DNA of 64,000 nucleotides from Bombella dulcis (GTDB lineage: Bacteria; Pseudomonadota; Alphaproteobacteria; Acetobacterales; Acetobacteraceae): the NCBI RefSeq assembly GCF_026385505.1, contig NZ_JANIDV010000001.1, positions 310,001-374,000 on the forward strand, written 5' to 3'. Under the pieces are notes generated by a model. The model ran no database searches and was not told the DNA's origin. It saw only the letters and a list, made by a program, of their open reading frames with translations. The translations under genes and the position numbers were made by a program. This document shows positions 1 through 64,000 of this stretch, in pieces (position 1 is the stretch's first letter; every line of letters begins with the position of its first letter).

Positions 1-3
1 AAA

Positions 4-795
4 TTACGTTTCACCACGGAATCCTGTGGCGATGACATAAAGCTCGCTTGATTCCTTCCGGGATGCCGGTGGCTTGACATGCCTGACAACTGCAAAATTG
101 CGTTTCATCAGGTCCAGCATGTCTTTTTCAGAACCGCCCTGAAAGACCTTGGCGATGAAGGCTCCGTTTTCGGCAAGAATTTTCAGGGCGAAATCAAGGG
201 CATTTTCCGCAAGGGCCATGATGCGGATATGATCCGTGGCAGCATGGCCGGTCGTGTTGGGGGCCATGTCGGACATGACAAGGTCAGCCCTGCCGCCCAG
301 CATGGACTGGAGTCGTTCCGGCATGTCGACCTCCATGAAATCGCCTTCAATGATTTCAGCTCCCGGAACCGGGTCCACGGGCAGAAGGTCCACGCCAATC
401 ACCCTGGCAGCTCCACGCTTGACGGCAATCTGCGCCCAGCCACCCGGTGCGGCCCCGAGGTCCACGACCCGGCTGCCGGGCCTGATGAAGTGGAAACGGT
501 CATCCATTTCCAGCAGCTTGAAGGCAGCACGGGACCGCCAGCCCTGCTGCCGGGCGGCGGAGACATAAGGGTCATTCAGCTGACGGTTCAGCCAGCGTTG
601 CTGCGCCGGTGTACGCCCCCGGGCCTTGCGGAGCTTGACGGTCTGTGTCCGCAGGGTCTGCGAGGTGGCGGCATCGTCTGCCGTGTCCCGTGTGCCGGGC
701 GTGCGGGAATGGCGAAGAGGCTTGCCGGGAATGCGGGGGGCCGTCGTACCGCTCCTGGAGCGGCGGGAGGAAGGGGGCGTATGTTTCGGACTCAT
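4..795 (-). CDS. rlmE: 23S rRNA 2'-O-ribose (uridine) methyltransferase RlmE/FtsJ
   Basis: This 263-residue protein matches the RrmJ/FtsJ family, which 2'-O-methylates a uridine in the A loop of 23S rRNA using SAM. The SAM-binding motif VDLGAAPGG is at about residues 111-119. The K-D-K-E catalytic set is visible as K93 (AAFKL), D177 (SDMAP), K216 (IAKVF) and E251 (SSELYV). About 55 residues of Arg/Pro/Ser-rich sequence precede the core, longer than in E. coli RrmJ. I chose the ATG at 795 because the extra 42 codons of open frame beyond it are low-complexity and run towards the divergent membrane-protein gene. The core identification is secure; the start is less so. Confidence 0.92.
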   Translation of the reverse strand: MSPKHTPPSSRRSRSGTTAPRIPGKPLRHSRTPGTRDTADDAATSQTLRTQTVKLRKARGRTPAQQRWLNRQLNDPYVSAARQQGWRSRAAFKLLEMDDRFHFIRPGSRVVDLGAAPGGWAQIAVKRGAARVIGVDLLPVDPVPGAEIIEGDFMEVDMPERLQSMLGGRADLVMSDMAPNTTGHAATDHIRIMALAENALDFALKILAENGAFIAKVFQGGSEKDMLDLMKRNFAVVRHVKPPASRKESSELYVIATGFRGET

Positions 796-919
796 GGGAG
801 AAGAATAGGCTCTTACCGGGTCTTTGCAAAGTCTGTCTTTTGCCCGGGCAGGACAGCTCCGCTGCCTTCCTGTTGCCGCCCGGTCTGCTTTGCCTGTAAG
901 GGGCGTGCAGGAAATGAGC

Positions 920-1975
920 ATGAACGCTCGGTTTGGAAGAACAGGACAGCTCTTGAGACAGTTTTACGCCGCTTTCGTTCTGGCCGCTCTGGCCCTGTGT
1001 GTGGGTGCCGCTCTGGGATATGGGCACACACCCAGCCTGTATGGTGCCCTCATGGGCGTGGAAGGCGTGGCCATCCTCGCCCTGATGGAAACGGCTGAAT
1101 CCATGGATAATGCCATTGTTGATTACGGCATCCTGAAGACCATGTCGCCCCGCTGGCAGAAGCGTTACATTAGCTGGGGGATGCCGATTTCCGTACTGGG
1201 AATGCGCTTCCTGTTTCCCGTGCTGCTGGTGGCCCTGGTGGCGGGACTGTCCCCGTGGCAGGCGGCCCGTCTGGCTGTGATGGAGCCACAGCGTTACGCC
1301 GCCATCATGCTGGGCGCAAAGGACATGATCTCCGCTTTCGGTGGGGCTTTCCTGCTGCTGATTGCGCTGAATTATTTTCTGGATGACGACAAGACCCATC
1401 ACTGGCTCTCATGGCTGGAGCGTCCGGCGGCCCGTCTGGGTGGGGTGTCGGCCCTGCCTGTCGGGCTGACGCTGGCTGTCCTCATGCTTGTCAGCCGCCT
1501 GATGGGGGTGGGGCATGACCCGATGGCGTTCCTCTTCTGGGGCTGTGGTGGTGTGGCGGCCTATATTCTGGGCAAGGAAACGCTGGTCTGGCTGATCGGC
1601 GAACCGGGAGCCTCCCGTATGGCGGCAGGTGGCGGGCTGCTGACCTTCCTGTATCTGGAATTCATTGATGCCAGCTTCTCGTTTGATGGCGTCATCTCGG
1701 CTTTTGCGATCACGACCGATCCGATTGTCATTGCGCTGGGGCTTGGGGTAGGGGCGATGTTTGTCCGCTCCATGACGCTCTCCATGCTGAAGACCAACGC
1801 TCTGGCCGAGTATGTTTATGTGGAGCATGGGGCATTCTACACCATTTTCATCCTCTCCCTGCTGATGCTGGTCAGCGTGCTGGTGGACGTGCCGGAATGG
1901 GTGACGGGGCTTGTTGGCATCCTTCTGATCGGCGGGGCTTTTCTGGCCAGTGCGCTCCGGCGTCCCGTAAAATGA
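920..1975 (+). CDS. DUF475-family (TerC-like) integral membrane protein
   Basis: This protein of about 351 residues has roughly nine hydrophobic segments. Two acidic membrane motifs, ETAESMDNAIVD near the N-terminus and EFIDASFSFDGVIS in the second half, are typical of the DUF475/TerC superfamily. TerC relatives are linked to tellurite resistance and, in some bacteria, to metal loading of exported proteins, but DUF475 itself has no settled function. The ATG at 920 has AGGA at 909-912 about 7 nt upstream; an ATG at 914 is possible but leaves almost no spacing. The gene is divergent from rlmE. A second, shorter TerC protein lies at 37435-38073. Confidence 0.8.
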   Translation: MNARFGRTGQLLRQFYAAFVLAALALCVGAALGYGHTPSLYGALMGVEGVAILALMETAESMDNAIVDYGILKTMSPRWQKRYISWGMPISVLGMRFLFPVLLVALVAGLSPWQAARLAVMEPQRYAAIMLGAKDMISAFGGAFLLLIALNYFLDDDKTHHWLSWLERPAARLGGVSALPVGLTLAVLMLVSRLMGVGHDPMAFLFWGCGGVAAYILGKETLVWLIGEPGASRMAAGGGLLTFLYLEFIDASFSFDGVISAFAITTDPIVIALGLGVGAMFVRSMTLSMLKTNALAEYVYVEHGAFYTIFILSLLMLVSVLVDVPEWVTGLVGILLIGGAFLASALRRPVK

Positions 1976-1996
1976 AGAAAAACTTTCTTTAGCCCC

Positions 1997-2025
1997 TTGC
2001 GCCGTACGAGGAATGAGGCTAGGAA
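1997..2025 (+). promoter_or_regulatory. Candidate sigma-70 promoter of the tRNA-Gln pair
   Basis: TTGCGC at 1997-2002 and TAGGAA at 2020-2025 are separated by exactly 17 nt, and the -10 box ends 20 nt before the first tRNA-Gln. The same geometry occurs before both tRNA-Val genes in this window. The -10 match is weak, so this is an inference. Confidence 0.4.
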
Positions 2026-2045
2026 CGCCCTCAGCGAACGCCGCT

Positions 2046-2119
2046 TGGGAGATAGTTTAGCGGTAGAACTACCGGCTCTGACCCGGTCAGCCCTGGTTCG
2101 AATCCAGGTCTCCCAGCCA
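2046..2119 (+). tRNA. tRNA-Gln (anticodon CTG), copy 1
   Basis: This is a complete cloverleaf of 74 nt including the encoded CCA. The acceptor stem pairs TGGGAGA with TCTCCCA, the anticodon stem pairs ACCGG with CCGGT, and the loop CTCTGAC puts CTG at positions 34-36, reading CAG (Gln). The T-loop is TTCGAAT. An identical copy follows 39 nt downstream. Confidence 0.97.
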
Positions 2120-2158
2120 TTTTCGTGGTGAGTTTGCAGCGGGAAAAGCCCCACCGCT

Positions 2159-2232
2159 TGGGAGATAGTTTAGCGGTAGAACTACCGGCTCTGACCCGGT
2201 CAGCCCTGGTTCGAATCCAGGTCTCCCAGCCA
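2159..2232 (+). tRNA. tRNA-Gln (anticodon CTG), copy 2
   Basis: This copy is base-for-base identical to the tRNA at 2046-2119. The identity extends about 5 nt into the 5' flank (CCGCT) and 4 nt into the 3' flank, as expected for a recent tandem duplication. Both are probably transcribed together from the promoter near 2000. An AT-rich inverted repeat (ATTTTTC/GAAAAAT) follows at about 2233-2250, without a clear T tract. Confidence 0.97.
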
Positions 2233-2285
2233 TTTTTCCTAAGAAAAATATACCGTGTGTTGCTTCTTGAAGACGGCTGAGTTGC

Positions 2286-3740
2286 ATGACAGGGCGCATC
2301 GCTGTAGCTTGGGCCATCCCCGACCGATCAGAGCTGGAATGTGGTGAGACTGTGGCTGCAAAAATTTCTCCTGACCTGATCGCCCGTTATGGTGGCAACC
2401 TGCCACGCTATACCAGCTATCCAACGGCCGTCAGTTTTTCCGAGGCCATCGGGCCGCGGGATGTAGCGGGCTGGCTCGGGGCACTGCCACCGGGACAGTC
2501 TGTCTCTCTCTATTTCCACGTTCCGTTCTGTGATGAGCTGTGCCGTTTCTGTGCCTGCAACACGGCGGTAATGCGGCAGGAAGAGGGGCGGGAGGTTTAT
2601 GGCGATCTGCTTTTGGATGAGATGCGTCGTGTTGTTGCGCTGGTCGGGCGGGGGCGTGTGGTCCGTCATCTCCATTTTGGGGGCGGTACGCCAACGACCC
2701 TGCCAGAATCAGCTTTGCGGAAGGTCATGGCTGCCGTCCGGGAAGAGTTCCGGCTTGCTGATGATGCTGAACTTGCCATGGAGATGGACCCCCGCCATGT
2801 GCCGGAGGGCATGTTGACCCTGCTGGCAGAGCTTGGTTTCAACCGTATCAGTTTCGGTGTCCAGGACCTTGACCATACCGTGCAGGAAGCCTGCGGGCGG
2901 ATACAGTCTTACGAACAGACCTTGTCCTGCGTCCAGCAGGCCCATGCGGCGGGTGTTCATGGGGTGAATATCGACCTGATTTATGGTCTGCCCTATCAGA
3001 CGGTCGAGAGCGTGCAGGATACGGCCCGACGTGTTGCCGGGATGCGGCCGGACCGTCTGGCCGTGTTCGGTTACGCCCATGTTCCGTGGAAGCAGAAACG
3101 CCAGCAGCTCATTCCGCAGGACTCCCTGCCTTCTTCTGAAGAGCGGTTGCAGCAGGCGGACATGATTGACCGGGTTCTGGTCGAGGAAGGCTATAAGCCC
3201 ATAGGGCTGGATCATTACGCCCATCCGGAAGATGCGATGGCCCGTGCCTATGAGGCAGGGACGCTGCATCGCAATTTTCAGGGTTACACGATTGATGCAT
3301 CGCCCGTCCTGCTGGGGATGGGGGCTTCTGCCATTTCCATGACACCTGACGGGTTCTATCAGAACATTCCGTCCACGGCGGCCTATATTCGGGCATTGAA
3401 AGACAGTGATGGTCTTCCTGTCGCCCGTGGGGTGTTCCGGACGGAAGAGGACCGCTGGCGGGGGAAGGTGATCGAGACCATCATGTGCCTCTCTGGTGTG
3501 GACCTGACGCCCCATATTCCAGAAGGGCAGAGTCTGGACGAGGCATTTGCGGGAGAGCTGGAAGCCCTGCGGCCTTTTGAAGAAGATGGGCTGATCCGTT
3601 GGGACGGCAACCGGGTAAGCCTGACGGAAAAGGGTAAGCCTTTCCTCCGGCATCTGGCGGCCGTGTTCGATACACGGCGCAAGGAACTGGCGGCCGGGAC
3701 GGATGGCAGGCCCACGCCCCGTTTCTCATCATCACTGTGA
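2286..3740 (+). CDS. hemN: Oxygen-independent coproporphyrinogen III oxidase (radical SAM)
   Basis: This 484-residue protein is of normal length for HemN, which converts coproporphyrinogen III to protoporphyrinogen IX without oxygen during haem synthesis. The radical-SAM cluster motif is at C82-x3-C86-x2-C89-x-C91 (CDELCRFCAC), preceded by the family hallmark PRYTSYPTA at about residues 40-48 and followed by the FGGGTPT glycine motif. The first ATG is used here. A GTG at 2352 would remove 22 residues and bring the N-terminus closer to that of E. coli HemN, so the true start is uncertain. The haem gene hemB lies separately at 46-47 kb. Confidence 0.95.
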   Translation: MTGRIAVAWAIPDRSELECGETVAAKISPDLIARYGGNLPRYTSYPTAVSFSEAIGPRDVAGWLGALPPGQSVSLYFHVPFCDELCRFCACNTAVMRQEEGREVYGDLLLDEMRRVVALVGRGRVVRHLHFGGGTPTTLPESALRKVMAAVREEFRLADDAELAMEMDPRHVPEGMLTLLAELGFNRISFGVQDLDHTVQEACGRIQSYEQTLSCVQQAHAAGVHGVNIDLIYGLPYQTVESVQDTARRVAGMRPDRLAVFGYAHVPWKQKRQQLIPQDSLPSSEERLQQADMIDRVLVEEGYKPIGLDHYAHPEDAMARAYEAGTLHRNFQGYTIDASPVLLGMGASAISMTPDGFYQNIPSTAAYIRALKDSDGLPVARGVFRTEEDRWRGKVIETIMCLSGVDLTPHIPEGQSLDEAFAGELEALRPFEEDGLIRWDGNRVSLTEKGKPFLRHLAAVFDTRRKELAAGTDGRPTPRFSSSL

Positions 3741-3767
3741 TGTCAGGCATCATCCGGCCGATTTCCT

Positions 3768-3796
3768 TTGCCTCTATATGCAGAGTGCGTTATGAG
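3768..3796 (+). promoter_or_regulatory. Candidate promoter of guaB
   Basis: TTGCCT (3768-3773) and TATGAG (3791-3796) are separated by 17 nt and lie about 88 nt upstream of the guaB start. An imperfect inverted repeat, CAGCTTA (3807-3813) with TAAGCTG (3832-3838), follows in what would be the transcribed leader and could be an operator or a leader hairpin. Its function is inferred only from position. Confidence 0.4.
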
Positions 3797-3844
3797 ACCC
3801 TGCCAACAGCTTAATATCCTGACTATTGGAATAAGCTGACCTAG

Positions 3845-5368
<1,524 letters not shown>

Positions 5369-5408
5369 GGGGCATTTTTTCCTTTCCTGATGGAGGGAAA
5401 CAGAGTAG

Positions 5409-5428
5409 GCGGGGGCCATGACCCCCGC
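5409..5428 (+). promoter_or_regulatory. Hairpin enclosing the start codon of the RsmB-type gene
   Basis: GCGGGGG (5409-5415) pairs perfectly with CCCCCGC (5422-5428). The 6-nt loop CCATGA contains the ATG start codon, and the purine-rich Shine-Dalgarno-like stretch lies in the 5' arm of the stem. A stem of seven G-C pairs here should restrict ribosome access in the mRNA. The pairing is directly visible; a regulatory effect is inferred. Confidence 0.45.
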
Positions 5429-6731
5429 TGCTCGTCTTTCTGGTGCGATTGATCTGCTTTGTGCGATCCAGAACGCACCGCACCGTCCGGCTGATGCCGT
5501 AGCCAACAATTTTTTCCGTGAACGCCGCTATATTGGTGGTGGCGACCGCAGGGCCATTTCCACTCTCGCGTGGGACGTGCTGCGGGCATGGCGGCGGCTG
5601 CACTGGCATCTGCGGGCGGACCTGCGCTACCGGGATGAGGACATTTCCCCACGGCTGCTCTGTGCGGCCATGCTGCATTTTGTCGGGCAGCCTTTTTCTT
5701 CCATTCAGGCCCTTTTCAGTGGTGAGCGTTATGCGCCTGCCCCCCTGAGCGAGCGTGAGATGATCATGCTGGAGGCTCTGGAAGGGCAGGAGATCAGCAG
5801 TGAAAAACAGTCCCTTCCAGTGCGTCTGGAATATCCGGACTGGCTGCACCCTTATCTGGAAGAGGATTTCGGTGACCGTCTGGAAGAAGAAATGCGTGCC
5901 CTCATGGGGGCACCTTCACTGGACCTGCGGGTAAATCTGCTCAAGGCCACACGGGAGGAAGCCCTGCACCGTCTCAAGCGGGAGGGTTTTCACGGTGAGC
6001 CGACGGCCCTCTCCCCGTGGGGTATCCGTCTGGAAGGACGTCAGCCGGTCACGGCGGCCGCCCTGTTCCGGGAAGGAATGGTGGAGATTCAGGATGAGGG
6101 AAGCCAGCTGATCGCTGCTGCCGTTGATGCCAGGCCGGGGCAGAGATTGCTGGATTACTGCGCCGGGGCTGCCGGAAAGACGCTGGCCCTTGCCATGACG
6201 ATGGAGAATAAAGGGCAGCTCGTCGCCTGTGATGTTTCCCGCGTGCGGCTTGATGGAGCCACGAAACGCCTCCGTCGGGCGGACGTGCATAACGTGACCC
6301 GCCATCTGCTGAGTGAGGGTGACAAATGGACGAAGCGGCGGGAAGGCCAGTTTGATACGGTTCTGGTCGATGCCCCCTGTTCCGGTACGGGGACATGGCG
6401 GCGCAACCCGGATGCCCGTCTGCGCCTGACAGAAGAGGATATCAGGGAACTCTGCGTCAAGCAGGCTGCCATTCTTGATATTGCGGCCCGTCTCGTCCGT
6501 CCGGGCGGAAAGCTGGTTTATGCGACCTGCTCCCTGCTGGGTGTCGAGAACCGGAAACAGATTGAATCCTTCCTGAAGAGGCAGACCCATTACAGCCTGC
6601 TGCCTGCCGAAAAACGCTCGGCCCTCCTGCCGGAATCCCTGCGGCAGGAGGCTCTCTTCTCCCTGACACCGCATGGTTTCGGGACGGACGGTTTCTTCGT
6701 GGCCACGATGGAGAAGGCGGCACAGGGCTGA
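5418..6731 (+). CDS. rsmB: RsmB/NOP2-family rRNA m5C methyltransferase
   Basis: This 437-residue protein has an N-terminal NusB-like domain (about residues 1-130) and a C-terminal SAM-dependent RNA m5C methyltransferase domain. Visible motifs are DYCAGAAGKTLALA (SAM binding), DAPCSGTGTWRRNPD with the release cysteine, and YATCSLLGVEN with the catalytic TCS cysteine. E. coli RsmB modifies C967 of 16S rRNA. Alphaproteobacterial members of this family are often annotated RsmB, but the exact target cytosine cannot be read from sequence. The start codon sits in the loop of a G-C hairpin at 5409-5428. Confidence 0.88.
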   Translation: MTPAARLSGAIDLLCAIQNAPHRPADAVANNFFRERRYIGGGDRRAISTLAWDVLRAWRRLHWHLRADLRYRDEDISPRLLCAAMLHFVGQPFSSIQALFSGERYAPAPLSEREMIMLEALEGQEISSEKQSLPVRLEYPDWLHPYLEEDFGDRLEEEMRALMGAPSLDLRVNLLKATREEALHRLKREGFHGEPTALSPWGIRLEGRQPVTAAALFREGMVEIQDEGSQLIAAAVDARPGQRLLDYCAGAAGKTLALAMTMENKGQLVACDVSRVRLDGATKRLRRADVHNVTRHLLSEGDKWTKRREGQFDTVLVDAPCSGTGTWRRNPDARLRLTEEDIRELCVKQAAILDIAARLVRPGGKLVYATCSLLGVENRKQIESFLKRQTHYSLLPAEKRSALLPESLRQEALFSLTPHGFGTDGFFVATMEKAAQG

Positions 6732-6882
6732 CCCTGGGCGGAGGGGGTGGTTATCCAGTCTGTAGCCTGACGGTAACGCAGATTTGTGCATCTGGCATGA
6801 AAATGGCTACTATCTGATGGTGGCCTTCCCGCCCGCATCGTGGGGCAGGAGGTTCTGTCTGACTGGAGGAAATAGATCCCCT

Positions 6883-8733
6883 ATGGCCTATGATGTTCTC
6901 TTCGGGGTGGTGCTGACATTCGGGGCGGGTATGCTGGCGCAGTGGGTGGCATGGCGTCTGCGTCTGCCGGCCATCGTGCTGCTGTTTGCCATGGGGCTGC
7001 TTTTCGGCCCCGTGCTGGGCTGGCTGCACCCTTCAGAAACACTGGGCCATGCATTCCGCCCGCTGGTCTCCATGCTGGTGGCCCTGATCGTCTTTGAAGG
7101 CGGCATGGTGCTGGATATCCGGCAGCTGCGGGAGGCGGGGCAGGGTGTGGCCCGCCTGACGATGGTGGCCCTGCCCATCAACTGGATATTGGGGGCACTG
7201 GCCGCCCATTATGTCGCCCATCTGGAATGGGGAACCTCTTTCCTTTTCGGTGCCATCATCGTGGTGACGGGGCCGACGGTCATTCTTCCCCTGCTGCGGA
7301 GTGCCAAGCTTCACCCCCGTGTGGCGGCGTTCCTGCGGTGGGAGGCGATCGTCAATGATCCGCTGGGGGCCATTCTGGCCGCCGTGGTCATGCAGATCAT
7401 GCTCCTGCATGTGGACCTGCACAAGCAGCTCTTCTTTGTTCATACATTGCCGGACATGCTGGTGGCAGGGGCGATCTCCGTGGCAGCGGGCATTTTGCCA
7501 GCTTATCTGCTGCGCTATCTCTTCACGCGGGACCTGATGCCGGAGCTGCTGAAGGTGCCGGTCATGGTCACGCTGGCTCTGGTCATTTTCGAGGCCTGCA
7601 CGCTGGCGATGGAAGGGGCAGGCCTGATTGCCGTGACCGTGTTCGGCATGATGCTGACCAACCTGCATATTCCCGGCCTGAACGAGCTGAAACGGACCAA
7701 GGAATCCCTCGTCGTGCTGATGGTGTCCGTCCTGTTCATCCTGCTGACGGCGGACCTGCATCGTGCCGTGCTGGCCAGACTGTCCATTCCCATCCTGCTC
7801 CTGACACTGGTCGTGCTGTTTGTCGTCCGTCCCCTGTGCATTTTTCTGGCCACGCTGGGCACAAGCATAAGCTGGCAGGAGCGGATTTTCGTGGGCTGGA
7901 TCGCCCCACGGGGCATTGTTGCGGCAGCCGTGGCGGGTGCGGCGGGCATCAAGCTCTCGGAGGCGGGCTATGCTTCGGCTGATCTCGTCATGCCTGCCGT
8001 TTTCTGCGTGATTGCCGTGACGATGATCTGTCATGGCTTCTCCCTTGGCCCGCTGGCCCGGCGTCTCCATCTGACACTGTCGAATGAGCCTGCCCTGGTC
8101 ATTCTGGGTGGCAATTCATGGTCGATCGATCTGGCCGCCTGCCTGAATGAAGAGAAGGTGCCCGTGCTGGTGGTGGATACGACCGCCCAGGAACTCATGC
8201 CCGCTGCACGGCGTGGGGTGCCTGTCCTCAAGGCGGAGCTGCTGTCCGCCGCAGGGCAGGAAGCTCTGGAAGAACGGCCTGCCGATTACCTGATCGCCAC
8301 GACGGGGGATGCCATCTATAACGGCATGGTCTGCGGGCACATGGCTCCTCATATGGGGCGGGAAAGGGTCTATCAGGTCAGCCCCGGTGTGGCACGGCTG
8401 GACCTGTATCGTGGCCTGTCCCGTGATGCCCGGGGCAAGGTACTGGGTGAACCGGGCTGGAACTATACCTTCTTCGATACGCTGTTCAGCCGTGGCTGGC
8501 GTTTTGTCAGTGCGACCGTGACGGAAGCGACGCTTGATCTGTTTGACAGGGAAGAGAACCGGCTGGACCTGCTGATTGTCCGTCGGGGTACGGGCATCTT
8601 CATACAGTCGGCGGAAGACCGTGCCCGGACCATGCCGGTTGTGGGGGACCTCGTCATATCCATGAAGGCCCCTGAAGTGCGTGATCCGGCGGCAGACGCA
8701 AAAGAGGAACCAGAGCTGCGTGCAGAGACATAG
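6883..8733 (+). CDS. CPA1-type cation:proton antiporter with C-terminal TrkA-N-like domain
   Basis: This 616-residue protein starts with about 12 membrane helices typical of Na+(K+)/H+ exchangers; polar helix-breaking motifs such as VTGPTVILPLL and EAIVNDPLGAI are conserved. A Rossmann-like regulatory domain begins near residue 405 (LVILGGNSWSIDLAACL...VPVLVVDTT) and resembles TrkA-N/RCK nucleotide-binding domains. I chose the ATG at 6883 because GGAGGA lies at 6865-6870 and the membrane domain begins at once; the 33 codons of open frame upstream are not family-like. Its likely role is pH or cation homeostasis, sensible for an acid-producing host. The ion specificity is unknown. Confidence 0.88.
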   Translation: MAYDVLFGVVLTFGAGMLAQWVAWRLRLPAIVLLFAMGLLFGPVLGWLHPSETLGHAFRPLVSMLVALIVFEGGMVLDIRQLREAGQGVARLTMVALPINWILGALAAHYVAHLEWGTSFLFGAIIVVTGPTVILPLLRSAKLHPRVAAFLRWEAIVNDPLGAILAAVVMQIMLLHVDLHKQLFFVHTLPDMLVAGAISVAAGILPAYLLRYLFTRDLMPELLKVPVMVTLALVIFEACTLAMEGAGLIAVTVFGMMLTNLHIPGLNELKRTKESLVVLMVSVLFILLTADLHRAVLARLSIPILLLTLVVLFVVRPLCIFLATLGTSISWQERIFVGWIAPRGIVAAAVAGAAGIKLSEAGYASADLVMPAVFCVIAVTMICHGFSLGPLARRLHLTLSNEPALVILGGNSWSIDLAACLNEEKVPVLVVDTTAQELMPAARRGVPVLKAELLSAAGQEALEERPADYLIATTGDAIYNGMVCGHMAPHMGRERVYQVSPGVARLDLYRGLSRDARGKVLGEPGWNYTFFDTLFSRGWRFVSATVTEATLDLFDREENRLDLLIVRRGTGIFIQSAEDRARTMPVVGDLVISMKAPEVRDPAADAKEEPELRAET

Positions 8734-8741
8734 TGTTCGGC

Positions 8742-8782
8742 GATCATTCGGGTTAGGGTAGTACCCTATAGGAATGATGATC
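8742..8782. promoter_or_regulatory. Nested inverted repeats upstream of the orphan response regulator
   Basis: An inner perfect palindrome, TAGGGTA (8754-8760), G, TACCCTA (8762-8768), lies inside an outer repeat, ATCATTC (8743-8749) with GAATGAT (8772-8778). The centre is about 94 nt before the regulator's start codon and just after the antiporter gene. A 1-nt spacer suits a dimeric DNA-binding protein better than a hairpin, although the outer arms could also form one. Autoregulation by the response regulator is an inference. Confidence 0.45.
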
Positions 8783-8854
8783 CCTTCTGTCCGTCTGCCC
8801 GTGGGTAGCTGGAGAGGGGGATTTTGAGCGCACTACGGACAGGATTTTTGGGAC

Positions 8855-9559
8855 ATGAATGCTCATCACTCAATACTGATTGTTGACGATGATGATGCTT
8901 TGCGTCTTCTGCTGGCTGAGCAGCTGGAAGAGGATGGAGCGTACCGGGTTGAACAGGCTGCCACTCTTGCGATCGCAGGGGAGGTCATGGACCGCTCCAC
9001 TGGCGGACGGATTGATATTGTCCTGCTGGATGTAAATCTTCCTGACGGGGATGGCCGGGATTTCTGTGCCAGGCTGAGGCATAAGGGCATTCATATTCCC
9101 ATCATCATCATGACAGGCTCCCATGATGAGGATGACGTGATCCGGGGGCTGGATGCCGGTGCGAATGACTATGTTGCCAAGCCCTTCCGCATGGGGGAGC
9201 TGAAAGCCCGCCTGCGGGCGCAGCTGCGCCTTTTTGAAAATAGTGAAGATGTCGTCTTTGACATTGGCCCCTATGTGTTCCAGCCGGCGAGAAAGCAGCT
9301 GACAGACCAGAAAAAAGGCCAGCGGATCCATCTGACGGAAAAGGAAACGGCCATCCTGAAATATCTTTACCGTGCGGGTGGCCAACCGGTGGAGCGGGAG
9401 GTGCTGCTGCATGAAGTCTGGGGCTATCATGCTTCGGTGACGACCCATACGCTGGAGACCCATATTTACCGCCTGCGGCAGAAGATCGAACCCGATCACG
9501 GGCGGGCGGGCATCCTTCTGACGGAAGGGGGCGGTTACTGCCTCAATCCCGACCTCTGA
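8855..9559 (+). CDS. OmpR/PhoB-family response regulator (orphan)
   Basis: This 234-residue protein has an N-terminal receiver domain and a C-terminal winged-helix DNA-binding domain (about 135-232). The receiver has the acidic pocket DDDD at 11-14, phospho-acceptor D59 (LLDVNLPDGDG), T87 and K109 (VAKPF). The output domain ends with the usual THTLETHIYRLRQKIE recognition helix and the wing GGGYCL. No histidine kinase gene is adjacent: the upstream neighbour is an antiporter and the downstream neighbour is convergent xth. Its partner and targets are unknown. A nested dyad lies just upstream. Confidence 0.93.
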   Translation: MNAHHSILIVDDDDALRLLLAEQLEEDGAYRVEQAATLAIAGEVMDRSTGGRIDIVLLDVNLPDGDGRDFCARLRHKGIHIPIIIMTGSHDEDDVIRGLDAGANDYVAKPFRMGELKARLRAQLRLFENSEDVVFDIGPYVFQPARKQLTDQKKGQRIHLTEKETAILKYLYRAGGQPVEREVLLHEVWGYHASVTTHTLETHIYRLRQKIEPDHGRAGILLTEGGGYCLNPDL

Positions 9560-9584
9560 AACGCTCAGATATTTCAGCATGTAG

Positions 9585-9613
9585 AAGGCTGGCGGAGAGA
9601 CCCCGCCAGCCTT
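9585..9613. terminator. Bidirectional rho-independent terminator
   Basis: AAGGCTGGCGG (9585-9595) pairs perfectly over 11 bp with CCGCCAGCCTT (9603-9613) around a 7-nt loop, followed by a T-rich stretch. It lies between the convergent response-regulator and xth genes and can serve both. Confidence 0.9.
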
Positions 9614-9637
9614 TCTTCTAATGTGTCATTCTGTCTT

Positions 9638-10432
9638 TTAGAGGGCAATATCCATCAGGACAGGCACATGGTCGGATGGTGAGGCCCAGTCCCGGACCGG
9701 GCTGAGAACATCAATGCTCTTCAGGCCGGGAAGGATGTCCGGTGTTGCCCAGACATGATCCAGGCGGCGGCCCCGGTTGGATTTTTTCCAGTCCCGGTTA
9801 CGGTATGACCACCATGTGAAGAGCTTTTCAGGCTCCGGAATGGCCTTCCGCATGGCGTCTTCAAACCCGGTTCCCAGCCAGTCCAGCAGGCGGGATGTTT
9901 CCGGTGGTGTATGGCTGACGATTTTCAGGAGCTGGCGATGGCTCCAGACGTCATGCTCCAGCGGGGCGATGTTGAGGTCGCCCACCAGAATGCTCCGCCT
10001 GGGGGGATTGGCTTTGAACCAGTCTGTCGCTTCCTCAAGGAAGGCGAGCTTGTGGGCGAACTTGTCATTCTCCTGAGGATCAGGAATGTCGCCACCGGCA
10101 GGCACATAGAAATTATGGATGGTCACTGGCCCTGACGGTGTCTGGACGTCCGCTGCCACGTGGCGGCAGTCCGTCCTGCCGCACCAGTCTGGCGTATCGG
10201 GCACAGGGGCCAGCGGTGTGCGGGAAAGGATGGTGACTCCATTGTAGCTTTTCATGCCACGGTAGAGCTGGTGGGGAAAACCCAGATCAGCCAGAGCATC
10301 CTGCGGATAGAGCGGGTCCGGTACCTTGGTTTCCTGAAGGCAGATGACATCAGGGGCCTGCTCCTCGATCAGACGCTGGAGCAGAGGCAGCCGGAGGCGG
10401 AGTGAATTGATGTTCCATGTAATAAGGCGCAT
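9638..10432 (-). CDS. xth: Exodeoxyribonuclease III (AP endonuclease)
   Basis: This 264-residue enzyme belongs to the ExoIII/APE family, which cleaves abasic sites and trims 3' ends in base-excision repair. The N-terminus MRLITWNINSLR and metal ligand E34 (CLQETKV) are typical, as are the catalytic NFYVPAGGD, the LVGDLNIAP motif and the terminal SDHVP histidine-aspartate pair. It is convergent with the response regulator and divergent from the dipeptidase gene. Length is normal. Confidence 0.95.
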   Translation of the reverse strand: MRLITWNINSLRLRLPLLQRLIEEQAPDVICLQETKVPDPLYPQDALADLGFPHQLYRGMKSYNGVTILSRTPLAPVPDTPDWCGRTDCRHVAADVQTPSGPVTIHNFYVPAGGDIPDPQENDKFAHKLAFLEEATDWFKANPPRRSILVGDLNIAPLEHDVWSHRQLLKIVSHTPPETSRLLDWLGTGFEDAMRKAIPEPEKLFTWWSYRNRDWKKSNRGRRLDHVWATPDILPGLKSIDVLSPVRDWASPSDHVPVLMDIAL

Positions 10433-10510
10433 GTCTCCTGATCCCCTCTCGGGCAGGAAATTTCAAGGGATGATCTTGCGATTGACCGGTTTTACGCCAA
10501 TCTGGAAAGG

Positions 10511-11563
10511 ATGAATAAAGAAAGCACCCCGCCCATGCCCGTCCTCATGATTGACACTCACATTGATATTCCGTGGGAAGAAAAGACGGCGGACGGCCTG
10601 CCCGACTGGCGGAAGCGGGATCAGGCGGACATTGCCATGAGAGAGGCGGAACGCCGTTTCACCATCCCCAAGGCAGAGGCCGGGGGACTGGGGGCGGCCT
10701 GTCTGGCAGCCTATACGCCCCAGGCATCTCTTGACAACGCAGGGCATGACGCCGCCTGGCGGCGGGCACGGGCCATGCTGGAGGCCATGCAGGAGATGGT
10801 GCCGCTTCATGTTCCCGGTCGGGCTGTCCTGTGCCGGACGGCGCAGGAGGTGCGGCAGACGGCGGAAGCCGGGAAGGTGGCTCTGGTACCGGTCATGGAG
10901 AATGGCTACCCGCTGGCGGATGACCCGTCCCGGATCGGTCATCTCGCCAGGCGGTATGGCGTGCGCTACATGACCCTGACTCATAATGGCCACAACCTGC
11001 TGGCGGATTCAGCCGTTGTCCGACAGGGGCGGGAAGAGGCTCATGGCGGTCTGTCTGCTCTGGGGCGGGAGGTCATAGGGGAGATGAACCGGCACGGTGT
11101 GCTGGTGGATGTTTCCCACGCTTCACGCAGGACCATGATGCAGGCCGTGGAGGTCTCCACGGTTCCGGTCTTTGCCAGCCATTCCTGTGTGCGTGCCCTG
11201 TGTGATCATCCCCGCAATCTGGATGACGGGCAGCTTGATGCCCTGAAGGCCAGTGGGGGTCTGATCCAGATAACGGCAATGGCTCCATTTTTGCGTCGTG
11301 GAGGTGGAGGAACGCTGGCCGACTTTGTGGAGCATGTGCTGTATGTTACCCGCAGGATTGGTGTGGAGCATGTCGGCATTTCATCCGACTTTGATGGCGG
11401 TGGCGGGATAGAGGGCTGGCAGGATGCCAGCGAGACGCATCATCTGCCTGTGGCACTGGAGCGGGCAGGGCTGGATGGAGCCGAGATTCGGGCCATATGT
11501 GGTGGAAACATGCTGCGCCTCATGGAGAGTGCAGAGAAGGAAATTTTCGAAAGTCAAACATAA
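10511..11563 (+). CDS. Membrane dipeptidase (peptidase family M19)
   Basis: This 350-residue protein matches zinc-dependent M19 dipeptidases (renal dipeptidase family). The first zinc-binding motif is DTHIDIP with H17 and D19; the bridging glutamate lies in PVMENGYPL; further ligands are in DVSHASRRT and FASHSCVRAL; the family end motif ISSDFDGGGG is present. No signal peptide is visible, so it is probably cytoplasmic, cleaving small or D-amino-acid-containing dipeptides; the substrate is inferred from family only. The purine-rich GGAAAGG lies directly before the ATG, an unusually short spacing. Confidence 0.9.
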   Translation: MNKESTPPMPVLMIDTHIDIPWEEKTADGLPDWRKRDQADIAMREAERRFTIPKAEAGGLGAACLAAYTPQASLDNAGHDAAWRRARAMLEAMQEMVPLHVPGRAVLCRTAQEVRQTAEAGKVALVPVMENGYPLADDPSRIGHLARRYGVRYMTLTHNGHNLLADSAVVRQGREEAHGGLSALGREVIGEMNRHGVLVDVSHASRRTMMQAVEVSTVPVFASHSCVRALCDHPRNLDDGQLDALKASGGLIQITAMAPFLRRGGGGTLADFVEHVLYVTRRIGVEHVGISSDFDGGGGIEGWQDASETHHLPVALERAGLDGAEIRAICGGNMLRLMESAEKEIFESQT

Positions 11564-11869
11564 AAGTCTCCTTCTGAAGGATTTTGTAACTTTTTTTGCC
11601 CACTAATTTTTTCAGAAACAGGATTGACAGTCATTATGCTCTCCGGGGGGCAGGAGGGAGAGAAGGGGCAGGGAAAAATCTTTCACAACTTCTTATTTTT
11701 CAATGGGTTGCTCCATGTGCCTAAAAAATGGGCAATCTAGCAAAAAAGAAGAGAAACCCTGTGCTGTGTGCTTTTACCCTTGGAGTATTCACAGCTTTTT
11801 CCACAGGAATGGTGGATGAGTGTAAAAGGGTTGTCATGATCACAGGAAACTGGCGGAAAACCAAGAGAA
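11564..11869. other. Intergenic region upstream of uvrC, no gene seen
   Basis: These 306 bases are AT-richer than the flanking genes and hold no plausible coding frame. TTTTCCACAGG and related CACA-containing words occur near 11800 but do not form a DnaA-box array. A uvrC promoter must lie here or in the dipeptidase gene, but I cannot place it with confidence. Confidence 0.6.
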
Positions 11870-13747
11870 ATGGCTGATACACCCCATGGCGTCGTTGCGA
11901 TTCGGAAGGCTCTGAAGACGATTCCCGACAGTCCCGGCGTGTATCGGATGCTCAGTGCAAAGGGGGAGGTGCTGTATGTCGGCAAGGCCCTGAATCTGAA
12001 GAAGCGTGTCACCTCCTATACGCATGTGGCCCGTCTGCCGGAACGGCTGAGGCTCATGGTGTCCCTGACGGTCAGCATGGAGATCGTCGTCACCCGTACC
12101 GAGGCCGAAGCCCTGCTGCTGGAAGCCAACTACATCAAGCGGATGAAGCCCCGCTTCAACATCCTTCTGCGGGACGACAAGAGCTATCCGTGGCTTCTGC
12201 TGAGTGGGGATCACGCTTATCCCCGCCTGATGCGTCAACGGGGGAAACCCGTCAAAGGGGCGACCTATTGGGGGCCTTTTGCTTCGTCCAGAGCCGTGGA
12301 CCAGACCATTCAGGTCATCCAGAGAGCCTTCATGCTGCGGACCTGTACGGACAGCGTGTTTGAATCCCGCACACGGCCCTGCCTGCTCCATCAGATCAAG
12401 CGGTGTTCCGCCCCCTGTGTGGACCGGATCAGCCCTTCCGAATATCAGGGGCTTGTGGAACAGACGAAGGAATTCCTGAGTGGTGGAGGCCGGGAGCTGC
12501 AGCAGCGTCTGACAGCGGAGATGGAAAAAGCCTCGGAAGACATGGCCTTCGAGCGGGCGGCCCTGATTCGGGACCGTATCCGGGGCTTTGCCAATCTGCG
12601 GGCGTCAGGGACCATCAATCCCATCAGCATCCGTGAGGCCGATGTGGTGGCTCTCTGGCAGCAGGCCGGACAGAGCTGCATACAGGTCTTTTTTATCCGT
12701 GGGGGGCGGAATAACGGCAACCGGGCCTTCTATCCCCGGCATGGGGCGGATGAGCCAGCCGCTGATGTTCTGGCGGCCTTTCTGCTCCAGTTCTATGAAG
12801 ACAAGCAGCCCCCCCTGCAGGTGCTGACCAGCAGCGAACCTTCGGAACAGCCCCTGCTTGCCGAAGCCCTGAGCCTTCAGAGGGGGCAGAAGGTGCAGCT
12901 GCTCCAGCCGCAGCGGGGCGAAAAGAAAGCCGTGCTGGATCATGCCGTTCTTAATGCCCGGGAAGCTCTGGAACGGCGGCTGGCTGAAACGGCCGGGCAG
13001 GCCGTGCTGCTGGAGAAAGTGGCAGAACTGTTTGACCTGCCCGCACCGCCCCGGCGGATCGAGGTCTATGATAACTCGCATCTGATGGGGCAGGCCCCTT
13101 ATGGGGCGATGGTTGTTGGCGGGCCGGAAGGCTTCGTGAAGCGGGCTTACAGGAAATTTTCCATCCGTGGTCCCGTGGCTCCGGGTGACGATTTCGGCAT
13201 GATGAAGGAGGTCATGAGCCGCCGTTTTGCCCAGCTGAGCATGGAGGATGCAGGCAGTGACACCTGGCCGGACCTTCTGCTGATTGATGGTGGCAAAGGG
13301 CAGGTCCGTGCCGTGAAGGACATACTGGCCGGACGGGGGCTGTCATCCATTCCGGTAGTGGGCATTGCCAAGGGTGTGGACCGCAATGCGGGGCGGGAAT
13401 GGTTCTTCGTGGAGGGGAAGGAGCCGTTCCAGCTGCCGGTGAATGATGCCGTCCTCTATTATCTGCAGCGGCTGCGGGATGAGGTTCACCGCTTTGTCAT
13501 CACCACGCACAGGGCAGGGCGTTCCAGAGCCTTGACGCATTCCGGGCTGGATGATGTTCCCGGTGTCGGCCCTGCCCGCAAGAAGGCTCTTCTAACCCGT
13601 TTCGGCTCTGTCCGGCAGGTCCGGCAGGCTGCTCTGGAAGAGCTGGAACGTGTACCGGGAATTAATCGTGAAATGGCGCAGGTCATTTATGGATATTTCC
13701 ATCCAGAATGGGTAAGAGAGCAGAGTGACGTCCTCGAAAAACCCTGA
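11870..13747 (+). CDS. uvrC: Excinuclease ABC subunit C
   Basis: This 625-residue UvrC makes both incisions around bulky DNA lesions with UvrA and UvrB. In order it shows a GIY-YIG nuclease domain ([20 protein letters not shown], about residues 24-43), a UVR UvrB-binding motif ([18 protein letters not shown], about 218-235), an RNase H-like domain ([12 protein letters not shown] and [11 protein letters not shown]), and tandem helix-hairpin-helix motifs at the end ([25 protein letters not shown]). Length and domain order are standard. The pgsA gene follows 45 nt downstream and probably shares the transcript. Confidence 0.97.
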
Positions 13748-13792
13748 CTGAGCACCGTGTTGGGGAGTGACCTTACCATATAGGGATATAAG

Positions 13793-14359
13793 GTGATCAA
13801 TCTTCCCAATCTTCTCACGCTTTTCCGTATTCTTGTCATTCCGGTGCTCATCGGGTGTCTGGCAGCTGGTGGCCTGTGGGCGGATATGGCGTTTCTGCTT
13901 TATGTCGGGGCCTGCGTGACGGATTATCTTGATGGTGCTCTGGCCCGCCGGCAGGGGCTGACGTCAGACCTCGGCCGGATGATGGACCCCATTGCGGACA
14001 AACTCCTTGTGGGGGGGCTGCTGCTGGCTCTTGCCGGCATGGGGGGGCTGCGTTTCGGTTCGCTTTATGCGGCCATCCTCATCATGCTGCGGGAAATCCT
14101 GATCAGCGGGCTGCGGGAATATATGGCGTCCCGGAATGAGACGATCCCTTCCACCCGTCTGGCCAAATGGAAAACGGGGATGCAGATGGTGGCGATCGGT
14201 TGTCTCATTCTGGGCCAGGGGGCGGTCGGGTCTCTATATGACAAGGTGACATGGTACTTTGGCGTGACCGGAGCGGTGCTGCTCTGGCTGTCTGTCATTC
14301 CTACGCTTCTGACAGGGACAGGGTATCTCAGGGCGACTGTGGCACGGATGCGGGGATAG
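13793..14359 (+). CDS. pgsA: CDP-diacylglycerol--glycerol-3-phosphate 3-phosphatidyltransferase
   Basis: This 188-residue inner-membrane enzyme makes phosphatidylglycerol phosphate. The CDP-alcohol phosphatidyltransferase signature D-x2-D-G-x2-A-R-x8-G-x3-D is seen as DYLDGALARRQGLTSDLGRMMD. The start is a GTG at 13793, giving the canonical N-terminus MINLPNLLTLFRI. It follows uvrC closely, the same pairing seen in many proteobacteria. Confidence 0.95.
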   Translation: MINLPNLLTLFRILVIPVLIGCLAAGGLWADMAFLLYVGACVTDYLDGALARRQGLTSDLGRMMDPIADKLLVGGLLLALAGMGGLRFGSLYAAILIMLREILISGLREYMASRNETIPSTRLAKWKTGMQMVAIGCLILGQGAVGSLYDKVTWYFGVTGAVLLWLSVIPTLLTGTGYLRATVARMRG

Positions 14360-14454
14360 ACTGATTTGAGATATCGGGTAGATCAATATAGTGGTGACGG
14401 GGGACTGGTTATGTTCTTCCATGATCGGGTTGTGACGGTTGCAAAGGGGATGGC

Positions 14455-15546
14455 ATGAAGATCAGAGAAGGAAGCCTGAAGAAGGCAGGGGTTGTAATGT
14501 CCTTCTTTGCGGTGGGCTGCACTGGTTTTGCTGTCAGCTGTACAGGGCTGGACAGACATCTGAGCGGGACACTCAACCCATATGGGAACCCGAACACGCC
14601 CGATACCCGTAGCGAGACGGCCCAGCGTGTGCGTGGGGCGAAGGTGACGGCCACCCCTGTCGTGGCGGAAGATGGCGATGTCTGGCCCGGCCAGCCGGAG
14701 CCGGTACCCAGCCTCCGGGATGTCAGCCGCTCTGATGCGCATTTCATTGAAAAATGGCAGAAGGCCCGTCCTCAGCTTGATGCGGATCTGCGGCAGCAGC
14801 TTGGTGATGGGCAGGGCATGAGCGTCGGGGAAGACGTCAGCCAGCGTTATGGGTCCGGCAGGGATGTGATGCCGATTGGTAAACCCATTGCCTCTCATGT
14901 GAAGGATAATGCACCACCTTACATGGAGTCGGTGAATCGTGGCATTGTTGTCATTCCGAATGGCGATGGTACTGACACGCTGATCGCTCCGGATGGCAGC
15001 CTTAAGATTGTCAGCCACAGCAAGGCCGCCTTGTTCGAACATGCCAAGACATTCGGGCATGGTCATGGCAGTGATGGAACGGGAACAGGGGGAGCCACAT
15101 ACGCACAGCCTGATAACGGCTACGTGACTGAAGTTCCTCGTCATCAGCAGCATAATGATGCGCAAGAAGCCTCCCCTTCTAAGTCAACTTCACCGCATCT
15201 TAGAGCTGGTGGAACGGTTCTAAGGAGGCCTTATGATATGTCTACGAATTCGCCTATTGTAGCTACGGCTCCGCATTCACAGGCGAAGTCTCAGCCTATG
15301 ATTAGGGAGGATCTCTCTACCAAGCATAAGGCACTGGTCCCAAAAACTAAGGCTGTTTCTGCAAAAAAGAGGCATCGTCTTAAGAAGAGAGAGCATTATT
15401 CTAAGAAAGGAGGTTCAACTTATATGGATGCCTTGGGCTCTGAAGTCCCTGTGCGTCATGCACGTTCTCATCATCATGCACGTTCTCATCATCATGCACG
15501 TTCTCATTATGATGATGGAGTGTACCAGTTTGACTGGGATAAGTAA
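14455..15546 (+). CDS. Hypothetical lipoprotein with His-rich repeated C-terminus
   Basis: I do not recognise this 363-residue protein. Residues 11-28 are hydrophobic and end in lipobox-like sequences (FAVGC at C22, FAVSC at C29), so export and lipidation are likely. The middle is polar, with a short ordered-looking stretch (RGIVVIPNGDGTDTLIAPDG). The last 100 residues are strongly basic, rich in Lys, Arg and His, and include HARSHH repeated two and a half times. From about 15180 the DNA becomes clearly richer in A+T and uses different codons from the first part. Two strong internal Shine-Dalgarno sequences precede in-frame ATGs at 15238 and 15424. The true start has AGGGGA about 5 nt upstream. 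Confidence 0.7.
   Translation: MKIREGSLKKAGVVMSFFAVGCTGFAVSCTGLDRHLSGTLNPYGNPNTPDTRSETAQRVRGAKVTATPVVAEDGDVWPGQPEPVPSLRDVSRSDAHFIEKWQKARPQLDADLRQQLGDGQGMSVGEDVSQRYGSGRDVMPIGKPIASHVKDNAPPYMESVNRGIVVIPNGDGTDTLIAPDGSLKIVSHSKAALFEHAKTFGHGHGSDGTGTGGATYAQPDNGYVTEVPRHQQHNDAQEASPSKSTSPHLRAGGTVLRRPYDMSTNSPIVATAPHSQAKSQPMIREDLSTKHKALVPKTKAVSAKKRHRLKKREHYSKKGGSTYMDALGSEVPVRHARSHHHARSHHHARSHYDDGVYQFDWDK
15222..15240 (+). promoter_or_regulatory. Internal Shine-Dalgarno and in-frame ATG
   Basis: AAGGAGG at 15222-15228 lies 9 nt before an in-frame ATG at 15238-15240 inside the His-rich lipoprotein gene. Initiation here would give a 102-residue, highly basic, signal-less protein. A second site, AAAGGAGG at 15406-15413, precedes an in-frame ATG at 15424 by 10 nt. 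Both sites are directly visible; use in vivo is inferred. Confidence 0.4.
15457..15507 (+). repeat. 18-bp tandem repeat encoding HARSHH
   Basis: The unit CATGCACGTTCTCATCAT occurs twice in full (15457-15474, 15475-15492) and once as its first 15 bases (15493-15507), with no mismatches. It is in frame and could expand or contract without disrupting the gene. Confidence 0.95.
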
Positions 15547-15718
15547 GACTTATCCTGCGAGAAAAAGACTATAATCTGTCTCAATGGTGGTATCCTGTGC
15601 CTGAAAGGGCTTGACCTGAAAGGCACAAGGTATCATTGTTCCGCCCAGGTATAGGGGATGTGCTGCTCCGATAATGATGAAGCGGCGTCCCATCATGCGG
15701 CAGCAGTCCGAGGGTAAT

Positions 15719-15886
15719 ATGGCCAAGACAAACGTAATCATGATCCGTCTCGTTTCTTCCGCAGATACGGGCTATTTCTACGTCACGAAGAAGAACGCCC
15801 GTACGGCAACGGGCAAGATGGAAGTGCGCAAGTACGACCCGGTCGTGCGCAAGCACGTTGTCTTCCGCGAGGCAAAGATCAAGTAA
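15719..15886 (+). CDS. rpmG: 50S ribosomal protein L33
   Basis: This 55-residue protein is a typical alphaproteobacterial L33 ([20 protein letters not shown]..., ending VVFREAKIK). It lacks the zinc-binding cysteines, as do the usual C-minus L33 forms. The ATG at 15719 has an AGGG at 15711-15714; the open frame upstream is not family-like. A TATAAT at 15570-15575 may be the -10 box of its promoter. A strong terminator follows. Confidence 0.96.
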
Positions 15887-15910
15887 TCATCAGATCATCT
15901 GATGAAGAAG

Positions 15911-15937
15911 AAAGCGGCCTTGCGGGCCGCTTTTTTT
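15911..15937 (+). terminator. Rho-independent terminator of rpmG
   Basis: AAAGCGGCC (15911-15919) pairs with GGCCGCTTT (15925-15933) around a 5-nt loop and continues into a T run ending at 15937. Confidence 0.93.
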
Positions 15938-15981
15938 GTGTCTTTGAATGAGGGATGGGGAGCCAGCTGAAGACGGGTTTC

Positions 15982-16305
15982 TCAGTAAAGGGCGTTCTTT
16001 TCCCCATAGGGAATGACCAGATCACCTTTGCGGCTGCTGTTGAGCATCACACGGCTACGCTCGTCAAGCATGTCCGGGTCGAGAGCATTCTCATTCAGGG
16101 CCATGACCCGCCGCCGCCATATGTCCTGCTCCTTGTGGGCATCCTGCAGGGCCGTCTGTGCTTCAGCCTGAAGCGTTTTCTGGTGCTGATAGGCGGTGAT
16201 GCCCAGATCGCCATGCAGGGCGTTCCAGAGGAAATAGGCCGTCAGAAGCAGGAAGAGGAAGGGGGCGAATACGGCACCCAGCGCACGGCGCAGCAGAACG
16301 ATCAT
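15982..16305 (-). CDS. ftsB: FtsB/DivIC-family septum formation initiator
   Basis: This 107-residue protein has a short cytoplasmic N-terminus, one membrane helix (about residues 8-28, AVFAPFLFLLLTAYFLW), and a heptad-rich segment (about 40-75) typical of the FtsB/DivIC coiled coil that links the divisome proteins FtsQ and FtsL. It lies downstream of eno on the same strand, the usual alphaproteobacterial arrangement, which supports the call. A hairpin terminator separates the two genes here. Confidence 0.8.
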   Translation of the reverse strand: MIVLLRRALGAVFAPFLFLLLTAYFLWNALHGDLGITAYQHQKTLQAEAQTALQDAHKEQDIWRRRVMALNENALDPDMLDERSRVMLNSSRKGDLVIPYGEKNALY

Positions 16306-16398
16306 GCAGTGGCTCCTCAGCGGTCATGATAATCGGAAAAACTTCTGACGATCATTTATAGGGCCTTCTGCTGCTGAGGCAAGACAGGCACCGGCATG

Positions 16399-16432
16399 AA
16401 AAAAGCCCCCATCCAGCGGATGAGGGCTTTTT
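16399..16432. terminator. Terminator downstream of eno
   Basis: A hairpin runs from the A-rich AAAAAAGCCC to GGGCTTTTT with an inner CATCC/GGATG stem and an AGC loop; one unpaired A interrupts the 3' arm. A and T runs on either side make it usable in both directions. It lies between eno and ftsB on the minus strand. Confidence 0.88.
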
Positions 16433-16473
16433 CCGGTTGGCAGGTCAGTCGCCTGACCTGCCGTGGTCAGCTG

Positions 16474-17796
<1,323 letters not shown>

Positions 17797-17869
17797 CTAT
17801 CATCAGGTAAGGCTAGGATCCGCTTTCGCTTTATTTCAGTCTCAAAATATGCGCTTGAGGTCAATTAAG

Positions 17870-18352
17870 ATGCGACAATTTCCTGTCACGGCTGCCATGC
17901 TTGTTGCGCTTGGCGGCGTTTTCCCCCTCCTGGTGGGTGTGTGGCTGTTTCTGGTAGGGATTCTGACCGCACTGCCCCATCTCAGCCTGATCCTGCTGGC
18001 CTATGGGGGGTGCCTGCTGTCTTTCTATGGGGCCGTGCAGTGGGGGTTTCTTGTCAGCAAACCCACGATCATTCTGCCGAAGGGAGAAGGGCTGCGGGAC
18101 AGGCGGGCACTCCTTCTGGGAGCTTTTGCCTTCCTGTGGGGCTGGCTGTCCCTCTGCGTCGGGCTGCTTGGAAATCTGAGGACCGGTTTCGGGCTGGAGG
18201 CACTCGGCTTCATTGGTGTCTTTGCGCTGGAACGAATCGCCAACCGCTGTGGTGACCTGCCACCGGGCTATTTCATGGTCAGGGCGGTCAGCACAGGGCT
18301 GTGTGTGGCGGGGTTCCTGCTCGCGCTGCTGTCCCCACAGGGACATTTCTGA
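17870..18352 (+). CDS. DUF3429-family membrane protein
   Basis: This 160-residue protein has about five hydrophobic segments, with the polar stretch SFYGAVQWGFLVSKP in the middle and ALERIANRCGDLPPGYFMVRAV near the C-terminus, matching my memory of the DUF3429 family. The function is unknown. I prefer the ATG at 17870, which has GAGG about 10 nt upstream, over the ATG at 17849. It is convergent with kdsA, with only 21 nt between stop codons. Confidence 0.7.
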   Translation: MRQFPVTAAMLVALGGVFPLLVGVWLFLVGILTALPHLSLILLAYGGCLLSFYGAVQWGFLVSKPTIILPKGEGLRDRRALLLGAFAFLWGWLSLCVGLLGNLRTGFGLEALGFIGVFALERIANRCGDLPPGYFMVRAVSTGLCVAGFLLALLSPQGHF

Positions 18353-18373
18353 ACTCTGGAAAGAGTCCCCTGT

Positions 18374-20847
<2,474 letters not shown>

Positions 20848-20910
20848 TTATATAGCGAAGAGGGGGGGAGGGAAAGCAGATTGTGCAGTCCGCTTTCCCT
20901 GAAGGCCGGA

Positions 20911-21234
20911 TCAGGGATGCTGGGGTGTCTGGGCCGGTGCGGTGGAGCTGGCAGGCTGGCTGACCGGCGGGTGGGCCAGAATGTCACGGCCCGTATTGCC
21001 GCTGGAGGCACCACGGTTCAGCACGGCCAGACAGAGGCAGAGCACCATGAAGATGGCGGCCAGCACGGCCGTGCTGCGGGTCAGCAGGGTCGCCGTACCC
21101 CGGCCGGACATGAAGGAGCCAAGCCCCTGACTGCTGCCAACGCCGAGACCACCGCCTTCGCTACGCTGGATCAGGATAACGCCAATGAGGGCCAGGGCAA
21201 CCAGAACAGTGAGGATAAGCAGTAATGTGGTCAT
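20911..21234 (-). CDS. secG: Protein-export membrane protein SecG
   Basis: This 107-residue protein has two membrane helices (about 3-22 and 50-72) with the conserved SEGGGLG...GLGSFMSGRG loop between them, as in SecG of the SecYEG translocon. The Pro/Ala-rich C-terminal tail is variable in the family. It lies 18 nt after tpiA and upstream of pyrG, a common alphaproteobacterial order. Confidence 0.93.
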   Translation of the reverse strand: MTTLLLILTVLVALALIGVILIQRSEGGGLGVGSSQGLGSFMSGRGTATLLTRSTAVLAAIFMVLCLCLAVLNRGASSGNTGRDILAHPPVSQPASSTAPAQTPQHP

Positions 21235-21252
21235 GCAGTCAGGTCCAACAGG

Positions 21253-22047
21253 TTATGGGGAGGGCTGAGGCGTCGTCGCTTCAGCCGCAGCGTCGATGAT
21301 GTCCAGAAAGCTCTGTGCTTCAAGGCTGGCACTGCCGACCAGCACCCCGTCCACCGCCTCGATGGACATGATGGAAGGTGCCTGAACGGAAGTGACAGAC
21401 CCGCCATACAGGACCGGGACACGAATGTCATCTGTCATGAGCCTCATGGGCAGCAGGGCACGGATCAGGGTCAGCTTTCTCTGAAGCTCGTCACGGGAGG
21501 GCGTGATGCCGCTGCCGATGGCCCAGACAGGCTCATAGGCAAGGATTCCACGGAAGCCCCTGGTCAGTGACCCTTCGATCTGGGTGGAGAGGACACTGGC
21601 GGCCCGTCCTTCGTTCCGTTCGGCCAGATGTTCGCCGATGCAGACAATCGGTGTGATCCCGGCCGCCGTGGCCGCCTTGACCTTCTGGCGGATGATGGCG
21701 TCGGTCTCACCGTGGTTCTGGCGGCGTTCCGAATGGCCGAGAATGACATAGCGTGCCCCGAGGTCCCTGATCATCGGGGCGGAAATGTCCCCGGTGAAGG
21801 GGCCGGATGAGGCCGGGTAGCAGTCCTGCGCCCCCATGCCCAGCTGTTCGTGGGGCAGGCCGGTTTCCTTCAGGGCCTGATGGACGCCATCCAGCTGGGT
21901 GAAAGGCGGACAGATGATGGTGTGGAGGTGAGGCGGTGGCGGCGCATCCTTCAGACGGCGGGAAATGTCCCGTGCGAGCTGGAGGCCATGCTCGTGGCGA
22001 GCCTGCATTTTCCAGTTCCCAATGACGAATTTGGGTACGGTGGTCAT
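21253..22047 (-). CDS. tpiA: Triose-phosphate isomerase
   Basis: This 264-residue enzyme interconverts dihydroxyacetone phosphate and glyceraldehyde 3-phosphate. KFVIGNWKM carries the catalytic lysine, ILGHSERR the histidine, and AYEPVWAIGSG the glutamate; the phosphate-binding YGGSVT loop is present. I used the ATG at 22047 because GGGGAGAG lies just upstream; the longer open frame adds 28 residues with no family support. It is divergent from the ppiD-trp operon. Confidence 0.96.
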   Translation of the reverse strand: MTTVPKFVIGNWKMQARHEHGLQLARDISRRLKDAPPPPHLHTIICPPFTQLDGVHQALKETGLPHEQLGMGAQDCYPASSGPFTGDISAPMIRDLGARYVILGHSERRQNHGETDAIIRQKVKAATAAGITPIVCIGEHLAERNEGRAASVLSTQIEGSLTRGFRGILAYEPVWAIGSGITPSRDELQRKLTLIRALLPMRLMTDDIRVPVLYGGSVTSVQAPSIMSIEAVDGVLVGSASLEAQSFLDIIDAAAEATTPQPSP

Positions 22048-22206
22048 TCTGCTCTCCCCGGTCGGCACGATGCATCTCTTCCGCCTGGGCGAAGTAAGGA
22101 ACACGCCGTGCTGGTCAATCTGTGTCGGCATCTCTATGCTGGGGCAGCTTAGCGGGTTTCCTCTGCTAATGCTATTCTGCCATCAGTAAAGTGATATGCG
22201 CCTTCG

Positions 22207-24174
22207 ATGATTACTGCCCTGCGTCATTTCCTGGTTGACTCCTGGCTCGGCCGGGTGATTGCCTTTGTGGTCTTCCTCTCCTTTGTTGTTCTGGGAGGTA
22301 CGTTTTTCGGGATGGGCGGCGGCATGGCCGGTCTCGGTGGTGATACCGTGGTGCAGATCGGGTCGCACAAGATCACGCCCGTCGAGTTCCAGAAAGCCGT
22401 CCAGCGGCAGGTTGGCTATGCCATGCAGCAGAATGGCGGTGCGGCTGATTTCCTGAAGACCCCGCAGGGGCGTCAGGAGGTTGGACATGCCGCACTGCGC
22501 AACCTCATCCTTGTTCATGAGGGTGCCCTGGCTGGAGAGCGCAATGGCCTCAATCCGGGTGATGAAACGATTCGTGGCGTGATTTTCGCCATGCCGGACT
22601 TCAGGGACCCGAGCGGGAAATTTGACCCTCACAAGATGGACGATCTCCTGCGGGTGAATAATCTCAGCCATCAGGACCTGATTCAGGAAACGCGGCGGAT
22701 GCTGTATGGCCGGGCGACCATGCTGGCCTTTGGCCAGACCGTGCAGCCTCCGGCGCAGGAACTGGACTGGATGGTGAATCATATTGGTCATGGTCAGGTG
22801 GTGGACATGGTACGTCTGCCGTTCTCTCTGGGTGCGGTCTCCACCCAGCCGACCGATGACCAGCTGAAACGGTATTACCAGAACCATCTCTGGCAGTTCC
22901 GCAAGCCGGAATACCGTCATGCCCGCATCGTCGTCATGACGGCAGGCAGCGTGGCGAAGACGATCCAGATTTCTGATGCGGACCTTCAGGCATCCTACCG
23001 GATGAAGATGCAGGACCCTGCCGAGGCTGCCCGCTATAACAGTCCGGAACTGCGGTCCATCGAAGTTCTGGCCGTGGGCGATGAAGCCACGGCGCAGGAG
23101 CTTGCGGCGGCATGGCAGGGGGGGCAGTCCTGGGCCGCCCTGCAGAAACAGTATCCGAAGGCCATTCCCGCAACGCTGAATGATGCCCGCCAGACGGACC
23201 TGCCTGATCCGGCTCTGGGGAAGACGGCTTTTGCCACGCAGGAAGGGAAAGTGTCCGCTCCCGTCCATACGGCAGCGGGATGGAGCGTGGTGCATGTCCT
23301 GTCCGTCAAGCCGGCGACACATGCCAGTTTTGAGAGCCTGAAAGACAGCATCCGTGAAGACCTGGCGAACGCCCGTGCGGCTTCCATGCTGAAGGATCGT
23401 CAGAGAGCCTTTGAAGAAGCCGTGGCCGGTTCCGTGACACTGGACAAGGTGCCGGCTGATATCGGGGCCTTCCCTCTGGAGGGCAGCCTGGACGCTCATG
23501 GCAATCTGCCGGGTGGCGAGCCAGCCCCGCTGCCAGGGGATGCGGCCCTGCGCCAGGCCCTGATCGAACAGATTTTCAGCCAGAAGAAGGATGAGCCGCC
23601 GCATGTCGTGACGGAACCGGATGGCAGCTCTTTTGCCGTGATGGTGGATGACGTCACGCCGGGCACGCAGGAACCCTATGAGGCGGTCCAGCAGGGCGTG
23701 AAGGATGCCTGGCTGGCCGATGCCCGGAAACATGCCACGGAACAGCGGGTGACGGCCCTCTTCCAGCAAGCGAAGAAAACGGGTCTGCGTCAGGCACTGG
23801 CAGGGCAGAAGGAAGAGGCCATGCTCCAGAAGGATGAGCATTTTTCCAACCTTCAGCTGCGTCATGACGTGCCCGCACTGATTCTGAAGGCCGCCCTCCA
23901 GCAGAAGACGGGGCAGACGGCTATGCTTCAGGCGGGTGATGCCTACTGGCTCGTCAATGTGACGGGAACCTATGAGGAATCATCGACCCTGATGCAGGCC
24001 ATCCGGCAGCGTCTTGCCGCCCAGATGACGGCAGCCTATCGCAATGATCTTCAGGAGACGCTGGGCATGTCCTATACCCGTGCGGCTCCGCCACGCCATT
24101 TCAACGCAGCCCTGTTCAATGATGTGAATGACAGGGTCCTCAGCATGATTTCTGGAAGGCTCGGCCAGCAGTGA
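22207..24174 (+). CDS. ppiD: PpiD-like membrane-anchored periplasmic peptidyl-prolyl isomerase/chaperone
   Basis: This 655-residue protein has a single N-terminal membrane helix (about residues 15-37), a SurA-N-type chaperone region (about 50-200), and a parvulin-like segment around residue 340 (SAPVHTAAGWSVVHVLSV...). The layout is that of PpiD, which helps proteins leaving the Sec channel. The parvulin domain is divergent, as in other alphaproteobacteria, so isomerase activity is uncertain. Its stop codon overlaps the trpE start (GTGA), so trp expression is probably coupled to it. Confidence 0.85.
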   Translation: MITALRHFLVDSWLGRVIAFVVFLSFVVLGGTFFGMGGGMAGLGGDTVVQIGSHKITPVEFQKAVQRQVGYAMQQNGGAADFLKTPQGRQEVGHAALRNLILVHEGALAGERNGLNPGDETIRGVIFAMPDFRDPSGKFDPHKMDDLLRVNNLSHQDLIQETRRMLYGRATMLAFGQTVQPPAQELDWMVNHIGHGQVVDMVRLPFSLGAVSTQPTDDQLKRYYQNHLWQFRKPEYRHARIVVMTAGSVAKTIQISDADLQASYRMKMQDPAEAARYNSPELRSIEVLAVGDEATAQELAAAWQGGQSWAALQKQYPKAIPATLNDARQTDLPDPALGKTAFATQEGKVSAPVHTAAGWSVVHVLSVKPATHASFESLKDSIREDLANARAASMLKDRQRAFEEAVAGSVTLDKVPADIGAFPLEGSLDAHGNLPGGEPAPLPGDAALRQALIEQIFSQKKDEPPHVVTEPDGSSFAVMVDDVTPGTQEPYEAVQQGVKDAWLADARKHATEQRVTALFQQAKKTGLRQALAGQKEEAMLQKDEHFSNLQLRHDVPALILKAALQQKTGQTAMLQAGDAYWLVNVTGTYEESSTLMQAIRQRLAAQMTAAYRNDLQETLGMSYTRAAPPRHFNAALFNDVNDRVLSMISGRLGQQ

Positions 24175-25685
24175 GCAGGATTTTACACAGGGTAGAAGCG
24201 GCAGACCTGCTGACGCCGCTTTCCGTTTTTCTCCGTCTGTCCCGTCTGGCTGATGATCCGTACCGCCTCTTTTTCGAGAGCGTGGAAGGTGGTGAGGCCC
24301 GGGGGCGTTATTCCATCATTGCCCTGCTGCCGGATACAGTATGGCGGTGCAAGGACGGTCAGGCCTTCCGTGATGGACGGAAGGAAGAGACCGCTCCGCT
24401 CGTGTCGCTGAAAGCTCTTCTGGATGAAAGCCGGATGGCACTGCCGGAGGGTATGCCGCCGATGATTGGCGGTGTTTTCGGCGTGCTGGGCTATGACATG
24501 GTCCGGCAGATGGAGGAGTTACCTAACCCGCCACCGAATGATCTGGACCTGCCGGAAGGTGTCATGATCCGCCCCCGGCTCTTTGCCGTATTTGATACGG
24601 TGCGGGATGAGCTGATTCTGGCCACCCCGTTGCGGGATGGTGTCGCCGTGGAAGAGGGTGAAGCCCTGCTGGAAGAGGCCGTGGCGGCGTTGCGCCAGCC
24701 CGTGCCCGATCCGGCAGAAACCCTGCCGGAAGGCAGCAGGCTTGGTGAGCCGGTTTCCAACATCACCCATGAGGATTTTCTTCAGAAGGTGAAGACGGCG
24801 CAGGACTATATTGCCGCCGGTGATGCCTTCCAGATCGTGCCGAGCCAGCGTTTCACGACGGCTTTCCCGCTGTCTTCACTGGCTCTCTATCGCAGCCTGC
24901 GGCGCATCAATCCGGCACCGTTCCTGTTCCTGATGGAGCTGGGGGAATTTACCCTCGTGGGGTCCTCGCCGGAAATTCTGGTGCGGATGCGGGATGGCAT
25001 CGTGACGGTCCGTCCACTGGCAGGAACCCGGCCCCGTGGGCGGGACCGTGAGCATGATCTGGCACTGGAGAAAGAACTTCTGGCCGATGGCAAGGAGCTT
25101 GCCGAACATCTCATGCTGATCGATCTCGGCCGCAATGATGTCGGGCGTGTGTCCCAGCTGGGGACGGTGGAGGTGCCGGACCGCTTCGTGGTGGAACGTT
25201 ACAGTCATGTCATGCATATCTCTTCCACCGTGACGGGGAAGGTGAGGCCGGACTGTGGTGCCCTTGATGCGCTCTCCGCAGCTTTCCCGGCCGGTACGCT
25301 GACAGGCGCACCGAAGATACGCACCATGGAAATCATCGATGAGCTGGAACCGACCCGGCGTGGCCCCTATGCCGGGTGTGTCGGTTATTTCGGTGCTGAT
25401 GGTGACATGGATACCTGCATCGGTCTGCGCATGGCCCTGCTGAAAGATGGCCAGATGCATGTGCAGGCTGGCTGTGGCGTGGTTGCGGAATCTGATCCTG
25501 AAGCAGAGTATCAGGAAACGAGGGCCAAGGCCCGTGCGCTTTTCACGGCGGCGGAGGCGGCCATCGGTCAGGCCATTCATAACGGACAGCAGAGGATTGC
25601 TATGAAAGGGGGGTGTAAATCCCCGTCCGGCGCATCATCTGAGAGGGCAGATAAGACCTCTCGGAGTGAGGAGACCATCAGATGA
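24171..25685 (+). CDS. trpE: Anthranilate synthase component I
   Basis: This 504-residue enzyme converts chorismate to anthranilate with TrpG. The chorismate-binding core is intact (LAGTRPRGRDREHDLALEKE, LIDLGRNDVGRVS, PAGTLTGAPKIRTMEIIDELE, GCGVVAESDPEAEYQET). The start is GTG at 24171, overlapping the ppiD stop by 4 bp. The last 27 or so residues form a Ser/Arg-rich tail beyond the usual family end and run into the trpG start through an ATGA overlap. Confidence 0.96.
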   Translation: MSRILHRVEAADLLTPLSVFLRLSRLADDPYRLFFESVEGGEARGRYSIIALLPDTVWRCKDGQAFRDGRKEETAPLVSLKALLDESRMALPEGMPPMIGGVFGVLGYDMVRQMEELPNPPPNDLDLPEGVMIRPRLFAVFDTVRDELILATPLRDGVAVEEGEALLEEAVAALRQPVPDPAETLPEGSRLGEPVSNITHEDFLQKVKTAQDYIAAGDAFQIVPSQRFTTAFPLSSLALYRSLRRINPAPFLFLMELGEFTLVGSSPEILVRMRDGIVTVRPLAGTRPRGRDREHDLALEKELLADGKELAEHLMLIDLGRNDVGRVSQLGTVEVPDRFVVERYSHVMHISSTVTGKVRPDCGALDALSAAFPAGTLTGAPKIRTMEIIDELEPTRRGPYAGCVGYFGADGDMDTCIGLRMALLKDGQMHVQAGCGVVAESDPEAEYQETRAKARALFTAAEAAIGQAIHNGQQRIAMKGGCKSPSGASSERADKTSRSEETIR

Positions 25686-26281
25686 TTCTGCTGATTGACA
25701 ATTATGACAGTTTCACGTTCAATCTGGTGCATCATTTTGGTGCGCTGGGTGTGGAGTGTGCCGTCAAGCGCAATGACGTGCTGACTGCCGACCGGGCGCT
25801 GGAAATGAATCCTTCTGCCATCGTGCTGTCGCCGGGGCCATGCTCTCCGGACGAGGCGGGCATCTGCTGTGAGCTGATCGAAAAGGCCGCTGGCAAGGTG
25901 CCCGTTCTAGGTGTCTGTCTGGGGCACCAGTCCATCGGGCAGGTGTTCGGGGCGGATGTTGTCCGGGCCTCCGTGCCGATGCATGGCAAGATCAACGCCA
26001 TCCATCATGATGGGAGCGGGGTTTTTGCCGGTCTGCCAGACCCGGTGGACATGGTGCGCTATCACAGCCTGACGCTGGATCCTGCCAGCATTCCCGATGA
26101 GCTTGTCGTCAATGCGAAGACGGAAGATGGCGTCATCATGGGGGTCCGTCATCGGGAATATCCGATTCACGGTGTGCAGTTCCATCCGGAGAGTGTTGCT
26201 TCCAATTCCGGGCGTGAGCTGCTGGCCAACTTCCTCCGGCTGGCCAATGTCCTGCCGAAGAAAGAAGGTGCAGCAGGCTGA
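25682..26281 (+). CDS. trpG: Anthranilate synthase component II (glutamine amidotransferase)
   Basis: This 199-residue amidotransferase supplies ammonia to TrpE. The nucleophile is C79 in LGVCLGHQSIGQ, the oxyanion strand is SPGPCSPDEAG, and the His-Glu pair is in VQFHPESV. It overlaps trpE by 4 bp and the trpD ATG by 1 bp, so the four genes from ppiD to trpD are tightly coupled. A pabA function could also be served, as in many bacteria. Confidence 0.96.
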   Translation: MILLIDNYDSFTFNLVHHFGALGVECAVKRNDVLTADRALEMNPSAIVLSPGPCSPDEAGICCELIEKAAGKVPVLGVCLGHQSIGQVFGADVVRASVPMHGKINAIHHDGSGVFAGLPDPVDMVRYHSLTLDPASIPDELVVNAKTEDGVIMGVRHREYPIHGVQFHPESVASNSGRELLANFLRLANVLPKKEGAAG

Positions 26282-27354
26282 TGGGCAGGCAGGAAAAGCC
26301 TTTTACGTCCCTTCTCAGGAAAGTGGCTGCCGGGCAGGAGCTGGATGTTTCTGAAGCCGAGCAGGCCTTCATGCTCGTCATGGAGGGAGAGGTTTCGGAT
26401 GTGGAACTGTCCGCCTTCCTGACGGCCCTTCAGATGAGGGGAGAAACGGAGGAGGAGCTGTCCGGGGCCGTGAGAGCCGTCCGGCGCAATATGCAGGCTC
26501 TCGATGCGGTACCGGAGGGGACAGTGGATGTCTGCGGCACGGGGGGGGATGGGCTGGGGACGCTGAATGTCTCCACGGCCACGGCTTTCGTGCTGGCCGG
26601 GCTCGGTGTTCCCGTGGCGAAACATGGAGGGCGTGCCCTCTCGTCCCGTGCCGGGGCAACGGACGTTCTGGAAGCACTGGGCATTCCTGCCGAAGCCGAT
26701 CATGGACGGCAGGAGGAACGGCTGCGGGATGACCAGCTCGCTTTTCTGGCAGCACCGTTCCATCATCCAGCCATGCGGATTGCCGCTCCGGTCCGCAAGC
26801 AGCTGGGGTTCAGGACGCTTTTCAATCTTCTGGGGCCACTCTGCAATCCGGCACGGGTCCGGCGGCAGCTTGTCGGCGTATTTTCTGAAACATGGTGCCG
26901 CCCTGTGGCGCATGTGCTGGGGGAGCTTGGTGCTCTTTCGGCCTGGGTCGTGCATGGCCATACGGATGAGGGAGGCATTGACGAACTGACACTTGCCGGG
27001 TCAACTCACAATAATGTGTGGGAGCATGGCCAGTCTTTTTCCTTTGCGCTGACACCGGAGATGGCAGGCCTGCCCCGGTATGACATTGCGGCCCTCAAGG
27101 GGGGAGACCCGGCCAGTAATGCGCAGCGCATGGTGAGTCTTTTTAGTGGAGAGGCTGGCTGTTATCGTGATACAGTCCTGCTGAACGCAGCGGTTGGTCT
27201 GCATGTTGCCGGTCGGGGCAATCTGCTCGAAAATGGTCAGCTTTCCGTTCCTGCGCTCCGGCACAATATCGCCGAGGCGGCACGGTCTCTTGATGACGGG
27301 TTGGCCCGTGAGGCTTTAATCCGTGCTCAAAGGAGTGTAAGTGCTCGGGAATGA
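26281..27354 (+). CDS. trpD: Anthranilate phosphoribosyltransferase
   Basis: This 357-residue enzyme transfers phosphoribose from PRPP to anthranilate. The glycine-rich PRPP-binding motif CGTGGDGLGTLNVSTA and the KHGGRALSSRAGATDVLEALG segment are conserved. The start ATG overlaps the last base of the trpG stop codon. Length and domains are normal. Confidence 0.96.
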   Translation: MGRQEKPFTSLLRKVAAGQELDVSEAEQAFMLVMEGEVSDVELSAFLTALQMRGETEEELSGAVRAVRRNMQALDAVPEGTVDVCGTGGDGLGTLNVSTATAFVLAGLGVPVAKHGGRALSSRAGATDVLEALGIPAEADHGRQEERLRDDQLAFLAAPFHHPAMRIAAPVRKQLGFRTLFNLLGPLCNPARVRRQLVGVFSETWCRPVAHVLGELGALSAWVVHGHTDEGGIDELTLAGSTHNNVWEHGQSFSFALTPEMAGLPRYDIAALKGGDPASNAQRMVSLFSGEAGCYRDTVLLNAAVGLHVAGRGNLLENGQLSVPALRHNIAEAARSLDDGLAREALIRAQRSVSARE

Positions 27355-27402
27355 ACGCTAGAACCGTTCCTTAATGTTCCAAGGTAAAGATTCAGGACGA
27401 TC

Positions 27403-28371
27403 ATGATTTTTTTGCCACAGCGGTCGATGGCTGCTTTTGCTCCTGTCGAGGACGGCGGACAGGTTCCGGTTTCTGATGCGTCTGCGGAGAGCAGCACGCA
27501 GGACGTATCCAGCACGGAAGAGTCTCATCCTGTTCCGACGGAAGAGGGGGCAGGCGGCAGCGTCGCTGGGGATGCAGCAGGTGATGTGCTGGCCCGCATC
27601 TGTGCACGGACCCGTCTCGATGTCGAGCAGCGGATGCAGGTCATGCCGCTGAAGGAAATTGCCGCCCGGGCCAAGGAGGTCTCCATGCCGACCCGCGGGT
27701 TCGGGCAGGCCCTCCAGCATATCACGGCGGACAGGCGTGTCGGTCTCATCGCTGAGGTGAAGAAGGCGTCGCCTTCCGCCGGTGTTCTGCGGCCTGACTA
27801 TGATCCGGCCCAGATTGCCCGGTCGTACCAGAATGCAGGAGCAAGCTGCATTTCCGTACTGACGGAGGGGTCCTGCTTTCACGGGAGCGTGGATGACCTG
27901 AAGGCCGTGCGGGAAGCCTGCAGCCTGCCGATCCTGCGGAAAGACTTCATCCTTGAGCCGTGGCAGGTGCATGAAAGCCGTCTGATTGGTGCAGACTGCA
28001 TCCTGCTCATCATGGCGGCACTGAAGGAAGAAGAGGCCGTCGAGCTGATCGCTCTGGCCCGTGGGCTGGACATGGACGTGCTGCTGGAAGTGCATAATGA
28101 GGAGGAGCTGAACCGGGCACTGGCCTATGACAGCTTCCTTATCGGGATCAACAACCGCAATCTCAAGACACTGAAGACGGACATTCAGACGACGCTGGAC
28201 CTGGCCCCTCAGGTTCCGCCGGATCGCCTCGTCGTGTCGGAAAGTGGCATCGCCACCACGGATGATCTGACGAAAGTTGGCGAAGCGGGCTGTAGTGCCG
28301 TTCTGGTGGGGGAATCTCTCCTGCGGGAAGAAGACCCCGGCCTTGCTGCACGGCGTCTGCTCGGTTTTTAA
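27403..28371 (+). CDS. trpC: Indole-3-glycerol phosphate synthase with acidic N-terminal extension
   Basis: This 322-residue protein forms indole-3-glycerol phosphate. The core begins near residue 60 (DVLARICARTRLDVEQR), with catalytic lysines in EVKKASPSAG and LRKDFI and the INNRNLKT and VSESGI phosphate-binding strands. Before it lie about 58 residues rich in Ser, Glu, Asp, Gly and Ala, absent from most TrpC proteins. The start at 27403 has AGGAC about 6 nt upstream, so the extension is probably translated. The gap of 48 nt after trpD is larger than elsewhere in the operon. trpF, trpB and trpA are not in this window. Confidence 0.93.
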   Translation: MIFLPQRSMAAFAPVEDGGQVPVSDASAESSTQDVSSTEESHPVPTEEGAGGSVAGDAAGDVLARICARTRLDVEQRMQVMPLKEIAARAKEVSMPTRGFGQALQHITADRRVGLIAEVKKASPSAGVLRPDYDPAQIARSYQNAGASCISVLTEGSCFHGSVDDLKAVREACSLPILRKDFILEPWQVHESRLIGADCILLIMAALKEEEAVELIALARGLDMDVLLEVHNEEELNRALAYDSFLIGINNRNLKTLKTDIQTTLDLAPQVPPDRLVVSESGIATTDDLTKVGEAGCSAVLVGESLLREEDPGLAARRLLGF

Positions 28372-28378
28372 AGGGTAC

Positions 28379-28402
28379 CAGCCCAGTATAAAAAGTGGGC
28401 TG
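28379..28402 (+). terminator. Weak hairpin after trpC
   Basis: CAGCCCA (28379-28385) pairs with TGGGCTG (28396-28402) around an A-rich 10-nt loop. There is no T run after it, so intrinsic termination is doubtful; it could instead mark an mRNA 3' end or be incidental. Confidence 0.35.
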
Positions 28403-28485
28403 ACCGGTCCGGCATCGCTGGATTTTGGGGTGGAGTGTTGTTACAAGTCCGCCTCACGCAAAGTTGTTAACCCCGGGAGAGTGTC

Positions 28486-29490
28486 ATGGGTTCTATGACG
28501 GATGCGCCGAGCCGCCAGAATGGCCCGGCGCTATCGCAGGAAGAAATGGAGCGTGCCTACAGGGAAATGCTCCTGGTCCGCCGTTTTGAAGAAAAGGCAG
28601 GCCAGCTATATGGTATGGGGCTGATTGGTGGCTTCTGCCATCTCTATATCGGTCAGGAAGCGGTCGTGGCGGGCATCGGTCTTGCCATGAAGAAGGGTGA
28701 CCGTTCCATCACATCCTATCGTGATCATGGGCAGATGCTCGTGGCGGGCATGACCGCCCGTGGCGTCATGGCCGAGCTGACAGGCCGTTCTGGTGGGTAT
28801 TCCCACGGCAAGGGCGGCTCCATGCACATGTTCTCCAAGGAACAGGAATTCTATGGCGGGCATGGTATCGTCGGTGCACAGGTGGCCATCGGGACCGGCC
28901 TTGCCCTGACGAGTGCCTACAAGAATGACGGGGCTGTTTCCATCGTCTATTTCGGTGAGGGAGCGTCCAATCAGGGGCAGGTTTACGAGAGTTTCAATCT
29001 CGCCGCCCTGCACAAGCTGCCCTGCCTTTATGTGATCGAGAACAACCGGTACGGCATGGGAACCTCCATCGAGCGTTCTTCCGCTTCCCGGGACCTCTCG
29101 AAGAATGCGGCTCCGTGGGGCATCCCGTCCCGCAAGGTGGACGGCATGGATGTAGCCGCCGTCTATCAGGCTGCCAAGGAGGCGATGGAGCATTGCCGAT
29201 CCGGCAAGGGACCGTTCCTGCTGGAGATGGAAACCTACCGTTACCGTGGCCACTCCATGTCCGACCCGGCAAAGTACCGTCAGCGTTCCGAAGTGGACGA
29301 GATGCGCCGCACACGTGACCCGATCGAAGCACTGAAAGCAGAAATGGTCAGGCACGGCATTGATGAATCCTTCTTCAAGACAGTGGAACAGGATGTGAAG
29401 GCCACTGTGAAGGATGCTGCCGAATTTGCAGAAACCAGCCCCGAGCCGGATGCGTCCGAGCTCTGGACCGACGTTCTGGTGGGGGAATAA
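28486..29490 (+). CDS. pdhA: Pyruvate dehydrogenase E1 component, alpha subunit
   Basis: This 334-residue subunit binds thiamine diphosphate and decarboxylates pyruvate. The ThDP fold is clear (GAQVAIGTGLALTSAYKND, YFGEGASNQGQVYESFNLAAL, IENNRYGMGTS), and the loop RYRGHSMSDPAKYR is conserved. The ATG at 28486 follows GGGAGAG. It is the first gene of pdhA-pdhB-aceF-lpd-lipA-ratA, spaced 2-5 nt apart, and begins 114 nt after trpC, so it may have its own promoter. Confidence 0.97.
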   Translation: MGSMTDAPSRQNGPALSQEEMERAYREMLLVRRFEEKAGQLYGMGLIGGFCHLYIGQEAVVAGIGLAMKKGDRSITSYRDHGQMLVAGMTARGVMAELTGRSGGYSHGKGGSMHMFSKEQEFYGGHGIVGAQVAIGTGLALTSAYKNDGAVSIVYFGEGASNQGQVYESFNLAALHKLPCLYVIENNRYGMGTSIERSSASRDLSKNAAPWGIPSRKVDGMDVAAVYQAAKEAMEHCRSGKGPFLLEMETYRYRGHSMSDPAKYRQRSEVDEMRRTRDPIEALKAEMVRHGIDESFFKTVEQDVKATVKDAAEFAETSPEPDASELWTDVLVGE

Positions 29491-29493
29491 GTC

Positions 29494-30867
29494 ATGGCCT
29501 CTCCTATTCTCATGCCCGCTCTTTCTCCGACCATGGAGGAAGGCACTCTGGCCCGCTGGGTCAAGAAAGAAGGTGATGTGGTCAAGCCCGGCGAGGTGAT
29601 TGCCGAGATCGAGACCGACAAGGCCACCATGGAAATGGAAGCCGTTGAAGAAGGCGTGCTGGGACGCATTCTGGTCACTGAAGGTACGGACCATGTGGCG
29701 GTGAATACGCCGATCGCCGTTCTGCTGGAAGACGGTGAAGATGCTTCCGCTGCGGACAAGCTGGATCTCGGCCCGAAGGCTGAACCGGCTGCCAGGGTGG
29801 AAAAGAATGTTCCGGCCCCGGCATCTGCGCCACAGGCTCCTGCCAGCAGCTCCACCACTGAGATTGTGGAACCTGAATGGGGTGAAACGGCAGAGATCAC
29901 GGTGCGTGAAGCCCTGCGTGATGCGATGGCCGCCGAGATGCGCCGTGATGAGGACGTGTTCCTGCTCGGTGAAGAAGTCGCCCAGTATCAGGGTGCCTAC
30001 AAGGTCAGTCAGGGCCTGCTGGATGAGTTCGGTGAGAAGCGTGTCATGGACATGCCGATTACGGAGCATGGTTTCACGGGCATGGCCGTTGGTGCGGCTC
30101 TCTCCGGTGTAAAGCCGATCGTTGAATTCATGACGATGAACTTCTCCCTTCAGGCCGTGGATCACATCATCAATTCGGCTGCCAAGACACGCTACATGTC
30201 CGGTGGTCAGATGTCCTGTCCGATCGTGTTCCGTGGTCCCAACGGGGCAGCGGCCCGTGTCGGTGCGCAGCATTCCCAGTGCTTCGGCAGCTGGTATGCC
30301 CATATTCCGGGGCTGAAGGTCGTGGCTCCGTGGTCCGCAGCAGATGCCAAGGGTCTGCTCCGTGCAGCCATCCGTGATCCGAACCCAGTCGTGGTTCTGG
30401 AGAACGAAATCCTTTACGGCAAGAAGTTCCCGTGCCCGGTGGATGAAGATTTCATCCTGCCGATCGGCAAGGCCAAGATCGAGCGTGAAGGCAAGGATGT
30501 GACGCTGGTCGCTTTCTCCATCATGGTCGGTGTGGCTCTGGAAGCTGCCGAGCTTCTGGCCGAGCAGGGCATTGATGTCGAGGTGATCAACCTGCGGACC
30601 CTGCGCCCGCTGGACACGGAAACGATCATCAAGAGCGTGAAGAAGACAAACCGCATCGTTTCTGTGGAAGAAGGCTGGCCGGTTGCGGGTATCGGGTCCG
30701 AAATCTGCACCGTGGCGGTCGAACAGGCATTTGACTGGCTGGATGCCCCGCCGGCCCGTGTCTGTGGGCTGGATATTCCTCTCCCTTATGCAGCAAATCT
30801 GGAGAAGCTGGCTCTGCCCAAGCCGGAATGGATTGTTGAAGCTGTGCGCAAGCAGTTTGGAGACTGA
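29494..30867 (+). CDS. pdhB: Pyruvate dehydrogenase E1 beta subunit with N-terminal lipoyl domain
   Basis: This 457-residue protein fuses a lipoyl domain (about residues 1-80, with K43 in ETDKATM) and a Pro/Ala-rich linker to the E1-beta core ([29 protein letters not shown] onwards). The fusion is a known alphaproteobacterial form, adding a second set of swinging arms to the complex. The lipoyl domain is very close in sequence to that of the E2 gene next door, as seen at both protein and DNA level. It starts 3 nt after pdhA stops. Confidence 0.97.
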
Positions 30868-30872
30868 AACCA

Positions 30873-32120
30873 ATGGCAATCAATATTTTAATGCCGGCTC
30901 TGTCTCCGACCATGACAGAAGGTACGGTCGCCCGCTGGCTTAAGAAAGAGGGTGACATGGTCCAGTCCGGTGACGTGATCGCCGAGATTGAGACCGACAA
31001 GGCAACCATGGAAGTGGAAGCTGCGGATGAGGGGATTCTTGGGAAAATCCTCATCCCGGAAGGGACCGGCCATGTGGCCGTGAAAACCCCGATCGCCATT
31101 CTGGTGGAAGAGGGTGAAGATGTTCCGGATGCCCCGGCCTCCGAGGCAAAGGCAGAGCCTGAGAAGAAGGCTGAGGCAAAGGACGAGAAACCGGCCCCGA
31201 TCGAAATTTCTTCTTTCGACCCGGATAAAAAGCCCGCTGCGGCTGAGAAGGACAAGGGAGAGCGCATCTTCATTTCTCCGCTGGCCCGTCGCATTGCCAA
31301 GGAACATGGGGTTGATATTGCCAGCCTGACCGGGACAGGTCCCAATGGCCGTATCCTGCGCCGTGACGTGGAGAAGGCAAAGGAACAGAAACCTGCTTCC
31401 ACCTCTGCTGCTTCTGCGGCACCGGCAGCGGGGCATGTCGAGCATGTGAAGCATTCCGGAATGCGGAAGGTCATTGCCCGCCGTCTGACGGAATCCAAGA
31501 CGCAGGTTCCGCATTTCTATGTGTCGGTTGACATCGAGCTGGATGCCCTGCTGGCCCTGCGGAGCAGGCTGAACAAGGCTCTCGAGGCCGAAGGCTGCAA
31601 GATTTCTGTCAATGACATGATGATCAAGGCCGTGGCTCTGGCCCTGAAGAAGCTGCCGGGTCTGAACGTTCAGTTCACCGAGACCGAAATGCTGCATTTT
31701 GAGGATGTGGACATTTCCATGGCCGTTTCCGTGCCGGACGGGCTGGTGACACCGGTCATCCGTCAGGCTGACCGCAAGAGCCTCAAGGAGATCAGTCAGG
31801 AGGCCCGCAGTCTTGCGACCCGTGCCCGTGACGGCAAGCTCTCTCCGGAGGATTATCAGGGCGGGACATTCTCCATCTCCAACATGGGCATGTTTGGCGT
31901 GAAGGACTTCGCCGCCATCATCAATCCGCCGCAGGCTGCCATTCTCGCGATTGCTTCGGGCGAGAAACGTCCCGTGGTGCGGGATGGGGAGCTGGCCGTG
32001 GCAACTGTCATGACGGCCACGCTCTCGGTGGATCATCGTGCCGTGGATGGTGCTCTCGGTGCGCAGTGGCTCAACACGCTGCGTGACCTCGTTCAGAACC
32101 CTTACTCTCTGGTGCTGTGA
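30873..32120 (+). CDS. aceF: Pyruvate dehydrogenase E2 (dihydrolipoamide acetyltransferase)
   Basis: This 415-residue E2 has one lipoyl domain (K43 in ETDKATM), an acidic and Ala/Lys-rich linker, a peripheral-subunit-binding domain (about 130-166, [19 protein letters not shown]) and the catalytic acetyltransferase domain ending with the active-site SVDHRAVDG (H388). It transfers the acetyl group to coenzyme A and forms the core of the complex. It starts 5 nt after pdhB and runs into lpd with only 2 nt between its stop and the lpd ATG. Confidence 0.97.
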
Positions 32121-32122
32121 TC

Positions 32123-33529
32123 ATGTCTGACCTTTTTGATCTTATTGTGATCGGTGGCGGTCCGGGGGGCTATGTGGCTGCCCTGCGGGCCAGCCAGCTC
32201 GGTATGAATGTGGCTCTGGTGGAGAGCACCCATATGGGCGGCGTCTGCCTCAACTGGGGCTGCATCCCCACGAAGGCCCTGTTGCGTTCTGCTGAGGTGT
32301 ATCATACGCTGGGTCATCTTCAGGAATATGGCCTGTCTGCCAGTCAGCCTTCCTTTGACCTCGCCTCCATCGTGAAGCGGTCCCGTGGCGTGGCGGACAG
32401 GATGGGCAAGGGTGTTGCTCACCTCCTGAAAAAGGCCAAGGTCAAGACTTTTGACGGTCGTGGCAGGCTGGCCGGTCGTGCCGGTGAAGCGCATAAAGTC
32501 TCCATCACGAAGGATGGCAAGGAAACGGGCCAGATCAGGGCACCGCATGTCATTCTGGCAACCGGGGCACGGGGGCGTCAGTTCCCCGGCCTGGAGACGG
32601 ATGGCAAGCTCATCTGGGGTGCCCGTGAGGCCATGACGCCGGATACGCTGCCCAGGCGTCTTCTGGTCATCGGCTCCGGGGCCATCGGCATCGAGTTTGC
32701 GTCCTTCTATCGTGATCTGGGCTGTGAGGTCACGGTGGCTGAAGTGGCTGACCGTATCCTCATGACGGAAGATGCCGAAATCAGCGCACAGGCTCACAAG
32801 GCCTTCGAGAAGCGTGGCATGACCATCCATACGGGTGCCAAGGTCGGCCCGCTGAAGAAGGGTGCCAATGAGGTCTCCACCACAATCGAAACTGCCAAGG
32901 GCAAGGTTGATCTGACGGTAGACCGTGTGATCTGCGCTGTTGGCATCGTCGGCAATGTGGAGGACCTCGGCCTTGAGGGGACGAAGGTTCAGGTCGACCG
33001 GTCTCATATCAAGACGGATGAGTTCTGTCGGACTGGTGAGCCGGGCATCTATGCCATTGGTGACGTGGCGGCTCCGCCGTGGCTGGCCCATAAGGCAAGC
33101 CATGAAGGCGTGATCTGTGTCGAGAAGATCAGTGGCCGTTCTCCGGAGCCTCTCCATATCCGCAATATTCCGGGTTGCATCTATGCCCGTCCGCAGGTGG
33201 CTTCTGTGGGGCTGAGCGAGGAGAAGGCCAAGGCAGAGGGTTATAAGGTCCGCGTTGGGCGTTTCCCCTTCCTTGCCAACGGCAAGGCTGTTGCCATGGG
33301 TGAGCCTGAAGGCATGACGAAGACCGTCTTTGATGCCGAGACAGGCGAGCTGCTGGGTGCCCATATGATCGGCTCCGAAGTGACGGAGATGATCCAGGGT
33401 TATGTCATTGCCCGTACGGGTGAACTGACCGATGCCGAGCTGATGGAAACAGTCTTCCCGCATCCGACCATCTCCGAGACGATGCATGAGGCTGTTCTCG
33501 CAGCTTATGAGGGTGCTCTGCACATCTGA
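32123..33529 (+). CDS. lpd: Dihydrolipoyl dehydrogenase (E3)
   Basis: This 468-residue flavoprotein reoxidises dihydrolipoamide. The FAD-binding GGGPGGYVAALRA, redox disulfide C42/C47 in GGVCLNWGCIPTKAL, NAD-binding VIGSGAIGIEFASFY and C-terminal HPHPTISE-like dimer motif (FPHPTISETMHEA) are all present. I use the ATG at 32123; a GTG at 32117 that overlaps the E2 stop codon is also in frame and would add two residues. Being inside the pdh operon, it is probably the E3 dedicated to this complex. Confidence 0.97.
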   Translation: MSDLFDLIVIGGGPGGYVAALRASQLGMNVALVESTHMGGVCLNWGCIPTKALLRSAEVYHTLGHLQEYGLSASQPSFDLASIVKRSRGVADRMGKGVAHLLKKAKVKTFDGRGRLAGRAGEAHKVSITKDGKETGQIRAPHVILATGARGRQFPGLETDGKLIWGAREAMTPDTLPRRLLVIGSGAIGIEFASFYRDLGCEVTVAEVADRILMTEDAEISAQAHKAFEKRGMTIHTGAKVGPLKKGANEVSTTIETAKGKVDLTVDRVICAVGIVGNVEDLGLEGTKVQVDRSHIKTDEFCRTGEPGIYAIGDVAAPPWLAHKASHEGVICVEKISGRSPEPLHIRNIPGCIYARPQVASVGLSEEKAKAEGYKVRVGRFPFLANGKAVAMGEPEGMTKTVFDAETGELLGAHMIGSEVTEMIQGYVIARTGELTDAELMETVFPHPTISETMHEAVLAAYEGALHI

Positions 33530-33532
33530 TTC

Positions 33533-34513
33533 ATGGTTCAGCGTATTGTTATCAATCATCAGCGGGAACGTATGGCGGCCATAAGGCATCCAGAAAAAGC
33601 CCATCGGCCGGATAACCCGATCCAGAAGAAACCTTCATGGATCCGGGTAAAGGCTCCGGGTAGCAATCCTGTCTATGATGAAACAAGAGAGCTGATGCGT
33701 AAGCATGGTCTGGCGACCGTCTGTGAGGAAGCAGCCTGCCCGAATATCGGGGAATGCTGGTCCCAGCGCCATGCGACCATGATGATCATGGGCGAGATAT
33801 GCACGAGGGCCTGTGCCTTCTGTAATGTTACGACGGGTCTGCCCAACAAGCTGGACCCTGATGAGCCCGCTCATGTAGCCGAGGCCGTGGCCAAGCTGGG
33901 GCTGAAGCATGTGGTCATCACCTCAGTGGACCGTGATGACCTCCCTGATGGCGGGGCACAGCATTTTGCGGATGTGATTGCTGCCATCCGGGCGTCTTCC
34001 CCCGGCACGACCATTGAAATCCTGACACCGGACTTCCTGCGGAAGCCGGGTGCGCTGGAAGTGGTGGTGGAAGCCCGGCCAGACGTCTTCAATCATAATA
34101 TTGAGACAGTTCCTCGGCTCTATCCGGGTATCCGCCCGGGAGCTCGTTATTATCAGTCTGTCCGTCTTCTTGATGACGCCAAAAAACTTGATCCCTCCAT
34201 CTTCACGAAGTCTGGCATGATGCTGGGGCTGGGTGAGGAAAAGATGGAGGTTGCACAGGTGATGGATGATTTCCGGATTGCGGATGTCGATTTTCTGACG
34301 TTGGGCCAGTATTTGCAACCAACTGTCAAACATGCGGCTGTGAAGTCTTTTGTCACGCCGGATGAGTTTGCCGAATATGGGGCGATGGCCCGTGCAAAGG
34401 GTTTTCTTCAGGTCAGCTCTTCCCCGCTGACCCGGTCGTCCTACCATGCGGACAGGGACTTTGCTGAACTGCGTGAGGCACGGGAACGTCGTCTGGGAAA
34501 AGGTCAGAGCTGA
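33533..34513 (+). CDS. lipA: Lipoyl synthase
   Basis: This 326-residue radical-SAM enzyme inserts sulfur into octanoyl-lysine to make lipoate. The auxiliary-cluster motif C-x4-C-x5-C appears as [12 protein letters not shown] and the radical-SAM C-x3-C-x2-C as CTRACAFC; the C-terminal RSSYHAD is also typical. It sits immediately after lpd, so lipoylation is co-expressed with the complexes that need it. The ATG at 33533 is the first in frame; M14 is an alternative start. Confidence 0.96.
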
Positions 34514-34956
34514 TGCCGACACATGCTGAACAGCGAGTTATTCCTTATTCTGCCGAGCAGCTGTTCGATCTGGTTGCGGATGTGGGTAAGTATCCCGAGT
34601 TTCTGCCGTGGTGTGTGCGGTCTGTTGTCCGCTCCCGAACGGAAGATGAGTTGCTGGCAGACCTGACCATCGGATTTGGTCCCTTTCGGGAGAGCTATAC
34701 CAGCCGTGTCCGGCTGGAACGCCCCCATCGGATTATTGTGGGCTACGAACGTGGTCCTTTCAAACACCTGAAGAATGTCTGGACGTTCACGCCGGAAGGA
34801 CAGGGCTGTCGTGTTGATTTCTTCGTTGATTTTGAGTTCCGCTCCCGTCTCCTGCGGAATGCCATCGGCATGGTCTTCAATGAAGGTGTGAAACTGATGG
34901 TGAAGGCTTTTATTACCCGTGCAGGCAGAATTTATGGTCCGCCAAAGGGAAACTGA
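34513..34956 (+). CDS. ratA: RatA/COQ10-family START-like protein
   Basis: This 147-residue protein matches the polyketide cyclase/START superfamily branch containing mitochondrial Coq10 and E. coli RatA (PYSAEQLFDLVADVGKYPEFLPWC, WTFTPEGQGCRVDFFVDFEFRSRLL). Coq10 relatives bind ubiquinone or assist its use; the reported toxin role of RatA is specific to E. coli work and should not be assumed here. Its ATG overlaps the last base of the lipA stop codon, and the lipA-ratA pairing is common in alphaproteobacteria. Confidence 0.88.
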   Translation: MPTHAEQRVIPYSAEQLFDLVADVGKYPEFLPWCVRSVVRSRTEDELLADLTIGFGPFRESYTSRVRLERPHRIIVGYERGPFKHLKNVWTFTPEGQGCRVDFFVDFEFRSRLLRNAIGMVFNEGVKLMVKAFITRAGRIYGPPKGN

Positions 34957-35119
34957 ACGCTGATAGTGTAAATAAACCCTTTCATTATGGTAAAGGCGAT
35001 AAGGGTAGTCAGCTGTTTTTTATGTAATATTTCTTTTAGATATGCGTGATTGTCTTGCGGAAATATTCGTCCTAATATGCCTTCCGTCATCACATGGAAG
35101 GATGATTGAGGAGGATTTT

Positions 35120-35410
35120 ATGAAGAAACTGTCCCTTTCTGCTCTCGCTCTGATCGGCCTGACAGCCGCTGCTGCTCCGGCTTTTGCTGCTGATGCTCAC
35201 ACAGGTGCAGCTCATCATCATGGCCACCACCATCATGGCAAGAAGTGCAACATGAAGCACGGCCAGAAGAAGGAAGACGGCAAGGCTCCGCAGGCTACTG
35301 ACGACCTGAATGCTTCTTCCCTACAGAAGTCCCAGCCGGCTGTCCCGCCGTCAGCTCCGGCCCAGCCGGCTGCTCCGGAAGCCGCTCCGGCCCCGGCTCA
35401 GGCAAACTGA
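35120..35410 (+). CDS. Small secreted His-rich protein
   Basis: I do not recognise a family for this 96-residue protein. It has a clean Sec signal peptide (MKKLSLSALALIGLTAAAAPAFA, cleavage after AFA), then a His-rich cluster (AHHHGHHHHGKKC), a basic segment, and a Pro/Ala-rich tail. One cysteine is present after the histidines. The cluster suggests binding of nickel, copper or zinc in the periplasm, an inference from composition only. The ATG at 35120 has a strong GAGGAGG at 35109-35115. A strong terminator follows. Confidence 0.8.
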   Translation: MKKLSLSALALIGLTAAAAPAFAADAHTGAAHHHGHHHHGKKCNMKHGQKKEDGKAPQATDDLNASSLQKSQPAVPPSAPAQPAAPEAAPAPAQAN

Positions 35411-35433
35411 TTCAGAGCGATCTGTCAGTTATG

Positions 35434-35465
35434 AAAACGGCCCCGTAACAGGGGCCGTTTTTTTT
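35434..35465. terminator. Bidirectional rho-independent terminator
   Basis: AAAACGGCCCC (35434-35444) pairs perfectly with GGGGCCGTTTT (35451-35461) around a 6-nt loop, followed by more Ts. It separates the His-rich protein gene from the convergent lytic transglycosylase gene. Confidence 0.93.
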
Positions 35466-35495
35466 ATGTCCTGTCCCGGTAATCGGATGAGCGTC

Positions 35496-37463
35496 TCATG
35501 GGCTGGGTAGAAGGGCATAAAGGGACATGTCTGCTTCAATATGCTCGATGTAAAGCCGGGTCTCCTTGTAAGGGATCAGCAGAAGCCAGCGTAACAGGGT
35601 GTCTTCGTCTTCCGGGCCGGGGGAGGCCGGGCTGTTCATCTGCTCCTGCCACTGCCGGGAGCGTGTCGGGCCTGCATTATAGGCAGCCAATGCATAGGGG
35701 AGGACATGGCCGAAGCGGGTATGGAGGTCCTCCATGAAGAAGCTGCCGATTGTTGTATTGACGTTGGGGTCCAGCAGGTCGAGAGGTCCTGTCAGCGTGT
35801 AGGGCAGGTTGTGGCGTCGGGCCGTCTGTATGGCGGTGGGGAGCAGAAGCTGGGTCAGCCCCAGCGCATGACGGGGGCTGACAGCAAACTCATCCATGCT
35901 GCTTTCCTGCCGGATGAGGGCAGGCATGAGGCCATTGGGCAGGGATGTGGGAATCATGACACTGGAGGCGGGGTAGCCGTCAGGATAAAAAGCGATGCCC
36001 TGCCGTGCCAGCTGACGGGCCACCAGAATGGCTGCCTTGGGCAGATGAAGTGATCGGGCCAGTCGGGCAATGGCGATCTGGCCATCCCGGTCATTCTGGG
36101 TACGTCCCTGAAGATAGGTCAGGAAGAGGGTTGCATTGATCAGATCCCCCGAATTCTGGAGCCGCGTGGCGGCATCCATCAGATCGGGCCGGGGGCGTGA
36201 CTGTCCACCCGTCACGGGCGGAAGGGCCGCCAGCCGCTGCTTCAGGGCCGCCAGAAACTGTGAATCCCGCTGGCTCGTGGAGAGAAAGGGGCTGTGGTTC
36301 AGGTGCGCCAGAGCCAGCTGCCCGTAAAAGGTCGTGGGGAGAGCGGAAGCTTTCCTGTAGAAGGAGGCGGCCTGATCGGGGTGACGGCCTTCCAGTGTCC
36401 GGGCCATCCAGTAGAGACCGGTGGCACGCTGGTTCAGGTCCGCTGCCGAGGCGAGTATCTGGAAATGTGAGGCCGCCCTGTCAGGGTCATGCAGCCGCAT
36501 GAGGGCGACATGGCCTGCCAGCAGGTGGCTGTCCGGCGTCTGTTCCGTTGCCGGGATGGCATCCAGCAGGGCAAGGCCGGTCTGAGCTGCGTCACTTCTG
36601 CCGGTACGGAGCAGGGCACGGACGAACGCCGTCCGTTCATCCTGCCATTGCAGGCTGGTCGGTGGCGAGAGGGCCGTAATGGCGTTTCCGGGCAGGGGCT
36701 GCTGCCAGAGCGGGATGGCCTCATCCAGCCGGTCATGAAGCCGGAGATAGCGCAGCCGGTAATAGAGCAGGAAGGCGTCACGGGTGGAGGCACTGTTCTG
36801 GAAGGCTGCATCAGCACTGGCCGTGGCAAAATGGTTAGCCAGACGTGCTGCCAGGAGCGGCCTCAGCGTAGGTGGCGTTCTCTGAAGCTGCTGCTGGGCA
36901 GCGGCGAGCGGCCCCGTACGTTCCAGCCTTCCATAGCGTTTCAATTCATCATCTGGGGTCAGGAAGGAGGCGAAGCGGGACAGGAAAAGGCGGCTTTCAC
37001 TGGCATCCATGTCCGTTTCCTGCCAGAGCCGTCGGGCCTGCGTGGCAGGAGCGGGCAGGAAGGGGGCGCAGGCCGCCAGAAGATCACTGCGTATGATGGG
37101 AAAGAGAGGACAGAGTGACTGGCGTGCTTGGGGATCGGGAGTGGCCAGAAGGGCACGTTCATAGCGGCTGCTGATCCGTTTCTCCAGCGGCCATCCAGGC
37201 TGCAGCCGGAGGAAGGCGGCATAGCGTTGTGCGGGATAGCTGCCTCCATCCGGAGCGGTCAGGGCTTTCCATTCATCAAACCGGGACGGTGATGGCAGGG
37301 TGGATGCCGGTGTGGTCAGGCCAAGCTCCTCTTCTAGAGACGTGTCCGCATCTCCACAGGCGGTTGCGGCCGGACAGACAGCACTGAAAGCCATAAGGAG
37401 AGCAGCTCCTGCCCGGCGGGGGCTTTTCAGGAATTCAGGCAGCGTGCTGGAAGACGATTTCAT
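35496..37463 (-). CDS. slt: Soluble lytic murein transglycosylase (Slt-type)
   Basis: This 655-residue periplasmic enzyme cleaves peptidoglycan glycan strands, forming anhydromuropeptides. An N-terminal hydrophobic export segment (about residues 18-35) is followed by a long alpha-helical superhelix region as in Slt70. The C-terminal SLT domain has the catalytic glutamate in LIRQESSMDEFAVSPRHALGLTQLL and a conserved AYNAGPTRSRQW. The first ATG lies inside the end of terC, overlapping it by 29 bp. The signal peptide ends in ATAC, so lipoprotein processing is a possible alternative. Confidence 0.9.
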   Translation of the reverse strand: MKSSSSTLPEFLKSPRRAGAALLMAFSAVCPAATACGDADTSLEEELGLTTPASTLPSPSRFDEWKALTAPDGGSYPAQRYAAFLRLQPGWPLEKRISSRYERALLATPDPQARQSLCPLFPIIRSDLLAACAPFLPAPATQARRLWQETDMDASESRLFLSRFASFLTPDDELKRYGRLERTGPLAAAQQQLQRTPPTLRPLLAARLANHFATASADAAFQNSASTRDAFLLYYRLRYLRLHDRLDEAIPLWQQPLPGNAITALSPPTSLQWQDERTAFVRALLRTGRSDAAQTGLALLDAIPATEQTPDSHLLAGHVALMRLHDPDRAASHFQILASAADLNQRATGLYWMARTLEGRHPDQAASFYRKASALPTTFYGQLALAHLNHSPFLSTSQRDSQFLAALKQRLAALPPVTGGQSRPRPDLMDAATRLQNSGDLINATLFLTYLQGRTQNDRDGQIAIARLARSLHLPKAAILVARQLARQGIAFYPDGYPASSVMIPTSLPNGLMPALIRQESSMDEFAVSPRHALGLTQLLLPTAIQTARRHNLPYTLTGPLDLLDPNVNTTIGSFFMEDLHTRFGHVLPYALAAYNAGPTRSRQWQEQMNSPASPGPEDEDTLLRWLLLIPYKETRLYIEHIEADMSLYALLPSP

Positions 37464-38073
37464 GATAGCCCAGAAAGAAGAGATGAAGGCTGAGGCCTAT
37501 CATGATGATGAATCCAAACCAACCTAGCCAGCGCATGCGCAGCAGCAGGGCCGGGGTGTGCATGACGCCAAGGGTGATGACCAGAATGGAGACGACCAGC
37601 CCGATGATGAGAATGGCGTGATGGTAGATGGAGAGGCAGGCAATGGCGAGAATGTTGTCCAGCCCCAGGGCAAGGTCCGCAATGATGATTTTCGGTATGG
37701 CCTCGGCCAGACTCGTGGAATGGCTGCTCTCGTCATCAGGGTCGGGAGAGGTGAGGGCACGGAAGAGGGACCAGCTCGTCCATAACAGGAGAAAGCCCGC
37801 CACGATCTTGGTGTAGGAGAAGATGAGGAGATCGCTGAGAATCAGCGTCAGCCCGATCCGCAGGAAAGCCGCCAGAGCCGTGCCGAACATCAGGGCCTGC
37901 CGTCTGTATTTCCGCAGTTCCGCCTTGGCCAGAGGAGAGTGGAAGTCTTCGTCCAGTCTGGTTGGTCTTATGCTGTCCACGATCTTCTTGAGGATGATCA
38001 CGTTATAGCCGCTGAGGGACAGATTCAGAAGAATGGTCAGGAAGATCAGCAGAATGAAGTTGAGAAAAGGCAT
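37435..38073 (-). CDS. TerC-family integral membrane protein
   Basis: This 212-residue protein has about six hydrophobic segments. The signature LNLSLSGYNVIILKKIV near the start and ADLALGLDNILAIACLS in the second half are the paired acidic TerC motifs. Family members have been tied to tellurite resistance and manganese export or metal handling; the role here is not known. It overlaps the slt start by 29 bp on the same strand. It is divergent from purB. Confidence 0.88.
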   Translation of the reverse strand: MPFLNFILLIFLTILLNLSLSGYNVIILKKIVDSIRPTRLDEDFHSPLAKAELRKYRRQALMFGTALAAFLRIGLTLILSDLLIFSYTKIVAGFLLLWTSWSLFRALTSPDPDDESSHSTSLAEAIPKIIIADLALGLDNILAIACLSIYHHAILIIGLVVSILVITLGVMHTPALLLRMRWLGWFGFIIMIGLSLHLFFLGYHEIVFQHAA

Positions 38074-38296
38074 GGCCGTACTATGGATTACAGTCTCTGA
38101 TATTTACTGTTACGCTGGACCATATAGACGGAAAAGGGTCTAAATGTGGAGAAATGATCATCACCTGAAAGGTTTCTGAAAGATTTTCTGGTTTATGCCC
38201 TTGCGAAAGCAGGTCCATTCTCCTTAACAGCTCTGGGCAAAAGGGTACCATTTGGGGTAATCAAGGCTGGATTGCTTTTCCTGCAGGAGTTACGTC

Positions 38297-39628
38297 ATGG
38301 TTCCCCGCTACGCGCGCCCCCGGATGACGGCCATCTGGTCCCCTGTCAACCGTTACCGCATCTGGTTCGAGATCGAGGCTCTGGCCTGTGAGGCTCTTGC
38401 CCGCAGGGGGGAGATTCCGGCAGAGGCGGCGAAGGTCATCCGTACCAGGGGTGATGCGGCCATGGCGGCATTTTCCGAAGCGGACGTGGCCCGGATCGAC
38501 GAGATCGAAGCGGAAACCCGTCATGATGTCATTGCCTTCCTGACATGGCTGGCCGAGAAGGTCGGGCCGGAGAGCCGTTTTGTCCATATGGGCATGACCT
38601 CTTCCGACGTTCTGGATACCTGCCTTGCCGTCCAGTTGACACAGGCCACGGACATTCTCCTGGAGGACATGGACACTCTTCTCCTTGCGCTGAAGACCCG
38701 TGCCCATGAGCATAAGCATACAGTCACCATCGGGCGCAGTCACGGCATTCATGCAGAGCCGATGAGCTTCGGCCAGAAACTGGCCGGTCACTATGCCGAA
38801 TTTGCTCGCAACCGCCGTCGGCTTGAAATGGCCCGTGAGGAAATCGCCGTCTGTGCCATTTCCGGTGCCGTGGGGACCTATGCCCATATCGCTCCGGAAG
38901 TGGAGGAATATGTGGCCAGCCATCTGGGGCTGAAGGCGGAGAGCGTGTCCACGCAGGTGATTCCCCGTGACCGTCATGCGGCCTATTTCTGTGCCCTTGG
39001 CGTGATTGCCAGCGGGATCGAGCGTCTGGCGACGGAAGTGCGTCATCTCCAGCGTTCCGAAGTGCGTGAGGCTGAAGAGTTCTTCCATGCCGGGCAGAAG
39101 GGCAGCTCGGCGATGCCGCACAAGCGGAACCCGGTCCTGTCCGAGAATCTGACGGGGCTGGCCCGCCTCATCCGCTCCTATGTCACACCGGCACTGGAGA
39201 ACGTGGCTCTCTGGCACGAGCGTGACATCAGCCATTCCTCCGTGGAACGAAACATCTGCCCGGATGGCACGATCACGCTGGATTTCGCTCTGGCCCGTCT
39301 CTCCGGCATGATGGAGAATCTGGTGGTCTATCCGGACCAGATGATTGCCAATGTGGAGGGCCTTGGCGGTGTGGTCCATTCCGGCGAGGTGCTGCTGGTG
39401 CTGGCCCGTGCGGGCATTTCCCGTGAGGACGCATACCGTATCGTCCAGCGTGCCGCCATGGCGACATGGACGAAGCTGGGCACGCCGGAGGGCCGGACTT
39501 TCCGTGAAAATCTGGAGGCTGACCCGGATGTCGCCGGGCGGGTTGAGAAGGCCGTGTTGGATGATGCGCTGAACCCGGCCCGTCATCTGCGTGCTGTGGA
39601 CCAGATTTTCGCCCGCGTTTTTGGCTGA
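38297..39628 (+). CDS. purB: Adenylosuccinate lyase
   Basis: This 443-residue enzyme acts twice in purine synthesis, cleaving SAICAR and adenylosuccinate. The fumarase-superfamily signature GSSAMPHKRNP, the TSSDVLDTC segment and the GRSHGIHAEP histidine motif are present. Length matches the short PurB form of alphaproteobacteria. GGAG lies 6-10 nt before the ATG. A 223-bp gap separates it from terC, and purC follows after a hairpin. Confidence 0.97.
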   Translation: MVPRYARPRMTAIWSPVNRYRIWFEIEALACEALARRGEIPAEAAKVIRTRGDAAMAAFSEADVARIDEIEAETRHDVIAFLTWLAEKVGPESRFVHMGMTSSDVLDTCLAVQLTQATDILLEDMDTLLLALKTRAHEHKHTVTIGRSHGIHAEPMSFGQKLAGHYAEFARNRRRLEMAREEIAVCAISGAVGTYAHIAPEVEEYVASHLGLKAESVSTQVIPRDRHAAYFCALGVIASGIERLATEVRHLQRSEVREAEEFFHAGQKGSSAMPHKRNPVLSENLTGLARLIRSYVTPALENVALWHERDISHSSVERNICPDGTITLDFALARLSGMMENLVVYPDQMIANVEGLGGVVHSGEVLLVLARAGISREDAYRIVQRAAMATWTKLGTPEGRTFRENLEADPDVAGRVEKAVLDDALNPARHLRAVDQIFARVFG

Positions 39629-39635
39629 AGGTCAT

Positions 39636-39658
39636 GACCGGGGGCATTTCCCCCGGTC
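39636..39658 (+). terminator. Hairpin downstream of purB
   Basis: GACCGGGGG (39636-39644) pairs with CCCCCGGTC (39650-39658) around a 5-nt loop. Only a short TGATCT follows, so termination may be partial, letting some transcripts continue into the purC operon. Confidence 0.6.
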
Positions 39659-39741
39659 TGATCTCAGGCTCGTATAAAGGCATCTGGCTGTGGTAAGATA
39701 CACGGATGGCCTGATAGGTGCATCGAGTAAGGATTGAATGT

Positions 39742-40506
39742 ATGGCTCGCCGTCGTCAGATTTATGAGGGAAAAGCCAAGATCATCTATGAAGGACCGGA
39801 ACCGGGAACGGTGGTTCAGTATTTCAAGGATGATGCGACAGCCGGTAACGGGGCCAAGAGTGGCGTCATTACGGGCAAGGGCGTTCTCAACAACCGGATC
39901 AGCGAATATCTGATGCAGCGTCTGGGGGAGCTGGGCATTCCCACGCACTTCATCCGCAGCCTGAACATGCGTGAGCAGCTGGTGCGGGAAGTGGAGATCA
40001 TCCCTCTGGAGGTCGTGGTCCGCAATGTCGTGGCAGGGTCCCTGTCCAAGCGTTTCGGTCTGCCGGAAGGCGAGCGTCTGTCCCGCACTCTTGTGGAATA
40101 TTACTACAAGAATGATGAACTGAATGACCCGCTGATCTCTGAGGAGCATATCGTCACGTTCGGCTGGGCACATCCGCAGGAGCTGGAAGAAATCCAGAGC
40201 CTTGCATTGCGGGTTAATGATTTTCTCTGTGGGCTGTTCACTGGTGTCGGCATCACTCTGGTGGACTTCAAGCTGGAGTTTGGCCGTCTCTGGCAGGGCG
40301 ATGAAATGCGGATCGTGCTGGCTGATGAGATTTCACCAGACAACTGCCGCCTGTGGGACAGCCGGACACGGGAGAAAATGGACAAGGACCGGTTCCGCCG
40401 GGACATGGGGGGCGTGGGCGAAGCCTATCAGGAAGTCGCACGCCGTCTTGGCATCCTTCCGGAGAACGGGCAGAGTGAGAACGTATCTGCAGAAGGTGTA
40501 CAATGA
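39742..40506 (+). CDS. purC: SAICAR synthetase
   Basis: This 254-residue enzyme joins CAIR and aspartate. The N-terminus [15 protein letters not shown], the [18 protein letters not shown] nucleotide-binding stretch and LVDFKLEFG...[12 protein letters not shown] are typical. The ATG at 39742 has AAGGA about 9 nt upstream; the frame is open 8 codons further back without family support. Its stop overlaps the purS ATG by 4 bp, starting a coupled purC-purS-unknown-purQ-purL series. Confidence 0.96.
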
Positions 40507-40745
40507 AAGTCAGGGTTTTTGTTTCTCTGAAGGAAGGTGTTCTGGATCCGCAGGGCAAGGCGGTGGAACATGCGCTGCACTCTCTCGGTTTTGAGGGAGC
40601 GTCCGATGTGCGGATCAGCCGTGTGGTGGACCTGCACGTGAAGGCTGAGAATGCCGAGGCAGCCAGGAAGAAGGGCGAGGAGATGGCACGTGCCCTTCTG
40701 GCCAACGAAGTGATTGAAGATTTTTATGTGGAGGTAATCGTATGA
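40503..40745 (+). CDS. purS: Phosphoribosylformylglycinamidine synthase subunit PurS
   Basis: This 80-residue protein is PurS, the small subunit that holds PurQ and the small PurL together in the FGAM synthase complex. [24 protein letters not shown] is the family N-terminus. It overlaps purC by 4 bp at its start and the next gene by 4 bp at its end. Presence of PurS fits the short PurL at 42199. Confidence 0.95.
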
Positions 40746-41497
40746 AACTCATTCGACAGACAGGGCGGGTTTTTCTGTTGGGCATGGTCTGCATGTTCTT
40801 GGGCACGACGGCTCATGCACAACGTATTTCTTCCATCTCTGGTGTGGAGTTGGGTGATCTCTGTCGAAAAGAGTCCAAGCGTGAGGCCTGCGGTTCCTAC
40901 CTAGCAGGTGTGATGGATGGTGCCGCCTGGTCTCAGAGTTTTGGCTCGCTTGTGGGATCCCGTCCGGCAACGGCTTTTTGCTTGCCCGCAGGAATTAAGG
41001 GTGCGCAGGTGCGTGCTCTTATGGTTGGCTGGTTGGCTGGGCATGAGGCTGTGGCTAGTCAGCCTGCTGGGCGCGCTGTCTATCAGGCTCTGCATGACAA
41101 TTACGCCTGTCCGACAGGAATGGCCGGCATGTATGTCGAACAGCATGCTGAAGCTCAGAGCATTTCTTCTTTGTCAGGTCGTGCTTTGGTCTCCATGTGT
41201 ACGCACGAGAATGGCCTTTTGGCCTGTGACGGCTATCTGGCTGGAACGATGGACAGCGAGGTCTGGGCGCGCAATTACTCCACGGTTGAGGGTGTGCATA
41301 TGCCAGTGGCTTTTTGCGTACCGAAGGAAGTTCGTGGGTCGCAGCTACGAGCACTGGTTGTCGGGTGGTATGCTGGCCATGACGATGCTCTGAACGAGCC
41401 TGCCGGTCGTGGCATTTATCGTGCGTTGCGTGCTAATTATCCATGCTCCTCTACAATTCAGTCTATTATCCCGCTGCAGTCAGGGGGTAGAAGGTAA
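40742..41497 (+). CDS. Secreted protein with two tandem Rap1a/Tai-like domains
   Basis: This 251-residue protein has a signal peptide (cleavage after AHA at about residue 26) and two homologous halves of about 95 residues (about 28-122 and 140-234). Each half has four cysteines in the same order: one after the leading SxSG segment, one before the G-Y-L-A-G motif, one in the FCxP motif and one at the end of the domain. The G-Y-L-A-G-x-M-D, FCxP and VGWxAGH motifs resemble Rap1a/Tai immunity proteins, which protect against type VI secreted amidases, and related periplasmic proteins of unknown role. It overlaps purS by 4 bp and precedes purQ by 3 nt, yet an exported protein has no evident place in purine synthesis. 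Codons look less GC-biased than its neighbours. Confidence 0.75.
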   Translation: MKLIRQTGRVFLLGMVCMFLGTTAHAQRISSISGVELGDLCRKESKREACGSYLAGVMDGAAWSQSFGSLVGSRPATAFCLPAGIKGAQVRALMVGWLAGHEAVASQPAGRAVYQALHDNYACPTGMAGMYVEQHAEAQSISSLSGRALVSMCTHENGLLACDGYLAGTMDSEVWARNYSTVEGVHMPVAFCVPKEVRGSQLRALVVGWYAGHDDALNEPAGRGIYRALRANYPCSSTIQSIIPLQSGGRR

Positions 41498-41500
41498 TAA

Positions 41501-42199
41501 ATGAAAGCAGGTATTGTCGTTTTCCCGGGCACCAACCGGGAGCGCGACATGGCTCAGGCCTTCCGGGTTGTATCCGGCAAGACACCACAGATGCTCTGGC
41601 ATCAGCAGGATAATGTCGATGGGTTTGACCTGATCGTTCTCCCCGGTGGCTTCAGCTTCGGTGACTATCTCCGCAGCGGGGCCATGGCGGCTCATTCGCC
41701 CATCATGAAGGCCGTACGCCGTTTTGCCGAAAAGGGCGGCTATGTCCTCGGTGTCTGCAACGGCTTCCAGATTCTGACGGAAGCCCAAATGCTGCCGGGT
41801 GCGCTCCTGCGTAATGCGGGCATGCGCTTCCTGTCTCAGGACTGCCACCTGAAGGTGGAAGGCCGGGACAGCATCTTCACGTCCGGCTGGACGCATGGGG
41901 ATGTCTTCCGTGCGCCCATGGCCCATGGGGATGGCAATTATACTGCCGCCCCCGAGGTGCTGGACCGTCTGGAAGGTGAGGGCCGGGTGGCCTTCCGCTA
42001 CTGTACGGCGGAAGGGCATATGAAGGACAGCGACGAGCATGTGAACATGAATGGCAGTGCCCGTTCCATTGCTGGTGTTCTGAGCGAGAACCGTCGTGTC
42101 TGTGGTCTCATGCCGCATCCTGAAAATCTGACGGAAGAGATTCTGAGTGGTACGGATGGTCTGCCGCTCTTTACCGGGATCATGGAGGCATTGGGCTGA
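41501..42199 (+). CDS. purQ: Phosphoribosylformylglycinamidine synthase subunit PurQ
   Basis: This 232-residue class I glutamine amidotransferase delivers ammonia to PurL. The nucleophile is in [11 protein letters not shown], the N-terminal [17 protein letters not shown] and the terminal MPHPENL histidine motif are standard. The purL ATG overlaps the last base of its stop codon. It begins 3 nt after the tandem Rap1a-like gene. Confidence 0.96.
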
Positions 42200-44439
42200 T
42201 GACAGCAGCACATGTTGATATTGAGCTTGCACGCTCTTTCGGCCTGAAAGATGACGAGTACGAGACCGTCCTGACCATCATGGGGCGGACGCCGAGCCTG
42301 ACGGAGCTTGGCATTTTCTCCGTCATGTGGTCGGAGCACTGCTCTTACAAGTCATCCCGTCTCCATCTCAAGACACTGCCGACCAAGGCTCCCTGGGTCA
42401 TTCATGGCCCGGGCGAGAATGCCGGCGTGATCGACATTGGGGAAGGTCTGGCCGCCGTCTTCAAGATGGAGAGCCATAATCATCCATCATTTATCGAACC
42501 CTATCAGGGAGCGGCCACGGGTGTTGGTGGTATCCTGCGTGACGTGTTCACGATGGGTGCCCGCCCCATTGCCAACCTGAACGCCCTGCGTTTCGGTGAT
42601 CCGTCTCACAAGGACACAAAGCGTGTCGTGGATGGTGTCGTCCGTGGGATTGGCGGTTACGGCAACTGCATGGGTGTGCCGACGGTTGGTGGGGAGGTGA
42701 ATTTCCACCACTCCTACAACTGCAATCCGCTGGTCAATGCGATGACGGTCGGGCTGGCCCGGCAGGATCGCATCTTCCTGTCTGCTGCGGCAGGTGTGGG
42801 CAATCCGGTCGTGTATGTCGGCTCCAAGACGGGGCGTGATGGCATCCACGGGGCCACGATGTCCTCCGCCGAGTTTGATTCAGAGTCCAGCTCCAAGCGG
42901 CCGACCGTGCAGGTGGGCGACCCCTTCACCGAGAAGCTGCTTCTGGAAGCCTGCCTCGAACTGATGGCCACTGATGCGGTGATCTCCATTCAGGACATGG
43001 GGGCCGCCGGCCTGACTTCGTCCGCCGTGGAGATGGCCAGTAAGGGCGGGGTCGGGATTGACCTGGACCTGGACCACGTTCCGCAGCGTGAAGCCAACAT
43101 GCAGGCTTACGAGATGATGCTCTCGGAAAGTCAGGAGCGTATGCTCATGGTGCTGCGTCCGGACCGGACGGAAGAAGCACGCAGGATTTTCGAGAAGTGG
43201 GAACTGGATTTTGCCATTGTCGGCAGGCTGACTGACAGCGGGCGGATCACGGTACGGCATAACGGGAAGGTCGAGGCGGATATTCCGCTTGGTCCGCTGG
43301 CTGATGAAGCCCCGATCTATGACCGTCCGACCATGGAGTATGAGCGTCAGCCTGCTCTGGTGCCGCCTGCTGATCCATGCGGCATCGAGAAGGGGCTGCT
43401 CCGTCTTCTGGCCAGTGCCAATGGGGCTTCCCGGGCATGGATATGGAACCAGTATGACAGTGGCGTTGGTGGTCAGACCGTCCAGCGTCCGGGTGGTGCA
43501 GATGCCGCCATCGTCCGGGTGGAGGGCACGGATCGTGGCCTCGCCATGACGACGGACTGCACGCCCCGTTACGGGCAGGCCGATCCTTATGTTGGCGGTG
43601 CCCAGGCCGTGCTGGAAGTGTGGCGTAACTTGACGGCCACGGGGGCAAAGCCTCTGGCCATGACGGATAACCTCAACTTTGCCAGCCCGGAAAATCCGCG
43701 CATCATGACGCAGTTTGTCGAGGCCGTGAGAGGCATTGGTGATGCTGGCCGTGCGCTGGATTTCCCGGTCGTCAGTGGCAATGTGTCCCTGTATAATGAA
43801 ACCCGTGGTGATGACGGTTCGGTGACGGCCATCCAGCCAGCCCCCGTGATCGGTGGCGTGGGTGTTCTTGAGGACGTCCGGAAGGCTGTCGGTCTGGCCA
43901 TGCCGCAGGATGGCGAGCTGCTTCTGGTCGGTGAGACCTGGGGTGAGCTGGGGCAGTCCATGTGGCTGAAGGAAATTCTCGGCCGTGAGGAGGGTGCTCC
44001 TCCAGCCGTTGATTTCGCTGCCGAGCGTCGGAATGGTGATTTCGTACGTGAGCAGATTCAGGGTGGGGCCGTTCTGGCCTGTCATGACGTGTCTGACGGC
44101 GGTCTCATTGTTGCGCTGGCCGAGATGGCCATGGCAGGCAATGTGGGCTGCGTGCTGGATGTGGCTCCCGCTGCCCTGCCTGAGCATATTTACTGGTTCG
44201 CCGAGGATCAGGCCCGGTATGTTCTGGCAACCAGACAGGCTGATGCCGTGATGAAGGCGGCGCAGGAGGCTGGTGTGCCGGTACGCCGTCTGGGGCGTGC
44301 TGGTGGTGACGTGCTGGAACTTGGCGATGTCATGGCGGTGCCTGTCCAGCATCTGCGCAGGCAGCACGCTTCATTCTTCCCCCGTTTCATGGGGAAGGAA
44401 GAGGATGCTCCGGTCGTGCATCTGGATGAAATATCCTGA
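42199..44439 (+). CDS. purL: Phosphoribosylformylglycinamidine synthase subunit PurL (small form)
   Basis: This 746-residue PurL is the short class that requires PurS and PurQ, consistent with both genes lying upstream. It shows [34 protein letters not shown], and a second AIRS-type half with [20 protein letters not shown]. It makes FGAM from FGAR with ATP and glutamine-derived ammonia. Length and motif order are normal. Confidence 0.97.
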
Positions 44440-44466
44440 AAGAGCGGAGAGAAGGAGGTTTCGACC

Positions 44467-44697
44467 ATGATGACGGCAGAAGAGATTGAAAAGACCCTCC
44501 GGGGGGCCTTTCCTGATGCAGAGATTGTGGTTGAAGACCTCGCAGGTGACGGTGATCACTTTGCCTGTGAGGTCGTCAGCGAAAGATTCCGTGGCGTGCC
44601 ACGGGTAAAGCAGCATAAGCTGGTTTATGAAGCCTTCGGGAGCCGTGTCGGTACGGAGCTTCATGCTCTTGCCGTGAAGACACGGACACCTGACTGA
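44467..44697 (+). CDS. BolA-family protein
   Basis: This 76-residue protein fits the BolA/IbaG family (EEIEKTLRGAFPDAEIVVEDLAGDGDHFACEVVSERFRGVPRVKQHKLVY...), with the helix-turn-helix-like KxxxHxxV segment. BolA proteins form [2Fe-2S] complexes with monothiol glutaredoxins, and such a glutaredoxin gene follows directly, so a shared role in iron-sulfur handling is likely. A GGAGG lies about 10 nt before the ATG. Confidence 0.92.
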   Translation: MMTAEEIEKTLRGAFPDAEIVVEDLAGDGDHFACEVVSERFRGVPRVKQHKLVYEAFGSRVGTELHALAVKTRTPD

Positions 44698-44715
44698 TTG
44701 AAAGGACATGCTCAG

Positions 44716-45051
44716 ATGAGTGATGCTGTTTTCCAGACCATCCAGTCCCTCGTGGACAGGAACCCCATCATGCTTTTCATGAAGGGGGACAAGCAGTTCC
44801 CGCAGTGCGGGTTCTCCGCCCGTGTCGTGCAGATTCTCAACCATCTCGGGGTGGAATTCGAGACGGAGAACGTGCTTGAGAGTGCAGAGATGCGCCAGGG
44901 CATCAAGGATTTCTCCCAGTGGCCGACAATCCCGCAGCTTTATGTGAAGGGTGAGTTCATCGGTGGCTGTGACATTGTCACGGACATGTATCAGAGCGGT
45001 GAACTGGAAAGCCTGCTGTCAGAAAAAGGCCTGCTGAAACACGCTGGCTGA
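44716..45051 (+). CDS. grxD: Monothiol glutaredoxin (Grx4/GrxD type)
   Basis: This 111-residue protein has the CGFS active site (FPQCGFSARV) and the glutathione-binding WPTIPQLYVKGEFIGGCDIV segment of class II monothiol glutaredoxins, which carry [2Fe-2S] clusters. I start it at the ATG at 44716, with AAAGGA about 10 nt upstream; a TTG six codons earlier begins right after the bolA stop. The bolA-grxD pairing supports iron-sulfur trafficking. Confidence 0.95.
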   Translation: MSDAVFQTIQSLVDRNPIMLFMKGDKQFPQCGFSARVVQILNHLGVEFETENVLESAEMRQGIKDFSQWPTIPQLYVKGEFIGGCDIVTDMYQSGELESLLSEKGLLKHAG

Positions 45052-45212
45052 TATCCGGGGGATGGGCCTTCATCAAATAAATGCCTTGCCAGCTGGCCTG
45101 TGACATTGCTTTCTGTCGCGTGGCGTGGTTAAACTGGCCATCATTTATCAGAGTGTAAGGTTCCATCCCTGCCAGCTTGTGGGGAGGGTGCGGCAATGGA
45201 GGGGGTAGTGAC

Positions 45213-45536
45213 ATGGTGAAATCCCTTAAGGGAGGGGTTCTTTTTGGGCTTCTGGGGTTTGCAGGGCTGGCATCTGCACCGGCAGCTCATGCGGATCGGG
45301 TTCTGACGGAACATGAGGCAAGCAAGCTGACATTCAGTGCGCTTATTGCTCCGCCGTCCGCATACTACCATCCGCCAGTGCGCCGTGTGCTTGGCCGCAG
45401 GCACGCTCCGGCTTTCCGTCTGGCTGCTGCAAAGCATGTGAGCCGTTTCCATCACGGTGTTACCGTGCGGACGGTGGCTTTCCATGGTCATGTTGTCAGC
45501 AAGCATCGCCGGAATACCCATCGTCATCGTGGGTGA
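45213..45536 (+). CDS. Small secreted basic His/Arg-rich protein
   Basis: I do not recognise this 107-residue protein. It has a Sec signal peptide (about residues 1-27, cleavage after AHA), and the mature part is rich in Arg and His (PPVRRVLGRRHAP, KHVSRFHHGV, HVVSKHRRNTHRHRG). There are no cysteines in the mature part. The ATG at 45213 follows a GGAGGG stretch about 10 nt upstream. It stands alone between grxD and convergent yraN. The strong positive charge suggests binding to an anionic surface or metal, but this is inference. Confidence 0.7.
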   Translation: MVKSLKGGVLFGLLGFAGLASAPAAHADRVLTEHEASKLTFSALIAPPSAYYHPPVRRVLGRRHAPAFRLAAAKHVSRFHHGVTVRTVAFHGHVVSKHRRNTHRHRG

Positions 45537-45606
45537 GATCATCTCATCCTGATGGAAGAAGGTGCCCCATAGGCCTAGCCTCATGGGGTTTCTTTTTGTC
45601 TGCCGT

Positions 45607-48534
<2,928 letters not shown>

Positions 48535-48588
48535 GCACTCTGCTCCATGATGTTTCGGTGTCGTCCGGGGGGGAAAGGGGGCCGCTGT

Positions 48589-50031
48589 TCAGCTGTCCGC
48601 CCTGAGATGACTGTGCCGTATGCTATAAGCGAAATAGATCACGGCACCAATGGCTAACCAGAGAATCAGGCGCATCCATGTGATCATGCTCATGGAGAGC
48701 ATGACGCTGCCGCAGGAAATGATGCCCAGGGAGGGAATGAGCAGCGGCCCACCCGGCAGACGGAAGGTGCGGGGGGCATCCGGCGAGGTGAAGCGCAGGG
48801 CGATGACGCCCGCACAGACGATGACAAAGGCCGTCAGCGTACCGATGGAGGCCATGTTGGCCAGAATGTCGATCGGCAGGCAGCAGGCCAGCAGGCCGCT
48901 CACAAGGAAACTGAGCATGTGGCTGGGAACGGGCGTATGACTCCTGGGATTCATCCGGCGGAAGAAGGCAGACAGCAGTCCGTCCTGGGACATGCTCAGC
49001 AGGATGCGGCTCTGGCCCATCAGCAGCCCGTAGATGACGGAGACATAGCCCAGACAGATGCCCCCCTTGATGAGCAGGCTGAGCCACGGCAGGTTAACGA
49101 CATCCATGACGGTGGCAACCGGGCTGGGGTCATGGGCGAAATGGTGGTAGTCCACCACGCCGACCAGCACGGCTGACACGATGACATAGACAAGCGCACA
49201 GATGACCTGACTGCCCAGAATGGCGAAGGGCATCGAACGCTGAGGGTTTTTCGTGTCATGGGCGGCGGTGGAGACGATGTCGAAGCCGATATAGGCCAGA
49301 AACGCCATTCCGGCAGCCCGCATCACGCCGCTGAAGCCGAAGTTCCCGTAATGGCCTTCATTGGGGGGAATGAAGGGGTGGAAATGGGCCATCTGTATGT
49401 GTGGCAGGCAGGCCACGACAAGGCCGACCAGCACGCAGACCTTGATGGCCACGATGAGGCCATTCATCCGGGCGGACTCTTTCATGCCCCGTGTCAGCAT
49501 GATGGTGACGAGCCAGAGGATGAACAGGCAGGGGGCATTGAACCACGCATGAGCCATGTGGCCATCCGGCAGTTCCACCGGTGTCATGGGCGGGTGCAGG
49601 AGCCGTGGGTCGATGATGATGCCCCAGTCCTTGAGGAAGGAGGTCATGTAGCCCGACCAGCTGGAGGCCACGGCGGCCGTGCTGACGGTATATTCAAGGA
49701 TCAGGTCCCAGCCGATGACCCAGGCCACGAACTCTCCCAGAGCGGCATAGGCATAGGAATAGGCCGAGCCACCGGAAGGGATCATCCCGGCCAGTTCAGC
49801 ATAGCAGAGACCGGCGAAGCTGGCCGCCACGGCGGCGATGAGGAAAGCGAGCGGGATGGCCGGACCGGCATGGAGACCGGAGGCCACACCCGTGAGGGAG
49901 AAAAGACCGGCCCCGATGGTCACGCCCACTCCAATGGCGATGAGCTGCCATGTGCCGAAAATGCGTTTCAGCCCTGTCTGGCTGGGGGCGGAGGAGGTGA
50001 TGGCTTTCTTGCGCCACAGGGATGACATCAT
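48589..50031 (-). CDS. APC-superfamily amino acid permease (copy 2)
   Basis: This 480-residue paralogue has the same helix plan and motifs as its neighbours (GVGVTIGAGLFSLTG, LAYIGFDIVSTAAHDTKNPQRSMP, YGLLMGQSRILLSMSQDGLL). It lies 54 nt upstream of the third copy and 115 nt downstream of the first. The three are collinear and presumably cotranscribed or recently were. Loop sequences differ most in the large periplasmic segment after helix 3, where substrate preference could differ. Confidence 0.9.
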   Translation of the reverse strand: MMSSLWRKKAITSSAPSQTGLKRIFGTWQLIAIGVGVTIGAGLFSLTGVASGLHAGPAIPLAFLIAAVAASFAGLCYAELAGMIPSGGSAYSYAYAALGEFVAWVIGWDLILEYTVSTAAVASSWSGYMTSFLKDWGIIIDPRLLHPPMTPVELPDGHMAHAWFNAPCLFILWLVTIMLTRGMKESARMNGLIVAIKVCVLVGLVVACLPHIQMAHFHPFIPPNEGHYGNFGFSGVMRAAGMAFLAYIGFDIVSTAAHDTKNPQRSMPFAILGSQVICALVYVIVSAVLVGVVDYHHFAHDPSPVATVMDVVNLPWLSLLIKGGICLGYVSVIYGLLMGQSRILLSMSQDGLLSAFFRRMNPRSHTPVPSHMLSFLVSGLLACCLPIDILANMASIGTLTAFVIVCAGVIALRFTSPDAPRTFRLPGGPLLIPSLGIISCGSVMLSMSMITWMRLILWLAIGAVIYFAYSIRHSHLRADS

Positions 50032-50146
50032 GGTGAAGAAGGTTCCATGTCCGGTCGTTTCTGATCTGTTCTGGCTGCTGTTCAGACAGAAGCGGTGCCC
50101 GGAGGGGGCACCACACCCAGAGTGATCCTTCTTCTATGGAATAATA

Positions 50147-51610
50147 TTATAAATTTCCACCCTGTCGGGTAGAATTGTTGCGTATTCTGCTTTTCCTGAT
50201 GCCATAAGCGAAATAGACGCAGAATCCCACAGCCAGCCAGATGAGCAGGCGGACCCATGTCAGCGGACTCATGGACCCCATGACGATGCCGCAGGAGATG
50301 ATGCCCAGCAGGGGGACCGTAAACGGGCCGCCCGGCACACGGAAACTGCGTTCGGCTGCCGGTGCCCGGAAGCGCAGGGCCGTCACGCCGGCGCAGACGA
50401 TGACGAAGGCCAGCAGTGTTCCGATGGAGGTCATTTCCCCCAGTGTGGCGATGGGTACGCATCCGGCCAGCAGGGCCGCTGCCACGGCGGTGATGATGTG
50501 GGCTGTCCAGGGCGTGCTGGTGCCCGTGTGGAGGCGGGCGATGAAGGAGGGCAGCAGGCCGTCTTCAGCCATGTTCATGGCAATCCGGCTCTGCCCGATG
50601 AGCAGGCCGAACAGGACGGAGATGAAGCCGAACGTGATGCCGGTTTTCACCAGAACCGCCATCCAGGGCATGTTGATCCTGTCCATGGCCGTGGCGACAG
50701 GGCTGGGGTCATGGGCGAGGGCGTGATAGTCCACCACGCCGACGAGGATGGTGGAAAAGACGACATAGATGACGGCACAGGTCAGCAGGCTGCCCAGAAT
50801 GCCGATGGGCATGTTGCGTTGGGGATTTTTTGTGTCCTGCGCTGCCGTGGAGACGATGTCGATGCCGACATAGGCGAAGAAGGCCATGCCGGCAGCCCGC
50901 ATGATCCCGCTGATACCAAACTGCCCGAATTCACCCGTATTGGCGGGCATGAAGGGGTGGAAGTGGCTGGTATCGACAAAGGGTGTGCAGACGATGATGA
51001 GGCCGACAATGACAAGGATCTTGACCAGCACGACCAGAGAGTTGAGACGCACGGAAAAATTGGTCCCCCGCATCAGCATCAGGGTGATGATGAAGAGGAG
51101 CAGCATTCCCGGTGCGTTGCACCATGCCTGCGCCGTGTGGCCATCCGGCATGGTGACGGTTGTCATGGGAGGGCTGAGCAGCCGTGGGTCAATGATGATG
51201 TTCCATCCTCTGAGCAGGGAGGCGATGTAGCCCGAGGCACTGGACGCCACGGCAGCCGCCCCGACCGTATATTCAAGGATCAGGTCCCAGCCGATGATCC
51301 ATGCGACGATCTCACCCAGCCCGGCATAGGCGTAGGCGTAGGCCGAGCCACCGGCAGGCAGCATTCCGGCCAGCTCGGCATAGCAGAGACCGGCGAAGCT
51401 GGCGGCGATGGCGGCGATGAGGAAGGAGATGACCACCGCAGGCCCTGCATTCTGGCCCGCCGCAACGCCCGTGAGGGAGAAGAGACCTGTCCCGACGGTG
51501 ACGCCGACGCCCATGGCGATCAGACGCCAGGGGCCGAACACGCGTTTCAGTCCGTTATTCTGGCTCTCTGGAGGGGGAACTTGTTTGGTCTGCCAGAAGG
51601 GCAAGGTCAT
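50147..51610 (-). CDS. APC-superfamily amino acid permease (copy 1)
   Basis: This 487-residue protein is the first of three tandem paralogues (GVGVTVGTGLFSLTG, FAYVGIDIVSTAAQDTKNPQRNMP). I begin it at the ATG at 51610, giving the MTLPFWQTKQ N-terminus similar in style to the other copies (MRRPFWRTK..., SLWRKK...). The frame remains open further upstream into glyA's leader, without homology; an ATG at 51628 is an alternative. It is divergent from glyA. Roles in uptake of neutral or cationic amino acids are family-level inference only. Confidence 0.9.
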   Translation of the reverse strand: MTLPFWQTKQVPPPESQNNGLKRVFGPWRLIAMGVGVTVGTGLFSLTGVAAGQNAGPAVVISFLIAAIAASFAGLCYAELAGMLPAGGSAYAYAYAGLGEIVAWIIGWDLILEYTVGAAAVASSASGYIASLLRGWNIIIDPRLLSPPMTTVTMPDGHTAQAWCNAPGMLLLFIITLMLMRGTNFSVRLNSLVVLVKILVIVGLIIVCTPFVDTSHFHPFMPANTGEFGQFGISGIMRAAGMAFFAYVGIDIVSTAAQDTKNPQRNMPIGILGSLLTCAVIYVVFSTILVGVVDYHALAHDPSPVATAMDRINMPWMAVLVKTGITFGFISVLFGLLIGQSRIAMNMAEDGLLPSFIARLHTGTSTPWTAHIITAVAAALLAGCVPIATLGEMTSIGTLLAFVIVCAGVTALRFRAPAAERSFRVPGGPFTVPLLGIISCGIVMGSMSPLTWVRLLIWLAVGFCVYFAYGIRKSRIRNNSTRQGGNL

Positions 51611-51713
51611 TGCAGGGCACTCTCGCATTTTTTGAACGTAATTAACCCGCAACGATAGACGCGCTTGGCTCCCGCGCCTATAGAAAGAAGAGAGTTTTTT
51701 GCGGGGAGTATGG

Positions 51714-53015
51714 ATGACAATGTCCAAAAGCACCAATCAGGCCGGTCTGCACTCTTTTTTTCATGCCTCTCTCAAGGAGCGGGATCATGAAGTCAGTGCG
51801 ATCCTGAATGCCGAGCTTGAGCGTCAGCAGGACGGCATCGAGCTAATCGCTTCTGAGAACATGGCGTCCTTCGCCGTAATGGAAGCTCAGGGGTCTGTTC
51901 TGACCAACAAATATGCCGAGGGTTTGCCGGGTCGCCGCTATTACGGTGGTTGCGTCGACGTGGACAAGGTCGAGAACCTGGCCATCGAGCGTCTGAAAAA
52001 GCTTTTCGGGGCCGAGTTCGTCAACGTCCAGCCGCATTCCGGTGCCAATGCCAATCAGGCGGCCTTCATGGCCCTGGCAAAGCCCGGCGATACCATCCTT
52101 GGCATGAGCCTCGCCGCTGGTGGCCATCTGACTCACGGTGCTGCTCCGAACTATTCCGGCAAGTGGTTCAATGCCGTGCAGTATGGCGTGCGTGGTGAGG
52201 ACGGTCTGCTCGACTACGAGGAGATGGAACGTCTGGCCCGTGAGCATAAGCCCCGCATCATCGTGGCTGGCAGCTCCGCCTATCCCCGCGTGATCGACTT
52301 CCCCCGTTTCCGCAAGATTGCTGATGAGGTCGGTGCCTACCTGATGGTGGACATGGCCCATTTCGCCGGTCTGGTGGCGGCTGGCATCTATCCCAGCCCG
52401 GTCCCTCATGCCGACATCACGACTTCCACGACGCACAAGACGCTGCGTGGACCCCGTGGTGGCATCATCATGACCAATGATGCGGACATCGCCAAGAAGA
52501 TCAACTCCGCCGTGTTCCCCGGTCTTCAGGGTGGCCCGCTGATGCATGTCATCGCCGGCAAGGCTGTGGCCTTCGGCGAGGCCCTTCAGGGTGAGTTCAG
52601 GGAGTACCAGCAGCGTGTGCAGGCCAATGCCCGTGCGCTGGCCGATGAGCTTCTGAAATGTGGCTTTGACATCGTGACGGGTGGGACGGACACCCACCTC
52701 GTGCTGGTGGACCTGCGCCCCAAGAAGGTGACCGGCAAGAAGGCCGAAGCCCTGATGGAGCGTGCTGGCATCACCGCCAACAAGAATGCCGTTCCGTTCG
52801 ACCCTGAAAAGCCGTTCGTCACGTCCGGCGTACGTCTGGGGAGCCCGGCTGCTACGGCCCGTGGCTTTGGTGAGGAAGAATTCCGTCAGGTGGCCCGTAT
52901 GATTGATGCCGTGCTGAGTGCTGATGAGAATGACGATGCCACGTTCGAGCGCATCCGCAAGGATGTGAAGGAGCTGTGCGCCCGCTTCCCGATCTATGAT
53001 CGTGCCTCTGCCTGA
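51714..53015 (+). CDS. glyA: Serine hydroxymethyltransferase
   Basis: This 433-residue PLP enzyme interconverts serine and glycine while charging tetrahydrofolate. [23 protein letters not shown], the PLP-lysine motif [15 protein letters not shown] and the [13 protein letters not shown] segment are intact. GGGGAG precedes the ATG at 51714 by about 5 nt; the ATG at 51720 is a close alternative. It supplies glycine and one-carbon units used by the purine genes nearby, although it is a separate unit here. A perfect 14-bp terminator follows. Confidence 0.97.
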
Positions 53016-53027
53016 TCATGGATGAAG

Positions 53028-53063
53028 CCGGGGAGGCAGGGTGTAACAGCCCTGCCTCCCCGG
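53028..53063. terminator. Strong hairpin terminator between glyA and the helicase
   Basis: CCGGGGAGGCAGGG (53028-53041) pairs perfectly over 14 bp with CCCTGCCTCCCCGG (53050-53063) around an 8-nt loop. No long T run follows on the plus strand. It separates convergent genes. Confidence 0.82.
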
Positions 53064-53074
53064 AAAAGCCTTTC

Positions 53075-54232
53075 CTATAGCGTTTCCGCCGTGATGATGC
53101 GGATGCGGTACTGGATGTGCTTTTCAATCTCCCGCAGGCGGCTCCGTTCTTCCAGCGTGGTGAAGGTGATGGCCCGGCCCTGCTTTCCTGCCCGGGCCGT
53201 CCGGCCGATGCGGTGGATGTAGAGTTCCGGCGTCTGCGGCAGGTCCATGTTCACGACAAGCTGGATGTCATCAATATCCAGCCCACGGGCGGCAATGTCC
53301 GTTGTCACGAGAATGGAACCGGCCTGCGTCTGATAGCGTTCCAGCGTTTTCTTCCGGTCGCCCTGTGTCTGGCCGCCGTGAAGGGCAATGGCCTTGTACT
53401 GGTCCTTTCGCAGCAGTTTTGCGACAGAATCCGCCTTCTGCTTCGTTTTCGTGAAAATGATGGCACGGCCTGTTTTGGCATCAGCCTGTATCTTTGACCG
53501 TTCCAGTACGGTCAGAAGGAGCGGTTCCTTCTGTGATTCCGTGATGAACAGGGCCTGCTGGCGGATGCGCCGTGGCGTGACCTCTTCCTCACCGGGTTCG
53601 ACACGGACAGGGTCTCTTGTGACCCGCTTTGCCAGTGCCATGACAGGTTCCGGCAGGGTAGCCGAGCAGAAGATGGTCTGGGGCCGGTCGGCAATATAGG
53701 GCACGAGAGCCGTCATGCTGGCGGAGAATTCTTCATCAAGAAGACGGTCTGCCTCATCCAGCACCAGATAGACGATATGTTCCAGCGACAGCTCGCCTTT
53801 TTCCACGAAATCCAGCAGCCGCCCATGCGTGGCAACGATGATGTCGGCTCCCTGTGCCAGGGAGAGGGCCTGCTGTTCACGGGGCACGCCACCGCAGATT
53901 ACCCGTGTGCGGAGGGGAAGCTGACGGCCAAGCTGACGGCAGACGCTGGCTGTCTGCATGGCGAGGTCCCGGGTTGGCTCCAGGATCAGGACCCGTGGGA
54001 CGGAATCGGCTGTCTCTTCCTGCTTGATGCTCGCCAGTTTCTGGAGGGCAGGGAGGACAAAGGCGGCAGTTTTTCCTGTTCCAGTCTGTCCGGGCAGAAG
54101 GACGTCACGGCCTGCCAGAAGGGGCGGGATGCCCTGCTGCTGGATGGGGGTCGGTTTTGCCATGCCTGCTTTCCGGGCAGCCTGAGTCAGCTGGTCGGAA
54201 AGGCCAAGGTCCGTGAAATCTGTTTGTGTCAT
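53075..54232 (-). CDS. DEAD-box RNA helicase (short form)
   Basis: This 385-residue protein has the full DEAD-box core: Q motif (FTDLGLSDQL...KPTPIQQQGIPPLLAG), Walker A PGQTGTGKTAAF, PTRDLA, VLDEADR with DEAD, CSAT, and C-terminal RGLDI and HRIGRTARAG. It ends soon after the core, lacking the basic tail of RhlE, SrmB or CsdA, so the specific helicase type cannot be named. Likely roles are ribosome assembly or mRNA decay. Its C-terminus ends LREIEKHIQYRIRIITAETL. Confidence 0.92.
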   Translation of the reverse strand: MTQTDFTDLGLSDQLTQAARKAGMAKPTPIQQQGIPPLLAGRDVLLPGQTGTGKTAAFVLPALQKLASIKQEETADSVPRVLILEPTRDLAMQTASVCRQLGRQLPLRTRVICGGVPREQQALSLAQGADIIVATHGRLLDFVEKGELSLEHIVYLVLDEADRLLDEEFSASMTALVPYIADRPQTIFCSATLPEPVMALAKRVTRDPVRVEPGEEEVTPRRIRQQALFITESQKEPLLLTVLERSKIQADAKTGRAIIFTKTKQKADSVAKLLRKDQYKAIALHGGQTQGDRKKTLERYQTQAGSILVTTDIAARGLDIDDIQLVVNMDLPQTPELYIHRIGRTARAGKQGRAITFTTLEERSRLREIEKHIQYRIRIITAETL

Positions 54233-54300
54233 GAATGTCGTTCTTGCCAGAAGGAAGGTGTTGATGTGATGGACGGGACCATACCCGGAGGAGATCAGGA

Positions 54301-55251
54301 ATGCACGCAGCCATCATAGCCGAAGATTTCGCCGGAATGAGGTCGCAGGGGCGGGGACTGGCAGAAAGGGCGGGTTTTTCGTGGGCGTTTCATCCTGCCG
54401 TCATCAACAGGGAAAAACTGGTCTCCCGTCTGCCTGTCCGCTTCTGGCCGCATTCTCCGGGCCTGTTTGCCCCATTCAGTCTTTCTTCCGCAACCCGTCT
54501 CATCATCAGCGTGGGAGGAAAAGGGGCCGTTGCCGGGGCGGCTCTGGGGAAACGGCATGGCTTACCCGTGGTGCAGATACAGCACCCACGGGCAAGGCTG
54601 TCTTCCTTTGCGCTTGTCGTGGCCAGTCAGCATGACCGGCTTGTGGGGCCGAATGTGCTTTCAGTCCGCACGGCCATGCACGACGTTACTCCGGCCCGTC
54701 TGGATCAGGCTGCCGGATCGTGGAAGGAGCGCATCCGTGCGGGGGCGGACAGGGTTCTGGGGGTGCTGCTGGGAGGCTCTAACGGGCGTTACAGGCTGGA
54801 AGAGGCTGAAGCCGTTGCCCTGTCGGAAGAACTGGCCGGGTCCATGCGGCTGACGGGTGCCCGCTGTGTGCTGACGCCTTCTCGGCGCACGTCCCATCAG
54901 GCTCTTGCTGTCTTCCGGGAGCGTCTGGTTCCTCTGGGAGCCGTCGTGATGGAAGGAGATGGGGAGGATAACCCCTATATGGGGGTGCTGGCCTGTTCTG
55001 ACGTGCTGGCGGTCACGCAGGACAGTGTGTCCATGATGTCAGAGGCCGTGGCGACGGACAGGCCCGTCTGTATTCTCCGTCTGAAGGGACGGTCATCCCG
55101 GCTGGAACAGTTCGTGACCATACTTGAAAAAGAAGGACGTGTTCAGTCTTCTTTAAGGGATGTTACATTTATGCCCTGCGAAAGACTTGACGATACTTCA
55201 CGGGCGGCTGATGAAATACATCATCGCATTCAGTTCAGTCAGGAAGGATGA
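54301..55251 (+). CDS. Mitochondrial fission ELM1-family protein
   Basis: This 316-residue protein resembles the bacterial ELM1 family (DUF1022), named for a plant protein and seemingly glycosyltransferase-like in fold (GGKGAVAGAALGKRHGLPVVQIQHPR, LLGGSNGRYRL, TPSRRTSHQAL, VTQDSVSMMSEAVATDRPV). The bacterial function is unknown; association with cell-envelope polysaccharide genes is common in my recollection. Its stop is 4 nt before the start of the unknown 629-residue gene, so the two are probably one transcript. Confidence 0.85.
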   Translation: MHAAIIAEDFAGMRSQGRGLAERAGFSWAFHPAVINREKLVSRLPVRFWPHSPGLFAPFSLSSATRLIISVGGKGAVAGAALGKRHGLPVVQIQHPRARLSSFALVVASQHDRLVGPNVLSVRTAMHDVTPARLDQAAGSWKERIRAGADRVLGVLLGGSNGRYRLEEAEAVALSEELAGSMRLTGARCVLTPSRRTSHQALAVFRERLVPLGAVVMEGDGEDNPYMGVLACSDVLAVTQDSVSMMSEAVATDRPVCILRLKGRSSRLEQFVTILEKEGRVQSSLRDVTFMPCERLDDTSRAADEIHHRIQFSQEG

Positions 55252-55255
55252 TCCC

Positions 55256-57145
55256 ATGCTGGATATAAAGACATTTGGTCCGCAGGGTGGCAATGTCCTT
55301 TACAAGGCCCTGTCCCATCCTCTGGCTGTCGATGCGATGAAGGCTCTGGAGCAGACGCTCAGGGGCAGGACACTCGCCATATATGACCCGGATGATTACC
55401 TGCCGACCGTCCGTGGACTTTATCCGGCCATCCGGCCATCCATCATCCTGACCCATGACAGCGAGCAGGTCGGTCAGCCGGATGGGCTGGGCGGGCAGAA
55501 AAAGGCTGTCGTGCATCTGGCAGAGACTGAAGCGGATGCCGTGTTGGCCCTGTCCTTCGAGGATGCGAAGATACGCTCCCGTCTTGAGGGCGTCCTGGGG
55601 GGGAAGCCTTTTCATACGCTGGGTGAGGCAAAGCTGCCGGATGATTTCCTGCCATACCGGCGGCCTTATCTGGACAAATGTAATTTTGCGACCAATTTTG
55701 CTTTCTTCCGGGAGACGGAACAGTTCAGCACGAGGCTGGTCACGGCGAATTACTGGTCAAGCTATGGGGCCACGGAGCTTCGTTACTGGCTGCGGCTCTT
55801 TGATGATTCCGGTCATGTTCTGGCGGAATGGTGCCAGGACGTTGAGGATGCCAATGCGGGCGTGGTGATTGACAGTCGTGACGTGAAAAAGGAGTTCGGC
55901 CTGCCGGATTTTACGGGGCAGCTGTTCATTCATGTCATCGGGGCCAGGGGGCATGATGTCGTAAAATACGCTCTGGACAGTTTCGGGCGGAATGGTGACC
56001 CCAGTCTTTCCGTGACGCATGATGCCAATGCGTGGCCTTCTATGCGCTTTGCGACCCTTCCGGCACCGGATGAAGATGAAACAGTCCGTCTCTGGGTGCA
56101 GAACAGTCACGGCACGGCCATTCCTGACGGGGCGATCACGCTGAATCCGATGGGTGAGGAAGATCATCGGGCCATTCCCCAGTCTGTCGGACCGTATGAG
56201 ACGGTTGCTGTTGATGTGGGAGAGCTGTTTCCTGATCTGAAATGGCCTGCCCAGCTTGAACTGCGGTCCGGGAGGCATCTGGTACGGCCCCGTTATGAAG
56301 TCGTGCAGCGGGGGCGGACCCGCATTGCCCACATGAATGTGGAACGTGCCGATCTGCTTCCCGACCCGGCCATCCGCAGCATGTCGCCACTGCTGGGGCG
56401 TGGCTTCGTGCTGCCTTTCCCGGTGCCTGATCCATCGGCCTATACAAGCCTCGTTCAGCCCAACCCCATGTCTGAAACGATCATGACCATGCCCATGAGG
56501 CTGGACCTGTTTGACGAGGCGGGCCAGAGCTGTGGCCATCATTTTCTGGGGAATCTGCCCCGCAATCATCAGGGGGCTGTTGCCCTTCATGAGCTGATGG
56601 ACAGGCCGGGACATGCGGAGCTGATCTATGATTTCCGTGACGGTGGGGAGGGGGATGGCTGGCCCCATGCCCTGATGCGTTACCGTCACCTTCAGACGGA
56701 TCATGCGGCGGAGACGAGTTTTGGCGGGCATATCTTCAACACCATGATGACATGGCGGAGTGAACCTCAGTCCTATGCCGGGCCGCCGCCGGGCCTGACG
56801 ACCCGGCTGTTCCTGAAGCTGGGGCAGTGGCTCGATGGTGTGGCCCTGCACAGCTTCTGTTATCTAATCTATCCTACGTCTCTGCGTGAAGGACGGAAGC
56901 CGTCACGGACCTGCCTTTATCTTTATGGCGCAGACGGGCATGAACTGGCACAGACGGTCATAACCATCCAGCCCTCGGGGTCCTATCTTATGAAGCCGCA
57001 CCAGATTTTTGAGGCTGATCTGCTGCAACGGGCGGGAGAGGGAGGCTACATCCTGATACGCGACCTGACCTGCCGTCTGTTTGGTTATCATGGGCTAGAA
57101 AATGGTGCCGGTGGTTTCTCTCTGGACCACATGTTTGGCTTCTGA
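55256..57145 (+). CDS. Large conserved-looking protein of unknown function
   Basis: I do not recognise this 629-residue protein. It has no signal peptide or membrane helix. An N-terminal segment (about 1-130, with TVRGLYPAIRPSIILTHDSEQ) could be alpha/beta. The remainder reads as successive beta-rich modules, with repeated patterns of strand-turn-strand around Asp-Asp-x-Gly, for example LRLFDDSGHVLAEW (about 185), RLDLFDEAGQSCGH (about 410) and LYLYGADGHELAQ (about 560). Some resemblance to carbohydrate-binding beta-sandwiches is possible but unproven. AGGAAGG at 55241-55247 lies 8 nt before the ATG, supporting this start over the longer frame. It is immediately downstream of the ELM1 gene. 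Confidence 0.75.
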   Translation: MLDIKTFGPQGGNVLYKALSHPLAVDAMKALEQTLRGRTLAIYDPDDYLPTVRGLYPAIRPSIILTHDSEQVGQPDGLGGQKKAVVHLAETEADAVLALSFEDAKIRSRLEGVLGGKPFHTLGEAKLPDDFLPYRRPYLDKCNFATNFAFFRETEQFSTRLVTANYWSSYGATELRYWLRLFDDSGHVLAEWCQDVEDANAGVVIDSRDVKKEFGLPDFTGQLFIHVIGARGHDVVKYALDSFGRNGDPSLSVTHDANAWPSMRFATLPAPDEDETVRLWVQNSHGTAIPDGAITLNPMGEEDHRAIPQSVGPYETVAVDVGELFPDLKWPAQLELRSGRHLVRPRYEVVQRGRTRIAHMNVERADLLPDPAIRSMSPLLGRGFVLPFPVPDPSAYTSLVQPNPMSETIMTMPMRLDLFDEAGQSCGHHFLGNLPRNHQGAVALHELMDRPGHAELIYDFRDGGEGDGWPHALMRYRHLQTDHAAETSFGGHIFNTMMTWRSEPQSYAGPPPGLTTRLFLKLGQWLDGVALHSFCYLIYPTSLREGRKPSRTCLYLYGADGHELAQTVITIQPSGSYLMKPHQIFEADLLQRAGEGGYILIRDLTCRLFGYHGLENGAGGFSLDHMFGF

Positions 57146-57187
57146 GAGGAGCAATTCGAATAATTTGCATGTCGGCCCTTCATTCTC

Positions 57188-57216
57188 TTGTAAAGGGGCA
57201 GGGACAGGGGTATAAG
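57188..57216 (+). promoter_or_regulatory. Candidate promoter of tRNA-Val(CAC)
   Basis: TTGTAA (57188-57193) and TATAAG (57211-57216) are 17 nt apart, and the -10 box ends 18 nt before the tRNA. Both boxes are close to the sigma-70 consensus, making this one of the clearest promoters in the window. Confidence 0.65.
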
Positions 57217-57234
57217 ATGCGCATCCACAGAGAC

Positions 57235-57309
57235 GGATGCGTAGCTCAGCGGTAGAGCACTGCCTTCACACGGCAGGGGTCACAGGTTCAATCCCTGTCG
57301 CATCCACCA
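57235..57309 (+). tRNA. tRNA-Val (anticodon CAC)
   Basis: This 75-nt cloverleaf has acceptor GGATGCG/CGCATCC, anticodon stem CTGCC/GGCAG, and loop TTCACAC with CAC at positions 34-36 (reads GTG). The CCA is encoded. A second tRNA-Val with a different anticodon lies at 60954, and both are followed by related degenerate sequence. Confidence 0.96.
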
Positions 57310-58653
57310 TGTACTCCCCAGAAAAGTGCTGTTTTTTTCTGTTAGAGATGGTTGGTGTGCTGTTTATTGTCGTTCATGAATGACCGTAAAGACGTGCGAT
57401 TTTTCATAAAAATTAACACAAAACTGACACAGAGTTTTCAGGGAACACTTTTCCCCCAGCAGGCCGCATTTTGCCGCAAGGCCTAATCCAGATCAGTCTC
57501 TTGAATGCGGACGCGCTTGAGTTCTGGGGGAGCAACCATTTCGATATAGACACCTTGTTACTGTTCGATTGTGCGTGTCTGTATGTTGAGACACAGCTGG
57601 CTAATATGGATTGTGCTGTATTCTTTCCCTCAAGGTAGAAAAGAAACGCCTAGAGCAGCCCCAGAGCAGATGGGACATGTAACCAAAGTGGGGTTTTCTG
57701 TCCCACTATTAAGCCGTCCTGTTTATCTTACAGTTTTTCCGGGAGCTCATTATCCGTCCGAGGCGACGTTTTGCTGTGTAGACTGAACGTGGGCAGCGTT
57801 TCGCCCTGACCGGAGCATCACGGATCTGAGTAGGGTGAGAGCGGCGACCATTTCCCCATGCTAAATCAGCATATATCACGCTATGGAGCTTACTGGGGGG
57901 ACAGTGTTATTTGGTGCAAGTTTTATCTTAATCCTAACCACTACCAGAGCTATGCCGGTGAGGATAGCGGTTGTGCCGGCGATGAGGACGAGGGGCTTGT
58001 GATCTAATCTAATATTAATGCTGTCAATATGTATCAGCTTATGCTGGACAGCCTATCGTGATCCAGCGATTGATGGGGGTAAGTGCGGCGCGCGATGATT
58101 AAGTAATGCTACATAGTCTTGCACGTTGTTGGGTGGAGTTGTGAGAAGATTGAAAAAATCCATTTTGAGGTTCTAGATATGGAAGAATTGCTCGAAAGTA
58201 GGGTGTTAGTATCTTAATGACTGGTGATGAATTCTGTTGGCAGTTAACTTTACGGATTTATCTAGTTGTATTTTTTTTGATTAAAATAGTGCTGTACACT
58301 AGAATTAAAATGTGCTACCATTTGGGGTGATGGAGAGGTTAGGGAAGATTACTGCGGAAGCGATGTTGAAAGAAATGTTCAGGCAGTAATCTAGCACAAA
58401 CACGGAGATGAAGGGGCAGTCGCACAGGGATGCCTTTCCCTTCCCTCAGACAGAACTTTCGTCAATCTGAGACCGTCTAACATTAACTTGATCGCCTGTG
58501 ACGGTTCTCTCTCCATACCTGATTACTGATGTCCGGCTGATGAATGTGGATCCATACACGCATTAGGTAATTTCTTTTATTAGGTAATAAAAAATTTTTA
58601 GTGGGGGAAGGGGAGGATCGATGGACGTTGTAAGTGAGCGAAGGGGAAAGGAG
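57310..58653. other. 1.3-kb region behind tRNA-Val without an intact gene
   Basis: No convincing gene is present. The base composition is visibly richer in A+T than the 57 kb before it, with many stop codons in all frames. It includes a degenerate sequence shared with the other tRNA-Val locus (about 57404-57560). On the minus strand at 57876-58053 a short frame encodes a single hydrophobic segment followed by KIK, starting without ATG; it may be the remains of a membrane-anchored gene. ATTAGGTAAT is directly repeated at 58562-58571 and 58579-58588. Confidence 0.6.
57404..57560. repeat. Degenerate repeat copy A, downstream of tRNA-Val(CAC)
   Basis: This stretch aligns with 61133-61285 behind the other tRNA-Val, with an overall identity I estimate by eye at about 60-65% and small gaps. 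The best-conserved block is 57454-57473, which differs from 61187-61206 at two of 20 positions. Read on the minus strand both copies give broken peptides sharing AA-KC-LLG, SLK and LCQF patterns, interrupted by stops and frameshifts. They are probably remnants of one coding or mobile sequence. Confidence 0.6.
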
Positions 58654-58986
58654 TTATGTTTCCATTCCTGCCAGGGAGTCTCTGATGAGTTGATTGAGGC
58701 TGATGCCACGGGCGGCGGCCATTTTGACGGCGCGGGCATGTTCCTTCTCTGACAGCCGAACCTGGAAAGTGCCGGAATAATGCCGGATAGGGGAAATGCC
58801 TTTTTCCTTGCACATTTTCATGAAGATATGCAGAGAGCCCCCCCCCTCTTTTTGGAGGTCTTTTACGCTTTTGGCATAGAAATCAGCCCCATCATTGAGT
58901 CCGATGAACTCGCCACGAAACAGGCCAGCGTCCGGATCAAACTCAATGACAGCCTGGTACCCGTTGATGGTCATGGTGTTCTTCAT
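58654..58986 (-). CDS. hicB: HicB-family antitoxin
   Basis: This 110-residue protein has the HicB partial-RNase H-like N-terminus (MTINGYQAVIEFDPDAGLFRGEFIGLNDGADFYAKSVKDL in outline) and a C-terminal ribbon-helix-helix segment (about 80-105, TFQVRLSEKEHARAVKMAAARG) for operator binding. HicB neutralises HicA and represses the operon. The ATG at 58986 overlaps the hicA stop (ATGA), so the two are translationally coupled in toxin-then-antitoxin order. Upstream in-frame codons extend 9 residues but inside hicA. Confidence 0.9.
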   Translation of the reverse strand: MKNTMTINGYQAVIEFDPDAGLFRGEFIGLNDGADFYAKSVKDLQKEGGGSLHIFMKMCKEKGISPIRHYSGTFQVRLSEKEHARAVKMAAARGISLNQLIRDSLAGMET

Positions 58987-59237
58987 GGCCTTACTCCGTT
59001 GCTGTCTAGCCATTTTCTTACTGAGTCTATGGCACTTTTATGTGTAGTGGACTGTGGAAGGGGACGGTGGAATACCTTTACTTCATTGAATAGGAAAATG
59101 CCGATACGAGAGTCTTCGCGTTCCGATATTTCCCCGCCTAGTTCAATGAACATGGCTTCTATATCGGCCCACGCTATCTCATCCGACGTGGGGTGTTTGA
59201 ATATTAGATTCAAAGTTTCGTATTGCTTCGCCTTCAT
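58983..59237 (-). CDS. hicA: HicA-family toxin (divergent)
   Basis: This 84-residue protein matches the longer HicA group (KAKQYETLNLIF, AWADIEAMFIELGGEISEREDSR, then VFHRP and DSVRKWLDSNGV). HicA proteins are small dsRBD-like mRNA interferases that use a conserved histidine. In the homologues I remember, VFHRPHP carries two histidines; here it reads VFHRPLP, so the second is replaced by leucine. Whether activity survives is unknown. I start it at the ATG at 59237; the frame remains open 16 codons upstream. It overlaps hicB by 4 bp. Confidence 0.82.
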   Translation of the reverse strand: MKAKQYETLNLIFKHPTSDEIAWADIEAMFIELGGEISEREDSRIGIFLFNEVKVFHRPLPQSTTHKSAIDSVRKWLDSNGVRP

Positions 59238-59243
59238 GTTATT

Positions 59244-59272
59244 TTGATATTGTATTATGACATCGCTATCAA
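59244..59272 (-). promoter_or_regulatory. Candidate hicAB promoter/operator dyad
   Basis: On the minus strand TTGATA (59272-59267) and TATCAA (59249-59244) are 17 nt apart, matching -35/-10 geometry. The two hexamers are also exact inverted repeats of each other. The -10 box ends only 6 nt before the hicA ATG, so the message could be leaderless. This would suit repression by HicB, but is inferred from sequence alone. Confidence 0.45.
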
Positions 59273-59285
59273 GAAGAAAGGGCAC

Positions 59286-59637
59286 ATACTTGGGTGCCTT
59301 TATGCCCCGTAACCTTATCTTGGCTTAGTTTTTATTCCTCCTTTCCTAATGGGGGTGGGAAGGATGGACCGTAAGAGCTACCTATCTTGTTTAGGGAAAA
59401 GATCCTTTTCAAAACAGGGGTATATTGAGCCCTGCCGTTTTCGCATGATGTGTGTTCTTTCAAGAACGCTGCCAGAGTTGGATTATGGAGTTGTGAAAGA
59501 CTTTCAGCAATAGGAAGAGGAGGTATTTGGTCATGATGAAGTGGGAAAACCATGTCATATGGACATCTTGTTATATAAAAATGCTTCCTTAATTGCCCTC
59601 AGTCTGTTCTGATGGAGAGAGATAAGAGGAGATCATT
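59286..59637. other. Non-coding stretch upstream of the secreted repeat protein
   Basis: No convincing gene is seen; the only longer frame (minus strand, 59332-59553) has no recognisable features. ATGTC (59552-59556) and GACAT (59562-59566) form a short dyad just before TTATATAAAA at about 59571, a possible -10 region for the downstream gene. Confidence 0.5.
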
Positions 59638-59991
59638 ATGTCTTTATCATCCAGGCTGGTCCGTATGTTTCTGCTGGGCGGTATGGCTGTGGGCGTGTGC
59701 AGTGCGTCCGTGGGGATTGCTGATGCCCAGGATGCTTCGCCTCAGGCGGGGCTGAAGAAGATTACGGTACCTTTCTCGGGTTCCGTAAGTCCGGCGGGTG
59801 CTGTCGAGAACAATCAGACGGGCAAGATCATCGGAGAAGTTGATCGCACAGGGGTCGTGTATGACAATACAGGCACCGTGGTTGGTTCGATCGATGCGAA
59901 AGGCATCGTGCGGAATGCCAAGGGTGTTCCGGTGGCGCAGGTTGCCCAGAACAACCGCCTTGCCGGTGTGGCTTTCCTGCTCGGCCAGTAA
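59638..59991 (+). CDS. Small secreted protein with short glycine-centred repeats
   Basis: I do not recognise this 117-residue protein. A signal peptide covers about residues 1-30 (cleavage after ADA). The mature part has two clear units and a partial third of about 18 residues: NQTGKIIGEVDRTGVVYD, DNTGTVVGSIDAKGIVRN and NAKGVPVAQV, in which Gly, Ile/Val and Asp recur at fixed positions. This pattern suggests a small beta-structure of stacked hairpins. AGAGGAGA lies about 7 nt before the ATG. It is convergent with the amidohydrolase gene, and only 18 nt separate the two stop codons. Confidence 0.75.
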   Translation: MSLSSRLVRMFLLGGMAVGVCSASVGIADAQDASPQAGLKKITVPFSGSVSPAGAVENNQTGKIIGEVDRTGVVYDNTGTVVGSIDAKGIVRNAKGVPVAQVAQNNRLAGVAFLLGQ

Positions 59992-60008
59992 GGTGTTTCA
60001 GGACTGTT

Positions 60009-60041
60009 CCTATTCTGTTTCATTCTGTGGAACAGAATAGG
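60009..60041. terminator. Inverted repeat at the 3' end of the amidohydrolase gene
   Basis: CCTATTCTGTT (60009-60019) pairs over 11 bp with AACAGAATAGG (60031-60041) around an 11-nt loop. The stem includes the last codons and stop codon of the minus-strand gene. It may end transcription for both convergent genes, though the T run is weak. Confidence 0.55.
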
Positions 60042-60915
60042 AGTGGGCCATTTCAGCCAGAATATGTGTGATGTCCTGCTGCATTTTCGTGAAATGGCGG
60101 TTGGGTTGCAGGGTCTGCATGTTCAGGTAGCAGGCCCGGTTTATTTCTATCTGAAGGCTCTGCCGGTTCTGTTCCATCCGCCCGTAACGTCCCGTGATGT
60201 AGCCTCCGGGATAGGGGGTGTTGCGCTGGACATGGTACCCTTTCTCTGAAAACAGGGTTTCAGCCAGACTGATAAGCTCGCTGGAGCAGGTCTTTCCGTG
60301 TCTGTTCCCCAGAACAATGTCACAGGGACGGGTCTGGGCCAGAGGGGGCATGGAGTGGATATCCAGCAGGATGGTGAAGCCGAACTGTCTGTGCAGAATT
60401 CTCTCCGTCAGCTGAAGAGCTTCGTGATAAGGCTCCCAGTAGCGGGAGAGGCGGTGTCCAGCTTCTTCGACGGGCAGGCAGTAGCGGTAGATGCTTCTGC
60501 CGGGTGCGACGCAGCGGGGGATAACCCCATATCCAGCACTGACTTTCTTGCTGAGAAGAAGGTCTTTCTCAATGAGGGGGGGAGAGAACATGCTGGCATC
60601 CAGTTCTTTCCAGTCCCGGTTGACGTCGCAGAAGCTGCGGGGGAAGAGTGCCTGTACGAGGCTCAGGCCGTTTTCGGGAGCATGTTCCAGAAGCTGATCG
60701 GTGAAACGGTCTTCCATACGTTTCAGCTCATTCATGGGCAGGACGGCCATTTTGAGAAACTCCCGGGGGTAGTTCCGGCCCGAATGTGGCGAGGAAAGCA
60801 GGAAAGGCGTTCTCTTCCGGCAGGTGGGAAGATGGACCTCAACTGCGGAAGATGAATGGACAGGCCCGGCGCATGGAAATTTTTGAATTTTTTTCACATT
60901 AGAGGCTTGCCACAA
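60010..60915 (-). CDS. N-formylglutamate amidohydrolase-family protein
   Basis: This 301-residue protein matches the N-formylglutamate amidohydrolase family (FLLSSPHSGRNYP, FCDVNRDWKELD, LLDIHSMPPLAQTRPCDIVLGNRHGKTC, EINRACYLN). HutG-type enzymes hydrolyse N-formylglutamate at the end of histidine breakdown, but this broader family also occurs alone, as here with no hut genes nearby, so the substrate is open. The first ATG is used; M57 is an alternative start but would cut the SSPHSGR motif. It diverges from tRNA-Val(GAC). Confidence 0.85.
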   Translation of the reverse strand: MWQASNVKKIQKFPCAGPVHSSSAVEVHLPTCRKRTPFLLSSPHSGRNYPREFLKMAVLPMNELKRMEDRFTDQLLEHAPENGLSLVQALFPRSFCDVNRDWKELDASMFSPPLIEKDLLLSKKVSAGYGVIPRCVAPGRSIYRYCLPVEEAGHRLSRYWEPYHEALQLTERILHRQFGFTILLDIHSMPPLAQTRPCDIVLGNRHGKTCSSELISLAETLFSEKGYHVQRNTPYPGGYITGRYGRMEQNRQSLQIEINRACYLNMQTLQPNRHFTKMQQDITHILAEMAHSYSVPQNETE

Positions 60916-60935
60916 TCTCTAGGTCTAGGTAAACA
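60907..60935 (+). promoter_or_regulatory. Candidate promoter of tRNA-Val(GAC)
   Basis: TTGCCA (60907-60912) and TAAACA (60930-60935) are 17 nt apart, and the -10 box ends 18 nt before the tRNA, the same geometry as at the other tRNA-Val. The -10 match is moderate. Confidence 0.45.
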
Positions 60936-60953
60936 CTGACTCACACCAAGCGG

Positions 60954-61028
60954 GGGCGCATAGCTCAGCGGTAGAGCACTACCTTGACATGGTAGGGGTC
61001 ACAGGTTCAATCCCTGTTGCGCCCACCA
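60954..61028 (+). tRNA. tRNA-Val (anticodon GAC)
   Basis: This 75-nt cloverleaf has acceptor GGGCGCA/TGCGCCC, anticodon stem CTACC/GGTAG, and loop TTGACAT with GAC at positions 34-36 (reads GTC/GTT). CCA is encoded. The body (D arm, T arm) is nearly identical to the CAC isoacceptor at 57235. Confidence 0.96.
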
Positions 61029-61781
61029 CTCCCCTTGGTTGTTATCCCTTTGAAAAATAAAATGTTTCGCCTGTAATGAGAAACGTTTTGCTTGACGTGA
61101 GGGCGGCTTTGTTGTACCTTTCTACATAAGGGTCATCATGAAAATTGGCACAGTGCTGATACGGTGATTTTTTTAAGGCTCTCTTACCCCAGCAAGTCGC
61201 ATTTTGTAGCAGCGTATAATCCGGTGGGCAGTTTGATACGAATGTTCGTTAGTTCAGGATGAGCTACCTACTATTTCGGCATAGGCTCCTATTATTGCTC
61301 AATGGTGGTCGTTTTTAGATAGAAGTATTGCTGGCGGGAGGGAAACATCATCGTTAAACCGGTTGTCGGGCCAGTCGGCCTCCGGCTTTATCCGCCCCCA
61401 ATGCCTGAAGAAAACGGGGGGGCATCCCCAACGCATCGTTACTGTGTCGTAGAAGCCATAGGTAGAGTGGAGTCCCCGGCGCAGCGGTCTATGACAATTA
61501 ATCGATCTGTCTCGCATCTTCGTGCTTTTGCTAACGCCCTGCGTTAGTGTCTAGCCTTCGAGTATCTGGACGGGCACAGTGGTAGTGACAGCGATGTTTT
61601 CCTCGACAATGGCCTGCCTGTCGGATGCTGGAGAGGAAGCTGCTCATACTCATTAGGTAAGAGATGGGTGAGACATCTTCATCTTTGTCGATGGTGGTGA
61701 TGTTCTCGTTGCCGCTGGTACGCACCGTCTCAACCTTGAGGTTGGAGAAAGTCTACATTATCCGGTTGATGCCTCAGCCTT
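61029..61781. other. Decayed region behind tRNA-Val(GAC)
   Basis: No intact gene is seen. It contains repeat copy B (about 61133-61285). On the minus strand, 61299-61517 and 61531-61725 give short protein-like frames without recognisable domains; the second seems to continue after a frameshift as AIVEENIAVTTTVPVQILEG. These look like remnants, but I cannot name them. Confidence 0.5.
61133..61285. repeat. Degenerate repeat copy B, downstream of tRNA-Val(GAC)
   Basis: This is the counterpart of 57404-57560. It starts about 105 nt after the tRNA, against about 95 nt at the other locus, and lies in the same orientation relative to the tRNA. The block CCCCAGCAAGTCGCATTTTG at 61187-61206 is the most conserved part. 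Confidence 0.6.
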
Positions 61782-62225
61782 GTGCGCCACCTGATTACAC
61801 AATGGCAGAATAATTTCGATGTGAGTGGAGCATTGAGGGTTATTTCCGGTCACGGGACGATTCTGGTTATTATAGGAGAGAATAGGGTAAAACGTCTACG
61901 CAATGAGATGGCTGATACCGTGAAAACATGATTTCATCTTCCCCTGATTGGGACAGGAAATGTGATGGATATGGTGCCAGATGGGACAATATCTATTGCT
62001 GTTGAGCTGGTTGATGATGCAGCCTCATTGTTCACTTTTGAGCATCCGGAGCGGGCTTTTTATGTATTCGGGCCAGAGGATGGCAGCCTTGGACCGGATA
62101 TACTCAATCGGTGCCATCACAGGATAATGATACCGACACGGGTATGCATGAATCTGGCGGTAACAGTGAATGTTGTTCTGTATGATCGTCTGATGAAGCA
62201 GAGCAGAGACCAGTCATGTTCATGA
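61782..62225 (+). pseudogene. SpoU/TrmH-family RNA methyltransferase, disrupted
   Basis: One continuous frame from about 61782 matches a SpoU-type 2'-O-methyltransferase: an N-terminal part with NFDVSGALRVISGHGTILVIIGENR, then DTVKT, a TGA stop at 61929-61931, and a well-preserved C-terminal half (AVELVDDA, HPERAFYVFGPEDGSLGPDIL, IPTRVCMNLAVTVNVVLYDRLMKQ). The last segments are the SAM-binding trefoil knot. The stop could come from one CGA-to-TGA change. No good start codon or ribosome site is seen upstream (only GTG at 61782), and the N-terminus seems shortened. The intact C-terminal frame suggests recent loss. Confidence 0.75.
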
Positions 62226-62306
62226 TGTGCATACCCCGCATGTGTTCTGAGGAAAATTGGGGCTATGCTGGACTGTGTATTGCGTATGCATAGAAGGAAA
62301 CATGAC

Positions 62307-62771
62307 ATGGCCCATCTGCCAGTTCCGCCATTTTCCGTCGAGACGGCAGCCCGGAAGGTGCGTCTGGCCGAAGATGCCTGGAACAGTCGCAATCCGGAGC
62401 AGGTCGCTCTGGCCTATACGCCGGACAGCCGGTGGAGAAACCGTGACAGTTTCATCTCCGGCCGGGATCAGATTGTTGCCTTCCTGACAGAAAAATGGGC
62501 CACCGAGTGTGAGTATCGCCTGTTAAAGGAGCTGTGGGCCTGCTCGGGAGACCGCATCGCCGTACGTTTCGCCTACGAGTGGCATGACAGGCAGGGGCAA
62601 TGGTTCCGGTCATACGGCAATGAGAACTGGGAATTTGATGAGGATGGCCTGATGAAGGTACGTATTGCCTCAATCAATGATGTGCCCATTCGGTTGCAGG
62701 ATCGTAAATATCACTGGCCATTGGGGCGGCGTCCTGACGGACATCCGGGACTGAGTGATTTGGGTCTGTAG
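62307..62771 (+). CDS. DUF1348-family (NTF2-like) protein
   Basis: This 154-residue protein resembles DUF1348, an NTF2/SnoaL-like alpha+beta barrel family ([44 protein letters not shown]..., then [30 protein letters not shown]). No catalytic function is established for the family. I start it at the ATG at 62307, with AAGGA about 10 nt upstream; the ATG at 62302 is out of frame. It follows the methyltransferase pseudogene. Confidence 0.88.
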
Positions 62772-62892
62772 GGGGGAATGCCCGCTGTACGGCCTGACCA
62801 AAAAAACGTCTCATTTTGTCTGATAGAATGCCACTCTGCCCCCAGGAGATGAGTCTGCTGGCTGCATTCCATTCGGGAAAAGGAGAAAACGG

Positions 62893-63096
62893 ATGAGTGA
62901 AGACGATAAGGGCAATCCGATCGGCAGGTTTTTTACGACGCTTGTCGATGATCTGACGGAGGCCTCCGAGCAGAAAAGTGAGGCCGGTCCATTTGATGAT
63001 ACCAGGGCCATGCTGGATACCGTGTCCCAGTCTCTGGGGACCAGCAATTTCAGAAAAGCCATCATGGATGCGGCCAAGGACAAGGGTACCGAGTAG
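62893..63096 (+). CDS. Small acidic hypothetical protein
   Basis: This 67-residue protein is rich in Asp, Glu and Ser and has no signal peptide, cysteine or membrane segment. I do not recognise a family. GGAG (62881-62884) lies 8 nt before the ATG, and codon use resembles that of the flanking genes, which favours a real gene. It may be helical (FFTTLVDDLTEASEQ, RAMLDTVSQSL). Confidence 0.5.
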   Translation: MSEDDKGNPIGRFFTTLVDDLTEASEQKSEAGPFDDTRAMLDTVSQSLGTSNFRKAIMDAAKDKGTE

Positions 63097-63193
63097 GCGG
63101 GTGTCCGTTGGAGGAGGTCACAGTGTTCCTGTCTCCTGATATAGGGGACATGTTCACTATGAACGGTGAATGTACGCTGAAAGGAAGAGACTG

Positions 63194-63574
63194 ATGTTTC
63201 TGAGCCATATTGTCGTAGGATCGAACGATCTGAAGAAAGCGAAAGCATTCTATGACGCACTTTTTGACGTCATGGGCGCGCAGTTCTGTCCGCAGGACAA
63301 TCCGGACCGGGTCGTGTATCAGAAGGACGGGCAGATATTCATCATCACACGGCCCATCAATGGAGAGGCCGCAACGGCTGCCAATGGCGGGACGGTCGGT
63401 CTGGCCCTGCCTTCAGCGGAGGCCGTGCGCCGCTGGCATGAGGCCGGTGTCGCCGCAGGAGGCAGGAGCATCGAGAACCCGCCCGGCGAACGTACGGTCA
63501 TGGGCATGAAGCTGTATCTGGCCTATCTTCGGGACCCGGATGGCAACAAGCTCTGCGCCTTTCACAAGGTGTGA
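63194..63574 (+). CDS. VOC-superfamily (glyoxalase/bleomycin-resistance-like) protein
   Basis: This 126-residue protein has two beta-alpha-beta-beta-beta modules typical of the vicinal-oxygen-chelate fold: LSHIVVGSNDLKKAKAFYDALF at the start and YLAYLRDPDGNKLCAFHKV at the end. The first histidine and the glutamate/aspartate positions are compatible with a metal site, although the terminal DPDGNKL lacks the usual glutamate of DPDGNxxE. The substrate is unknown. AAGGAAGAG lies about 5 nt before the ATG at 63194; the longer frame is unsupported. Confidence 0.88.
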   Translation: MFLSHIVVGSNDLKKAKAFYDALFDVMGAQFCPQDNPDRVVYQKDGQIFIITRPINGEAATAANGGTVGLALPSAEAVRRWHEAGVAAGGRSIENPPGERTVMGMKLYLAYLRDPDGNKLCAFHKV

Positions 63575-63960
63575 CATATAAACTGGAATGGCTGATCCGT
63601 TCCTGATCGTGGCTGCGTTCCTAGAAGACGGGGATGCAGCCATGATTTTATGGTCTCATTCCATGAAAAATGGATGGCATGAGTAAAACGCAGCCCATCC
63701 ATACATGGTCAATCCAGAAAGAGGACAGGGAGCGTTCTCTTCATAATGCCATGAAAAATAAGGATTTTATTTATAAAATAGATTTTATTTATTCTATGCG
63801 CTGGCAGACAAAAGAATTCCTGCCTGCCGGCTGATTGCAATTCCTTTTCATGGCGACTTAACCTCTTCTTCACGGGATGGAGAGCAGTCAAGGTCTCCGC
63901 TCGACATCAGCCTTTGTAATCGTGCGGGGCTGCTTATTGAGTGAAAAGGATGTATTCATT
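63575..63960. other. Non-coding AT-rich stretch after the VOC gene
   Basis: A hairpin of 11 positions with one G-T pair (63606-63616 with 63636-63646), followed by TTTTA, may be the VOC gene's terminator. Beyond it, GATTTTATTTAT is repeated near 63760-63795. No gene is visible until the presumed start at 63961. Confidence 0.45.
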
Positions 63961-64000
63961 ATGAGTTCTCACTCACCATCTAATAAACCGGTAAATGCAG
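63961..64000 (+). CDS. Start of a gene running off the window (partial)
   Basis: An ATG at 63961 opens a frame (MSSHSPSNKPVNA...) that continues to the window end. AAAAGGA lies about 13 nt upstream (63942-63948). Only 13 codons are visible, so no product can be given. Confidence 0.4.
   Translation, partial: MSSHSPSNKPVNA

What the first reader, a model, noticed from the sequence alone, without database searches (positions are those of the whole stretch)
40742..41497. Exported tandem Rap1a-like protein embedded in the purine operon
Between purS and purQ, whose products form one complex with PurL, lies a signal-peptide protein with two Cys4 Rap1a/Tai-like halves. It overlaps purS by 4 bp and purQ by a 3-nt gap, so it is translated with the pathway. 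Rap1a-type proteins are known as immunity to type VI amidases, but none of that machinery is in the window. Either the gene moved in recently, or the family has a periplasmic role that benefits from purine-operon control.
Basis: partly seen in the sequence, partly recalled or inferred. Interest (0 to 1): 0.6.

Follow-up and report, generated by a model that had tools for sequence, protein, structure and literature searches.

The report
Old exported protein in purine operon
Between two purine-making genes of a bee-associated acetic acid bacterium sits a gene for an exported, cysteine-rich protein that resembles toxin-immunity proteins; it occupies this spot in many genera of its bacterial family, even where neighbouring purine genes are missing, so it is probably an old cell-envelope protein with a job of its own that is still unknown.

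Summary
In detail: window 40742-41497 encodes a 251-aa protein with a signal peptide and two four-cysteine Rap1a (PF18602) domains, ATGA-overlapping purS and 3 nt before purQ. The genus is Bombella. 'Moved in recently' is rejected: a Rap1a gene fills the purS-purQ slot in 45 of 99 fetched loci (41 of 94 genera), 38 of 45 with the same 4-bp purS overlap, and in 26 of 26 rows of the window's cluster in a PurS+PurQ tree. Only Bombella has the tandem there. VipB (T6SS) is absent from 35 of 47 such genomes and Tae4 from 45 of 47, including all 6 Bombella. In two genomes PurS and full-length PurL are not found, yet the Rap1a gene remains in the leftover operon. Selection within Bombella is purifying. 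The fold is Rap1a/Tai4; two dimer-interface residues (Tyr, Asp) are kept in 42 of 43 domains each, while the effector-contact face differs. Best reading: an old periplasmic housekeeping protein, probably dimeric, expressed with growth, fused into a single-chain pseudo-dimer in Bombella. Its partner is unknown and no function is shown.

The parts
40742..41497 (+). Exported tandem Rap1a-domain protein (251 aa)
   Evidence: PF18602, 4e-32
40742..40819 (+). Signal peptide, residues 1-26, AHA|Q
   Evidence: read by eye; hydrophobic stretch before the first domain Cys in 45 of 45 slot homologues
40820..41143 (+). Rap1a domain 1 (C41, C50, C80, C123), the less conserved copy within the genus
41144..41494 (+). 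Rap1a domain 2 (C153, C162, C192, C235) with C-terminal tail
40742..40745 (+). ATGA start-stop overlap with purS; same 4-bp overlap in 38 of 45 slot homologues
40503..40745 (+). purS
41501..42199 (+). purQ
42199..44439 (+). purL
39718..40506 (+). purC

Best explanation
The gene encodes a periplasmic housekeeping protein of the Rap1a/Tai4a fold: a small five-helix module with four conserved cysteines that acts, probably as a dimer, by holding another envelope protein (as a binding or inhibiting partner). It is not an immunity protein of a resident type VI system and not a part of purine synthesis. It sits in the purS-purQ slot of many Acetobacteraceae as an old insertion, with start-stop overlaps that suggest coupled translation, so its amount should follow growth-linked purine demand. 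In Bombella an internal duplication fused two copies into one chain, probably a single-chain version of the dimer. Shown here: position, wide spread in the family, clustering of the slot proteins, purifying selection within Bombella, fold match, no VipB or Tae4 in Bombella, persistence where PurS and full-length PurL are not found. Inferred: export (by eye), disulfides, dimer state, growth coupling, protein-binding mode of action. Unknown: the partner.
For: Slot tally 45 of 99 loci, 41 of 94 genera; 26 of 26 rows in the window's cluster of the host tree; slot proteins cluster, 4 changes against 27.1 for shuffled labels. pN/pS 0.03-0.31 among six genomes of the genus. VipB in 12 and Tae4 in 2 of 47 genomes, both 0 of 6 in the genus. 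Genus g30, 2 of 2 genomes: no PurS, no PurL above cut-off, Rap1a kept next to a purC-like gene, with grxD following in G116 and bolA-grxD in G029. Fold: Foldseek's top 7 are all Rap1a/Tai4, probability 1.00, though their E-values are only 0.018-0.22; Z 10.2-11.2. Equivalents of the dimer residues Tyr64 and Asp70 in 42 of 43 each (residues from PMC3852654 section 3.4). Domains 1 and 2 form one clade each, as after one duplication before the six genomes split. Of 10 neighbours of non-slot Rap1a genes scanned one by one, none matched a T6SS family.
Against: No experiment shows any function. The same fold in two solved cases blocks an amidase, so an inhibitor or immunity role stays possible; 12 of 47 genomes do have VipB. 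Two other Rap1a dimer residues, Arg107 and Glu113, align to mostly Pro (28 of 43) and Phe/Tyr (26 of 43), though AtTai4, also a dimer, lacks them too; five more were not mapped. The gene evolves faster than purQ (pN/pS up to 0.31 against 0.09). 26 of 99 slots are empty and 19 hold another small protein, so the gene is dispensable in many genera. purQ was not searched for in the g30 genomes beyond the fetched locus. The tandem model is only moderate (pLDDT 72.8, pTM 0.73), so the pseudo-dimer is unproven.
Confidence: 0.55

Rival explanations
1. Standing (orphan) immunity: the protein guards the periplasm against Tae4-type peptidoglycan amidases injected by neighbouring bacteria, kept without an effector of its own.
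For: Rap1a/Tai4a fold; VipB in 12 and Tae4 in 2 of 47 related genomes, so possible attackers exist in the same family; the known function of the solved relatives is amidase neutralisation (PMC3852654; PMC6277958 passages).
Against: Wide, clustered retention in one operon; purifying selection within the genus, whereas the title and abstract of PMC12247911 describe orphan immunity genes as rapidly evolving, with changes at the effector interface. The place of catalytic-His-contacting Gln84 is mostly Thr (23 of 43; the six commonest residues, 38 of 43, include no Gln) and an Arg in 39 of 43 stands at the place of Gln89, though AtTai4 also lacks Gln84. A 2-Cys homologue of the same family (L189) matches solved AtTai4 at 4e-32 by single sequence; the window protein matches nothing that way up to E 1.
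Confidence: 0.18
2. Inhibitor of the cell's own peptidoglycan hydrolase, throttling wall cutting in step with growth.
For: Solved relatives block an NlpC/P60-like amidase; a growth-linked operon would give proportional dosage (inference).
Against: NlpC/P60 enzymes (PF00877) are found in only 5 of 64 genomes searched and not in the window's genome, so the obvious target is missing. Other hydrolase families were not searched.
Confidence: 0.12
3. HdeA-like acid-stress chaperone of the periplasm, useful to bacteria that live in acid.
For: After Rap1a/Tai4 the next structural neighbour of the single-domain model is E. coli HdeA, Z 6.4, rmsd 3.5, 75 of its 79 residues, with the next row at Z 3.0.
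Against: Z under about 13 for helical bundles may be only a common arrangement (note); Foldseek E 9.2; no profile relation; HdeA is not listed for the tandem model.
Confidence: 0.1
4. Recent insertion, misassembly or neutral passenger.
For: 26 of 99 slots are empty, so the operon works without it.
Against: Found in 41 of 94 genera with the same kind of overlap, pN/pS at most 0.31, retained in two genomes where PurS and full-length PurL are not found.
Confidence: 0.03

Closest known systems
Rap1a (SMA2260) of Serratia marcescens, Tai4a immunity, PDB 3zfi/4bi8
   Same: PF18602 domain, five-helix fold (Z 10.2-10.5), signal sequence, C3-C4 cysteine pair, dimer Tyr64 and Asp70
   Different: Two further conserved cysteines (C1, C2) per domain here, while the paper passages report one disulfide for Rap1a; longer C2-C3 stretch (17-32 residues); no effector gene, no VipB, purine operon, tandem in Bombella
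Tai4 of Agrobacterium tumefaciens (ATU4346), PDB 6ije/6ijf
   Same: Best fold match (Z 11.2) and best profile match (E 5e-6)
   Different: Paired with its Tae4; Ser at the place of C2 and one disulfide reported; the window protein has no direct sequence match
HdeA of E. coli, PDB 1dj8
   Same: Small exported helical protein; weak structural match covering 75 of 79 residues
   Different: No sequence relation found; two cysteines against four
2-Cys Tai4 homologue of an Acetobacteraceae genome, L189 3393-3758
   Same: Same fold family by sequence, same bacterial family
   Different: Matches AtTai4 at 4e-32; lies outside the purine operon, overlapping a sugar-binding-domain regulator gene by 4 bp

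Membership tests
Rap1a domain family PF18602 | Curated profile score above the gathering cut-off | tested here: met
   111 bits whole, about 58 bits each half, cut-off 27.7
Rap1a domain family PF18602 | Five-helix Rap1a/Tai4a fold | tested here: met
   Domain-2 model pLDDT 89 with five helices; top 7 Foldseek hits all Rap1a/Tai4, probability 1.00, E 0.018-0.22; Z 10.2-11.2 over 85-86 residues
Rap1a domain family PF18602 | Equivalents of the Cys78-Cys122 pair | tested here: met
   Both cysteines in 43 of 43 domains (mapping); bond formation itself not tested
Rap1a domain family PF18602 | Dimer-interface residues of Rap1a | tested here: inconclusive
   Tyr64 and Asp70 kept in 42 of 43 each; Arg107 and Glu113 not kept, nor in AtTai4; five others not mapped
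T6SS amidase immunity (Tai4/Tai4a) | Encoded with a cognate Tae4 amidase | tested here: not met
   No Tae4 (PF14113) in the window's genome or five congeners; 2 of 47 genomes in all, in neither beside the slot-type gene
T6SS amidase immunity (Tai4/Tai4a) | Resident type VI system | tested here: not met
   VipB (PF05943) absent from the window's genome and 34 more of 47; other T6SS genes not searched
T6SS amidase immunity (Tai4/Tai4a) | Effector-contact residues such as Gln84 | tested here: inconclusive
   Mostly Thr at that place, 23 of 43; but solved AtTai4 has Ala there and is still said to neutralise (PMC6277958 passages)
T6SS amidase immunity (Tai4/Tai4a) | Neutralises a peptidoglycan amidase | not testable with these tools
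   needs protein work
Purine biosynthesis accessory protein | Lost together with FGAM synthase genes | tested here: not met
   Retained in 2 of 2 genomes in which PurS and full-length PurL are not found; PurQ looked for only by reading the ORFs of the fetched locus
HdeA/HdeB acid chaperones | HdeA fold | tested here: inconclusive
   Z 6.4, rmsd 3.5, 75 of 79 residues; Foldseek E 9.2
HdeA/HdeB acid chaperones | Profile similarity | tested here: not met
   hhalign of A1 with E. coli HdeA aligns only 8 residues at the end of the signal peptide, probability 1.6%; single HdeA sequence, not a family profile

The most novel reading that the evidence does not exclude
The Rap1a/Tai4a fold is at root a housekeeping periplasmic dimer of Alphaproteobacteria, structurally near HdeA, from which type VI immunity proteins were recruited. 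The Acetobacteraceae purine-operon gene is the conserved, growth-coupled form of it, and Bombella made it a single-chain dimer.
Probability: 0.25. Interest if true: 0.7.

Novelty: new variant of a known kind. Interest (0 to 1): 0.5.

Why it matters
The family is named in Pfam for T6SS immunity. Here is a conserved, syntenic member in genomes that mostly lack VipB and Tae4, kept in two genomes where neighbouring FGAM synthase genes are not found. That makes a non-immunity role of the family directly testable in acetic acid bacteria, and warns against reading a PF18602 hit as evidence of interbacterial immunity. It is also a clear case of an exported protein encoded inside a core metabolic operon.

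Tried and rejected
Recent insertion and assembly error: rejected by the family survey. Resident T6SS immunity: no VipB or Tae4 in the six genomes of the genus. Inhibitor of the cell's own NlpC/P60 enzymes: PF00877 absent from the window's genome and 58 more of 64. Spread of the arrangement outside the family: in the class survey of 142 genomes, 33 outside the family have Rap1a, 28 of these also PurS, and none has the two adjacent (nearest pair about 31 kb apart, G306). The order-level search drew 60 genomes, every one with the window's family code, so it added nothing outside.

Dead ends: NCBIfam gave nothing for P0001; PHROGs an unknown-function family, phrog_3870 at 2.4e-8, plus two weak ones; PADLOC one match at E 0.012, not used; single-sequence PDB search nothing up to E 1; no RNA family at gathering score in 37000-46500; promoter scan 5 found against 2.6 in shuffles, terminators 8 against 5.7; no DNA-level direct repeat inside the gene. 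The profile of the tandem alignment A2 was a poor PDB query, with Tai4 only at E 0.5. The tandem model hit Rap1a/Tai4 at Z 7.0-7.4, then rows such as aquaporins at Z 4.4 and below, many spanning both halves, which I do not interpret; HdeA is absent from that list. Neighbour tally of 141 genes near non-slot Rap1a genes: the 25 most frequent of 168 families include no T6SS component by name, but 143 families were not shown. Ten of those 141 were scanned one by one: ketol-acid reductoisomerase, a PTS EIIA protein, trypsin/PDZ, response regulator, lactamase-B fold, multihaem cytochrome, ParD antitoxin, sugar-binding regulator, and two without match; I chose them by position, so this is no unbiased sample.

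Paper searches (open-access library only): 'Rap1a'+'Acetobacteraceae' 0 papers; 'Tai4'+'HdeA' 0; five Rap1a-family phrases 0; purS+purQ+Gluconobacter 1. I found nothing in print on this locus in those searches, no more than that.

Limits: the slot survey took about one genome per genus where a PurS position was listed, plus five of the window's genus and a second of g20; 9 of 99 slots are 'other', some because purQ was not found or the contig ended. The host tree dropped 7 loci without purQ; support is SH-aLRT only, and the root is at the midpoint. The wider Rap1a tree left out L191, L180 and the tandems except window domain 2, and is poorly resolved. Gene calls near non-slot genes are mechanical ORFs.

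Full report
Observation. Both halves match Pfam Rap1a well above cut-off, E about 1.5e-15 each, and are 44% identical to each other. The operon reads purB-purC-purS-[Rap1a]-purQ-purL-bolA-grxD; PurS, PurQ and BolA were matched, PurC and PurL, and purB and grxD are named by sequence resemblance and position. The genome (1.87 Mb, 27 contigs) belongs with Bombella. The search of named genomes returned six relatives, five Bombella records and one unnamed Acetobacteraceae, at 79-86% identity. I call this genus code Bombella below.

It is an old insertion. I searched 249 genomes of the family for Rap1a and PurS: 186 have a Rap1a match and 231 a PurS; none of 14 control genomes has Rap1a. I then fetched purS loci, about one per genus plus five Bombella. 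Of 99 loci with purS, the purS-purQ slot holds a Rap1a gene in 45, nothing in 26, a small hydrophobic protein of 69-88 aa in 19, and something else or undetermined in 9. By genus this is 41 of 94. The Rap1a gene starts with a 4-bp overlap on purS in 38 of 45 and ends with a 4-bp overlap on purQ in 25 of 45, purQ not being found in 3. All 45 have a hydrophobic stretch before the first domain cysteine. Forty have one domain; the five with two are all Bombella. In a PurS+PurQ tree of 93 rows, the cluster that holds the window is Rap1a in 26 of 26 rows, 21 genera (SH-aLRT 85); in the other 67 rows it is 17 Rap1a, 26 empty, 19 small protein and 5 other. A tree of slot and non-slot Rap1a proteins groups the slot proteins (42 rows, 4 changes, shuffled mean 27.1) but is weakly resolved. 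This fits few origins, mostly vertical descent, with losses and replacements; a handful of separate insertions is not excluded. In the class survey of 142 genomes, 28 outside the family have both Rap1a and PurS and none has them adjacent.

It outlives neighbouring purine genes. Two genomes of one genus (g30) have no PurS match and no PurL above cut-off (G029 has a 24-bit partial match). Both keep the Rap1a gene behind a purC-like gene. In G116 the next listed gene on that strand is grxD (family matches), in G029 a bolA-like ORF and then grxD (named by eye). No purS, purQ or purL stands at either locus; PurQ was not searched for elsewhere in these genomes. So genes on both sides of the Rap1a gene went missing and it was kept. 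Its selected function is therefore unlikely to be FGAM synthesis.

It is under constraint. Among six Bombella genomes pN/pS is 0.03-0.31 for the Rap1a gene, 0.05-0.20 for purS and 0.01-0.09 for purQ; domain 2 is more conserved than domain 1, mean pN 0.071 against 0.124. Domains 1 and 2 form one clade each, as after one duplication before the six genomes split. Across 43 domains (40 single slot proteins, the g30 protein of G116 and both window halves) the four cysteines and one glycine are invariant.

It is not immunity of a resident type VI system. VipB is found in 12 and Tae4 in 2 of 47 genomes (window, five congeners, the other slot genomes except G178, and both g30 genomes); Bombella has neither. 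The two Tae4 genes lie elsewhere: one beside Hcp and a Sel1-repeat protein, one without T6SS genes noticed among the ORFs of the fetched 3.3 kb and itself with an apparent signal peptide. The wall-enzyme family that Tae4 resembles, NlpC/P60, is found in 5 of 64 genomes and not in the window's. Of 10 neighbours of non-slot Rap1a genes that I chose by position, none matched a T6SS family: they include ketol-acid reductoisomerase, a PTS EIIA protein, a trypsin/PDZ protein, a multihaem cytochrome and a ParD antitoxin.

Fold and surface. A profile of the slot domains finds AtTai4 (5e-6) and Rap1a (3e-3) in the PDB. The domain-2 model (pLDDT 89) has Rap1a/Tai4 as its seven best Foldseek hits at probability 1.00, E 0.018-0.22, and Z 10.2-11.2. 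By the alignment, two residues that PMC3852654 lists for the Rap1a dimer, Tyr64 and Asp70, are kept in 42 of 43 each, with Gly67 between them in 43; two others, Arg107 and Glu113, are not (mostly Pro, and Phe or Tyr), nor are they in AtTai4, which is also a dimer; the rest were not mapped. The residue that contacts the effector's catalytic His, Gln84, is mostly Thr (23 of 43), and an Arg in 39 of 43 stands where Rap1a has Gln89 and AtTai4 Thr. I read sections 3.4 and 3.6 of PMC3852654, passages of it and passages of PMC6277958. As a control, a 2-Cys homologue elsewhere in the family (L189) hits AtTai4 at 4e-32 by single sequence, whereas the window protein has no hit up to E 1. AtTai4 has Ser at the place of C2, and for both solved immunity proteins the passages report one disulfide, C3-C4; the slot proteins carry four conserved cysteines. 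Since Rap1a and AtTai4 are dimers in crystals and in solution, a tandem chain is plausibly a covalent dimer; a second tandem outside the family (L180) suggests this happened more than once. The tandem model has pTM 0.73 but pLDDT 72.8, so I treat this as inference.

HdeA. The next structural neighbour after Rap1a/Tai4 is the acid chaperone HdeA, Z 6.4 over 75 of 79 residues, above the following row at 3.0. This is a lead only: helical bundles reach such Z by chance, a profile comparison shows nothing, and HdeA is not listed for the tandem model. Acetic acid bacteria live in acid (established knowledge), so a periplasmic client-holding role would make sense.

Conclusion. What it works like: most likely a periplasmic protein-binding module, probably dimeric. 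What it belongs to: the Rap1a domain family by profile and fold; it fails the defining context of T6SS immunity. Growth-coupled expression is inferred from the overlaps, not measured. In Komagataeibacter europaeus the FGAM synthase subunits are reported in proteome data (PMC9100681, passages); the terms Rap1a and immunity protein do not occur in that text.

Noticed in passing
purS-purQ slots of 19 loci, e.g. L087, L098, L112, L113: A 69-88 aa hydrophobic protein (M-[IV]-K-x-S-L...GLRWREER...GGLHWLR) occupies the same slot in another branch of the family; one example has no Pfam match above cut-off.
   Followed up: partly
L130 3083-3820, L164 1903-2646: A purC-like gene (SAICAR synthetase match for L130) and purB-like sequence are kept in genomes where PurS and full-length PurL are not found; it may be decaying or reused.
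   Followed up: partly
window 45177-45536; L130 1626-1976; L164 454-792: A basic ORF of 112-119 aa with an apparent signal peptide follows grxD in the window and in g30; the window and L130 copies have no Pfam match above cut-off.
   Followed up: no
L139 1330-2001: A Tae4-like protein with an apparent signal peptide of its own; no Rap1a or T6SS gene noticed among the ORFs of the fetched 3.3 kb.
   Followed up: partly
L140 886-2646: Hcp-Tae4 pair with an exported-looking Sel1-repeat protein beside it, possibly a different kind of immunity partner.
   Followed up: partly
59 of 64 family genomes: NlpC/P60 (PF00877) peptidoglycan enzymes were not found in nearly all Acetobacteraceae searched.
   Followed up: partly
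L172 3472-4913: A 2-Cys Rap1a gene 23 nt behind a ketol-acid reductoisomerase gene: another core-metabolism neighbour of this domain.
   Followed up: partly
L180 3487-4119: A second tandem Rap1a protein (210 aa) outside the family.
   Followed up: partly
L191 3611-3868: Genome G013 has a near-copy of part of its slot Rap1a gene elsewhere in the chromosome.
   Followed up: no
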